Source: Acidobacteriota bacterium (lineage in GTDB: Bacteria > Acidobacteriota > Terriglobia > UBA7540). Taken from it: 42,881 nucleotides of DNA. This document shows positions 1-42,881 of this stretch, piece after piece (the stretch's first letter is position 1; every line of letters begins with the position of its first letter). Location of the stretch: positions 283 to 43,163 of the forward strand of contig PLSX01000192.1 in the NCBI GenBank assembly GCA_003165315.1. The letters run 5' to 3'. Both the position numbers and the translations under genes were made by a program. Under the pieces are notes generated by a model that saw only the letters and a list, made by a program, of their open reading frames with translations, ran no database searches and was not told the origin of the DNA.

Positions 1-339
1 CCGAGCTTCGTTCGGGTGGAAGTGGTTGAACGCCTGCTCTCCGCGCCCGGGCAACGGTCCTTTGTATCCGTGGTGGGGATCGTAGCGGTTATCGACGTGA
101 CCGGCGAACCCTCTGGGTCCATGAAACCATGGGCCCGCCCCGATGAATAATCCGCCCACAAAAAAATCTGGCCCATAGTAGCCGTAGGGAGCACAGTCAT
201 ACGGAGCATAGTCAAAGTACCCGTAAGGGCAAACAGGCTCCACTCCAATGTTGACTGAAATCTGAGCCGGCGCTGAAGACGCGCCGGACATCAGCGCAAA
301 CGTGAGAGCAAAGAAAGCAAGCGATTTCCAGCGAAACAT
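1..339 (-). CDS. Secreted protein of unknown function, 3' end cut by the window edge
   Basis: The reading frame opens with ATG at 339 and stays open to base 1, so at least 113 residues are present and the C-terminus is missing. A strong ribosome binding site (AGGAGGGAC) lies directly upstream at 340-348. The first 26 or so residues form a signal peptide (MFRWKS, hydrophobic stretch, cleavage near APA-QI). The mature part is rich in Tyr, Pro and Gly (VCPYGYFDYAPYDCAPYGYYG) followed by a glycine- and histidine-rich segment (HVDNRYDPHHGYKG). Such small Tyr/Gly/His-rich exported proteins are common in Acidobacteriota but have no assigned role. It is transcribed in the same direction as the electron-transfer cluster, about 300 bases downstream of it. 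Export is well supported; function is unknown. Confidence 0.75.
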   Translation of the reverse strand, partial: MFRWKSLAFFALTFALMSGASSAPAQISVNIGVEPVCPYGYFDYAPYDCAPYGYYGPDFFVGGLFIGAGPWFHGPRGFAGHVDNRYDPHHGYKGPLPGRGEQAFNHFHPNEAR

Positions 340-503
340 GGTCCCTCCTGAAGCCGGCGGTGGAATCTGCCGTGATCCCCATCTTACCATGGACAATTTG
401 TGCATGAAACGCTGGACTGACTCAGCGTCATATCACTAACCCCCTGGGCCGGGCACGGGAACTCCCGGAGGTCGGAGTATCCTTCTGTGGGGTCGGGAAG
501 CCC

Positions 504-525
504 TGTCCCGCGGTTCTGCGGGGCA
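504..525. terminator. Hairpin downstream of the electron-transfer operon
   Basis: An 8-bp stem (TGTCCCGC with GCGGGGCA, one G-T pair) encloses a 6-nt loop. It lies between the end of the oxidoreductase gene (635) and the next minus-strand gene (339). No T-run follows on either strand, so it may be an RNA 3'-end stabiliser rather than a classical intrinsic terminator. The rest of 340-634 shows nothing recognisable. Confidence 0.3.
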
Positions 526-634
526 CGAGAATTGGACGAAGCCAGCGTTAAGCATACCGCACCATCCGGGATGCAGTGAGCAGCACTCACTTGAAGGCAA
601 AACGGAATGCCAGTTCTTCAATCGGGGTTGAGAC

Positions 635-2044
635 CTATTGTACCTGCTGTGAAACATCTATCGGCGCTGTGGTGAATCCTTTCCTGGCGGGCGCAATCTG
701 TTGCGCCTCAAGGCTTCCTTCCGCAGTCATGTCATGCATTCCAAGGGCGACACCGATCTTCTTGAGGAAAACTGTAGGTGGTTCTCCTCCCGCGAAGACC
801 CAGACGTAATCGTTGGGAATTTCCTGGCACGCGCCATTCACATCCAAAGTTACTGAATCAGGGCGGAACTCCACGGGAATGGAATTGAACACCACCGTCA
901 GTTTGCCTTTGCGAATGAATTCGTCCATTCGCTGTGCATTACGCTCCTTGAGGCGGCTAAATGTCGGCTTACGATACGAGAGAGTTACCTTGTTGCCGAC
1001 CTGGTGGGCAAGGCCCATAGCGGCTTCGACGGCGCTGTCACCTCCACCTACAACCAGGATCCGTTTGTTGACATAGTGATCGGCTTCAATCAAGCGGTAC
1101 ATGACCTTGGGCAGCTCCTCACCCTTGACTCCGAGCTTTCGTGGACTGCCGCTTTTGCCAATGGCAAGAACGACGGCGTGGGAACGATATTGGCCTCCGC
1201 TGCTCGTGAGGGTAAAGATGCCATCCTCCCCTTGCTTTACGTCCTCCACCTTCTCGCCCCGGCGAAAATTGAAATCGACACGCTTAATCACGGTCAGCCA
1301 GAAGGCAATAAGCTCTTCCTTTGACAACTCCATTTTCTTGAACTTTCCGTATAAGGGAAATTCCACGGGACTCGTCATCACCAGTTTCTGGCGGGGGTAC
1401 TTTGCCACCGTCCCGCCGATTTCACCTTCGTCCAGTGTGAGGTAATTCAGCTTCTTCTCAATGGCACGTAGTGACGCACTGATTCCCGCCGGCCCCGCTC
1501 CAACGATTATGACGTCGTAGACGGTAGGGTCCAGGGACGCATTGGCACGTTTCCTGGTGATCCCCCGACTGGCGATGGTATCAACACAGTCCCTCCCCTG
1601 GTTAATGGCATTCTTGATTAATGCCAAACCGCCGAGTTCCCCAACAATGAACAAATTCCCGATGCTGGTTTCATACTCCGGGGTCAGATTGGGCATGTCG
1701 GCGCCCATGCTGGGGCTGGCCATGACCATGGTAATGGCGCCCACGGGGCAAGCATCTGCGCACAGGCTGTGACCGATGCACTTGTACCCATTCACGATTA
1801 CGGCCTTCCCTCCCAGCACAGCCAGAACGTCGCCCTCCGGACAGACCGTAGTGCACGTCCCGCAGCCGATACAATGGGCAGCATCGATGTGCGGATGTTG
1901 AGCTTGCGGTCCTCCCGAAAGCAGCTTGCCTTTCTCGGCCGCTTCATTTGCCTTCTCCTCCCTTTTCTTCAGGCTCTTCATGTGACTGGCCGTGAAGAAA
2001 AGGGTCACCACCGCCGCAATAATGACCGCAAGAATCGTTTCCAT
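635..2044 (-). CDS. Membrane-anchored ferredoxin/FAD-dependent NAD(P)-binding oxidoreductase
   Basis: A 469-residue protein with three parts. Residues 1-20 are one hydrophobic helix (METILAVIIAAVV), followed by a charged linker, so it is tethered to the inner membrane. Residues 58-99 are a two-cluster ferredoxin domain: C58-x2-C61-x2-C64-x3-C68, then C89-x2-H92-x2-C95-x3-C99, where His replaces the usual second Cys. Residues 177 to about 440 are a thioredoxin-reductase-like fold with an FAD site (GAGPAG, 182-187) and an NAD(P) site (GGGDSA, 333-338). The CxxC redox disulfide of true thioredoxin reductase is absent, so the likely job is electron transfer between NAD(P)H, FAD and Fe-S clusters. 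It is the last gene of the cytochrome cluster, 12 bases after the cytochrome b gene, and is the likely cytoplasmic-side electron entry or exit module. The start has GAGG about 10 bases upstream. Family assignment is solid; partner and direction of flow are inferred. Confidence 0.85.
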   Translation of the reverse strand: METILAVIIAAVVTLFFTASHMKSLKKREEKANEAAEKGKLLSGGPQAQHPHIDAAHCIGCGTCTTVCPEGDVLAVLGGKAVIVNGYKCIGHSLCADACPVGAITMVMASPSMGADMPNLTPEYETSIGNLFIVGELGGLALIKNAINQGRDCVDTIASRGITRKRANASLDPTVYDVIIVGAGPAGISASLRAIEKKLNYLTLDEGEIGGTVAKYPRQKLVMTSPVEFPLYGKFKKMELSKEELIAFWLTVIKRVDFNFRRGEKVEDVKQGEDGIFTLTSSGGQYRSHAVVLAIGKSGSPRKLGVKGEELPKVMYRLIEADHYVNKRILVVGGGDSAVEAAMGLAHQVGNKVTLSYRKPTFSRLKERNAQRMDEFIRKGKLTVVFNSIPVEFRPDSVTLDVNGACQEIPNDYVWVFAGGEPPTVFLKKIGVALGMHDMTAEGSLEAQQIAPARKGFTTAPIDVSQQVQ

Positions 2045-2056
2045 TACAGAGAAACC

Positions 2057-2998
2057 TCACTTGAACCCAAACAACATCACTACCCCGATGTGAATAACCG
2101 CCAGCAGCGCGAAGGAATAGCTAAAAGGCTTGTGGATAATGTGCCACAAGTGGAAGACCTGCTGCGATCGTGAAAGAAACAGCATGCGCTGAGCAAGCAC
2201 AGCCTGCGTTTGGGCCATGGTGATGATGCGTTCCAGTTCCGCGTTCCGAGAATTCAGCACCCCCCCGAGGGATGTCAGTTTTCCCCACTGGCTCAATTCA
2301 TGGCGGCGCAATCTGGATATGGTGTGGAGGCGGCGAAAGTCCGCCCACAGCATCTCCACCAGCACGATAAGTATCCACTGATTGCGGATTCGTTCTTCGC
2401 TGGGAAGATGGGAAAGCGGCCGGAGCCATGCCGCGGAGAAGACCTTCTGCTGGGCCAGTTGCTCCGTCAATCGGCATTGCTCCTCACGCGCTTCCTGAAG
2501 CGAGAGTTCCGCCGCATTCAATCTCCTGGGGATCTGAGCATAGAGATATCTACCCACCGCGCCGCTGGCCGCGACAGCCGCCATGATCCAATAAGCCATT
2601 CCCGCCAACCCGCGAAACTTGAATGCTGCATGAAAAGCAATGATGAACGGTGCGGCCACGCCCATCAGCACATGAAAGTCCAGCCAATGCCGCGTATTTC
2701 CTCTGCTCCGCATCCAGGCTGAGCTCTTGCGGATCGGATAAAGGAAGATTCCCAGAAAAATCACGGTTCCCAATATGCCAAGGGCCAGGCCTACTGACCC
2801 GCTGGGCCGAAGGAGAAGGTGTTTGGGGGAATAGGGGCGCTGGTTGGCGTCGAGATAATAATAGTCGAATCCATAAAGGGTGAGGCCGATGACCAGTGCA
2901 ACCGCCAAACCATAGCAAGCCTTCAGTCTGACTTGATGCCATCTCTCAGGCATCGCTCTGCCAGCGGGAATCGAAGATGTAGCAGTGATCGTGCTCAT
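2057..2998 (-). CDS. Inner-membrane cytochrome b-like protein, probably diheme
   Basis: A 313-residue membrane protein with about five hydrophobic helices: near 26-48, 66-88, 107-128, 132-153 and 291-312. Two helices carry histidines 14 residues apart: H109 and H123, and H289 and H303. This H-x13-H spacing on two helices is the classical arrangement for two stacked b hemes spanning a membrane, with H109/H289 and H123/H303 as the likely pairs. Between them is a polar, charged stretch (about 160-280) that is probably soluble and partly coiled-coil. The start overlaps the stop of the preceding gene by four bases, and the Fe-S/flavin oxidoreductase follows after 12 bases, so the products are probably made together. 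It most likely passes electrons across the inner membrane between that oxidoreductase and the periplasmic multiheme cytochromes. Heme binding is inferred from residues only; no named family was assigned. Confidence 0.75.
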   Translation of the reverse strand: MSTITATSSIPAGRAMPERWHQVRLKACYGLAVALVIGLTLYGFDYYYLDANQRPYSPKHLLLRPSGSVGLALGILGTVIFLGIFLYPIRKSSAWMRSRGNTRHWLDFHVLMGVAAPFIIAFHAAFKFRGLAGMAYWIMAAVAASGAVGRYLYAQIPRRLNAAELSLQEAREEQCRLTEQLAQQKVFSAAWLRPLSHLPSEERIRNQWILIVLVEMLWADFRRLHTISRLRRHELSQWGKLTSLGGVLNSRNAELERIITMAQTQAVLAQRMLFLSRSQQVFHLWHIIHKPFSYSFALLAVIHIGVVMLFGFK

Positions 2999-3822
2999 GG
3001 CGTTGTACCGATTTTCTCCTTCACACTGGTTTCAAAGCGGTGGTAGTCCGTAAATTGATGGAGGTTCCGCCAATGCTGGTGGAGGGACTCCACATCGATT
3101 GTTGCGGTCGTGGGCAACCAGTATGCGTCAGGAACCCCGGGGAAATTCACCGGGGCATACTCGACTTCCGACTGCAAGGATCGCAGCCCCACATCATCCA
3201 TTGAGGTTTCAAGAGCGGCGCTGATTTTGAGGATTGTTCCCGATGCCTTGTCGATCAGGGCCGTCCCTTGCAGGTCAAGCGGGTACTCGCGGCCACTTAC
3301 CATGAGGGCGGTTGTACTGCGCAGTCCCTTGACGTGCTGAAAGTGGACCTTGACCGTATCCCGGCCGGCCGCCGTTTCCTCCCCCAAGTCGGTGAACTGA
3401 AATCCCCCGGCATAGTAAGGATGAAATATCAACAGCAAGGTGGAAAACCCGTTCGTGAGCAAAAGCGATATGTTCTTGGGCTTGGTGGGGCCTTCCTTGG
3501 CCAGGCGTGATTCCACCATGATGGGCTCGCCGGAAGACGATTGGAAGAGAACAAGGTAATCAAACAACGAATGCACTTCGTATTCCACCTTGCCGTTCTT
3601 GCCAAATTTCGTTTGCAATACGGCCTCTTTGCACGCAACGTCGGAGAGTTGTTGCAGCGACTGCTCCACCACGGTGGCAGTACGATCCAGCAAGGGGTCA
3701 AGCCGCGAGGGTGGGCTCGCTGGCTCTGCCGCCCGCAGGGTACCGGGATTGGATAAGGCGTTCCCGGCAAATAGCAGTGTGGCCCAGACCAGTGCGCTTC
3801 GCAGTTGTCCTCCCGCCATCAT
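2995..3822 (-). CDS. Secreted LolA-like protein of the electron-transfer cluster
   Basis: A 275-residue protein with an N-terminal signal sequence (hydrophobic residues about 8-30, cleavage near LRA-AE). The mature protein starts with a helical stretch and one conserved-looking VACKE site, then beta-rich sequence with segments such as SLLLTNGFSTLLLIFHP and GTALIDKASGTILKI. The alternation of strands resembles LolA/LolB-type half-barrels, and similar unnamed proteins are common in Acidobacteriota. It has no heme motif. Both ends overlap neighbours by four bases (ATGA): the beta-barrel gene upstream and the cytochrome b gene downstream. That tight coupling argues for a role in the same complex, for example as a periplasmic scaffold or an assembly factor for the barrel. 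The LolA-like fold is a judgement from sequence pattern, not a database match. Confidence 0.7.
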   Translation of the reverse strand: MMAGGQLRSALVWATLLFAGNALSNPGTLRAAEPASPPSRLDPLLDRTATVVEQSLQQLSDVACKEAVLQTKFGKNGKVEYEVHSLFDYLVLFQSSSGEPIMVESRLAKEGPTKPKNISLLLTNGFSTLLLIFHPYYAGGFQFTDLGEETAAGRDTVKVHFQHVKGLRSTTALMVSGREYPLDLQGTALIDKASGTILKISAALETSMDDVGLRSLQSEVEYAPVNFPGVPDAYWLPTTATIDVESLHQHWRNLHQFTDYHRFETSVKEKIGTTP

Positions 3823-5606
3823 TTGGCCACCTCCAAAGCGCGGCGCTTGGCTTTGGTGTCAAACCGGTATCCCAAGCCGATGTACCACTGATTGTAGTTC
3901 ATAATGGTACCCTGTTGGCGAGTGAAGCCCCCGTTGAAGTAGACTGGAGCGTGGGGGAACCAATCAATGGCGGAACCCACACTTCGGTAACTGGAATTCT
4001 GCGTAAGCGTCGAAGTCAGGTTCTGCTGGCTCGCCAGAAACTGCCATTGCAAGTTTTCTCGAAAATTTCGGGACAAGGTGAGCGAACTGTAGGTTCCCCT
4101 GCCAAAGGAACTATTGAATTCCGTAAACCTCGCGTCCCCGCGCATTCCTGTCTTCCAAATTTTGCCCATGGTAACCCCATACATCTGGTTCCATGAACTG
4201 GCCGTATCCCCGGTTTGCGAGCTTCTGCCCAGACTATTGTAAATGCTGATATTTTCCGTCACGTCCACCCGGGTTCCGAAGCTAAAACCTTGAAAAAGGA
4301 GTTGGTCCACCAAGCCGGTGCTGATCAGGGCCTGGTTGAAGGTCGGCAGGTCGCGAAAGTAGTTGTGATTGACGTCAAATGAAACTCGCGAGGTCGGCTG
4401 GACTCGGATGGTCAGGAAGCTGCGGCTCAGCCCGGTAAAGTCGGTGCCATTGGCATTGGGAACGCGTGGGCGGTCGGCTTGCATCGAATGGTAAATGGAA
4501 AGGAATTTCTTGTAGAAGATGCCATTTTCAGTAAACACGAATTGCCGTGCTTCCTGCCAGCCGTTGGTGTTAACGGCCACTCCGGTGGTGCTGGTGTAGC
4601 GGAGGGAGTCAAAGCTCCCGCCGGAAAAATTAATGAAACCACCACCGATGTGGCTATTCGGACTGTAGTTCCACGAAGTCGGGTCAGGGGTTGATCCCGC
4701 AAAAATCCCCGCAATCATGCTGGACCCTACCCGGCGCCCGACGTAACCTCCGTCGATGGTATCCAGGCTTTGTGCCCATGGCAGATAGAGGCGGCCAAAT
4801 CCCGCCACCCAGCGCGAATTGGGATTGTCATAGGTCAACTGCATGTGGTAGGTCCGGTTTACCAGCTCATCAAGAGTCTGAAAACCCGCGCTACCCGATT
4901 GCGTGGTGAGTCTTCCCCTCCAGGAGCCGCTCAACCCCCAGTAGGTTCCGTCAATGCGGGTTATGTCAGCACGCAAGAACCCGCCGATCTGCGTCGTGTT
5001 AACTGGAAAGGCTCCTCCGCTGGCAAGCCCACCCAACTCGAACCCAATCATTCCCCGAGCCCTGTTGATCTCCGGCAACGGCGGCCGGGGCACGAAAGCA
5101 CGGGCTTCTTCATCCAACGGGTTACCTTCCGTAAAGGAGACAACCTGGGGGTATTTTCGCGTGCTGCCCAGTTGTTCTTGCTCCATGGCCTTCTCGATTT
5201 CCGGCTGCTCCAAGGATACCGGGTCACCAATTTTGATCTCATCCGTTGAGGAAATAACTTCGCAAACGGCTGAAACCAGGGCAACGGACAGCACCCTGAC
5301 TTCCGCAATAACCTCGGGCTCCGGATGGGAGGGCTTTTGAGCAGAATCCTTTTCCACTTGCGTTCGCTTCACCTGAAGCTTCATCCCTTCTTCCAACCCA
5401 GCGCTTTTCCCTCTGTCCAGGTATACAACTCCGGCTGCCACATATTTCACGTGGAAATCCTCGCGCAAACCCGAGCTAGCCGATTGGCCGGCATGCCCGC
5501 CCACTCCGCTCCCCAGGAAAATCAGCATGCCTAACGCCATCCTTGCGGCGCCAATTCTCCAACTCGATGGGATCATAAAAATGTAAGATCGCACCACGTT
5601 CAACAT
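3819..5606 (-). CDS. Outer-membrane beta-barrel (porin-like) with periplasmic N-terminal domain
   Basis: About 595 residues. A signal peptide covers roughly the first 45 residues (a second internal Met, MIPSSW, is an alternative start; a TTG start at 5618 would add four residues). Next comes a small beta domain (YVAAGVVYLDRGKSAGLEEGMKL, then IKIGDPVSL) resembling FlgT-C-like periplasmic modules. From about residue 190 the protein is a run of short amphipathic strands alternating aromatic and polar residues with Gly/Asn/Ser turns, typical of a beta-barrel. One strand near the end reads WYIGLGYRFD, but a charged tail follows instead of a terminal aromatic. The position just after two multiheme cytochrome genes is that of the porin in porin-cytochrome conduits (MtrB- or OmbB-like roles). 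No sequence identity to those families could be checked. The four-base overlap with the next gene supports an operon. Confidence 0.75.
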   Translation of the reverse strand: MLNVVRSYIFMIPSSWRIGAARMALGMLIFLGSGVGGHAGQSASSGLREDFHVKYVAAGVVYLDRGKSAGLEEGMKLQVKRTQVEKDSAQKPSHPEPEVIAEVRVLSVALVSAVCEVISSTDEIKIGDPVSLEQPEIEKAMEQEQLGSTRKYPQVVSFTEGNPLDEEARAFVPRPPLPEINRARGMIGFELGGLASGGAFPVNTTQIGGFLRADITRIDGTYWGLSGSWRGRLTTQSGSAGFQTLDELVNRTYHMQLTYDNPNSRWVAGFGRLYLPWAQSLDTIDGGYVGRRVGSSMIAGIFAGSTPDPTSWNYSPNSHIGGGFINFSGGSFDSLRYTSTTGVAVNTNGWQEARQFVFTENGIFYKKFLSIYHSMQADRPRVPNANGTDFTGLSRSFLTIRVQPTSRVSFDVNHNYFRDLPTFNQALISTGLVDQLLFQGFSFGTRVDVTENISIYNSLGRSSQTGDTASSWNQMYGVTMGKIWKTGMRGDARFTEFNSSFGRGTYSSLTLSRNFRENLQWQFLASQQNLTSTLTQNSSYRSVGSAIDWFPHAPVYFNGGFTRQQGTIMNYNQWYIGLGYRFDTKAKRRALEVAK

Positions 5607-5718
5607 GGCCTCGAACAACTCTGAATTGTCTTTTCACTGCCCTGATGTGCGACCGCAACCTACTTATCCGTAAGACTGCCTCGGCCCGTCCCCCGTCTTG
5701 GGTGCCCACCACCACCAG

Positions 5719-8301
5719 CTATCCGCCCCGGCCGGTCGGGTGACAGGCATAACAATTAGCACTGTTCCAGACGTATCCCTTTACCCCGCTGTGCTCAGGA
5801 TTGGTCTTGGCCTGAGTATGGCAATTCGTGCAGGTGAAAACGACATAATTGGAGGAATTAGTATGGCAATCACTGCACAAGGTCGCGCTGTGGTGGGGGA
5901 TCGGGAACCAGGTATGGTTAAACACAGCGCCCGTCCACGCCGTCGTGTTGTGGCAGGTTGCACAGGTCGTGGGGAATCCCGCCGCCACATGATTGGGATT
6001 GGTCGTTCCTGTATAGTCCACTTTGTGGCAGGAATAGCAGTCTGTCGGCGTCCCGGCAAAGACATTGTTGATGTGGCAAGTGGTGCAAGCCACAGTGACG
6101 TGCGCGCCAGTCAGGGGAAACGGAGTGTTGTTGTGGTTGAATGTGGCGCCCGCCCAGCTTACGGTGGTGTGGCAGACCGAGCAGTCAGTGGGGAAGCCCG
6201 CCGCCATGTGGCTGGGATTGGTCGTGCCGGTGAAGTCTGTCTGGTGGCAACTATAGCAGGCCGTATTGGCGCTAGTCAGGCTGTAATTGTTGTTAATGTG
6301 GCACTGCTGGCATGCCAGCGACGTGTGGGCCCCGGTTAGCGTGAATCCCGTCGTGGCATGGTTGAATGTCGCCCCCGCCCAATTCACGGTGCTATGGCAA
6401 ATGGAGCAATCCGTGGGGAAGCCTGCCGCAACGTGATTGGGATTGGTCGTGCCGGTGAAGTCTGTCTGGTGGCAACTGTAGCAGGCAGCATTGGCGCTGG
6501 TCAGTTTGTAGTTGCCATTCACATGGCATAGCTGGCATGCCAGTGTAGTGTGCGCGCCCGTAAGGGCAAATCCTGTGGTGGAGTGATCAAAAGTCGCGCT
6601 GCCCCACGATACCGTCGTATGGCATTGCTGGCAGGTTGTGGGGAAGCCGGCCTGTACGTGGCTCGGAGCAGTGGTGGCATTGTAATCAGGCAGGTGGCAG
6701 GCTACGCAAGCCGTATTCGCCCCGGTCAGGTTGTAGTTTCCATTCACATGGCACAGCCCGCAGAGCACCGTGGTATGGGCGCCGGTAAGGGGGAACCCCG
6801 TGGTGGAGTGGTCAAACGTCGCATTGGCCCATGAAGTCGTGGTGTGGCATTGCTGGCAAGTCGTGGGGTAGCCTGCTTGCACGTGGTTGGGATTCGTCGT
6901 CCCCTTAAAATCGCTCAGATGGCATGTGACGCAGTCCGCGCTCGTCAGATTGTAATTGTTGTTCACATGGCATTGAACACAGGCCAGTGAGGTATGCGCC
7001 CCGGTCAATGGAAACCCTGTGAGGTTGTGGTTGAACGTGGCGTTGGTCCAGGAAACCGTATTGTGGCACTGGTCACAGGATTGCGAGAAGCCCGACTTCA
7101 CATGATTGGGGTTCGTTGTCGCTTGAAAATCGGCCAGGTGGCAATTTACACAGGTGGAGTTGGCACTGGTCAAATTGTAATTTCCATTCACATGGCACTG
7201 TTGGCACTGCAAGGAGATGTGCGCGCCAGTCAGGGGGAAGCCCGTCGTGGAGTGATCAAACGTGGCGTTGGCCCATGATGTTGTGTTGTGGCATTGCTGG
7301 CAGGCCGTGGGGAAGCCTGCTTTCACATGGTTGGGATTCGTTGTCGCCCGGAAGTCGGCCATGTGGCAACTGGAGCAGTCCATGGTTGTCAGGTTGTAGT
7401 TGTTATTCACATGACACTGGATGCATTGAAGACCTGCGTGTCCGCCTGTCAGCGGGAATCCAGTGATGTTGTGATTGAAGTTTACCGACATCCAGTTTGA
7501 CGTGTTATGACAGGTGGCGCAATCCTGCGAGAACCCTGCCCGCACATGATTGGGATTTTGCGTCCCCGTAAAGTCTTTCAGATGGCAACTCACGCAGTTG
7601 GTCACTGTAATTTGGTAGTTTCCATTCACGTGGCAGGCCGTGCAGTCCAGCGTGGCGTGCATTCCAGTAAGGGGAAAGCCTGTGGTGGAGTGATCGAACT
7701 TCGCGCCCAGCCAACCATCCATGCTGTGGCAGGTCTGGCATACGTTGGAAAACTGTAGTGCCCGGTGGTCCGGCGTGGCGGTGGCTAGTGTGGTGCTATG
7801 GCACGCCATGCATTCGGTGGAAAGCCCTTGAAATTGGCTTACTGCCGCTCCTTTGTGACACTCGTCGCAAGTCAGCGAAGCGTGGGCCCCCACCAGGGGA
7901 AACCGGTTCTGGTGATCTTTGATGGCTTGCAGCGAAGCCTGCCAACCGTTCACCGTGTGGCATTCCTCGCATTTCTCACCGAGTTGCCCCTTGTGAATGT
8001 CCGCGTGGCAGTCCGCGCATTTCGTGCCCACGTTCGTAAAGACCAAACTGACATGGCACTCCGTGCAGGAAACTCCCTGGTGTAACCCCCTCAACGGGAA
8101 TCTTGTTTTGTTGTGATCGAATTCAACAACGTTACGAAGCGGCTTCCAGGAAGTGTACGTATGGCAGTTCTCGCAAGGTACGTTCAGGGGGCCGTGGGGA
8201 CTTCGCGTCACACCTCGAGGGCTTGCCTGGTCGGCGAAAAGACAGCCGACCGGCATGAACAGCAGAAAGAGAAATAGGCCTGTTCGACGAGCCCTGAGCA
8301 T
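5719..8301 (-). CDS. Secreted 34-heme c-type cytochrome with eight triheme repeats
   Basis: An 860-residue exported protein containing 34 CXXCH heme-binding motifs, one per 25 residues. The first 23 or so residues form a signal peptide (FLFLLFMPVGCLFA-DQ); the Cys in VGC is a weak lipobox candidate. Residues 1-187 hold six irregular motifs. Residues 188-779 are eight consecutive repeats of about 74 residues, each with three CXXCH motifs and the constant stretches FDHSTTGFPLTGAH, CHVNGNYNLT and NPNHVxAGF. A partial ninth repeat with four motifs ends the protein. Each repeat also has three conserved histidines outside the motifs (FDH, GAH, NHV), which matches one distal ligand per heme and suggests bis-His coordination. 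The regular spacing predicts a long heme wire. It lies between the 23-heme cytochrome and the beta-barrel gene and is probably periplasmic or outer-membrane associated. Heme count is read directly; location is inferred. Confidence 0.93.
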   Translation of the reverse strand: MLRARRTGLFLFLLFMPVGCLFADQASPRGVTRSPHGPLNVPCENCHTYTSWKPLRNVVEFDHNKTRFPLRGLHQGVSCTECHVSLVFTNVGTKCADCHADIHKGQLGEKCEECHTVNGWQASLQAIKDHQNRFPLVGAHASLTCDECHKGAAVSQFQGLSTECMACHSTTLATATPDHRALQFSNVCQTCHSMDGWLGAKFDHSTTGFPLTGMHATLDCTACHVNGNYQITVTNCVSCHLKDFTGTQNPNHVRAGFSQDCATCHNTSNWMSVNFNHNITGFPLTGGHAGLQCIQCHVNNNYNLTTMDCSSCHMADFRATTNPNHVKAGFPTACQQCHNTTSWANATFDHSTTGFPLTGAHISLQCQQCHVNGNYNLTSANSTCVNCHLADFQATTNPNHVKSGFSQSCDQCHNTVSWTNATFNHNLTGFPLTGAHTSLACVQCHVNNNYNLTSADCVTCHLSDFKGTTNPNHVQAGYPTTCQQCHTTTSWANATFDHSTTGFPLTGAHTTVLCGLCHVNGNYNLTGANTACVACHLPDYNATTAPSHVQAGFPTTCQQCHTTVSWGSATFDHSTTGFALTGAHTTLACQLCHVNGNYKLTSANAACYSCHQTDFTGTTNPNHVAAGFPTDCSICHSTVNWAGATFNHATTGFTLTGAHTSLACQQCHINNNYSLTSANTACYSCHQTDFTGTTNPSHMAAGFPTDCSVCHTTVSWAGATFNHNNTPFPLTGAHVTVACTTCHINNVFAGTPTDCYSCHKVDYTGTTNPNHVAAGFPTTCATCHNTTAWTGAVFNHTWFPIPHHSATLCSDCHTNSSNYVVFTCTNCHTQAKTNPEHSGVKGYVWNSANCYACHPTGRGG
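5965..7740 (-). repeat. Eight tandem units of about 222 bp inside the 34-heme cytochrome gene
   Basis: The triheme protein repeat is also visible in the DNA: stretches encoding FDHSTTGFPLTGAH and CHVNGNYNLT recur about every 219-228 bases with high identity. This points to internal duplication of a triheme unit. The array is a likely hotspot for recombination that changes heme number and for assembly errors with short reads. Confidence 0.85.
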
Positions 8302-8595
8302 TGATCCTTAAGAGGTACAATGTTTCTATTTGGTTGCATAAGGGGGGTACCACTCCCCAATAGAATCGGAGCAGGTTGTATACCGAATATCTTATTGTTT
8401 TTTTGAGGTATGTCAAATTCAGGATGGACTCTTTGTCGTGCGCGTATTAGAGCAAGATTCGGAGGGATTTAACTAAAACCTCAATAAATGCAATGTAATT
8501 TGCAGATGCATGCGAATGTAAAATCTACTTAACAACGGTATTTTTTACCGAGCAGATGTCCATCAAGTCACGCTGAATTCAATAACTTTAATAGC
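8302..8595. other. Non-coding gap between the two cytochrome genes
   Basis: This 294-base gap has no supported gene. It is distinctly more AT-rich than its surroundings around 8466-8595. A small inverted repeat (CGGTA, five T, TACCG) lies near 8536-8550. The gap could hold a separate minus-strand promoter for the 34-heme gene; no convincing -35/-10 pair was picked. The start at 8301 is preceded by AAGGA only three bases away, a weak ribosome binding site. Confidence 0.4.
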
Positions 8596-10548
8596 CTATG
8601 TTGACTTTTTGGGAACCGGGATTCCGGCGCCGTGGCAGGCGGCACACTGATGGGGCGTGGGCTTGTAAAACAGGACGGGATTATTTTGAACCTCCCGTGT
8701 AAGTTTGTGACAGTCCCTGCAAGGAACGTCCCGATGCGCCCCTTTAAGCGAGAAATCTGTGCGGGTCTCATGATCGAACAAGGAAGGTTTCCATCGCGCG
8801 GTATTGTGGCAATCCTCACAGCCTGGATTCTTACCGCCCAGGGCAAACTGGTGGGCATGAATATCCTCGTGACACCCCCCGCATTGCTTGGGTGCGGAGT
8901 TGTAAATCACATTCTTCATGGTGACTTCAAGGTTCGGTGGCTTGTGACAATTGATGCAGGCCACTGCCCTGTGGGCGCCCGTGAGGACGAACGAAGTGGA
9001 AGAATGGTCGAAGCGCAGTTTCTCCGTCCAGGACACAGTGGAGTGGCAGGCTTCACAACCCCACACCGACCCATCGGGGCGTCGCACTTTCATCCGCTCT
9101 GCAAATTCGCCCCGGTGAGGATCCATATGACAGGTAGTGCAGGATAGTTCGTTAAAGCGGAAAAGCGCTGTTGAGGGATTGGCGCTGAGGACATCCGCCT
9201 TGTGGCACTCGATGCAAGGTACGGCGAGGTGTCCTCCCGTCAAAGGAAATTTCGTCGTTTTGTGCCGTGCCAGAGGATACGTGGAGGGTTTGAAGCCACT
9301 GACCACATGGCAGCTCTCGCAGCGATTGTTCCAAGGTGCCCCCGCGAACTGTCCCTTGTGGATGTCGGCGTGGCAGTCCCCGCATTGCGTCGCCTTGATT
9401 TTGTAAAGGGTGTCGAGCCCCTTGGGGATATGGCACTTCTCGCAAGCCACCGTGCTGTGCTTTCCTTCCAGGGGATAGGCTGTGTCCTTGTGCAGGGCCA
9501 CCGTAAAGGTGGTGGGTTTGAAGCCCTCAACGGTGTGGCACGCGGCGCACTCACCGCCATCTTTGCGGGCATTGAACTGCCCATGGTGAGGGTCGTTGTT
9601 ATGGCAATCCAGGCATTTTTGAAAGGGAATGGGCCGGTTCAGATCCCCTCCCAGGTGGCACAATTCGCAGCGCACCCCCGCATGTTTTCCCAGCAAGGGA
9701 TACTTTGTGGTGGAATGGTCAAATCGCTCACTCACCGCCGCCGCGGAAATCTGTTTCCATCCCGCCGTGGTATGGCAGGACTCGCATGCCGCCTTAAAAA
9801 CGCCATGATGGACGTCGGTGTGGCAATCATTGCAGGCATAGAAAGCGAGGCCAACGTATTTGATGACCTCCGGATGTTCGGCCTCCGGCTTATGGCACTT
9901 CTGGCAGGCCAGACGCCCGTGCTCCCCGGTTAGTGGGTAGCGCGTTTGCGCGTGGTTAAACTGGCTCGTTGTCTTCCAATCATTAAGATCGTGACATCGC
10001 GTGCAGTCCCGCCCCAATTGGCCCTGATGCCGGTCGATGTGGCAGGAGAGGCAATCGCGGGAGAGGCCCAGAAAAGTGCGATTCAAATCCCGGATCTTGA
10101 TGGAAGCACGTTCCGAGGGCAAGATGTGCGCTGACGTGTGGCACTGCTGGCAAGTGAGGCCGGCGTGTTTACCCTCCAAAATGTAACCGGTCTTTCTGTG
10201 GTCGAAAGCCTTCTGCGTCGGTTCCCAATGAATAAGCTGAAAGTTCTCACCGTTGTGGTCAGAGTGGCAGCGGACGCAATCCTTGCTGCCCAAATGCGAG
10301 TTCCAAATGGCCTCGTGAAATCCCTTGTGGGCTGCGAGCCGCGCGGCAATCTCCGTGTGGCATTCCAGGCATTTCAGGCTTTCGCTCCCTGTTGCCAATC
10401 GATGGCAGGCGATGCATTGCGTAGGGCCATTCAGGGACTGATGAGCACGGGAAAGAGGCCCCGGAGAAATCTGGCCGCGAAGGGTAGCCGTAATAGAAAA
10501 GCTGATCAAGATCCCGGCTATGACAACGATGTTCGTCCGCCGCATCAA
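8596..10548 (-). CDS. Secreted 23-heme c-type cytochrome
   Basis: A 650-residue exported protein with 23 CXXCH motifs. The N-terminus is a signal peptide (IVVIAGILISFSITATLRG-QI). TTG at 10548 has AGGAG eight bases upstream; ATG at 10545 is the alternative. The motifs are arranged in looser repeats than in the neighbouring 34-heme protein, with recurring elements such as FDHxxTxYPLxGKH, CHADIHKGQF and CESCHTxxGFK. The recurring D-x-H-x-GQF segments and the FDH/GKH histidines supply candidate distal ligands, so bis-His hemes are likely. It is the first gene of the electron-transfer cluster. By position it could be the periplasmic donor or the outer-surface cytochrome. Length and motif style fit multiheme cytochrome c3/doubled-CXXCH families. 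It has no recognisable catalytic domain. Heme number is read directly; role is inferred. Confidence 0.9.
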   Translation of the reverse strand: MMRRTNIVVIAGILISFSITATLRGQISPGPLSRAHQSLNGPTQCIACHRLATGSESLKCLECHTEIAARLAAHKGFHEAIWNSHLGSKDCVRCHSDHNGENFQLIHWEPTQKAFDHRKTGYILEGKHAGLTCQQCHTSAHILPSERASIKIRDLNRTFLGLSRDCLSCHIDRHQGQLGRDCTRCHDLNDWKTTSQFNHAQTRYPLTGEHGRLACQKCHKPEAEHPEVIKYVGLAFYACNDCHTDVHHGVFKAACESCHTTAGWKQISAAAVSERFDHSTTKYPLLGKHAGVRCELCHLGGDLNRPIPFQKCLDCHNNDPHHGQFNARKDGGECAACHTVEGFKPTTFTVALHKDTAYPLEGKHSTVACEKCHIPKGLDTLYKIKATQCGDCHADIHKGQFAGAPWNNRCESCHVVSGFKPSTYPLARHKTTKFPLTGGHLAVPCIECHKADVLSANPSTALFRFNELSCTTCHMDPHRGEFAERMKVRRPDGSVWGCEACHSTVSWTEKLRFDHSSTSFVLTGAHRAVACINCHKPPNLEVTMKNVIYNSAPKQCGGCHEDIHAHQFALGGKNPGCEDCHNTARWKPSLFDHETRTDFSLKGAHRDVPCRDCHKLTREVQNNPVLFYKPTPHQCAACHGAGIPVPKKST

Positions 10549-11340
10549 CAGTACAACTCCTGGAATGGGGAACTGGCTGATCTATAAGACTTAATCTAGG
10601 ATAGCCGCTAATTTTCTTAAACAGTTTTTTGAAGCAATCCAAAAGCCAAATAGTCACGAAACTCCAGGGAGCCTCCGCCTCATTCACACCTCACCCCCCT
10701 AAAATTCTCCCATTATCTCTTAAACATTACCATTTCATTTCAACCGACAACGCTGAGCGAAAGAGGGGTTGCCCAATAATTGCTTGCTTCCTTGATTCTA
10801 TATAGCGCGGCTGCGCAAAGTTGTGCGCAGTCTGGTCTACACTTCGGCTCGTAAATTGGCCAAAGCAGGGGAATGTTGATTTCAAGGAACAAAAACTGCT
10901 ACTTCGGATGAAACGCGCCGGGAGTCTCCTCGAGCTGGGGGGGACGTCAACTTGATTTTCAACCTTCGCCTGTCAACCTTGTTGATCCCCTGGCATCATT
11001 CCAAATTGCCAGATCGATCACCTTAAAGTTGCCTGCGCTGCGAACCCATGAGAGAATGACCCGTCACTGGCAAAGTCCGAGCAAAACGCATTCGCCCCTC
11101 CGTCACATCTCCGGGGAAGTCCGCTTATCGAATTATTCAGGCTGATGGCGGGTGGAAGCGGACAAAATGAAGGCGCGAAAGTGTCTGGACAAGAAATCGC
11201 AGGGACAAAAAATATATGCCTGATGCAGCGCAACCGGCGGTACGGCAGCATTCCCCACCCTGTGCCTTTTGCCGGGAAGCTCCGGAATGCACCGGGTATT
11301 ACCGGGCTATTCGCCCTGGACTCCTAAGAGCGAGGTAAAC
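10549..11340. other. Divergent intergenic region between the cytochrome cluster and the metallo-hydrolase gene
   Basis: These 792 bases lie between oppositely directed genes and should contain promoters for both. No gene is supported; the short open frames here lack ribosome binding sites and familiar protein features. A perfect inverted repeat at 10811-10830 (CTGCGCA, 6 nt, TGCGCAG) is the best operator or hairpin candidate. The rest shows no clear motif. Confidence 0.4.
10811..10830. promoter_or_regulatory. Perfect 7-bp inverted repeat, possible operator
   Basis: CTGCGCA and TGCGCAG are separated by AAGTTG. It lies in the divergent region about 260 bases upstream of the cytochrome cluster, just after an AT-rich TATATA stretch. 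It could be a regulator binding site or a small hairpin. No regulator gene sits next to it. Confidence 0.3.
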
Positions 11341-12132
11341 ATGTCACGAGAGTGTATGGAATCGGTTCGCAACTTCAAAGTCGATCGAGGATCAGTGGCG
11401 CTGTGGTGGCTCGGCCAGATGGGATACCTCATCAAGACCCCTGCGGGCACGCTGTTCTCGGTCGATGCCTACCTGACCAACTCATGCAAGAAGGTCGGGG
11501 ATTCCATCGGTCTCAATTTGGACCGGCGCGTTCCAATCTTTATCGAACCCGAGGAATTGGAAGTCAACCACTTCCTCTGCACCCACTCGCATGGTGATCA
11601 TGCAGATCCTGAGACCATCGCGCGCCTGCGCCCAAGCGCCGTGGAGACTTTCGTGGGCCCCGGCCTCGCATGCGAAACCTTCGACCAATGCGGCGTGGAG
11701 AAGTCCAAAGTCCAGCAGGTGTACCCCGGCGGGAAGACACAGTTTTCCGACGTCACCCTGCACGGCACCTTCGCCCTGCCCACGGACGATGGCGAACTGA
11801 CCCACATGGGGTATGTGCTGGCCATTGAAAACGGCCCTCGCGTCTACATCTCGGGCGACACCGATTACCATGAATTGCTCGCGCATGTCCGCCGGCTCGA
11901 GCCGGACATGATGATTACCTGCATGAATAGCGGGTTTAATAACATGAGCCATTGGGAAGCCGCGGAACTGGCCGGGCTCATCAAACCCAAAGTGGCGATT
12001 CCCTGCCACTACGATATGTTTCCCGACAATGCAGCGGATCCGCAGCTTTTCCGCGCGGCCCTGCGGTTTAAGGCTCCAGACGTGCGTTTTGAACAGCTCG
12101 ATTATGTAAAGCCCTTCGTCTTCAAGTCCTGA
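11341..12132 (+). CDS. UlaG-like metallo-beta-lactamase-fold hydrolase
   Basis: A 263-residue cytoplasmic protein with the metal-binding motif HSHGDH (residues 82-87), followed by later ligands in GDTD and a CHYD site near the C-terminus. The N-terminal VALWWLGQMGYLIKTPAG stretch and overall length resemble L-ascorbate-6-phosphate lactonase (UlaG) and its relatives. The start at 11341 is preceded by GAGG five bases away; an upstream ATG at 11269 in the same frame has no such site. No ascorbate uptake or utilisation genes are nearby, so the UlaG-specific substrate should not be assumed. The stop is 80 bases ahead of the next gene. Fold and metal dependence are well supported; substrate is unknown. 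Confidence 0.85.
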   Translation: MSRECMESVRNFKVDRGSVALWWLGQMGYLIKTPAGTLFSVDAYLTNSCKKVGDSIGLNLDRRVPIFIEPEELEVNHFLCTHSHGDHADPETIARLRPSAVETFVGPGLACETFDQCGVEKSKVQQVYPGGKTQFSDVTLHGTFALPTDDGELTHMGYVLAIENGPRVYISGDTDYHELLAHVRRLEPDMMITCMNSGFNNMSHWEAAELAGLIKPKVAIPCHYDMFPDNAADPQLFRAALRFKAPDVRFEQLDYVKPFVFKS

Positions 12133-12212
12133 TGCAGGTGTTGACCCTCATTTTGCTCACTCGAAGGATGCAACCATCGGTGTCATCACCGGTGGAATCC
12201 AGGAGAACATCC

Positions 12213-13145
12213 ATGCAGAAGTCCAAGCGTTTGAGTCTTACTCTAATTTTGGCGGCATTGTTAGGCGGATTGAATTACGCTCCGGTCTTCGGCCAAGAGC
12301 CAAGCACGGCAAGCGCCCCTGATCCGCTTCTCGACGCGCTTAACAGCGAATTCCGTGCCGAATACCAGCAAGCCCTGGCTGCAACACTGGCTCAACCCGG
12401 CCCCATGATACTTGAAGAGGGCGACAAACTGATTCTGGTTCGCAACGGGGAGCGCACCACCGTCAATGTGAAGCCCGTGGAGTATCACGAGCTCAAGGCA
12501 GTCGCCCACATTCCCCTGGCCTTGTTTGTAATGCTGTCGTTCCCTCAGGAAGCCCCCTTCTCAGCGGATCGCCAGCAGCGCCTTCAGCACTATCGCGAAC
12601 TGATGGCTGGCGCGCACGAAAGTCTTCCGCACCGGCACTTCACGCCCGTACAACTTAAGCGCCAAGAAAAGATTTTTGGTGCGTCCTTCGAACTGTTGGA
12701 TCAAGCACTGGCCAAGGGGCAAGTAAGCGCGCCAACATTGAAGAACTTCACGCGGCAGATGGCGCCGTTGCTGCTCGCGAACGTTGCGGACGCGACGGCG
12801 CTGGAGATGCAGGAGCTTTACAAAACAGCCGCGGCCTGGAAGCAACAGCTCACGCCGGCGGAGTGGAACGCCTTGCACATGGTCATGATTGGCCCGCACA
12901 TGCCGCGTGACCAGGGATGCTCCATTCAATTCTTTGAGCGCCTCTTCCGCGAGCCCGAGGAAGGCAAGCGAATCATCTACGCGGAAGCTCTGTGGAACGA
13001 AAAGGACGCGCTCAACCTGCTGGCCACGCACGTCGTGGACGAATCCGCCGGCGCAGCGTTCTTTGGCGATCCCATGCGCATGCACCGCGATCTGCTGGCC
13101 GACGCGGCCAAGGCCTACCTGGACTCGCATCCCCTGGAGAAGTAG
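12213..13145 (+). CDS. Secreted protein of unknown function
   Basis: A 310-residue protein starting at ATG 12213, preceded by AGGAG seven bases upstream. The longer frame beginning at 12132 would put a poorly coding segment before the signal peptide. The signal peptide runs MQKSKRLSLTLILAALLGG with cleavage near VFG-QE. The mature part is mostly alpha-helical by composition, with phrases such as EFRAEYQQALAATLAQPGPMILEEGDKLIL and a conserved-looking MIGPHMPRDQGCSIQFFERLF. No domain is recognised. It follows the metallo-hydrolase gene by 80 bases in the same direction and may be co-transcribed. A tandem repeat array begins about 120 bases after its stop. Periplasmic location is likely; role unknown. 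Confidence 0.75.
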   Translation: MQKSKRLSLTLILAALLGGLNYAPVFGQEPSTASAPDPLLDALNSEFRAEYQQALAATLAQPGPMILEEGDKLILVRNGERTTVNVKPVEYHELKAVAHIPLALFVMLSFPQEAPFSADRQQRLQHYRELMAGAHESLPHRHFTPVQLKRQEKIFGASFELLDQALAKGQVSAPTLKNFTRQMAPLLLANVADATALEMQELYKTAAAWKQQLTPAEWNALHMVMIGPHMPRDQGCSIQFFERLFREPEEGKRIIYAEALWNEKDALNLLATHVVDESAGAAFFGDPMRMHRDLLADAAKAYLDSHPLEK

Positions 13146-13263
13146 GCGTTCGGCAGGAAGCAGTAGCCAGTTGGCAGTCGGCACTTGGCGGCAGGTAGGG
13201 CGCTGAGCGCCAAAAGACTGGCCCGTCGTACCCTGGAGCATCTTGCACATCGGTTAATTCAGC

Positions 13264-13720
13264 TCAACTTTTCACTACAATCTGCCGATAATCGTAGTGG
13301 CAAAGTGGGCCGTGACGGCCCAATGCCGCCCCCCCCTTTATGTGGGTATCGACATTTTTTGATCTTTACGTGAATCAAAGTAGATCCAACTCAGCCTCAA
13401 CTTTTTACTGTAAACTGCCGATAATCGTAGTGGCACAGTGTGCCGTGACGGCCGAATGCCGCTCCCCCCCTATGTGTATCGGCTCATTTTGGTCAGCCCT
13501 TGAACTAAACTTTATTCAACTCAGCCTCAACTTTTCACATCAATCTGCCGATATTGATGAGGAGAAAGTGTACCTCGCAGGTCCGGTACTGCTTCCCCCT
13601 ATACGGTATCGGCTTATTTTGATAAGAGCGTGAACCCAAGGAGATTCCATTCAGTCACAACTTTTCACCACGATTTGCCGATAAAGATAGCGTTGAAGTG
13701 CGGCTTAACAGCCCAATGTC
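13264..13720 (+). repeat. Four tandem copies of a 130-133 bp structured repeat (array 1)
   Basis: GCCGATA landmarks occur at 13284, 13417, 13547 and 13677, so the period is 133, 130 and 130 bases. Exactly 20 bases before each GCCGATA is TCAAC (ACAAC in copy 4). Each core ends with TATCGGC or a variant about 67-70 bases on (13347 TATCGAC, 13477, 13607), forming a 7-bp inverted repeat with GCCGATA in copies 2 and 3. Exactly 25 bases after GCCGATA starts a hairpin: GCCG/CGGC in copies 1 and 2, ACCT/AGGT in copy 3, GGCT/AGCC in copy 4. Pairing is kept while the bases change. A run of 5-8 C follows. TCAA-N16-GCCGATA resembles a sigma-28 promoter. The same unit recurs near 24.9-25.15 kb. It may be a structured RNA, a promoter plus small RNA, or a palindromic mobile repeat. 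Confidence 0.8.
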
Positions 13721-13760
13721 GCCCTTCCCTTTATGCCATAAGCGCTAGCTTAATGATTTG

Positions 13761-14241
13761 GAGTTCCCGCGAGCCCACACCAACGGACTCCATAATGTGG
13801 CCCATGGCGAAAGCCGTGGGAGAACGAACAGGAGTATCCGTCGCAAGCCCCTGTCGGGGCGACATCCTCGAAACCAAACGAGCTGGATTCTTCTGTCGTC
13901 GCTCCCGGGGCTCACAAATCCCCCTGAGATGCGTAATCGCACGGCTTGGAAGTCGTGATCCCGAATGTGCAATAGCATTTCACGCCAAGGCGCAGAGGCC
14001 GAGAGGACATTAAAGGATCTGTCTGTTGTGAACCTCAGCGCCAGGTGATTGAAGAAGGCGCCCTACAGAAACTGGCGGCCTTGAGCACGCATGAGGAGGC
14101 AACCCCGGATCTACTCCAGCCTGAAACCGGAAAAGAGCCTGCGGCGAGCGCGAAACGGCGCACATTCTCCCCGTAACTTTCCCTTTGCATCGCTCATTGT
14201 GGAGGCGTAGAATCACCGACAGTTGTAGTAAGGTGAGGAAT
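13761..14241. other. Non-coding stretch upstream of blaI
   Basis: Short open frames exist on both strands but none has a ribosome binding site or recognisable protein. GC-rich complementary segments (CCCTGTCGGGGCG near 13850, CTCCCGGGGCTC near 13905) suggest a degraded dispersed repeat of the kind common in Acidobacteriota intergenic DNA. The final 100 bases must hold the promoter of the blaI/M56 pair; no clear operator palindrome was picked out. Confidence 0.35.
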
Positions 14242-14628
14242 ATGGCACTCCCCAAACTTAGCAAGCTCGATCTTCAAATCATGCAAGCCCTCTGGACTCG
14301 TGGCGCACTCTGCATCCGCGAGATTCAGGAAACATTCCCCGAACGCAACCGCCCGGCCTACACCACCGTCCAGACCATCGTGTATCGCCTTGAGGCCAAA
14401 AAGGCTGTTCGGCGCGTGAAGAAAATCAGCAACGCCCACATCTTCGAGGCGGCTATCTCCCGCCAAGCCGTTCAAGGTTGGCTAATTGACGATTTCCTGG
14501 GCCTGTTTGGCGGCCAAACCCAGCCCATTGTGGCGCACCTGATTGAGTGCGGAAAGCTGACCCTCGAAGATGTGCAAAAGGCGGAAAAGACTCTTCGCAA
14601 AATGGCCAGGAAGGAGAGCGCTTCATGA
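14242..14628 (+). CDS. blaI: BlaI/MecI-family transcriptional repressor
   Basis: A 128-residue winged-helix protein starting at ATG 14242 with AGGTGAGG just upstream. The N-terminal domain (LSKLDLQIMQALW, then AYTTVQTIVYRLEAKKAVRR) is the typical BlaI/MecI helix-turn-helix and wing; the C-terminal part (QAVQGWLIDDFLGLFGG to the end) is the dimerisation domain. In studied relatives, BlaI represses its own operon until a partner M56 metalloprotease causes its cleavage. Here the M56 gene starts inside the stop codon (ATGA overlap at 14625-14628), so the pair is surely co-transcribed. No beta-lactamase gene is adjacent, so the regulated targets may be elsewhere or be the downstream secreted proteins. 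Confidence 0.92.
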   Translation: MALPKLSKLDLQIMQALWTRGALCIREIQETFPERNRPAYTTVQTIVYRLEAKKAVRRVKKISNAHIFEAAISRQAVQGWLIDDFLGLFGGQTQPIVAHLIECGKLTLEDVQKAEKTLRKMARKESAS

Positions 14629-16715
14629 TCCACCCTTGGCTGAACCACCTTTGGCAATCGACGCTATTCGCAATGGCGGCGGGATTGCTGACGTTGGCGT
14701 TGCGCAGGAACGGCGCGCATACGCGCTACTGGGTGTGGTTTGTCGCGTCGTGCAAATTCCTGATCCCATTTACGCTTCTGAGCGCTCTGGGCGGCCATTT
14801 TCATTGGGCTGGGAGTTCAACTCATTACGTCCCCATGACACCGATGTTGGGAAGGGTTGCCCAGCCTTTTTCCCCGGTGCCGCCTTCATTCCCAATATTT
14901 TCGACGGTCCCCGCGCCCAGGGCGGGCATAGATCCGCTGATGATCCTCGTGGGAGTGTGGGTATGCGGCGCGCTGGCAGTGGGCATTTACTGGCTGGCAC
15001 GATGGCTGAAAATTCAAGCCACAGTACGCCACGCCACCCCAATGCTGCTCGACAAGGCCATTCCCGTAAAGTCGTCGTCCATCAATTCGGAGCCCGGAGT
15101 GATCGGCATTTTCCGGCCCGTTTTGTTACTGCCTGAAGGAATCTGCGAACGCCTCAGCCCGGGGGAAATGCAAACCATCCTGACGCATGAGATGTGCCAC
15201 GTGCGCCGGCGCGATAACCTGACCGCCGCCATCCACATGCTGGTGGAGGCACTGTTCTGGTTTCATCCTCTGGTGTGGTGGATGGGCCGACGGCTGATCG
15301 TGGAGCGCGAAGCCGCCTGCGACGAGGCGGTGATTGCCGCGGGTGGCGACCCGGAAACCTATGCCCGCGGACTCCTTCAAGTCTGCAAATTCTATCTTGA
15401 ATCGCGGCTGGATTGTGCGGCGGGCGTGGCGGGAGCGGATCTCGAGAAGCGGATCGAGTCCATCATGACCCCGCAATTGCCCCATAAATTGGGTGCGGCC
15501 AGAAAGGTGTTGCTGGCTACGGCGGCCACTGCGGCGGTTCTGGGGCCCATCGTTATCGGGGCTCTACTGGGCACACCATCCCGCGTCCGGGCTGATGCAG
15601 TCGAACTTAATGGCGCCGCATTTCAGAGCGTGACAATCCGGGAAAGCCAGCCGGGAGACCAAAGCAAAACCATCCTGATAAGTCCTGGTGTGTTCAGTAT
15701 GGACAACTACTCGCTGCGGGACTTGATGGCTTTTGCCTTTGATGTGCAAAACGACGAGATATCGGGCCCCAAGATATTGGATGGTCATTACAATGTTGAA
15801 GCGAAAGCTCCGGGACTATTTACAGCCAGCAACTATCAGTCTGTCGACGATGCGCGAGCTAGGGTCGGCAAAATGCTCGCGGACCATTTTCAATTGGAGT
15901 TTCATCGCGACACTCAATTACTTTCAGTTTATGTACTAACAGTGAGCCCGGCCGGCACCCATATGCAAGAGGCGCAGCCGGGTGAGGCAGGCCCACTGAG
16001 GTCTGAGGGAATTACTTTCATTGACGGTGCGGCGATGCGGATGGACGATTTCTCAGAACTGCTTTCCCAACGATTAGGGCGTTTGGTACTCGACCAGACT
16101 GGTCTGAAAAAGGCTTACGACATTAAGGTAAATTGGAAAGCGGATTCCGCTCCAGCGCCGCAGCCCGAAAATTTGCCCCCCGCGACCCTGCCTAATCCAA
16201 GTCCGGCCGTAATAATCAACGCGCTGCAAACCCAGATTGGGTTGACGGCAAAGTTGGAGCAAAGGCCTGTGGAAGTGTTCGTGGTTGACCGCGTAAGGCC
16301 GCCCAAAGACCTCCTTGCCGTGCGCAAGCCCATACCCATGGACCCTCACCTCTTTGAAGCATACGTTGGAAATTATGAGATTCCCGGGGACTTGATCATG
16401 ACCGTGTCTCACAAGAATGATCATTTTTGGTTGCAGTTGCAGGGCCAGCCGCAAATAGACCTTTACCCGGACGGACCGCGACATTTTTTTGTCGCCGCAG
16501 CCGATGCGCAAATCTTGTTCAACTTAGATCCTCGGGGGCGAGTAACGGAACTGGTCTTGCACCAGGGCGGACAAGACTTTCACGCGCCACGCATGGATGA
16601 TACCAAGGCCAAACAGCGAATTGATAAAATCAACGGCAGGATTGGGAATAAGGTCCCCACTCCCCGGAGCGAGGAAGCGGCACGTCAATATGGCCTCGAA
16701 GGGCAGGTTCAATAA
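14625..16715 (+). CDS. M56 (BlaR1-type) membrane metallopeptidase fused to TIGR03435 and DUF3471 domains
   Basis: A 696-residue protein with three parts. Residues 1 to about 320 are a BlaR1/MecR1-like M56 peptidase: hydrophobic helices near 10-27, 35-55, 104-125 and 294-315, and a zinc motif HEMCH at 188-192 with a downstream Glu in EREAACDEAV. Residues about 333-560 match the TIGR03435 soil-associated domain (FQSVTIRES, then YSLRDLMAFAFDV and LLSQRLGRLVLDQTGLKKAYDI). Residues about 572-655 look like a DUF3471 beta domain (LFEAYVGNYEIPGDLIMTVSHKND). Classical BlaR1 has a penicillin-binding sensor outside the membrane; here the TIGR03435 and DUF3471 modules occupy that place, so the sensed signal is probably not a beta-lactam. 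The start overlaps the blaI stop by four bases and has GGAAGGAG upstream. Protease role is well supported; the sensed ligand is unknown. Confidence 0.9.
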   Translation: MIHPWLNHLWQSTLFAMAAGLLTLALRRNGAHTRYWVWFVASCKFLIPFTLLSALGGHFHWAGSSTHYVPMTPMLGRVAQPFSPVPPSFPIFSTVPAPRAGIDPLMILVGVWVCGALAVGIYWLARWLKIQATVRHATPMLLDKAIPVKSSSINSEPGVIGIFRPVLLLPEGICERLSPGEMQTILTHEMCHVRRRDNLTAAIHMLVEALFWFHPLVWWMGRRLIVEREAACDEAVIAAGGDPETYARGLLQVCKFYLESRLDCAAGVAGADLEKRIESIMTPQLPHKLGAARKVLLATAATAAVLGPIVIGALLGTPSRVRADAVELNGAAFQSVTIRESQPGDQSKTILISPGVFSMDNYSLRDLMAFAFDVQNDEISGPKILDGHYNVEAKAPGLFTASNYQSVDDARARVGKMLADHFQLEFHRDTQLLSVYVLTVSPAGTHMQEAQPGEAGPLRSEGITFIDGAAMRMDDFSELLSQRLGRLVLDQTGLKKAYDIKVNWKADSAPAPQPENLPPATLPNPSPAVIINALQTQIGLTAKLEQRPVEVFVVDRVRPPKDLLAVRKPIPMDPHLFEAYVGNYEIPGDLIMTVSHKNDHFWLQLQGQPQIDLYPDGPRHFFVAAADAQILFNLDPRGRVTELVLHQGGQDFHAPRMDDTKAKQRIDKINGRIGNKVPTPRSEEAARQYGLEGQVQ

Positions 16716-16954
16716 CGCATGGTTTGATACAGCACCATGAAGTACGAATCTTTATTTTAGGTGGAGGAGTCGCACTTCGGCTGATTTGATCTCTGCGGCA
16801 GCAAATACAGCGTTGCGGACCAGGTGGACGGCCCATGCTTTCTCCGCACTTCGGCGAATACCAGATGGCGTAATGACACGTTTTCTTAAGCTGAGCCTGC
16901 ATCGTCCATCATGTGTGCGCCCCCGCGCCGCACGTAAATTGGAGTACCAAATGC

Positions 16955-19366
16955 ATGGCGTGTTCCATTTCCGTTTGTGACCGAAATTTTCAATTCTTTG
17001 CCGTAGCTCTCGTCTCCATCGCCCTAACCCGAATCGGCATGGCCCAAGAGCCAACGCCCAGCCTCCAGGCCCCAACCATAAAGGTTCAGGTGCAGCAGGT
17101 CCTGGTGCCAGTGGTAGTGACGGATCGCAAGGGGCACTTTATCACCGACCTCAAAGCGAGCGACTTTCAGGTATTTGAAGACGGCGTCGAGCAAAAGCTT
17201 GCATCCTTCACTACCCATGAAGACACCACGCCCGATCTGCTCCAGCCGGGTAGTGGGAAAGAACCTGTGCCGCGACCCGGCGAAGCCCAACCTCTTCACC
17301 CGCCAAACACGCTCAATGATATGCGTCCGCACCATACCTACCTCATCATCCTTGACACACTCAATTCGTCATTTGGCAGCTTTGTCCAGATTCGCGGGGC
17401 CCTGGAAAAGCTTTTCAAGCAGGAGCACGGCGCTGACACGCAATACGCCGTTATCGCACTGGGCCGGACGACCGATGTCATCCAGAACTTGACGCGGGAT
17501 CCCGAAGCCGTCTTAGCCGCCCTTGCGAACAAGAAAATCAACAAGACTATTGCCTCCAGCGAAGCCTTAAACTTGGCCCAACAGGAGATTGATTTAAGGC
17601 GGATGCTGGAAGACAAGTGCCGGCAGGCGGGAAATCCCAATGTACCTGACCCTAGAAACAAGAATGAAGCACCCGATCCCTGCGGATCCGTCAATACAGA
17701 TTCAATTCTCGGCTGGGCAAATGACGCTGCACGGGAACGCCACATGCTCACCCGCAATTTCCTGATTGATCTACGCAGCCTGACGGAACAGCTTTCGCGA
17801 ACGCCGGGAAGACGCGTCATGATCGTGGCGTCTGACGGCTTCAACCTGCAGCCCGGCCGCCAACTCTTCGATATGATCGCAACCTATACGAACAAGCCCA
17901 GATACGCGTTATTCGGCCAGTCTGCCAACCTGCTGGAAGAGTTGACGGGAATCGTAAGGCTGGCAACCGCCCGGAATGTGGTGTTTTACACAATAGATTC
18001 GCGCGGTTTGTCTGCCCCTCCAGCCCTCGATATCAGTGAAAAAGTTCAAGTTCCCAATATAAGCATGATGGCAAACGTGACGAGCACCATGGGAACATCC
18101 GCCTTGGAAAACCAGGACCCCATAAACTTCCTGGCGCAAGCCACGGGTGGCGTCTTCTACCACCATAGCAACGACCTATTGAAGGGCTTTCGCCAATCCT
18201 TTGCGGACGGACGCGAATATTACGAACTGGCCTATGAATCGACGAACCCGGCGATGGACGGCAAATATCGCACGATTAGAGTGGATGCGAAAGGCAAGAA
18301 CCTCATGATTCGAGCCAAGGCCGGTTATTGGACTACGGCAATCGAAAATGCACCTCCTACCACCTCGACGCGGACCGAGACGGCCCCCGCCGCTCCCGTG
18401 CCATCAGGAGATATTCTCGCAGCCCCACCCGCATCGCATGGAGACCCTTCAACGTTTGCTGCGCCTGCCGTGGCAGCGAATATTCCCACAACTCCATCTG
18501 CGCCGCGCACAGAGCCCTCGACCTTGTCGGTGCCGACGCCATCGTTGCTTGACACTCCATCCGCCAAACTTGTTCGAAGGGTGCCGGAACTCAAGAATCT
18601 CCAACCCGCCGAGAGCCAGGATTTGCTGCCCTCTATCCTGCAAAAGGTTGGCGCCAACGTTGCTACTTTGTTCCATAACTTTCCCAATGTGGCTTCGCGC
18701 GAACAAGTGCGGGAGCAGCGAATGATGGCAGACCAATCGACGCTGGCCCAGACCTACAACGACCAGGTCTTCCACGATTTCCGCTACCTGGCGCTGGCCG
18801 ACCCGGATCGGAAGCAGGCCAAGCTTAAGGAATACCGGACGGACATTAACGGGCGGGGAGTTGATCCAAGCCGTTTTGACAGTGGGTACATGATCACGCA
18901 AGGGTTTGTCTCTACACCTGTCTTCTTTGACCCCACGTACCAGCCGGACAGCAAGTTTCGCTATCTCGGGCAACAGGTCTTGGAGAAACGCCTAACCTAC
19001 GTTGTGGCGTTTGCCCAACTGCCCACAGCGCAGGTGAAGGAACGAATAGCTGTTGGAAACGGAAGGTCGGTGGTCGTCCTAACCCAGGGCCTGGCATGGA
19101 TCGATCCCGCCAATTATCAGATCGTCCGGATGTGGACGGGCCTGATGGCGCCCGTGCCCGAAATCAAGCTCGAATCGACAACTACGCGGGGCAACTTTGC
19201 CGAGGTCCATTTCCAAGGCATGGCGTCGGGACTCTGGCTTCCGAGTAAAGTTGAAGTGGAGACAAAGTGTGGCGATCTAATTTTCCGCAACTCCCACACC
19301 TATTCGGAGTTCAAACTGTTTACTGTCCAGACCCAGGGAAGGCAAGAAGCGCCGGCATCTCCTTGA
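16955..19366 (+). CDS. Secreted VWFA-related Acidobacterial protein (TIGR03436-like)
   Basis: About 803 residues from ATG 16955, with GGAG ten bases upstream; a GTG at 16913 would add 14 residues. A signal peptide (FFAVALVSIALTRIGMA-QE) is followed by the stretch LVPVVVTDRKGHFITDLKASDFQVFEDG, the hallmark start of VWFA-related Acidobacterial proteins. The VWA domain follows (HTYLIILDTLNSS, with a degenerate DxSxS metal site, then RRVMIVASDGFN and DPINFLAQATGGVFYHHSNDL). A Pro/Ala/Thr-rich linker of about 75 residues (around 480-555) leads to a C-terminal beta domain (YVVAFAQLPTAQVKERIAVG, WLPSKVEVETKCGD) that resembles LolA-like folds. It lies 239 bases after the M56 gene in the same direction. 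Family is clear; the function of these proteins is not known. Confidence 0.88.
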   Translation: MACSISVCDRNFQFFAVALVSIALTRIGMAQEPTPSLQAPTIKVQVQQVLVPVVVTDRKGHFITDLKASDFQVFEDGVEQKLASFTTHEDTTPDLLQPGSGKEPVPRPGEAQPLHPPNTLNDMRPHHTYLIILDTLNSSFGSFVQIRGALEKLFKQEHGADTQYAVIALGRTTDVIQNLTRDPEAVLAALANKKINKTIASSEALNLAQQEIDLRRMLEDKCRQAGNPNVPDPRNKNEAPDPCGSVNTDSILGWANDAARERHMLTRNFLIDLRSLTEQLSRTPGRRVMIVASDGFNLQPGRQLFDMIATYTNKPRYALFGQSANLLEELTGIVRLATARNVVFYTIDSRGLSAPPALDISEKVQVPNISMMANVTSTMGTSALENQDPINFLAQATGGVFYHHSNDLLKGFRQSFADGREYYELAYESTNPAMDGKYRTIRVDAKGKNLMIRAKAGYWTTAIENAPPTTSTRTETAPAAPVPSGDILAAPPASHGDPSTFAAPAVAANIPTTPSAPRTEPSTLSVPTPSLLDTPSAKLVRRVPELKNLQPAESQDLLPSILQKVGANVATLFHNFPNVASREQVREQRMMADQSTLAQTYNDQVFHDFRYLALADPDRKQAKLKEYRTDINGRGVDPSRFDSGYMITQGFVSTPVFFDPTYQPDSKFRYLGQQVLEKRLTYVVAFAQLPTAQVKERIAVGNGRSVVVLTQGLAWIDPANYQIVRMWTGLMAPVPEIKLESTTTRGNFAEVHFQGMASGLWLPSKVEVETKCGDLIFRNSHTYSEFKLFTVQTQGRQEAPASP

Positions 19367-19520
19367 TAGCGGGAATTCGCGGCTGGCGCAGACATGCCTT
19401 TCAATGCCTGCGGCTCTGATGTGGCCACTTTGGAGGAACACAGGCCCGCACGGGCGCGGAGTATGCGCCTGCCACGTGACCCAAAGCGGACCTGGCGCCC
19501 TGGCGCAATCCGTCGGGCGA

Positions 19521-20051
19521 TTAAGCAGGAACGTACGTCAACCTCATCACGTCCTCGCCAATTCGATCGCTGGTCACAAGACGGAGCGGCGGCCGAGGGC
19601 CGGAGAAGAATGGCTTGCCGTGACCCAGGACGATGGGGTGGAGGTAAATTCGATACTCATCAATAAGACCAAGGTTGGTCAGGCTTCCTGCCAATTCTGG
19701 TCCGGCAACTTCAATCTCCCCAGAGAGCTGAGCCTTCAGCCCACGTATCACCGCCTCGATGTCATCCTTGACAAGCGTGGCGTTGGGTCCGACCGACTTC
19801 AACGAGCGCGACACCACCCACTTCGGCTGGCTCCGCCACCACGTCGCGAAGTCTCGTTCCTCCGCGTCCCACTCCGGGCAGTCTTCGTCCCAATAACGCA
19901 TTACCTCGTACATGCGGCGGCCGTACACACTGCCCGTCAGGTCGCGCACTTGCTCCATGAAGTGACGAAAGAGCGCCGGGCTTGGCCTGAATTCCAGATG
20001 GTCGACGTAGCCATCTAAGGACTGGTTCAATCCATAGACGAGCTTTGCCAT
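19521..20051 (-). CDS. Dihydrofolate-reductase-like protein (RibD C-terminal fold)
   Basis: A 176-residue protein starting at ATG 20051, with GGAGG about nine bases upstream. The sequence opens with MAKLVYGLNQSLDGYVD, the usual first strand of RibD-C/DHFR-like reductases, and continues with VYGRRMYEVMRYW, KWVVSRSLKSVG, and the C-terminal EVAGPELAGSLTNLGLIDEYRIYLHPIVLGHGKPFF pattern. Members bind NAD(P)H and reduce small heterocycles, but most, including this stand-alone type (often annotated dihydrofolate reductase family protein), have no assigned substrate. The longer frame from 20126 includes a repeat shared with another gene upstream and is not taken as coding. No riboflavin or folate genes are next to it. 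Confidence 0.88.
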   Translation of the reverse strand: MAKLVYGLNQSLDGYVDHLEFRPSPALFRHFMEQVRDLTGSVYGRRMYEVMRYWDEDCPEWDAEERDFATWWRSQPKWVVSRSLKSVGPNATLVKDDIEAVIRGLKAQLSGEIEVAGPELAGSLTNLGLIDEYRIYLHPIVLGHGKPFFSGPRPPLRLVTSDRIGEDVMRLTYVPA

Positions 20052-20092
20052 GGTACAAAACCTCCACCCCAGGTTCTTAAGAAAAATCCGGG

Positions 20093-20208
20093 GCACGATA
20101 TATGCATTTTCAAGAGCATGGTTCACGGTCTTTTGATGCCCACAAGATGGGGTAAGAAAATGGAAATGCCGTGCATGTATTCCGGAAATATAATGCCCCG
20201 CTTTCCTG
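20093..20208 (-). repeat. Dispersed repeat copy A, upstream of the DHFR-like gene
   Basis: About 116 bases match a second copy at 20872-20967 in the same orientation, sharing long stretches such as TTTTCAAGAGCATGGT and TTGATGCCCACAAGATGGG. Relative to copy B, it holds an extra 22 bases containing TATTCCGGAAATA. Both copies lie just upstream of a minus-strand gene, so they may be a shared leader or promoter element, or remnants of a small repeat family. The rest of 20052-20465 shows a TTGGCC/GGCCAA inverted repeat (20237-20254), a C-run near 20306 and no gene. Confidence 0.75.
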
Positions 20209-20465
20209 TGGATTTAATAGCCTTTAGATTGTTTTTTTGGCCAACCGCGGCCAAAGGTGCGGATCGGCGCGGATTGACGGGGCGCCGGGCTCAACACCCT
20301 CTTGCGCCCCCCCCCATTTGCACTAGCCAAATCGTCCCGTAAATTTGTCCTGACTTTTTCCCAGGGGAAATTAGTCTTGAAAGAAAGTCTGGAAGAAGCC
20401 TGGCGCAACGCCTCGCTGAGAAACCAGGTAACGAGGTGTCTGTCCCCTCAACCCCATCAGTGGGT

Positions 20466-20831
20466 CTATCCGTTCGAGCACACGGCCTCGATGAACTCAA
20501 TAGGAGGACAGTAACCATGCACGAGGATATAGTGGTACAGCAGGTCAGGAGCAATGAAAGTCTGACCATTCGCATCCCGCACATGGATTTCCGCTGACCC
20601 TAGCTTAATCTCCTCCCCCTCTATATTCACAGGTGTCCCAAACTCCGGTTTGGTGCAAAACGGGCAGAGGTGATAGCCGCGAGTTTGGTTCGTCCGATCG
20701 CGGTATAGTTTTTGGAGCCTCTGCAGAAAGGTACTGTCCACCATTCCGCTGCTGAACGGGACTTTCTTGTCCAGCCAGCCCACTCGTATCGTGGAGCCCG
20801 AAGACTCGTTATCGGGATAATAGGCCATCAT
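20466..20831 (-). CDS. Small conserved protein of unknown function with a CPFC motif
   Basis: A 121-residue cytoplasmic protein. The start chosen is ATG 20831 (a second ATG at 20828), because GGAG lies just upstream and the longer frame to 20900 runs into a non-coding repeat. It contains WLDKKVPFSSG, then RGYHLCPFC with a possible metal-binding CxxC, then KLGSAEIHVRDANG, and ends with LLYHYILVHGYCPPIEFIEAV. Short proteins with the same order (RG-H-CxxC, GSAEI, YHY, PPxEF) occur in many soil bacteria as unnamed conserved proteins. No function is known. It stands alone between two repeat-bearing intergenic regions. Confidence 0.65.
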   Translation of the reverse strand: MMAYYPDNESSGSTIRVGWLDKKVPFSSGMVDSTFLQRLQKLYRDRTNQTRGYHLCPFCTKPEFGTPVNIEGEEIKLGSAEIHVRDANGQTFIAPDLLYHYILVHGYCPPIEFIEAVCSNG

Positions 20832-20871
20832 TTTGCTCCGGCTTGATGTCGCAACAAGAAAATCCATGACA

Positions 20872-20967
20872 GGCACGATATACACCATTTTCAAGAGCAT
20901 GGTCCGCCATTTTTGATGCCCACAAGATGGGACAAGAAACTGGAAATACCGTGCCCCGCTTTCCGGT
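20872..20967 (-). repeat. Dispersed repeat copy B, upstream of the CPFC protein gene
   Basis: About 96 bases are nearly identical to copy A at 20093-20208, 779 bases away in the same orientation. It lacks the 22-base insert of copy A. Its end lies about 40 bases upstream of the chosen start of the CPFC protein gene, the same relative arrangement as copy A and the DHFR-like gene. Confidence 0.75.
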
Positions 20968-20986
20968 TGAGACCATGCAACGCTGG

Positions 20987-22252
20987 CTAGTGCGTGGAGT
21001 ATGGATCTGCGGGCGTTCGGGGAATTTCAATTTCGCGGACGGTGGTCGAAAAGCGCGATTTTACTGCATGAACCAACTTCGGATTTCCGGAGTTCAGAAG
21101 CCAATTGGCGATGTCTCTGGTCGGACGGGTATCGAGGACCGCGATCAGCGCAGCTTCGGAAGCTGGCCCGCCGCGTCTGACCAATGCCTTGGCCGCGTTC
21201 AGGCGGACGTTATCGTCAGGGTCCTTCAACAAAGTGTCGATTAGCGGCTTGGAAGCACCGGGATCATCGATCCCGCCCAGCAACTCAGCCATCACTCCTC
21301 GCACTCTGGGATCAGGATCGGTAATGGCGGCGATCAACTGCCCGGCCACGCCTGGATCGCCTTTGATTCTATCCAAGGTTTCAGCTGCGGTTCCATGAAG
21401 CCAGTCATCCCTAAGAGCCTCGATCAGGGTTTCGGCGACTCGAGGGTCCTTGAAACTGCCCAACGACCTGGCAGCCTGCCCGCGGCTAAAGTCATCCATG
21501 TCCTTCAAAACTGCAATCAGCGGTTCGATTGCGCGTCGATCCTTCAGCGCTCCCAGTGCAGTGGCCGCTGCTATTCGAACAGACACATTTGTGTCTTCTA
21601 GGGCTGCAATCAAGGGCTCGATCGCACGAGGATCTCCGATTTCGCTCAGCGCCTCCGCAGCTGCGCACCGTGCCCCAGAATCCGCATCCTCAGAGCCGTC
21701 GACCACTGCGCGGTTGTTCATTGCTCGCGTGGCCTCGCGAATTTCGTCATTGGTTTCTTTAAGGGTGGCAATCAGAGGCTCCACTGCGCGAGGGTTCCTG
21801 GAGAAACCCAATGCGGAGGCGGCATTTATCCGGACCTCTGCATCGGGGTCCTTCAGCGCGGCAATCAGAGCCTTAACTGTGCGCAGACTGTCGCAAAACG
21901 GACTTGGCCGCCAGCCGCATTTGCTCAATTCTAATGCTGCGGCGTTAGTCGCATCACGACGGACCGCGGATTCTGGATCCTTCACCCTGCTAATAAGGAT
22001 GCTAACGGAAATGGCTTGCCAGGCACTAGCTGCCCCGAACCCGATCAATGAAATACACACCACAGCTCCAGCGGCTATACCCACTCTCTGCCACGGTGTA
22101 AATGCCCTGGGGCGACCTCGAATGATGGGCCTCACGCGATCTACTCCGGATTCCGGCTCCTTTTTGTATATGAGTCTCTGCTCAGGCGCGACAGCACATG
22201 CTGCTGAATCAAATGCAAACAGGTGAGACGTCATTCTATTGCCGCGGCTCAT
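20987..22252 (-). CDS. Membrane-anchored HEAT-repeat protein
   Basis: About 421 residues from ATG 22252 (22234 is an alternative; neither has a strong ribosome binding site). The first 70 residues are polar, then one hydrophobic helix (VGIAAGAVVCISLIGFGAASAW) anchors it, probably with the rest outside the cytoplasm. From about residue 95 there are at least eight HEAT/PBS-type repeats of about 31 residues, with the pattern A-x-x-x-L-G-x-x-x-x-x-x-A-V/I-E-P-L-I-A-x-L-x-D (for example RAIEPLIAALEDTNVSVRIAAATALG). Such repeats form a protein-binding solenoid. A second, shorter HEAT-repeat gene lies 1.6 kb upstream on the same strand. Partners and role are unknown. The much longer frame to 22624 includes a non-coding tandem repeat and is rejected. 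Confidence 0.8.
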   Translation of the reverse strand: MSRGNRMTSHLFAFDSAACAVAPEQRLIYKKEPESGVDRVRPIIRGRPRAFTPWQRVGIAAGAVVCISLIGFGAASAWQAISVSILISRVKDPESAVRRDATNAAALELSKCGWRPSPFCDSLRTVKALIAALKDPDAEVRINAASALGFSRNPRAVEPLIATLKETNDEIREATRAMNNRAVVDGSEDADSGARCAAAEALSEIGDPRAIEPLIAALEDTNVSVRIAAATALGALKDRRAIEPLIAVLKDMDDFSRGQAARSLGSFKDPRVAETLIEALRDDWLHGTAAETLDRIKGDPGVAGQLIAAITDPDPRVRGVMAELLGGIDDPGASKPLIDTLLKDPDDNVRLNAAKALVRRGGPASEAALIAVLDTRPTRDIANWLLNSGNPKLVHAVKSRFSTTVREIEIPRTPADPYSTH

Positions 22253-22330
22253 ATTCCCGCAATAGCGAAGGGAGCCATTTCCTGATTGTTTGGGCTGTTG
22301 CGAACAGTTGCTTCTCACACTTTGAGCAAG

Positions 22331-22616
22331 CCAGTAGCACGGAGGTGCGCACGGCTTGGCGCTCCTCCTCGGCTTTTCAAACGGAGATGGCAACCAAAAC
22401 CTCAGGAACGACCGCAAAGGAGCGCAGAATACGCACACCTTTGCGCTACGCTGCTCCCTGCTGTGACTGTTTACCACCAAGTCGAAACTCCCGGAGCCGG
22501 TAGCGAGAAGGTGCGCGCCACTTCGCACTCCTCCGCGGCTGTTCAAACGGAAATGCCGATCATAACAAGGGGAACGGCCGCAAAAGAGCCCAGAATACAC
22601 GCACTCTTGCACTACG
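22331..22616. repeat. Two direct repeats about 166 bp apart
   Basis: Bases 22331-22450 and 22497-22616 are related copies in the same orientation. Both contain a GTAGC-...-AGGTGCGC start, CTCCTC-CGGC-TTCAAACGGA, then ACGGCCGCAAA or ACGACCGCAAA followed by GAGC-CAGAATAC-CGCAC. They lie between the HEAT-repeat gene and the membrane protein gene and do not look coding. The element is probably one of the dispersed intergenic repeats of this genome. Confidence 0.65.
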
Positions 22617-22620
22617 CCGG

Positions 22621-23724
22621 TCAAATGCCTGGCAAACCATGCCTTTCTTCTTTCGCACCCTGGGGACCGGCGAGGAAGACCGCCACGGACAGGCTCAGGA
22701 TCGGTCCGGCGATGCTGAATAGGGCGCGAGAAGTACTGCCCCCTGCGTTATTGTAGGCGCCCAACGCCAGAGCTCCACAAAATGCCGCAACAGTGGCCAT
22801 TACCCAGGGCCGGGGCAGGCGGCGCAAGCGCATCAGCCCCAATGGGAGCAGCCAGATAAATATGTACCAGAAGGCGTGATTAAGAAGGCATTCCCGCAAT
22901 CCTGGCAGAAAGCCGGTACGGTCGCGCACAAAGGCTGCATACTGCCAGGGCCAAACCAGTCCTCCCGCGACAGTTGACATGACAACGGTGACGGTGGCCA
23001 GGATTACCACACCTAAGGCACACATCCAGGCCACGTGGGCGAGTTGAAGGCGGTCGCGCCGCGCTTCCGACGCCCACCAACCGAATACCAGCAGGGCGGA
23101 AAGCGGCGCAAAGGTCTCCTTGGCGAGTGCACCGAAAACTCCCCATAGGGGCAGCAGAAACCAGCGGCCGCTCAGCAGGGACCAGACGATGACCAGCAGG
23201 AAGCAGCCTTCCGCGGAATCAACCATCCCGGCCAGGCTGAAATTGGTAACACAAAAATTCAACAGGAACAGGGTTGCCCCCAGCAAGGCCGTCGAAAAAC
23301 TGAGTGTCAAACGATATCCGATGGCCACCAACAAGCAGGCGGTGGTTGCCGTAAAGATTGCATTCGCCATCAGCAAGCCAAAAAGCACCGGGTCCCAGGT
23401 ACCCAGACGACCCCGCGCCAGCCAATAGAAAGGCTTGGCGGCGTAAGGCACAAGCACGCGGTTGAGGTTCTGCGAATCGTTAATCCGTTCATAGAGCCCA
23501 GTCGCGCCGGAGGCAGATTGCTCCTTCCGGCCCAAGACAATATCTTGATAATCAGCCACGTCAGTGGTTCCCGTCATCTTCCCAGGATCGTAGCGGTTCA
23601 GGGGAGCGTGTCCCAGTCCCAAACAGATCAGAAAGAAAAGTAACCACAACAACGCTTTTTGCTTGAGCCCCATCGGAGCGGTTTGATTTTCAATGAAAGT
23701 GCCCTGATCCTGCATGTTAAACAT
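22621..23724 (-). CDS. Multi-pass membrane protein, glycosyltransferase-like
   Basis: A 367-residue protein with about nine hydrophobic helices from residue 24 to the C-terminus. The second half of the first loop contains polar conserved-looking residues (MTGTTDVADYQDIVLGR, NRVLVPYAAKPFYW). The stretch GVFGALAKETFAPLSALLVFGWW resembles the KE-containing helix of PMT/ArnT-type (GT-C) membrane glycosyltransferases, which use lipid-linked sugars in the periplasm. It lacks the full N-terminal DE motif seen in the neighbouring gene at 25.4 kb, so activity is uncertain. The ATG at 23724 has AAGGA about nine bases upstream. A GT-C-like role is an inference from topology and the KE motif. Confidence 0.7.
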   Translation of the reverse strand: MFNMQDQGTFIENQTAPMGLKQKALLWLLFFLICLGLGHAPLNRYDPGKMTGTTDVADYQDIVLGRKEQSASGATGLYERINDSQNLNRVLVPYAAKPFYWLARGRLGTWDPVLFGLLMANAIFTATTACLLVAIGYRLTLSFSTALLGATLFLLNFCVTNFSLAGMVDSAEGCFLLVIVWSLLSGRWFLLPLWGVFGALAKETFAPLSALLVFGWWASEARRDRLQLAHVAWMCALGVVILATVTVVMSTVAGGLVWPWQYAAFVRDRTGFLPGLRECLLNHAFWYIFIWLLPLGLMRLRRLPRPWVMATVAAFCGALALGAYNNAGGSTSRALFSIAGPILSLSVAVFLAGPQGAKEERHGLPGI

Positions 23725-23868
23725 AGGAACCGATCCTTCAGGATTAAGTGTACCGCCGGTAAGCTCATCCCACTCATACCGCTCTTAGCGGCGTATGCTT
23801 TGGGCGACAAGGCATGCCTGGCTTTGGAGAAGCAGAATACTTGATGACCGTCTCCGTCCCCATTCCCA

Positions 23869-24468
23869 TTACTTTTGCCGAATGGCGTCTGTGGACTTCA
23901 TCAACTGGGCCAAAAGTCTTCGGCCGCGACTCCTCATGGCAGGGCTGCCCACGCGCGTCAGATGCTCAAGGAGTGGGATGACGCGCGGGCGCAGATCAAA
24001 ATTGCGAAGTGCAAGGTCGGCCAGTGCCTGCATGCTGGAAGTTTTCACAATGCTGCTCGCATCCTCCAGGTAGTCCATCAGAATTGAGAGCGCGGTTTTC
24101 TCTTCCCCGGGATCGAGGCACAACCGGGGGAGCATCTGTGCCACGTGCCAGCGAACTTCCTGCTGCTTGACGGCAGCCACCTTGTGAATGAGAGTGGCTT
24201 TATAAGGCTGGAGCAGGTCGGCCCGTTTCGCCGTGACCTTTTCAATTGCATCCGCCGAACGCATCCGGATAAGTGGATCACGATGCAGCATACCGTGAAA
24301 GACCGAGGGGAATAGTTCGGGACGCTCCCATACCTGCTTCACGACCTCCTCAGACCGGCCAATTGAGCGGCGATCGCCTCCCTTTAGCTTGTCGAGAATG
24401 TCACTCATCCTATTTTTCCCTCTTCGAACCGGGGACGTCAATTCTTGATTCCCTGGTGTGGTGCTCAT
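23869..24468 (-). CDS. Small HEAT-repeat protein
   Basis: A 199-residue soluble protein with no signal peptide. The start at 24468 is taken; MSDILDKLKGG at 24408 is an alternative and better matches the compact fold. It consists of helical pairs of HEAT type (LFPSVFHGMLHRDPLIRMRSADAIEKV, then VRWHVAQMLPRL, then ILMDYLEDASSIVKTSSMQALADLA and RSRGRRLLAQL). Proteins of this type bind other proteins or, in the AlkD branch, DNA bases, but no DNA-glycosylase residues are evident. It is separated by 144 bases from the membrane protein gene downstream. Function unknown. Confidence 0.72.
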   Translation of the reverse strand: MSTTPGNQELTSPVRRGKNRMSDILDKLKGGDRRSIGRSEEVVKQVWERPELFPSVFHGMLHRDPLIRMRSADAIEKVTAKRADLLQPYKATLIHKVAAVKQQEVRWHVAQMLPRLCLDPGEEKTALSILMDYLEDASSIVKTSSMQALADLALRNFDLRPRVIPLLEHLTRVGSPAMRSRGRRLLAQLMKSTDAIRQK

Positions 24469-24928
24469 AATCGCTTCTCATGATCGGAGTGAGAGCGCGT
24501 ATTGGTCATCTTGCACTAACGGTCTTCGGGGCCGCCGAGCCTTGGCGAATGCGCGCCAATTCTCGATCTTCCGTTTCTTAACTCAAATCTTTTGCATTCC
24601 CACTTCACGGTTATGACATTTCCTATGCCCGGCGGGCTTTGGAGTCAAGTGAAAAGCCACCTGAAGGGTAAACATTCCCGAATATTCTGGGAAAACTGGA
24701 GGGGTTCAAGACGTTCTGTGATTGGCATGACCGGGCGGTGACCATTTAACCTCTGCACGGATACCGTGTCTGCAAGAAGGGGCAAGAATCAGAAAGCGTC
24801 CTGGGGCTCCCCCATCATCTCGAGTGTTCAATGAGGAAGTGATTTTACGCCGCCACGCGTCACTCATCAACACGAATCCGACGGGCTGCACTTACGGCAA
24901 AAGCGTAGCATCGCTGCTCGGCTGAGCC
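24469..24928. other. Non-coding stretch before repeat array 2
   Basis: These 460 bases lie between divergent genes (24468 minus, 25351 plus). Codon patterns and ribosome binding sites are absent. Nothing recognisable was found other than the repeat array that begins at 24929; after the array, 25151-25350 also holds no gene. Confidence 0.4.
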
Positions 24929-25149
24929 TCAAGACTTGACCGAAGACTGCCGATAAACGTAGTGGTAGAGCGTGCCGTGACGGCCCAATGCCGTTCCCCC
25001 CTTATGTGGGTATCGGCTCATTTCGACCAAAACGTTAACCGAAAGCGATCCACTTCAGCCTCAAGATTTGATCGTAAACTGCCGATAATCTACTGGTAAA
25101 GTGTGCCTTGACGGCCCAAAGCCGCCCCCCCTTTGTGTGTGGTATCGGC
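24929..25149 (+). repeat. Two further copies of the 130-133 bp structured repeat (array 2)
   Basis: GCCGATA occurs at 24949 and 25081 (period 132) and TATCGGC at 25011 and 25143, giving two 69-base cores with perfect 7-bp inverted ends. TCAAG sits exactly 20 bases before each GCCGATA (24929 and 25061). The inner hairpin is GCCG/CGGC in the first (24974) and GCCT/CGGC in the second (25105), the latter kept by a G-U pair. A run of 6-7 C follows in each. On the minus strand the first copy also has TAACGTTT 12 bases before its GCCGATA, so a bidirectional sigma-28-like promoter is possible. Orientation is the same as array 1 at 13.3 kb. Confidence 0.8.
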
Positions 25150-25350
25150 TCATTTTGGGCTAAAGATGAAACGAACTTGTATTGCAGGGTGGCGTGTGAG
25201 GAGCCGTTAGCACTGCAATGGCATCGAACGCTTGCCGCAATAAGTAAGGTGTCGGCACTGCGTAGCAAGTCGAACACACTGAGGGCCATTCACCTGCCTT
25301 GTAAAGAATGCCCTTACTCCCGCGCTCGTCTGCTGCTAAATTAGCTACTC

Positions 25351-26874
25351 ATGCGATTTCCTCTCAAGGCAATTTTCGTTTTTGCCGCAACCTTCGCTGT
25401 CCTAATACTCCTGCACCTTCCCTTGCTTCGATTACCCTATTTTTGGGACGAAGCGGGATATTACATTCCATCGGCGCTGGACTTCTATCGCGCGTGGTCA
25501 TTGAATCCCCATACCACCCTGCCGGAGGGCCACCCGCCGCTGGTAATGATCTATATCGGGCTCGCATGGCGGCTTTTGGGATATTCGGCCTGGGTGGCGC
25601 GTTCCGCCATGACCCTAATCGCGGCCGCCACGGTGGCGTCGCTCTATGTATTGGCGCGGCGCATTTCCAACCCTGAAATCGCTTTCTGGAGCGCTCTGCT
25701 GCTAGCCCTCTCGCCGCTCTTCTTTGCTCAAACAACCCTCGTGCACCTTGACCTTGCCGCTGCGCTTTTCACCACGCTGGCGATCTTGTTTCTGCTTGAA
25801 GATCAGTTCTGGCTCTATGCGCTGGCAGCTTCCCTCGCAGTTTTGAGCAAGGAAACGGCCGTGGTTCTGCTACCCGTCGTGTGGCTCTATGCGTGGCAAA
25901 GAAGACGCGGATTCGCGCCGGAACGGCAGGCTCCCCTTCCCCCTTGGGCGCCGCTGATGGCTCCAATCCTGCCGCTTGCGGCATGGGCGCTTTTTTACCA
26001 TCACACGACGGGCTTTTGGACGGGCAACCGCAATTACTTGAGCTACAACCTGTATTCAACCCTTTCGCCGGGAAGGGTTTTCTGGAGCCTGCTGCGCCGC
26101 TGCTATGAGCTCTTTTTCGCGGGGTTCAATTGGGTTTTGACTCTCTGCGCTCCCGTGGGAATCTGGTGGGGTCGAAAATATTCCAAGATGGACCCGGCCC
26201 GCCTTAAAGATGGACCACCCTGGCGCCCCTTCATTTTTCTGACGGGGGAGCTGGTAACAATTTATCTCCTCCTTCTGAGCGTGGTGGGCGGCGCGATTCT
26301 TCCCCGCTATCTTCTGCCCGTGATTCCCCTCTTTTATCTCGCCATCATCGCCATGGTGATTCGATTGCCGCGCGTTGTGGGCCGGATTATTTTAACTTTG
26401 GTCGCTGTCTGCTTTGTCGGGTCCTGGTTCATCAATCCGCCCTACCCTTTTCCCTTCGAGGATAATCTCGCCTACGCGGACTTCATAAATTTGCACGAAA
26501 AGGCCGCGCATTTTCTGGAAGCGCAACCCAATCAACCCCGCATTTTGACCGCATGGCCGGCTTCCGATGAATTGGCGCGACCGTTTCTAGGATATGTCCA
26601 CAACCCTCTGCGCGTCGTCCAAGTGCCGGGGTTTGCAACAAGTGAGTTTGCCAACGTGCCGCCGGAAACCTTTGACCTGCTCTATCTCTATTCCCGCCGC
26701 TGGGAACCGCCCGGCAACTGGTTGCAGCGATATCCGGCCTGGTTGCGAATACAGGGTCGATACTTCGATTATCAACCGCAGTCTGACGCCCGGGCCGTGG
26801 TGGCCCGCTACCATCTTCGGCTTTTGGCTCAAATGGAACGCCGCGGCCAGTGGGTGCAGATTTACTCGCACTGA
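25351..26874 (+). CDS. PMT/ArnT-type (GT39-like) membrane glycosyltransferase
   Basis: A 507-residue multi-pass protein. The first helix (AIFVFAATFAVLILLHLPLL) is followed by YFWDEAGYY, the acidic DE motif in the first external loop of PMT/ArnT enzymes. About ten more helices follow up to residue 360, including LAVLSKETAVVLLPVVW with the family's KE motif. The last 130 residues are mostly soluble and probably periplasmic. Family members transfer a sugar from a polyprenyl-phosphate donor to protein, lipid A or other envelope acceptors. Acceptor and sugar cannot be told from sequence. No ribosome binding site is obvious at 25351. It is flanked by repeat array 2 upstream and by the fluoride riboswitch about 110 bases downstream. 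Confidence 0.82.
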   Translation: MRFPLKAIFVFAATFAVLILLHLPLLRLPYFWDEAGYYIPSALDFYRAWSLNPHTTLPEGHPPLVMIYIGLAWRLLGYSAWVARSAMTLIAAATVASLYVLARRISNPEIAFWSALLLALSPLFFAQTTLVHLDLAAALFTTLAILFLLEDQFWLYALAASLAVLSKETAVVLLPVVWLYAWQRRRGFAPERQAPLPPWAPLMAPILPLAAWALFYHHTTGFWTGNRNYLSYNLYSTLSPGRVFWSLLRRCYELFFAGFNWVLTLCAPVGIWWGRKYSKMDPARLKDGPPWRPFIFLTGELVTIYLLLLSVVGGAILPRYLLPVIPLFYLAIIAMVIRLPRVVGRIILTLVAVCFVGSWFINPPYPFPFEDNLAYADFINLHEKAAHFLEAQPNQPRILTAWPASDELARPFLGYVHNPLRVVQVPGFATSEFANVPPETFDLLYLYSRRWEPPGNWLQRYPAWLRIQGRYFDYQPQSDARAVVARYHLRLLAQMERRGQWVQIYSH

Positions 26875-26964
26875 GTGAAACGCAGCGCTCTGGGCCACGT
26901 CTGCATAACACCTGCGCTTAGACGCCACGGGCAAAATCAAATTACCCCCAAGGTAACGTGCATG

Positions 26965-26973
26965 TGGTATATT
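26965..26973 (+). promoter_or_regulatory. Extended -10 promoter element of the fluoride riboswitch transcript
   Basis: TGGTATATT fits the extended -10 form TGnTATAAT with one mismatch in the hexamer. It lies eight to ten bases before the start of the aptamer, so a transcript would begin at about 26979-26981, right at the riboswitch. No clear -35 is present, which is common with extended -10 promoters. Confidence 0.5.
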
Positions 26974-26981
26974 TCCATTTT

Positions 26982-27033
26982 GGGTGATGGAGTTCACCTT
27001 TCGATTCCCTGCTGAGGCAGGGTGATGACTCCT
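26982..27033 (+). ncRNA. Fluoride riboswitch (crcB motif RNA)
   Basis: The aptamer matches the crcB-motif architecture: GGTGA/TCACC stem (26983-26987 with 26994-26998) enclosing TGGAGT, then stem CCCTGC/GCAGGG (27007-27012 with 27017-27022) with TGAG loop, then TGATG and ACTCC (27028-27032), which can pair with GGAGT at 26989-26993. The Bacillus crcB leader has the same GATGGAGTTC and AATGACTCCT landmarks. ACTCC is also the 5' arm of the following terminator, so fluoride binding should disfavour termination. The next plus-strand genes are a frame-broken ORF (27202) and a metallophosphoesterase (27665); crcB itself lies 4.8 kb downstream. Confidence 0.92.
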
Positions 27034-27064
27034 GGCCGCCGATGGGCGTTCAGGAGTTTTTTTG
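27028..27064 (+). terminator. Intrinsic terminator, expression platform of the fluoride riboswitch
   Basis: ACTCCTG (27028-27034) and CAGGAGT (27051-27057) form a perfect 7-bp stem, followed at once by seven T. The 5' arm is shared with the aptamer, so terminator and ligand-bound aptamer exclude each other. Confidence 0.9.
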
Positions 27065-27201
27065 TTTTAGGCGGTGATGGCAGCCATCGATTTCCGAAAT
27101 TTGAAATCGCGCCTATTTCGGTCGATGCCCTGATCGCATTGTGGATAAAGCACAAATAACCAATAAAGAGCGAACTTTGACGAACCCAGGGCTGGGACAA
27201 T

Positions 27202-27648
27202 ATGTTGCTGGATGAACTTCGCGCGCGACGGTTGGCGACCATCGGCAATCTCTTCGACGCCGCTTTGGACAGAATGTCCCTAGTCCTGCAATCCGCCGAT
27301 GCGCTGCGGGACAGCGGCGATGCTTCCCGGATTTCCCCCGAGCAGGCTCGGATTGTAAGGACAGAATCGCGGCAATTCGAACCTGCCTACACGCGGGATT
27401 AAGGAAATTCGACGTTCGGCTGCAGAAGCCCGACCCGGTCCAGATGCTGGTGGCGGGAGCTCTCCACGCTCTGGGTGGTGCTGGAAAACGCGCGGCCCGA
27501 GCGTATGACCGGGTATGGACGAGAACTCTCGCCCCAGGATAAAGTTGCTTGCGAGAATCTGGTCCAGACCCTGCTGCAAGAGACCGAGTTGATCCGTAGC
27601 GTCGTACTCAGAGGAAGAGAGAAGACTCAAGCGTTCACGGCACCGTAA
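27202..27648 (+). pseudogene. Frame-broken gene of unknown function behind the fluoride riboswitch
   Basis: The first part (27202-27402) encodes 66 residues starting MLLDELRARRLATIGNL and stops early. From about 27448 the same frame again looks coding for some 65 residues (WWRELSTLWVVLENARPERM, YGRELSPQDK, ETELIRSVV) and ends at TAA 27646. Between them the plausible coding frame is shifted (IKEIRRSAAEARP). A +1 and a compensating shift would join everything into one helical protein of about 148 residues. It may be a decayed gene or an assembly error. It is the first gene after the riboswitch and has no clear ribosome binding site. No family was recognised. Confidence 0.5.
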
Positions 27649-27664
27649 AAAATCGGCTCATCCC

Positions 27665-28381
27665 ATGAAAATCGTCATCATTTCCGACATTCACGGCAAC
27701 TCCGACGCCCTTTTAGCGCTTCCGGAGGCTTACGATGAGCTCTGGGTTCTGGGCGATCTGGTGAATTACGGGCCCGACCCGGCGGCGGTGATTGATTTTG
27801 TGAAGGCGAAAGCGGCCATTGTGGTGAGCGGGAACCACGACTACTCGATTGGATTCAATCAAGACCCGCAATGCTCCCAGCGGTTCAAGCAGATGGCGGA
27901 GGCGACGCGGCGATACACCAACTCGGTGTTGAGCATGGAGCACAAACGTTATCTTCGGCACCTGCCGCGCTATGTGGAAGCGGAGCGCAACAGGACCCGA
28001 TTTTACATCTGCCACGCGATTCCGTCCGATTCCCTTTTCGGCTATTGCCAGGCCGATTCCCCGCGCTGGCCCGCCGAAATTGAAAATCTCAGCGCTGACA
28101 TTGTGCTTGTGGGCCACACGCATATTCCCTTTGTGCAGTCATTCGGCTCGCGTCAGGTGGTGAATCCGGGAAGTCTGGGTCAGCCCAAAACCGGCAGTCC
28201 TGAGGCTCGCTATGCGGTTTGGGAGGATGGAAAGATCGAGGTCAAATCCTATCCCTACCCGGTTGAGACAGCGGTAGCCAAGGTGCAGTCGCTTCCCATC
28301 GAAGAGCAGTTGCGAAATGAGCTGACCGCGATTCTGCGGACCGGGAAAATTCCGGGCGGGATTTGGCAGGTGAAGAGTTAA
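27665..28381 (+). CDS. Metallophosphoesterase (YfcE/MJ0936-like)
   Basis: A 238-residue cytoplasmic calcineurin-like phosphoesterase. The five metal-site motifs are in order: DIHGN (residues 8-12), GDLVNYGP, GNHDY, a CHAIPSD His, and GHTHIPF. MKIVIISDIHGN at the start fixes the N-terminus. Members hydrolyse phosphodiester or phosphomonoester bonds with a two-metal centre; the natural substrate of this subgroup is unclear. It is the first intact gene after the fluoride riboswitch (600 bases downstream, same strand). Two-metal phosphatases are often fluoride-sensitive, so fluoride control would make sense, but this is inference. The start has only a weak ribosome binding site. The stop runs straight into a short low-complexity repeat. 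Confidence 0.9.
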   Translation: MKIVIISDIHGNSDALLALPEAYDELWVLGDLVNYGPDPAAVIDFVKAKAAIVVSGNHDYSIGFNQDPQCSQRFKQMAEATRRYTNSVLSMEHKRYLRHLPRYVEAERNRTRFYICHAIPSDSLFGYCQADSPRWPAEIENLSADIVLVGHTHIPFVQSFGSRQVVNPGSLGQPKTGSPEARYAVWEDGKIEVKSYPYPVETAVAKVQSLPIEEQLRNELTAILRTGKIPGGIWQVKS

Positions 28382-28490
28382 AGAGTTCAAGAGTCGAAGA
28401 GTTGAAAAGTAAGGAGTTGAAGAGTTAAAGAGTCGAAAAGTTGAAGAGTTCAAAAGTTGAAAGGTCGAGAAGTTGAAATCGCGAGGACGG
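28379..28490 (+). repeat. Degenerate short-period repeat (about 9 nt)
   Basis: Units such as AAGAGTTGA, AAGAGTTCA and AAGAGTCGA repeat about eleven times with varying quality, beginning at the stop codon of the metallophosphoesterase. The strand is almost pyrimidine-poor. It looks like slippage-derived simple sequence and carries no gene. Confidence 0.75.
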
Positions 28491-28582
28491 ATATGGAATC
28501 AAGGCCCGCTCAATATGAGTGCAATCGCTTTTTTTATTGGGGCCTCACTCCGTGAGGCCTGAAGGCAGGCGTGCCGAAGGCA

Positions 28583-28698
28583 CTTTGGACTGCGGCCGCG
28601 AAGCTGCCGCTTTGAACCTCTAACCTGATTGGCGGATCTTGCAAGAAGGCCGCAAGGACAAAAACCAAAAGCGGCAGCTTCGCGGCCGCAGTCCAAAG
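28583..28698. repeat. Perfect 31-bp inverted repeat with 54-nt loop
   Basis: Bases 28583-28613 and 28668-28698 are exact reverse complements (CTTTGGACTGCGGCCGCGAA at the start of the left arm). Pairing continues imperfectly outside the arms (GAAGG-CA versus CG-CTTC). The RNA or single strand would form a very stable hairpin. It lies between the metallophosphoesterase and dynamin genes and has no T-run. It is more like a palindromic (REP/MITE-type) dispersed element than a terminator. The rest of 28491-28810 has no gene. Confidence 0.85.
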
Positions 28699-28810
28699 CG
28701 CTTCGCGCATCTTAACTCATCGGGGGAAGTGGCTTTTACTTCGAAATATTGGCTGTCAGAGTATTTGCAGATCGCCATTTCAGGACCGGTTTGAAAGTAC
28801 GGGAGTATTG

Positions 28811-30544
28811 ATGTCGCAGGATCAAATCGAAGTTTCGCTCACACCCGGTGGCGACGTGGATGGAGCGTCCATGCTTCTCCGTTTAGCAAGCCTGGGGGCG
28901 GAATTGGGCGCTCCATCCATCGCAGACGATGGCGACGCGCTTGCCGCCCGCGTGGCGGAGGGCCGTTTCTACCTCACCTGCATTGGCCAGTTCAAGCGCG
29001 GAAAATCGACGTTGATCAATGCCCTGATCGGCACCCCCGTGCTTCCGGTGGGTTTCATTCCTGTCACTGCCGTTCCCACCGTGATTCGATTTGGAGCGCG
29101 TCCACGAGCGCGCGTTCAGGCCCGCGACGGGACATGGCGGGACGTGGCCGTCTCCGACCTGCACCAATACGTTTCGGAAGAATTCAATCCTGAAAACACC
29201 AAGGGAATAACGGGCGTTGAGGTGTTTGTACCCAGCGCGTTGCTTTCCACGGGCATGTGCTTTGTCGATACGCCCGGCCTCGGATCGGTATTCACAAACA
29301 ACACGGCAGCAACTCACGCCTTCATTCCCCACATTGACGCCACCCTGGTGGTGGTGGGTGCGGACCCGCCGCTGGCAGGCGAAGAGCTGGCGCTGGTGGA
29401 AACGGTGGGGAAGGAAGTTCAGAATCTGATCCTGGTGCTGAACAAGGCGGACCGCACCACTGATGCGGAGCGGGCGGCGGCCAAAGCTTTCACGATCAAG
29501 GTTCTGGAGAAGAGACTCCAGCGCCATGTGGGTCCGGTGTTTGAAGTGAGTGCGGCCGAGCGCATGGAAAACCGTGGACCGGAACGCGATTGGTTAAAGC
29601 TCCTGGCGGCGCTCGATGCGCTTGTTCAAGGCTCCGGGCACCAATTGATTCAGGAAGCCTGCGACCGCGGGATTGAGCGTTTAAGCGAGCAACTGCTGGC
29701 TATCATCGCAGAAGAGCGCGAGGCGCTGGAGCGGCCCATCGAAGAGTCAGAGCGAAGAATTGCAGCCATGAAGCAGACCATCGCCGAAGCGGAACGCTCC
29801 CTGCGCGAGGTGGAATTTCTCTGGATCGCCGAGCAGCGGCATCTCTCCGACCTATTCGTGGAACGGCACAAGGCGTTTCTTGCTTCCATCTGGCCACAAG
29901 CACTTGAGGAGTTTGACCGAACCGCGGCATCCCTTCCCCGCCGCATGGGGCCAACCTTTCGCTACGCCGTCATGCGCAAAGCTCAGGAAATTGCCCGACG
30001 CGACATTCAGCCCTGGTTGATCAAAGAGCAATCAGAAGGCGAAAAGGAATATCGGCAGGTGGCCACCCGATTTGTGCAGATGGCCAATGACTTTCTGAAG
30101 AGGCTGGCGGATGCGGGCGTTCGGGAACTGGCGCGGATGCCGCACGCCCTCGACCCGGAAATGGGATTTCGCGTCCGGTCGGAATACCGGTTTCGCGATA
30201 TGATCGAAATCGCCCAGCCGGCATCGCCCCTGATCTGGCTGGCCGATTTGATTCTAGGACTCGTGGGCGCGAGCCGCGTGATTGAGCGCGAGGGGCGTGA
30301 ATTCCTCGCCCGATTGTTTGAAGTCAACTGCTCACGGGTGCAGAATGACATCCTCAATCGCGTTCAGGAAAGCCGCGACCGCTTGGAAGTGGAGATTCGG
30401 AAACTGCTGCATGAAATCAGCCGTATCGCCGTGGAGGCGCTGAACCATGCGCGCGAAGCGCACGCCGCAGGGGCTCCGGCCGTGGACGCGGCCGTCGCGA
30501 GACTTAACAGGTTGGAACGGGGAGTGGTTGATTCATCTTCCTAG
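28811..30544 (+). CDS. Dynamin-family GTPase
   Basis: A 577-residue large GTPase starting at ATG 28811 with GGGAG five bases upstream (TTG 28808 is in frame). G1 is GQFKRGKST (residues 59-67), the switch region follows (VTAVPTVIRFG), G3 is DTPG (153-156) and G4 is NKAD (211-214). After the GTPase domain there is a long helical and coiled-coil region (about 285-440) and a hydrophobic stretch (PLIWLADLILGLVGAS, about 475-490) that may insert in the membrane, followed by more helix. This is the layout of bacterial dynamin-like proteins, which assemble on membranes and bend or protect them. No second dynamin gene is adjacent, unlike many paired systems. Family certain; physiological role open. 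Confidence 0.9.
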   Translation: MSQDQIEVSLTPGGDVDGASMLLRLASLGAELGAPSIADDGDALAARVAEGRFYLTCIGQFKRGKSTLINALIGTPVLPVGFIPVTAVPTVIRFGARPRARVQARDGTWRDVAVSDLHQYVSEEFNPENTKGITGVEVFVPSALLSTGMCFVDTPGLGSVFTNNTAATHAFIPHIDATLVVVGADPPLAGEELALVETVGKEVQNLILVLNKADRTTDAERAAAKAFTIKVLEKRLQRHVGPVFEVSAAERMENRGPERDWLKLLAALDALVQGSGHQLIQEACDRGIERLSEQLLAIIAEEREALERPIEESERRIAAMKQTIAEAERSLREVEFLWIAEQRHLSDLFVERHKAFLASIWPQALEEFDRTAASLPRRMGPTFRYAVMRKAQEIARRDIQPWLIKEQSEGEKEYRQVATRFVQMANDFLKRLADAGVRELARMPHALDPEMGFRVRSEYRFRDMIEIAQPASPLIWLADLILGLVGASRVIEREGREFLARLFEVNCSRVQNDILNRVQESRDRLEVEIRKLLHEISRIAVEALNHAREAHAAGAPAVDAAVARLNRLERGVVDSSS

Positions 30545-30685
30545 CATTTTTCTTTGTTAGAATGCTTACACGATAGACGAAGTTGTTCGGGCCTTTGCCG
30601 GGATGCGAATCGGCGGTAGTGGTGTAGTTTCCGGTTAGCTGACAGAGCGCACGTGGTGTCCAAATATGCTGGAAGACGAGGCAGC

Positions 30686-31687
30686 ATGAGCCGAAAATTC
30701 AGCTTACCTGTTTTGATCTCCTGGGTCCTAATGATGCCGATCGTGCTCACAGCTCAGGACTCCGATCAGCCGTTAAGCCCTGCGGCCATGCAGGCCGTTT
30801 TAGCAAGTTTCCCCAAGGAATTCCTATCGCACGGGGAGCCGCCAACAGCCGATCAGAATGACCCGGAAGATCATAGTCGAACCTGCGCTGCTGTGTTCAG
30901 CCGGAAGGATGACGGCTCGCCTGATTTGATCGCGGCGATATACGACGGAGATCGCGCTGAAGTCGCCATGCTCGCCTACAAGCAAGGTGCGGCGCGGATG
31001 ATCGACGCTGTTGATGATCGGCAATTCAATCTGGGCGGTGAATTCTGCGCCATTCGGATCATCAATCTGGCCGACCCCGCGGATTCCTCCTCACTGCTAG
31101 CAAAAACGGTCGTGGCCTCTTTTGACACTAATCTAAGCGAATCCGACTATTACTTTGTTTGGAATGGCAAGAAACTCAGGAATATCGCCGCGCTCAATAA
31201 CGGATCGCGCGATGAGGTGGACTTCGACCATAGCGGCCCTATGCAGATTGAGGGATTCAATGGAGATGGCGACCGCTTTCCGCAGGACGACGGAATCATG
31301 GCGGGCCCAACTTATACCCTCTTCCGGTACAACGGTACAACCTACGCACCTGCGAAGATTCTCCTCTCTGACTGTGAGGCCAATCCACAGCCGGCGAATT
31401 GGGAGGAGAGGTCCAGCGGCCGATGGATGAATATTGGGTGCGGGGTCGAAATGCACAAGACTCCCGCGCTTGCCTATCAGCTCATAATCGTGAATGGAGA
31501 CCGCGACGGGAGCAATAGGGTAACGAGCGCCAAGGTTGAGATCGATGGCGTCACCGTCGTATCGCCTACCGAGGTCAACCATGGCGTGGAAAGTCTTACA
31601 AGAACAATCAGACTCCGAAAGAAGAATCAGATCACGACGGTGGTTGATGGGCCGCCAAAGTCCCATGTGCATGTTGTAGTCGAATGA
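30686..31687 (+). CDS. Secreted protein of unknown function
   Basis: A 333-residue protein starting at ATG 30686 (ACGAGG four bases upstream); a GTG at 30653 is less likely because it would precede the signal peptide. The signal peptide is MSRKFSLPVLISWVLMMPIVLT with cleavage after AQ or TA. The mature protein is beta-rich with repeated Asp/Gly/Asn phrases (SPDLIAAIYDGDRAEVAML, GFNGDGDRFPQDDG, IIVNGDRDGSNRV), reminiscent of calcium-binding beta-propeller or FG-GAP-like loops, but no clear repeat unit could be set. It lies 141 bases after the dynamin gene and 131 before crcB. Function unknown. Confidence 0.72.
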   Translation: MSRKFSLPVLISWVLMMPIVLTAQDSDQPLSPAAMQAVLASFPKEFLSHGEPPTADQNDPEDHSRTCAAVFSRKDDGSPDLIAAIYDGDRAEVAMLAYKQGAARMIDAVDDRQFNLGGEFCAIRIINLADPADSSSLLAKTVVASFDTNLSESDYYFVWNGKKLRNIAALNNGSRDEVDFDHSGPMQIEGFNGDGDRFPQDDGIMAGPTYTLFRYNGTTYAPAKILLSDCEANPQPANWEERSSGRWMNIGCGVEMHKTPALAYQLIIVNGDRDGSNRVTSAKVEIDGVTVVSPTEVNHGVESLTRTIRLRKKNQITTVVDGPPKSHVHVVVE

Positions 31688-31818
31688 GCTGCTTTGCAGT
31701 TTTCGAAAATACCTGAGGGCAATTCTTTTGCTGGATTGACCAATCTGGCCGGTTGACCGGCAAACCGGAAATTGCACAACTACCGAATCGGCACTCAACT
31801 TGACGGAGGTGGAATCGG

Positions 31819-32190
31819 TTGCGCTATTGGATTGTTTTTCTCGGTGGAGGTCTTGGTTCGCTAACCCGCTACGTCGCAGGCACCGCAATTATGACCCGCT
31901 ACGGAGGGCTGTTCCCTCTCGGCACGATGATTATCAATGTCTCGGGTTCCTTCCTCATCGGCCTCCTGATGACACTTTTGACGGAACGGTGGCACCTCGA
32001 CCCCATCTGGAGAATGGCGCTGGTGGTAGGCTTTCTGGGCGGCTATACGACCTTTTCCAGCTTTGAATATGAATCGTATCGCGCCATCCGCGACGGCGGA
32101 CAATGGATTGGCTTAATGAATATTGCGGGTAGCGTGCTTCTGGGGTATATAGCGGTCTGGGCGGGCGCGGTTTTTGCCGGCCACCGGTAG
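31819..32190 (+). CDS. crcB: Fluoride channel CrcB/FluC
   Basis: A 123-residue four-helix membrane protein that exports fluoride ions as a dual-topology dimer. Diagnostic stretches are GGGLGSLTRYV near the start, GTMIINVSGSFLIGLL in helix 2 and GFLGGYTTFSSFEYE in helix 3, including the Asn and Phe residues that line the fluoride pores. The start codon is TTG at 31819, supported by GGAGG nine bases upstream and by homologous N-terminal MRYWIVFLGGGLG. No riboswitch sits immediately upstream; the fluoride riboswitch of this window is 4.8 kb away on the same strand with three intact genes in between. Two DUF190 genes follow in the same direction, a common partnership. Confidence 0.95.
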   Translation: MRYWIVFLGGGLGSLTRYVAGTAIMTRYGGLFPLGTMIINVSGSFLIGLLMTLLTERWHLDPIWRMALVVGFLGGYTTFSSFEYESYRAIRDGGQWIGLMNIAGSVLLGYIAVWAGAVFAGHR

Positions 32191-32358
32191 ATTTTTATGC
32201 CCTGGCCATCCCGATCAAAAGCATCGGGACGGGTTCTGGGCATGCTCGCGCGCACAGGCGGGAGTGCCTATGCACCTTTCCGGCACGGGCAATATACCCG
32301 AGACATGGTTTTCAAGGTTAGAGTTTTCGACGGTTCGGTCTTGGAATGGGGAGGACTA

Positions 32359-33093
32359 ATGCTTGCCAAAGGCCCGGCGAAGAAGGTCTGCATTTACGTC
32401 AATGAAGATACACGACACAACATGGTTCCGCTTTACGAAGCCATCCTCTCGTACCTGATCCACAAGGGCGTGGCGGGCGCCACAGCATACAACGCCATGG
32501 CGGGATTCGGCGCGCACCAGATCATGCACACGGCTCAGGTTGAATTGCTGAGCGAGCATCTTCCCATTCGAATTGAATTCACTGAATCGGCTCGCAAGGT
32601 GGAAGAGGTTCTGCCCACGCTGTACGAGATGGTTACAGATGGCGTGATTGAAGTTCAAGACACGACGGTGATCAAGAGTGTCATGAAGGGCAGAAAGGCG
32701 GAGCCCGCGTTGCCCCACGAAAAAACAAGCGGCAAAGCCAAGCTCCTGCGAATCTACCTGGGCGAAGCGGACCGCTGGAATGATCAGCCACTTTACGACG
32801 CCATCGTCAAGCGGCTTCATATGATCGACATCTCCGGCGCCACCGTCTATCGCGGCATCATGGGTTACGGGATGAAGGGGCACACCCACAAACAGTGCCT
32901 CTTTCGCCTTTCGCGCGATCTGCCCATCATGATAGCGGTGATCGATAGCGAAGAGAAGATCACGCAGGGCGCGGAAGCGGTTGAGGCCATGATTGAGGAT
33001 GGTTTAATCGTTATTTCTGATGTAGACTTCACGCGACTGGTTCGCGGCCAGCCGCAAGGAGCAACAAGCGATGCCAACCTACCAGCCGGCTAA
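32359..33093 (+). CDS. Two-domain DUF190 protein
   Basis: A 244-residue cytoplasmic protein starting at ATG 32359 with GGGGAGG four bases upstream; the frame is open to 32197 but lacks a ribosome binding site there. It contains two DUF190 domains: residues about 8-105 (KVCIYVNEDTRHNMVPLYEAI, GATAYNAMAGFGA) and about 125-230 (LRIYLGEADRWNDQPLYDAI, GATVYRGIMGYG). DUF190 proteins adopt a ferredoxin-like, PII-type fold and are often encoded beside crcB, but their role in fluoride handling has not been established. It begins 168 bases after crcB and overlaps the next DUF190 gene by 23 bases. Confidence 0.92.
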   Translation: MLAKGPAKKVCIYVNEDTRHNMVPLYEAILSYLIHKGVAGATAYNAMAGFGAHQIMHTAQVELLSEHLPIRIEFTESARKVEEVLPTLYEMVTDGVIEVQDTTVIKSVMKGRKAEPALPHEKTSGKAKLLRIYLGEADRWNDQPLYDAIVKRLHMIDISGATVYRGIMGYGMKGHTHKQCLFRLSRDLPIMIAVIDSEEKITQGAEAVEAMIEDGLIVISDVDFTRLVRGQPQGATSDANLPAG

Positions 33094-33415
33094 ATTGATG
33101 CGGCTCCACTTCTCTGAGCACCACCGTTATCAGGGCAAACCTCTGTATGAAGCCATCGTGCAAAAGTGCCTGGAGATGAAAATAGCCGGAGCGACAGTGC
33201 TGCGCGGCCTGGAAGGCTATGGCGGAATGGCCCAAATCCACCGCTCCCATCTTTTGAAGCACGACCTGCCCACCATTGTCACCATCGTGGATTCCGCCGA
33301 AAATATTGATCGCCTCGCCCCTGTGGTCGAGGAAATGATGGAGACCGGCTTGATTGCGGTCTCGGACGTCCAGATCAGGAGAATTCAAAAAAGCAAAGTC
33401 GCTACCATCGGTTAG
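33071..33415 (+). CDS. Single-domain DUF190 protein
   Basis: A 114-residue protein formed by one DUF190 domain (MRLHFSEHHRYQGKPLYEAI, GATVLRGLEGYGG, DLPTIVTIVDSAENI). It overlaps the end of the two-domain DUF190 gene by 23 bases in another frame, so the two are translated from one message. Its domain is closer in wording to the second domain of its neighbour than to the first. Together crcB and these genes supply three DUF190 domains, which fits the trimeric assembly of PII-like folds, though that is inference. Confidence 0.92.
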   Translation: MPTYQPAKLMRLHFSEHHRYQGKPLYEAIVQKCLEMKIAGATVLRGLEGYGGMAQIHRSHLLKHDLPTIVTIVDSAENIDRLAPVVEEMMETGLIAVSDVQIRRIQKSKVATIG

Positions 33416-33491
33416 CCAGTAAAACAGGAAGCCCCCCTCGCCCACGTATCCGCAATGCGAAGCACAATCGGTCCGAACCCGGGAGAACTCC

Positions 33492-35840
33492 ATGAGCACA
33501 CCTGAAAGAGTAAACCAAGCAACTTCCCTGCCCGAAACTCAAGACATGCCCTTGCAGCACAGCCGCCGCACCTTCATCCAAACCCTTGGAACCACGGTGG
33601 GGAGCGCGATGCTTGCCCCAGGGCTTCAGGGTGCCGCGACAGAAAGCGGCTATCCACACATCGCCGAACTCCGCGAACAGCACCGGCAAAAAGGGATGAT
33701 CCTTCCCGACAAGACCTACCGGACCATGGAACTGTCGCTGCACCTTCCTCCCGAAGGGCGTTTTGACATTGACGTGCCGGGAGTCATGGCACGCACGCGC
33801 GACGCAGGCACTGAAGCCGTGTTGCTCTATGCCCAGGACCACTGGGGTCACGCGCTTTACACCAGCGATGTGGGAGTGCGCCATCCCAACTTGAAAGGCG
33901 ACTTTTTCGGAACGGAAGTTGCCGAGGCACGCAAGCTGGGCATGTCGGTGATCGGCTACTACAGCCTGCAATTCAACACGCAGATTGTGATGAAACACCC
34001 CGATTGGGGATGGGTGAACGAGAAGGGCGAACCCGAACGCTGGCGGTGGAATGTAACCTGCCTCGACACGCCCTACCGGCAATATGTCCTGGGCATGGTG
34101 GATGAGATGTTTGCCCGCTACGAACTGGACGAGCTATTCCTCGACATCTTTGGAATTCAATTTGTGGGTTATCACGGCAGCGGGCGGAATCCATTCTGCT
34201 TCTGCAAATACACCGAGGCTGCGTGGGACAAGGATCATCCGGGCGATCCCTACCGGGAGGGCTTTGCGACCCGCGAGGGATGGGAGAAGCGTTACCGCTG
34301 GCACCAGAAGCGCTCCATGACCGATATGCTGGATGAAATCATCGCGGCGATGCGGAAGCATAAGCCCAAAGCCATGATCGGCCTGAACGGCGGGCCGGAA
34401 GCCTTCCCGGATGACATTCAGCAGCGCGTGAGCTTCCTCTATGCCGAGCCCATTCCCTCCGCCACCGGAATTGCGCTGGGTACCATTCTGCTGAGAGGCT
34501 GGGGCCGGCCCAATTATCAGGCCGGCGTATGGAACGCCTACGATTACGTGGACACCAACCGCAGCGCCGTGACGCGCGTGCAAGCTGACGCCCTGCTTGT
34601 CCAGAATGCCCGGACTTTCTACATTGGCGAAGCCCCCATGGTGAGCGGGATGAACGGCGGCAAGGGCTACTCGGACCGCTGGTTCAACATTGCCAAAGAT
34701 GCCTGGCAGGACGTGCGCAACATCGATTGCCTTCTCGAGGGCGCCGAATCCGTTCTGAGCTCAGCTGTACTTTACAGCCAGGGAACGCAGGATGAACTGG
34801 CGGCGCAGAAGCGTCCCACGGACTTCCGCAACTCCATGCTGGGAACGCTGGAATTGCTCACCTTTGCCGGCAGGCCGGTGGAGAGCATTCCTGAGTTCCG
34901 TTTAAACGCCGACCTGCTGAATCAGTTTGACACTTTCGTGCTTCCCGACGTGGAAGTGCTGTCCGACGCGCACGCCGAGCTTATTCGAAACTGGGTGGCC
35001 AAGGGGGGAACGCTGCTGGCGAGTGGCAAGTGCGGGATGCGGGACGAAAAGCACCTGGAGCGTTCGAATTTTGCCCTGGCCGATGTGTTCGGGGTTGATT
35101 ATGCCGGGGAGGAACGAAAGTACTTTTACGACCCTGATGGAAAACCCAAGGAGCGATTCATTTCAACTTACATTGAATCCTCCGGGCATGAACTCGCCAG
35201 CAGCTTCAGCAAGGAAACCGTGGGACTGCCGGGCTCGTTCGTAACCGTAAACACGCGAACCGCGGAAGAGGTGATGCGCTACCGGCTTCCTTACATGGTG
35301 GAGGACAAACCCAATTTCCATTGGTACAACTGGTTCTCGCCGCCGCCGGGAAACGAGGTGGGCGGAAGCGCGGTGACCTGCAACAATGTCGGCAAAGGCA
35401 AGGCCATCTACTTCGGCGTCCCCATCTTCCGCTCGGAAGTGAACAAATCGGCCTACGATGAGCCCATCATGCGCAAGGGGCGGCCTGTTTGGATTCGCGA
35501 GTGGATTCCCGCGCTCATTCGCAAGTTGGTCCCCAATCCCATTATTGAAGTTCGGTCTGAGCCGTTCTCGGAATGGGTTTACGGCACGTGTTTCTGGGAT
35601 AAGAACAAGCGCACTATTCTGGTGCAAGTGCTCAATACCAACGAACTCCTCACGGAAGGTGAACCGCGCAAGGCGCCGCCGGTGCGTATCAGCGTGGATT
35701 CCCGGCGACTTGCACTGGCGGGCGGGCGAACGGTTTGGCCCAAGGAACAGGCCCTGGTAGTGGAGCGAAGACAAGGCCGGGACCAGGTCATACTTTCTGA
35801 TTGCGGAACCTACACGGCGCTGTATCTGAAATTGGCGTGA
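33492..35840 (+). CDS. Secreted (Tat) glycoside hydrolase-like protein, GHL6/beta-galactosidase trimerisation type
   Basis: A 782-residue protein beginning at ATG 33492 with GGGAG upstream. The N-terminus has a twin-arginine signal (SRRTFIQTLG, then GSAMLAPGLQGAA), so it is exported folded. Residues about 80-350 look like a TIM-barrel of the hypothetical glycosyl hydrolase 6 type: TEAVLLYAQDHWGHALY, MSVIGYYSLQFN, DELFLDIFGIQF with acidic candidates, and CFCKYTEAAW. Residues about 430-620 resemble the beta-galactosidase trimerisation domain (TFVLPDVEVLSDAHAELIRNWVAKGGTLL). A C-terminal beta domain ends the protein. It probably acts on an oligosaccharide or glycoside outside the cytoplasm. The neighbouring epimerase-like and kinase genes suggest a sugar-catabolic context, on the opposite strand. 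Substrate cannot be inferred. Confidence 0.8.
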   Translation: MSTPERVNQATSLPETQDMPLQHSRRTFIQTLGTTVGSAMLAPGLQGAATESGYPHIAELREQHRQKGMILPDKTYRTMELSLHLPPEGRFDIDVPGVMARTRDAGTEAVLLYAQDHWGHALYTSDVGVRHPNLKGDFFGTEVAEARKLGMSVIGYYSLQFNTQIVMKHPDWGWVNEKGEPERWRWNVTCLDTPYRQYVLGMVDEMFARYELDELFLDIFGIQFVGYHGSGRNPFCFCKYTEAAWDKDHPGDPYREGFATREGWEKRYRWHQKRSMTDMLDEIIAAMRKHKPKAMIGLNGGPEAFPDDIQQRVSFLYAEPIPSATGIALGTILLRGWGRPNYQAGVWNAYDYVDTNRSAVTRVQADALLVQNARTFYIGEAPMVSGMNGGKGYSDRWFNIAKDAWQDVRNIDCLLEGAESVLSSAVLYSQGTQDELAAQKRPTDFRNSMLGTLELLTFAGRPVESIPEFRLNADLLNQFDTFVLPDVEVLSDAHAELIRNWVAKGGTLLASGKCGMRDEKHLERSNFALADVFGVDYAGEERKYFYDPDGKPKERFISTYIESSGHELASSFSKETVGLPGSFVTVNTRTAEEVMRYRLPYMVEDKPNFHWYNWFSPPPGNEVGGSAVTCNNVGKGKAIYFGVPIFRSEVNKSAYDEPIMRKGRPVWIREWIPALIRKLVPNPIIEVRSEPFSEWVYGTCFWDKNKRTILVQVLNTNELLTEGEPRKAPPVRISVDSRRLALAGGRTVWPKEQALVVERRQGRDQVILSDCGTYTALYLKLA

Positions 35841-36005
35841 AGGATGCAACCCCCAGCATCCATTCGTCACATGATGATTTCGCATCCGGTCACAAGGCCA
35901 CGGTGCGGCTGGCACTCGGGTCGACATAGCCCGGCCGGGGAAAATAGGCCGCTGGAAGTACTTTGGCCCATTGGGCATTCCTGCGCCCTTCATTACTGAT
36001 GGCAT

Positions 36006-37046
36006 TCACATGTCTGATGAAAGAAGGGTATGAGCAATTGCTCGAATCTCGGCGGATGTGCCGCGAAATGCCCAAACCTGCGATTCATCAATGGAGCGCG
36101 TGCGCCCCGTCCCTGCTCCGATGGCCGGGCTGTGATATTCCAGCTCACTGAAAGGGCCTTGATTGCCTTTGATGTTGCAGGCTTGGAAGGAGTAGCCAAA
36201 GTCCGCAGTGTTGTCCCACGGAACGTCCACATACTCACCGGAAGGGTTCACGAAGAAATTGCGAATTACCAGCGCGGACTGGTCGCCATCAGGATAGAAG
36301 TAACCCACGCGACCGGCGGTGGCCACGGCTCGAATCCCGATCTTATCTTCACCCACAGCACCCATCTTGTATTGGATCAGCCGCTCGCCCACGGCGAGAT
36401 CAGGTGCGGCAACTGCTCCCATGATGAGGTTAGGGTGGCATTTCGAATACGTCGGAATCCACATTTCGCCGCCGTGCGGAAGCTGCAGCAGGTTCCAGAG
36501 CCCGATGCGTTCAGGTCCGCTCGAGGATGGGCACATCAACTCCAGCGAAGTGCGCAAGGTGTAGCCAGCGTATTCCACGCCGCTCGAAAGAAGCTCGTGG
36601 CGAAGGGGATCGAGCGCGGGCCCCACCGATTTGGTTATCCGCAGACCGACTTGGCGCTGGGAGCGCGACAAAGTGAGATGGAGGTCGTTTACCAACTGCG
36701 GGCCATCGATGGTATGATCCAGCCGGTAGTTGCCTGGATCAAGCTGGCGGGGCTGAAAATATGGGTCAAGATTGGGGAAGTTGGGAAAGAAGATATCGAC
36801 CTCGGGCGCGAGCCATGTTCGGTCGCCGCCGGAGTTGTGCCATTCTGAGCTTTGGTAAAAAGCTTGCGCCGACTCCACGGATGCAAGCGCGGGATGCGTC
36901 CAGAAGAAGTTCTCTTCGCGCTGGGGAGCAAACAGGCCCAGGATGCGCCCGCCGTGGGGCAGAATCAGAACTTTGCTGCCGTCGGGACTCTCATAAACCG
37001 CCGTGGTTTTGCCCACAGCATTCAGCGTGCTGACAAGATTTTCCAT
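36006..37046 (-). CDS. Aldose-1-epimerase-like protein (DUF6786 type)
   Basis: A 346-residue soluble protein, beta-rich and without a signal peptide. It opens with a conserved-looking VYESPDGSKVLILPHGGRILGLF, followed by NFFWTHPAL, then GGDRTWLAPEVDIFF, LRHELLSSGVEYAGYTLRTSLEL and LWNLLQLPHGGEMWIPT. The arrangement resembles galactose-mutarotase-like sandwich proteins, and unnamed relatives of the DUF6786 type have the same opening and GGDRTWLAPE. Substrate binding residues were not verified. It is 70 bases downstream of the FGGY kinase gene on the same strand, so both may act on the same sugar. Confidence 0.75.
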   Translation of the reverse strand: MENLVSTLNAVGKTTAVYESPDGSKVLILPHGGRILGLFAPQREENFFWTHPALASVESAQAFYQSSEWHNSGGDRTWLAPEVDIFFPNFPNLDPYFQPRQLDPGNYRLDHTIDGPQLVNDLHLTLSRSQRQVGLRITKSVGPALDPLRHELLSSGVEYAGYTLRTSLELMCPSSSGPERIGLWNLLQLPHGGEMWIPTYSKCHPNLIMGAVAAPDLAVGERLIQYKMGAVGEDKIGIRAVATAGRVGYFYPDGDQSALVIRNFFVNPSGEYVDVPWDNTADFGYSFQACNIKGNQGPFSELEYHSPAIGAGTGRTRSIDESQVWAFRGTSAEIRAIAHTLLSSDM

Positions 37047-37116
37047 CGAAACCGAACCCTTTCATCTCTTTCGCTTCAAGCGTGGCCAACTTCGAGCGGG
37101 AATGGCGCCAGCAACG

Positions 37117-38490
37117 TCACGAGGGCAAATTCCGGCGCAGATCGTTCATAGCCTGCTCGATGGATGCGGTCTTGCCGCTGAATGCCAGAGCCATGATCAG
37201 CAGTCCCGTCAGCGTATCTTCGGCATAAGGGGCCATGCGGTAATCGATCTGAAAGCGACTCTGAACAACGCGCCGCAGAGCCTCGAGTTTGCCGATCAAC
37301 CCGCCGGAGAAGACCAGCCTCTTCCACGTGCGCTCCGGCCAAATCCGCAATGCACACTGGTAGTAGCGTTCCGTCATGTTATCGAAGGCGGCGCGGAAAA
37401 GCTGGCCAACGGTCAGATTATCCTGGCGAATATTGGAGACGGTTCCGCGATCACCAAAGGGACTGGAAAAGAAATTCAGGTCTACGCGCAAATCGCTGTC
37501 TTGAACCTTCAGTGCCGCTTGCGCAATATACAACCACGGGTCTTGCAGTTCTCTATGCTGAGCTCGCGCCAATTCGCTCACCAGGTCAACCAGCACATCC
37601 AGAGCCCGCCCGGCAGGTATATGGGTGAAGGTATTCAGGAATTTGCCGTCGAAAAACGGGCGGGTCTGATAGTCGCCCAGGTTCAATTCAGCGGTCAGAC
37701 GGCTGACCTGAGAACCCGTGGAAATGTTCAGGGAGAGCTCGCTCATCTCCAGCAAGGCGCCGAGCAGCGCGCACTGGAAGTCACCCACCGGGGTATAGCA
37801 GGGCACGGACCTGGCGCCGAGCTTGAGGCGGCCGACTACCTCTCCATGCTTGCGAACGGCAGGCCAGCGCAAACGGCTGAGCCCCAGCGCCTCGATCACA
37901 CCCCGATGCCAGTCAATCGTCTCCAGATTGAGCAGTCCATACGCCATGCCGTTGGTCGCTTCCACACTGGGCGCGGCGCCAGTCAGTAAGCTTATTAGGA
38001 AGTCCGGGATCGAGACCGGAATCAGACCGGGCTCCAGTTCTCGCCTCTCTGCCAACCAAAACAAAAAATTGGCAGGCGTTCCCGGGCGCAACTCATTCCC
38101 CAATTGCATCCTCTGCTTTGGACTGATGCGGCGTGACAGCACATCGAAGTATGTCCCGGCCCCGGAAGGGTGAGGCATCGTGGCGCGCTGGTCACGCCAG
38201 GTGAGGCAGGGCGAAACTACTCGCCCTTGCCCATCCATCAGAATCATCCCGTGCATTTGCGTGCACATCACGATGCCGGCGCAATCCGGCGCGGCGGCAA
38301 ACAGTGTGTCAAGCAGGCTCTGAAATACGGAGATGATTTCGTCAGGATCGAACTCGCAAAAGAGCGGATGCCGGTTCGCAAGCTGATGGGGAAAAGGCAG
38401 ACGATGAATGTGCTTGAGTTTGCGCTCCTCCAGGTCCAGCACGGCGCCTTTGATAAATGAGGTGCCCAGATCAATTCCAATCAATGACAT
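37117..38490 (-). CDS. FGGY-family carbohydrate kinase
   Basis: A 457-residue kinase from ATG 38490 (the frame is open to 38595 but the extra segment is not coding-like). MSLIGIDLGTSFIKGAVLDLE is the standard ATP-phosphate loop of the actin-like fold. Other landmarks are GIVMCTQMHGMILMD, PCLTWRDQRA, a substrate-binding PVGDFQCALLGA region, and RLVFSGGLIGKLEALRRVVQ near the C-terminus for adenosine binding. Length and the shortened N-terminal half fit the sedoheptulokinase-like branch better than xylulo- or glycerol kinases, but the sugar cannot be named from sequence. It is followed by the epimerase-like gene, 70 bases on. A weak ribosome binding site is present. Confidence 0.88.
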   Translation of the reverse strand: MSLIGIDLGTSFIKGAVLDLEERKLKHIHRLPFPHQLANRHPLFCEFDPDEIISVFQSLLDTLFAAAPDCAGIVMCTQMHGMILMDGQGRVVSPCLTWRDQRATMPHPSGAGTYFDVLSRRISPKQRMQLGNELRPGTPANFLFWLAERRELEPGLIPVSIPDFLISLLTGAAPSVEATNGMAYGLLNLETIDWHRGVIEALGLSRLRWPAVRKHGEVVGRLKLGARSVPCYTPVGDFQCALLGALLEMSELSLNISTGSQVSRLTAELNLGDYQTRPFFDGKFLNTFTHIPAGRALDVLVDLVSELARAQHRELQDPWLYIAQAALKVQDSDLRVDLNFFSSPFGDRGTVSNIRQDNLTVGQLFRAAFDNMTERYYQCALRIWPERTWKRLVFSGGLIGKLEALRRVVQSRFQIDYRMAPYAEDTLTGLLIMALAFSGKTASIEQAMNDLRRNLPS

Positions 38491-38700
38491 CGGATTCAAC
38501 TCGAATAATTTGTGGCGATAATGATGAGCACCACCAACAACACCAGGGCAAGACTCTACCCCATGGCGCCCGCCCCCAGATTTATCATTCATCAAAGGAA
38601 GCGTCTTTGGTTAACACTTCAGCAGAATCAAGTCAAGGTATTTCCCGGAATCACCGCGGCGTCATTCGATGTAGAGGCAGCTTTACGCCGCCATGTGTGA

Positions 38701-38723
38701 GATAAGTTTATTGTGACCTTATC
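38701..38723. promoter_or_regulatory. Inverted repeat in the kinase/peroxiredoxin divergent promoter region
   Basis: GATAAG and CTTATC are separated by 11 bases, followed at 38749-38773 by two direct copies of ATTCTCATTCGG one base apart. They lie in the 341-base region between the divergent kinase and peroxiredoxin genes, a good place for a regulator site. No gene is supported in this region. Confidence 0.35.
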
Positions 38724-38831
38724 TATATCTATTTTCGGTACTGCCGGGATTCTCATTCGGAATTCTCATTCGGTTGCGAGCCCGCGCGTAAACGTGTATG
38801 TTAAGGATCAGGGCTGAGGAGGACAAAAATT

Positions 38832-39365
38832 ATGAATCTGTATCTGATCGCGCGGATCGGCATGCTTTGCTTCGTGTGCGTGGGAATGGCGTTGGCAGCA
38901 GGTGAAGCTGGGGGGATTCCCCAGGTGGGGCAGAAGGCTCCCAAAGTGGATCTGCCCTCTCAGGACGGCAGCAAGATAAGGCTGAGCGATTATCAGGGCA
39001 AATGGGTGGTGCTCTATTTCTACCCCAAGGACAACACTCCGGGCTGCACCATTGAAGCCCACAACTTTCAACGCGACCTGGGAAAATTCCAGGAGAAGAA
39101 CGCGGTGATTCTGGGCGTAAGCGTGGATTCCACGGAGAGCCATCAGGACTTTTGTACCAAGCAGAGCCTAACGTTCAAGCTGCTGGCCGATACCGAAAAA
39201 GTCGTAACAACGGAATACGGCTCGCTGCGCGAAAACGGCATGGCATTGCGGAACACGTTCCTGATCGACCCCCACGGCAAGATCGCCAAAGTGTGGACCG
39301 GCGTAAAACCCCAGGAGCATAGCGAAGAAATTCTGGCTGCGCTTGATGAGTTGGAGAAGAAGTAG
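38832..39365 (+). CDS. Exported peroxiredoxin (Bcp/PrxQ-like)
   Basis: A 177-residue protein with a strong ribosome binding site (GAGGAGGAC) and a signal peptide (ARIGMLCFVCVGMALAA-GE). The thioredoxin fold has the peroxidatic motif YPKDNTPGCTIEAHNF with Cys72. In PrxQ/Bcp proteins the resolving Cys is usually five residues later; here that position is His77, so resolution must use Cys108 (DFCTKQSLTFKLL) or an outside thiol. The C-terminal LRNTFLIDPHGKIAKVWTGVKPQEHSEEIL is typical of Bcp. It would reduce peroxides in the periplasm, where most members act in the cytoplasm. It is monocistronic, facing thiG. Confidence 0.9.
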   Translation: MNLYLIARIGMLCFVCVGMALAAGEAGGIPQVGQKAPKVDLPSQDGSKIRLSDYQGKWVVLYFYPKDNTPGCTIEAHNFQRDLGKFQEKNAVILGVSVDSTESHQDFCTKQSLTFKLLADTEKVVTTEYGSLRENGMALRNTFLIDPHGKIAKVWTGVKPQEHSEEILAALDELEKK

Positions 39366-39401
39366 GCAGGTGCTGTCAAGATTGAGTGAATTAGAGAGCA
39401 G

Positions 39402-39421
39402 GGGCGGTTCTCGAGCCGCCC
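39402..39421. terminator. Hairpin between convergent peroxiredoxin and thiG genes
   Basis: GGGCGG and CCGCCC form a perfect 6-bp GC stem with an 8-nt loop. It lies 37 bases after the peroxiredoxin stop and 31 before the thiG stop, so it could end both transcripts. The downstream sequences (TTAAGAAAGC on the plus strand) are not a clean T-run. Confidence 0.45.
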
Positions 39422-39451
39422 TTAAGAAAGCTTATCTTTTATCAACACAGT

Positions 39452-40231
39452 TTACCGTACAGCACCTTCAACCGGGCTGGAAGCGGACGCATAAAGTTTC
39501 TTAGGCATGCGGCCGGCAAGGAAGGCCTGGCGTCCGGCCACCACCGCGTTCTTCATTGCCTGAGCCATCAGCACCGTATCCTGTGCGCCGGCAATCGCAG
39601 TATTCATCAGCACAGCATCAGCGCCCAATTCCATGGCGAAAGCGGAGTCTGATGCTGTGCCTACGCCCGCATCGATAATCAGAGGAACTTGCGTAATCAT
39701 TTCGCGCATAATGCGAATGTTGGTGGGGTTTTGAATTCCCAGCCCGGAACCAATGGGCGCACCCAGTGGCATCACCACTGCCGCGCCGGCATCAATCAAT
39801 CGCCGCGCGGAAATCAGATCATCGTTGGTGTAGGGCATTACGACAAAACCTTCTTTTGCCAGAACCTCAGTGGCTTTCACCAGCTCAAAGTTGTCCGGGA
39901 ACAGCGTCTTTTCGTCGCCAATCACTTCCAATTTCACCCAATTGGAAAGGCCAACTTCACGCCCCAGGCGGGCGGTTCGAATGGCCTCATCGGCGGAATA
40001 ACAGCCCGCGGTGTTGGGTAGGATGAAAAGCTTCGACCGGTCGATATAATCGAGCAGGGACTCTTTGCTGCGGTCGGTCAGGTTCACGCGGCGCACGGCA
40101 ACGGTTACGATCTCCGCGCCGGAAGCTTCGTGAGCCCGCGCCATCTCCTGAAAGCTGCGATACTTTCCCGTGCCCACAATCAGGCGCGAGTGAAATTCCT
40201 TTCCCGCAATCCGCAGGACATCGTTTTCCAT
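39452..40231 (-). CDS. thiG: Thiazole synthase ThiG
   Basis: A 259-residue TIM-barrel enzyme that makes the thiazole moiety of thiamin from 1-deoxy-D-xylulose 5-phosphate, dehydroglycine and ThiS thiocarboxylate. Family markers are [50 protein letters not shown] with the Schiff-base Lys, [16 protein letters not shown] and [37 protein letters not shown] lies before the start at 40231. The usual companions (thiS, thiO/thiH, thiE, thiF) are not next to it, and no TPP riboswitch is seen in the 230 bases upstream, so in this genome it is detached from its pathway genes. Confidence 0.96.
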
Positions 40232-40299
40232 TTTTTCACCTCATTGTCGATTCTAGTCGGCGGTCGGGGAAATTGCAATTCAGGGATCTGTCCATCGGG

Positions 40300-40450
40300 T
40301 CATCGGGTCATTGAGGAATTGTCAATTGACGATTTTCGATTGACGATTGGCGATTTGTGATATGTGATTGGTGATTTGCTAATCTCGATCTTCGAAATCC
40401 GAGTTTCGAATTTCGAGTTTCGAGCTTCGAATTTCGCTTTTCGAATAGGG
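40300..40450. repeat. Low-complexity short repeats between thiG and the methyltransferase-like gene
   Basis: Two kinds of degenerate units follow each other: GATTTGTGATT/GATTGGTGATT/CGATTGACGATT from about 40322 to 40378, then TTCGAATTTCGAG/TTTCGAGCTTCGA from about 40388 to 40446. They resemble slippage-derived simple sequence and, like the 9-nt repeat at 28.4 kb, sit right beside a gene end. Confidence 0.75.
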
Positions 40451-40459
40451 AAAAACATC

Positions 40460-40963
40460 ATGAACAGGCTTTGGATAGCGCTGCGGGCGATTGTTTACGT
40501 GCCATTGTTCCTGGCGGCATGGGGTTCGCTGGCGTTGATGTGTCGTGGGCTGGACAAATACATTCCGCTCCGGGTCCCTACCTGGTTGGTTGCTCCCGGT
40601 GTCGTGCTGGGATTGGCGGGGGCTGCACTCTCTCTCACCACGGTGGGGTTGTTCATATTCCAAGGCCGCGGCACTCCCGCGGTGTTTCATCCTCCGAAAA
40701 AATTCGTTCCGCACGGCCCTTACCGGCTTGTCCGGAATCCCATGTACATCGGCGGCGTCGCGATGCTGCTGGGATTGGCTCTTTACTTCACCTCGATGGC
40801 AATGGCCTTGTACGCAGTGGTTGCATTCCTAATCATTCACACCTTCGTCGTCTTCGCCGAGGAGCCCGGCCTGCGCAAGAGATTCGGGCAGGAGTACGAA
40901 GACTACTGCCGGACCGTGCCACGATGGATTCCTCGCCTTATTCATCGACATCTTCCAAATTGA
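40460..40963 (+). CDS. Isoprenylcysteine carboxyl methyltransferase-like membrane protein
   Basis: A 167-residue membrane protein starting at ATG 40460 with AGGG nine bases upstream; the frame open to 40364 would translate low-complexity DNA and is rejected. Four hydrophobic helices are visible (near 6-27, 41-63, 92-110, 112-132). The SAM-binding core is GPYRLVRNPMYIGGVAMLLG followed by EEPGLRKRFGQEYEDYCRTVPRWIPR, the signature of the ICMT/PEMT-type methyltransferases. Bacterial members methylate lipids or small molecules; the substrate is not known. Its end overlaps the convergent PfkB kinase gene by 26 bases. Confidence 0.88.
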   Translation: MNRLWIALRAIVYVPLFLAAWGSLALMCRGLDKYIPLRVPTWLVAPGVVLGLAGAALSLTTVGLFIFQGRGTPAVFHPPKKFVPHGPYRLVRNPMYIGGVAMLLGLALYFTSMAMALYAVVAFLIIHTFVVFAEEPGLRKRFGQEYEDYCRTVPRWIPRLIHRHLPN

Positions 40964-41873
40964 CTTGCGGAATCAACGCTTGCACGGCGGCCAAATCAGC
41001 CACTTTGGTTCCTTCCATGGCCACCGTAGCGGCGCTCGCGGCCACAGCCATGCGGAAAGCCTGGCGGAAGGACAGGCCCATGACGGCGGCATAAGCCATG
41101 ACCGCCACCATGGTGTCGCCCGCTCCCACGCTGCTTCGCACCTTGACGGCGGGCGGATGGGCGAACAGCGCATCGTTCCCCGCCACTCCGACCGCGCCCT
41201 CCGCCCCGAGAGAAATCAATATCTGCTCGCACCCCATACTTGTTAAGACCCGAGCAGCTTCCACCAACTCGCGCCGGGTTCCGAGCGCTCTCTTGAGGAG
41301 GTCTTCCACTTCCGCGCGATTGGGTTTGATCAGGAACGGCCCGGCGGCAAGTCCGAGCTTCAGCCCCGGCCCCGCCGTGTCCAAAATGCACTTGGCCCCA
41401 TGCGCCTTGGCGATGCGAATCAAATCCGCAAAGATCTCCGGGGGCGCACCGAGCGGCAGGCTTCCGGAAAAGACCATCACAGCGCATTGTGGCGCATGGG
41501 CTTCAATCTTCCGTCGCAATTCCTCCAAGTGTTCGGCAGTAACATGGAATCCGGGTTCGTTCAGCTCCGTCTCCGCTCCCCTTTCGGAATCATGGATCTT
41601 CAAGTTGACGCGCGTTTCTCCGGGGACTTGGATGAAATCCGTTGGAATTCCCTCGGCGCTGAGGGCGTCCAGGATGAACCGGCCGTTACTGCCCGCCAGC
41701 AAGCCCAGCGCGCAGACCGTGGAGCCCAGGCGCTTGAGGGCTTTCGCCACGTTAATGCCCTTCCCGCCGGCGTCGACGCAGTCCACTTCGCCACGGTTGG
41801 TTTTGCCGATTTCAAAACCTCGAACGGTCACGCTCTGATCGACCGCCGGGTTCAAAGTTACGGTTGCAATCAT
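40938..41873 (-). CDS. PfkB-type hexose kinase (1-phosphofructokinase/tagatose-6-phosphate kinase family)
   Basis: A 311-residue ribokinase-fold enzyme. MIATVTLNPAVDQSVTV is the typical start of the FruK/LacC branch; GGKGINVAKALKRLG binds substrate and GAGDTMVAVMAYA holds the catalytic Asp and anion hole. Between them are VFSGSLPLGAP and LIKPNRAEVEDLL. The family phosphorylates fructose 1-phosphate, tagatose 6-phosphate or fructose 6-phosphate; which one is not decidable here. No fructose PTS gene is adjacent. Its last codons overlap the end of the methyltransferase-like gene on the other strand. Confidence 0.92.
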   Translation of the reverse strand: MIATVTLNPAVDQSVTVRGFEIGKTNRGEVDCVDAGGKGINVAKALKRLGSTVCALGLLAGSNGRFILDALSAEGIPTDFIQVPGETRVNLKIHDSERGAETELNEPGFHVTAEHLEELRRKIEAHAPQCAVMVFSGSLPLGAPPEIFADLIRIAKAHGAKCILDTAGPGLKLGLAAGPFLIKPNRAEVEDLLKRALGTRRELVEAARVLTSMGCEQILISLGAEGAVGVAGNDALFAHPPAVKVRSSVGAGDTMVAVMAYAAVMGLSFRQAFRMAVAASAATVAMEGTKVADLAAVQALIPQVNLEDVDE

Positions 41874-42176
41874 ATTGGACCGGATCCATCAACTCTAACA
41901 TTGCAGTCTGATACACTTATTCCTGCAGCAAAATAGATGCAGCCCACCACTTTGCACCCGGAAGAAGCCGCTGCCTTCACCGCCGCCAGTGCTGTCCCCC
42001 TCATCCCCCTGCTTCGGCTGTTCGTGCAATCGCCCTGGGTGGCAAGGAGGATCTGCACGACTGCTCAGTTTTTTCCCATTGGAAGCGCCCTGCTCCGGAA
42101 AAGCAACAGACTGATACTTTACGCGATCAGTAAGCCCTTGCCCGCGGCGGGTGAAACTGGAGTTCTAACGGTGGCT
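41874..42176. other. Intergenic region upstream of the PfkB gene
   Basis: No supported gene, repeat or hairpin was found in these 303 bases. Open frames on either strand start without a ribosome binding site and have no protein-like features. Confidence 0.4.
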
Positions 42177-42401
42177 TCAAATCGCCTGGGTCCATAGCCC
42201 GAGGCGATCAGGCTCGTTGGATTTTGATGATCTCGCCTCGGCGTTCGCACTCGTTCGATGGGTCTTGGTCTTCTTGGTCTTTTTCTTCTTTTTTTTCGCG
42301 GCTATACCCGTATCATCCCCACCCTGTCCGTTAGCAAATACAGGAATCGCCAATGAGAAGACCAACATCGATGCAAACAACAAACTCAGCACCCTCTTCA
42401 T
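42177..42401 (-). CDS. Small exported lysine-rich protein
   Basis: A 74-residue protein from ATG 42401, with a very strong ribosome binding site (GAGGAG) seven bases upstream that lies in the tail of the preceding gene. A signal peptide (MKRVLSLLFASMLVFSLAIPVFA-NG) is followed by GQGGDDTGIAAKKKKKKTKKTKTHRTSANAEARSS in short form: one acidic/glycine segment, then a strongly basic lysine/threonine stretch. The mature part is only about 50 residues and likely disordered. It may bind polyanions such as nucleic acid, LPS or phosphate-rich polymers. It follows the uroporphyrinogen-decarboxylase-family gene by one base and is probably co-transcribed. Similar tiny basic exported proteins are frequent in Acidobacteriota; role unknown. 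Confidence 0.75.
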   Translation of the reverse strand: MKRVLSLLFASMLVFSLAIPVFANGQGGDDTGIAAKKKKKKTKKTKTHRTSANAEARSSKSNEPDRLGLWTQAI

Positions 42402-42402
42402 G

Positions 42403-42881
42403 TTACTTCTCCTCGTCTGGGATTTTGTTGCCAGTCCCGGCTTTTGGATCGAGCGTGCCCAGCATATCAATCCAAGCGGTCTCGAACTCCTCCGGCCCAT
42501 GTTCCCGCGAATACCGCACCATGGCGTGCAGGTTTTCATCGGGCGTCATGGGCGGCATCTCGCAGCCCGTGCCCACGATGTGGAACTTCCCGCAGGTCTT
42601 GTGGCACCGCCCACATGCCTCATAGACCTGCTCGGGGTTTCCTTCCAGCATGTCGGTGATGGTTGCGACATTGCCCAGAATCACCCGGTCCGGCCCCAGG
42701 CAGGCCCGCGCTGCGGCAAGATTGGTGGGCGAATCCAATTCAAAGATTTGCACGGGTAGTTGCTTCATTTGTGCAATCAGGGGATCGGTGTTTCCGCACA
42801 TGTGCAGCCGGACGATGACCTGCGGATGCGCCTGGCGAATGGATTCCACCACCCGCAGTTGCCGGGGGAACAGAAACTCGC
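42403..42881 (-). CDS. Uroporphyrinogen decarboxylase-family protein, 5' end cut by the window edge
   Basis: The C-terminal 158 or so codons of a URO-D-fold protein; the frame stays open to the window end, so the N-terminus is missing. The visible part has VIVRLHMCGNTDPLI, FELDSPTNLAAA and LGNVATITDMLEG strands, and ends with HIVGTGCEMPPMTPDENLHAMVRYS. The HxCG and GCE-x-P motifs are those of corrinoid/cobalamin methyltransferases of the MtaA/CmuA-like branch, where His and Cys bind zinc, rather than of HemE. It probably moves methyl groups between a corrinoid protein and a thiol, but no corrinoid protein gene is in view. Confidence 0.85.
   Translation of the reverse strand, partial: EFLFPRQLRVVESIRQAHPQVIVRLHMCGNTDPLIAQMKQLPVQIFELDSPTNLAAARACLGPDRVILGNVATITDMLEGNPEQVYEACGRCHKTCGKFHIVGTGCEMPPMTPDENLHAMVRYSREHGPEEFETAWIDMLGTLDPKAGTGNKIPDEEK

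Follow-up and report, generated by a model that had tools for sequence, protein, structure and literature searches.

The window analyzed here is a stretch of 42,881 nucleotides from an Acidobacteriota genome, and it contains four head-to-tail copies of a repeat that start at positions 13264, 13397, 13527, and 13657, at spacings of 133, 130, and 130 bp. The pattern TCAACTTTTCAC-N4-AT-N-TGCCGATA matches the window 4 times and was found 0 times in 100 shuffles, so the tandem array of 130-133 bp units reported in a preliminary description of this sequence is real. GCCGATA lies exactly 20 bases past the start of TCAAC in all four tandem copies, as that description had said, and a second pair of units at 24929-25037 and 25061-25169 brings the window to the six copies it had counted. 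The neighbors of these arrays are a gene without a Pfam match, a BlaI/M56-type regulator pair, and a PMT-like protein. The window also carries a 225-bp tandem repeat (6134-7369) inside a minus-strand open reading frame at 5719-8301 (860 aa) that matches multiheme cytochrome families (Cytochrome_C7, MtrC-like), and this is an ordinary internal repeat of a multiheme cytochrome. An imperfect 8-bp tandem repeat, TGAAGAGT, occupies 28371-28474 at the end of a metallophosphatase gene, and the 7-bp sequence TTCGAAT is repeated in 8 tandem copies at 40391-40446.

All six units lie on the plus strand. Unit 1 (110 bp, 13264-13373) matches the R1 model at 68.1 bits (E 2.6e-20), units 2 and 3 (107 bp each, 13397-13503 and 13527-13633) at 64.2 and 53.7 bits, and unit 4 (13657-13734), which is truncated at its 3' end to the forward arm and the core, at 31.8 bits over model positions 2-78 of 112; the two units of the second array score 62.9 and 71.7 bits. 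Units were oriented for alignment such that the core holds the C-run, and 40 of them were aligned and used to build a sequence model. Their common layout is (AATTT..)TCAA[C/G]-N15-GCCGATA, a core, and TATCGGC-N15-..TGA(..AAATT), with inverted arms of ~38 bp forming terminal inverted repeats. In the 40 copies, the spacers and core vary, and the columns that are invariant or nearly so are TCAA, the AA immediately preceding the first GCCGATA box, GCCGAT, the inner C-run, ATCGGC, and TGA. When units were located independently, using only the putative -10 boxes and the C-run, 46 were recovered; the spacer is 15 for the forward TCAA in 37 of them and for the inverted TCA in 39, and their GC-rich cores range from 50 to 64 bp and end in a C-run/G-run palindrome. 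Since the spacers are fixed at 15 and the core spans this range of lengths, the arms evidently admit almost no insertion or deletion whereas the core does. The putative -35 box of the inverted arm is the weaker one (TCAT/TCAC), and on both arms an AATTT-like AT-rich block lies just upstream of the -35 box, at the site where the UP element of a promoter would lie. The closing TATCGGC landmark is intact in copies 2 and 3 of the first array, but reads TATCGAC in copy 1 and is lost in copy 4.

Several familiar kinds of array were considered and set aside. The preliminary description was right that this is not a CRISPR, judged on anatomy: the units are 107-115 bp long, share 79% identity within an array, and are separated by related spacers. 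By inspection, an integron attC array is rejected for want of matching core boxes and cassette open reading frames, and a coding repeat was judged unlikely since core lengths vary by non-multiples of three. An Rfam search of the window returned no matches at gathering thresholds, in keeping with the earlier failure to recognize a known RNA family.

A more specific claim had been that the arms of a central hairpin differ between copies yet keep pairing at the same offset, as expected under selection on an RNA or cruciform structure. The arms do differ and pair, as GCCG/CGGC in copies 1 and 2 (GGGCCG-TGA-CGGCCC at 13307-13321, plus strand, in unit 1), ACCT/AGGT in copy 3, and GGCT/AGCC in copy 4, but copy 4 has a loop of 4 nt and its 3' arm lies one base out of register, so the offset is not shared by all, and the four copies offer just two or three events as evidence of compensatory change. 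Across 40 units of the family the hairpin is not conserved (its helix pairs in just 50% of cells) and RNAalifold finds no base pair to predict; the best perfect stem within the middle segment averages 4.03 bp, no longer than the 3.81 bp of shuffles. Interior folding is likewise no better than in shuffles, with mean z-scores of -0.28 on the plus strand and -0.53 on the minus strand. GCCGATA and TATCGGC are reverse complements, which accounts for their ability to pair; the 27 departures from them comprise 18 unpaired, 6 changed on one side, and 3 changed on both, and change here mostly breaks the pair without compensation. Covariation, scored as pair counts, does exceed that of most column shuffles (5 of 500 and 4 of 500 reach it on two measures), although structure-free trials often reach such scores, which are common among related sequences. 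A perfect stem of at least 4 bp (CCCC..GGGG) also abuts the inner side of the inverted -10 box in 26 of the 40 copies, compared with 12% of shuffles; this palindrome, strong in most other copies, is weak in those of the window (CCC/GGG within the C-run at 13325-13346, plus strand, adjoining the inverted box). The pairing of divergent arms in copies 1-4, the covariation score, and this C-run stem are what an RNA or cruciform kept by compensatory changes has in its favor, and against the missing consensus structure, the z-scores near zero, and the uncompensated changes, we give that explanation very little credence. No RNA fold shared across the family was found, and the fixed landmarks of the units make better sense as -35 and -10 boxes, with a sigma-28-type promoter at either end.

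The E. coli sigma-28 consensus is TAAAGTTT-n11-GCCGATAA (PMC2859248, PMC8325347), and TCAAG and TCAAC forms occur among E. coli FliA sites, for example those of flgKL and modABC (PMC4183435). The GCCGATA(A) of the repeats, with its nearly invariant GCCGAT, resembles the sigma-28 -10 box, TCAA[C/G] is a variant of the -35 box akin to those flgKL and modABC sites, and in both cases two boxes stand at a fixed spacing. The repeats differ in their spacer, which has 15 bases between TCAAx and GCCGATA where E. coli sites have 14, and in their arrangement as tandem arrays of pairs that face each other, with no gene following. A matrix was built from 16 E. coli FliA ChIP sites, chosen by their tabulated ChIP score (PMC4183435). 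With a spacer of 15, ranks 1-6 among about 85,760 positions in the window go to the six forward arms (19.8-27.6 bits), followed by another arm at 14.9 bits. With the spacer of E. coli, five of these forward arms, read one base in, lead the ranking. The predicted forward promoter, TCAAC-N15-GCCGATA, lies at 13264-13290 on the plus strand in unit 1, with equivalents starting at 13397, 13527, 13657, 24929, and 25061. The predicted inverted promoter, TCAAG-N15-GCCGATA, faces it from the minus strand, for example at 13477-13503 in unit 2, with equivalents ending at 13373, 13633, 25037, and 25169. These inverted arms rank 7 and 19-32, and their lower matrix rank and poorer -35 box count against a promoter reading, as does a spacer with one more base than E. 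coli sites and the host's own fliC and fliD promoters have.

The genome of the window encodes two FliA_WhiG proteins scoring over the cut-off (G000 C270 and C187), and one FliA_WhiG sigma gene sits between flhA-like and fliM-like genes. Its predicted fliC promoter is TTAAG-N14-GCCGATAA and its predicted fliD promoter TCAAG-N14-GCCGATA, while N15 promoters are predicted at GGDEF (TAAAG), PAS-GGDEF (TCAAG), and HDOD (TCATG) genes. Judging from these predicted sites, spacings of 14 and 15 both seem usable in this host, and one might guess that the two sigma paralogs divide the two spacings between them. The classical TAAA/TTAA-N16-GCCGATAA form showed no enrichment in the genome, with 2 matches against 4 for the reversed control; the form one base shorter, with N15 after the four-base box, picked up fliC and, as TCAA, fliD. 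A TAAAG-N15-GCCGATA sequence also lies on the minus strand between mreB-like and mreC-like genes (L080, about 3367), possibly a flagellar-sigma promoter for a cell-shape gene. Since the assembly is in 285 contigs (6.19 Mb, 92% complete) with an estimated contamination of 7.34%, it is possible that fliC and the arrays come from different chromosomes.

In this genome, the model finds 47 matches at about 20 intergenic places, and several arrays run to contig ends. The repeat pieces inspected sit between long reading frames, beside genes of unrelated function. Units are 79% identical within one array and 59% between arrays, and for 24 of 31 units, the nearest relative is in the same array, which argues for local tandem duplication together with dispersal. 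Outside this genome, we found a simpler form in three of eight genus mates, where a single arm followed by ACCGATACGGGGAAGTGTGTCACG, a sequence homologous to the core start in the window's family, has 16, 5, and 2 dispersed matches (G002, G003, and G009, respectively), and no inverted partner was seen in these genomes. A different repeat, AACYCCTTTTGTTTCTGATACATCTTGGAAGG, occurs in several copies downstream of the half-element in G009 (L100, 900-1400) and G002 (L099, about 1760-1820), and two parS-like GTTTCACGTGAAAC sites stand beside half-element copies in G003 (L125, minus strand, about 1320 and 1100). A search of 30 other genomes of the family gave no matches, as did plasmids and phages. 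A class-wide scan for the two-box inverted pattern gave 17+9 matches in the genome of the window, and none of the 249 other genomes exceeded a few matches, a background level; a stricter two-ended pattern has 5 exact matches in the GTDB contig collection, about the handful expected by chance, none of which was scored by the model. The FliA/WhiG family model, by comparison, matched in 39 of 39 family genomes (35 over the cut-off), and since FliA/WhiG is found throughout, the element is an elaboration of one lineage and not a general flagellar part. Genus mates with FliA/WhiG proteins that lack the two-ended element indicate that sigma-28 has no need of it. The array is best explained as part of a recently expanded, species-restricted family of about 45 intergenic elements of ~110 bp.

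Such an expansion is also what a mobile element might leave behind, and the main rival to the promoter reading is a MITE-like non-autonomous element in which the arms would serve as terminal inverted repeats for a transposase and the likeness to sigma-28 promoters would be incidental or secondary. Inverted arms of ~38 bp, dispersal to about 20 intergenic places, and restriction to one species all fit, the half-sites occur exclusively in inverted pairs, as transposon ends would, and the 8-bp sequence AAGATGCC occurs as a direct repeat on either side of one single copy (L091), a match that 7 of 300 shuffles equaled or exceeded. That copy is the one suggestive case among 8 single copies, which show no consistent target duplication, and the arm of the genus mates, with its conserved downstream ACCGATACGGGGAAGTGTGTCACG and no second arm seen opposite it, does not look like a pair of transposon ends. 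That an external FliA matrix picks out exactly the repeat arms also speaks against a mobile element. We regard a MITE-like origin as an unlikely but serious competitor. Inverted, spacing-fixed sites in intergenic clusters could also suit some other dimeric DNA-binding protein, a nucleoid organizer or partition factor unrelated to transcription, but this would account neither for the specific match to both FliA boxes nor for the likeness to motility-gene promoters, and we consider it quite improbable.

We therefore favor, with moderate confidence, dispersed and locally duplicated elements in which two predicted sigma-28-type promoters converge on a GC-rich core. Each element consists of two promoter-like half-sites facing each other across a core of 50-64 bp. 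RNA polymerase carrying a FliA/WhiG sigma factor would bind these half-sites when the motility genes are on, and transcription would start inside the boxes, chiefly on the strand with the C-run and at a lower level on the opposite strand. The products would be short non-coding RNAs that collide head-on or read out of the array, since no intrinsic terminator follows (no terminator-like sites were found in 13100-14300, around the first array). Many identical sites would also take up sigma-28 holoenzyme, and the consequences for the host might be a sigma sink, or antisense or read-through control of neighboring genes. The likeliest net effect would be that about 20 loci undergo non-coding or read-through transcription that depends on the flagellar state, and the beneficiary may be either the cell or the repeat alone. 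A stronger version, in which ~80 flagellar-sigma promoters in some 40 face-to-face pairs act as a genome-wide sigma-28 sink or timer and yield complementary RNAs while the flagellar program is on, strikes us as doubtful.

The same promoters could instead drive sigma-28-dependent sibling small RNAs, transcribed from the C-run strand and pairing through their C-rich stretch with ribosome binding sites, with tandem copies raising the dose. A strong predicted forward promoter, the conserved AGTGTGCC and C-run on the same strand, and the tandem copies would suit such RNAs, and sigma-28-dependent small RNAs exist in E. coli and Campylobacter (PMC10578931, PMC11187230). The lack of terminator-like sites in 13100-14300, the lack of a conserved fold, and an opposing predicted promoter inside the would-be RNA gene make this proposal rather improbable.

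Convergent promoter pairs of this kind have partial counterparts elsewhere. The Correia Repeat Enclosed Elements of Neisseria are, like the elements here, short, intergenic, and present in many copies, with inverted ends that can carry promoters (PMC2649163), and, to the extent that descriptions can be likened, the present family differs in that its predicted promoters are flagellar in type and face inward, its copies form tandem arrays, and there is no consistent target duplication. Non-coding transcription from FliA promoters, as predicted here, is known from the four sigma-28-dependent small RNAs of E. coli, which are described as UTR-derived, whereas the repeats are stand-alone intergenic units without a terminator or conserved fold (PMC10578931). 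Tandem families of sibling small RNAs also have several related non-coding copies per genome, but copies here share the predicted promoters at their ends more than an RNA body (PMC4211561). Inverted-repeat elements that carry promoters are thus known (PMC2649163); what would be new is the predicted sigma-28 type, the inward direction, and the tandem arrangement, and a limited literature search found no tandem arrays of flagellar-type promoters paired in this convergent way. If the arms are active, they would add a layer of flagellar-state-dependent non-coding transcription to intergenic DNA, one that owes its spread to a repeat instead of to gene duplication, and would provide a naturally occurring example of alternative-sigma promoters that converge, and possibly of a sigma factor titrated by arrays of promoters. 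If the arms are only transposon ends, the family would instead illustrate how a mobile element could seed the promoters of one regulon across a genome.
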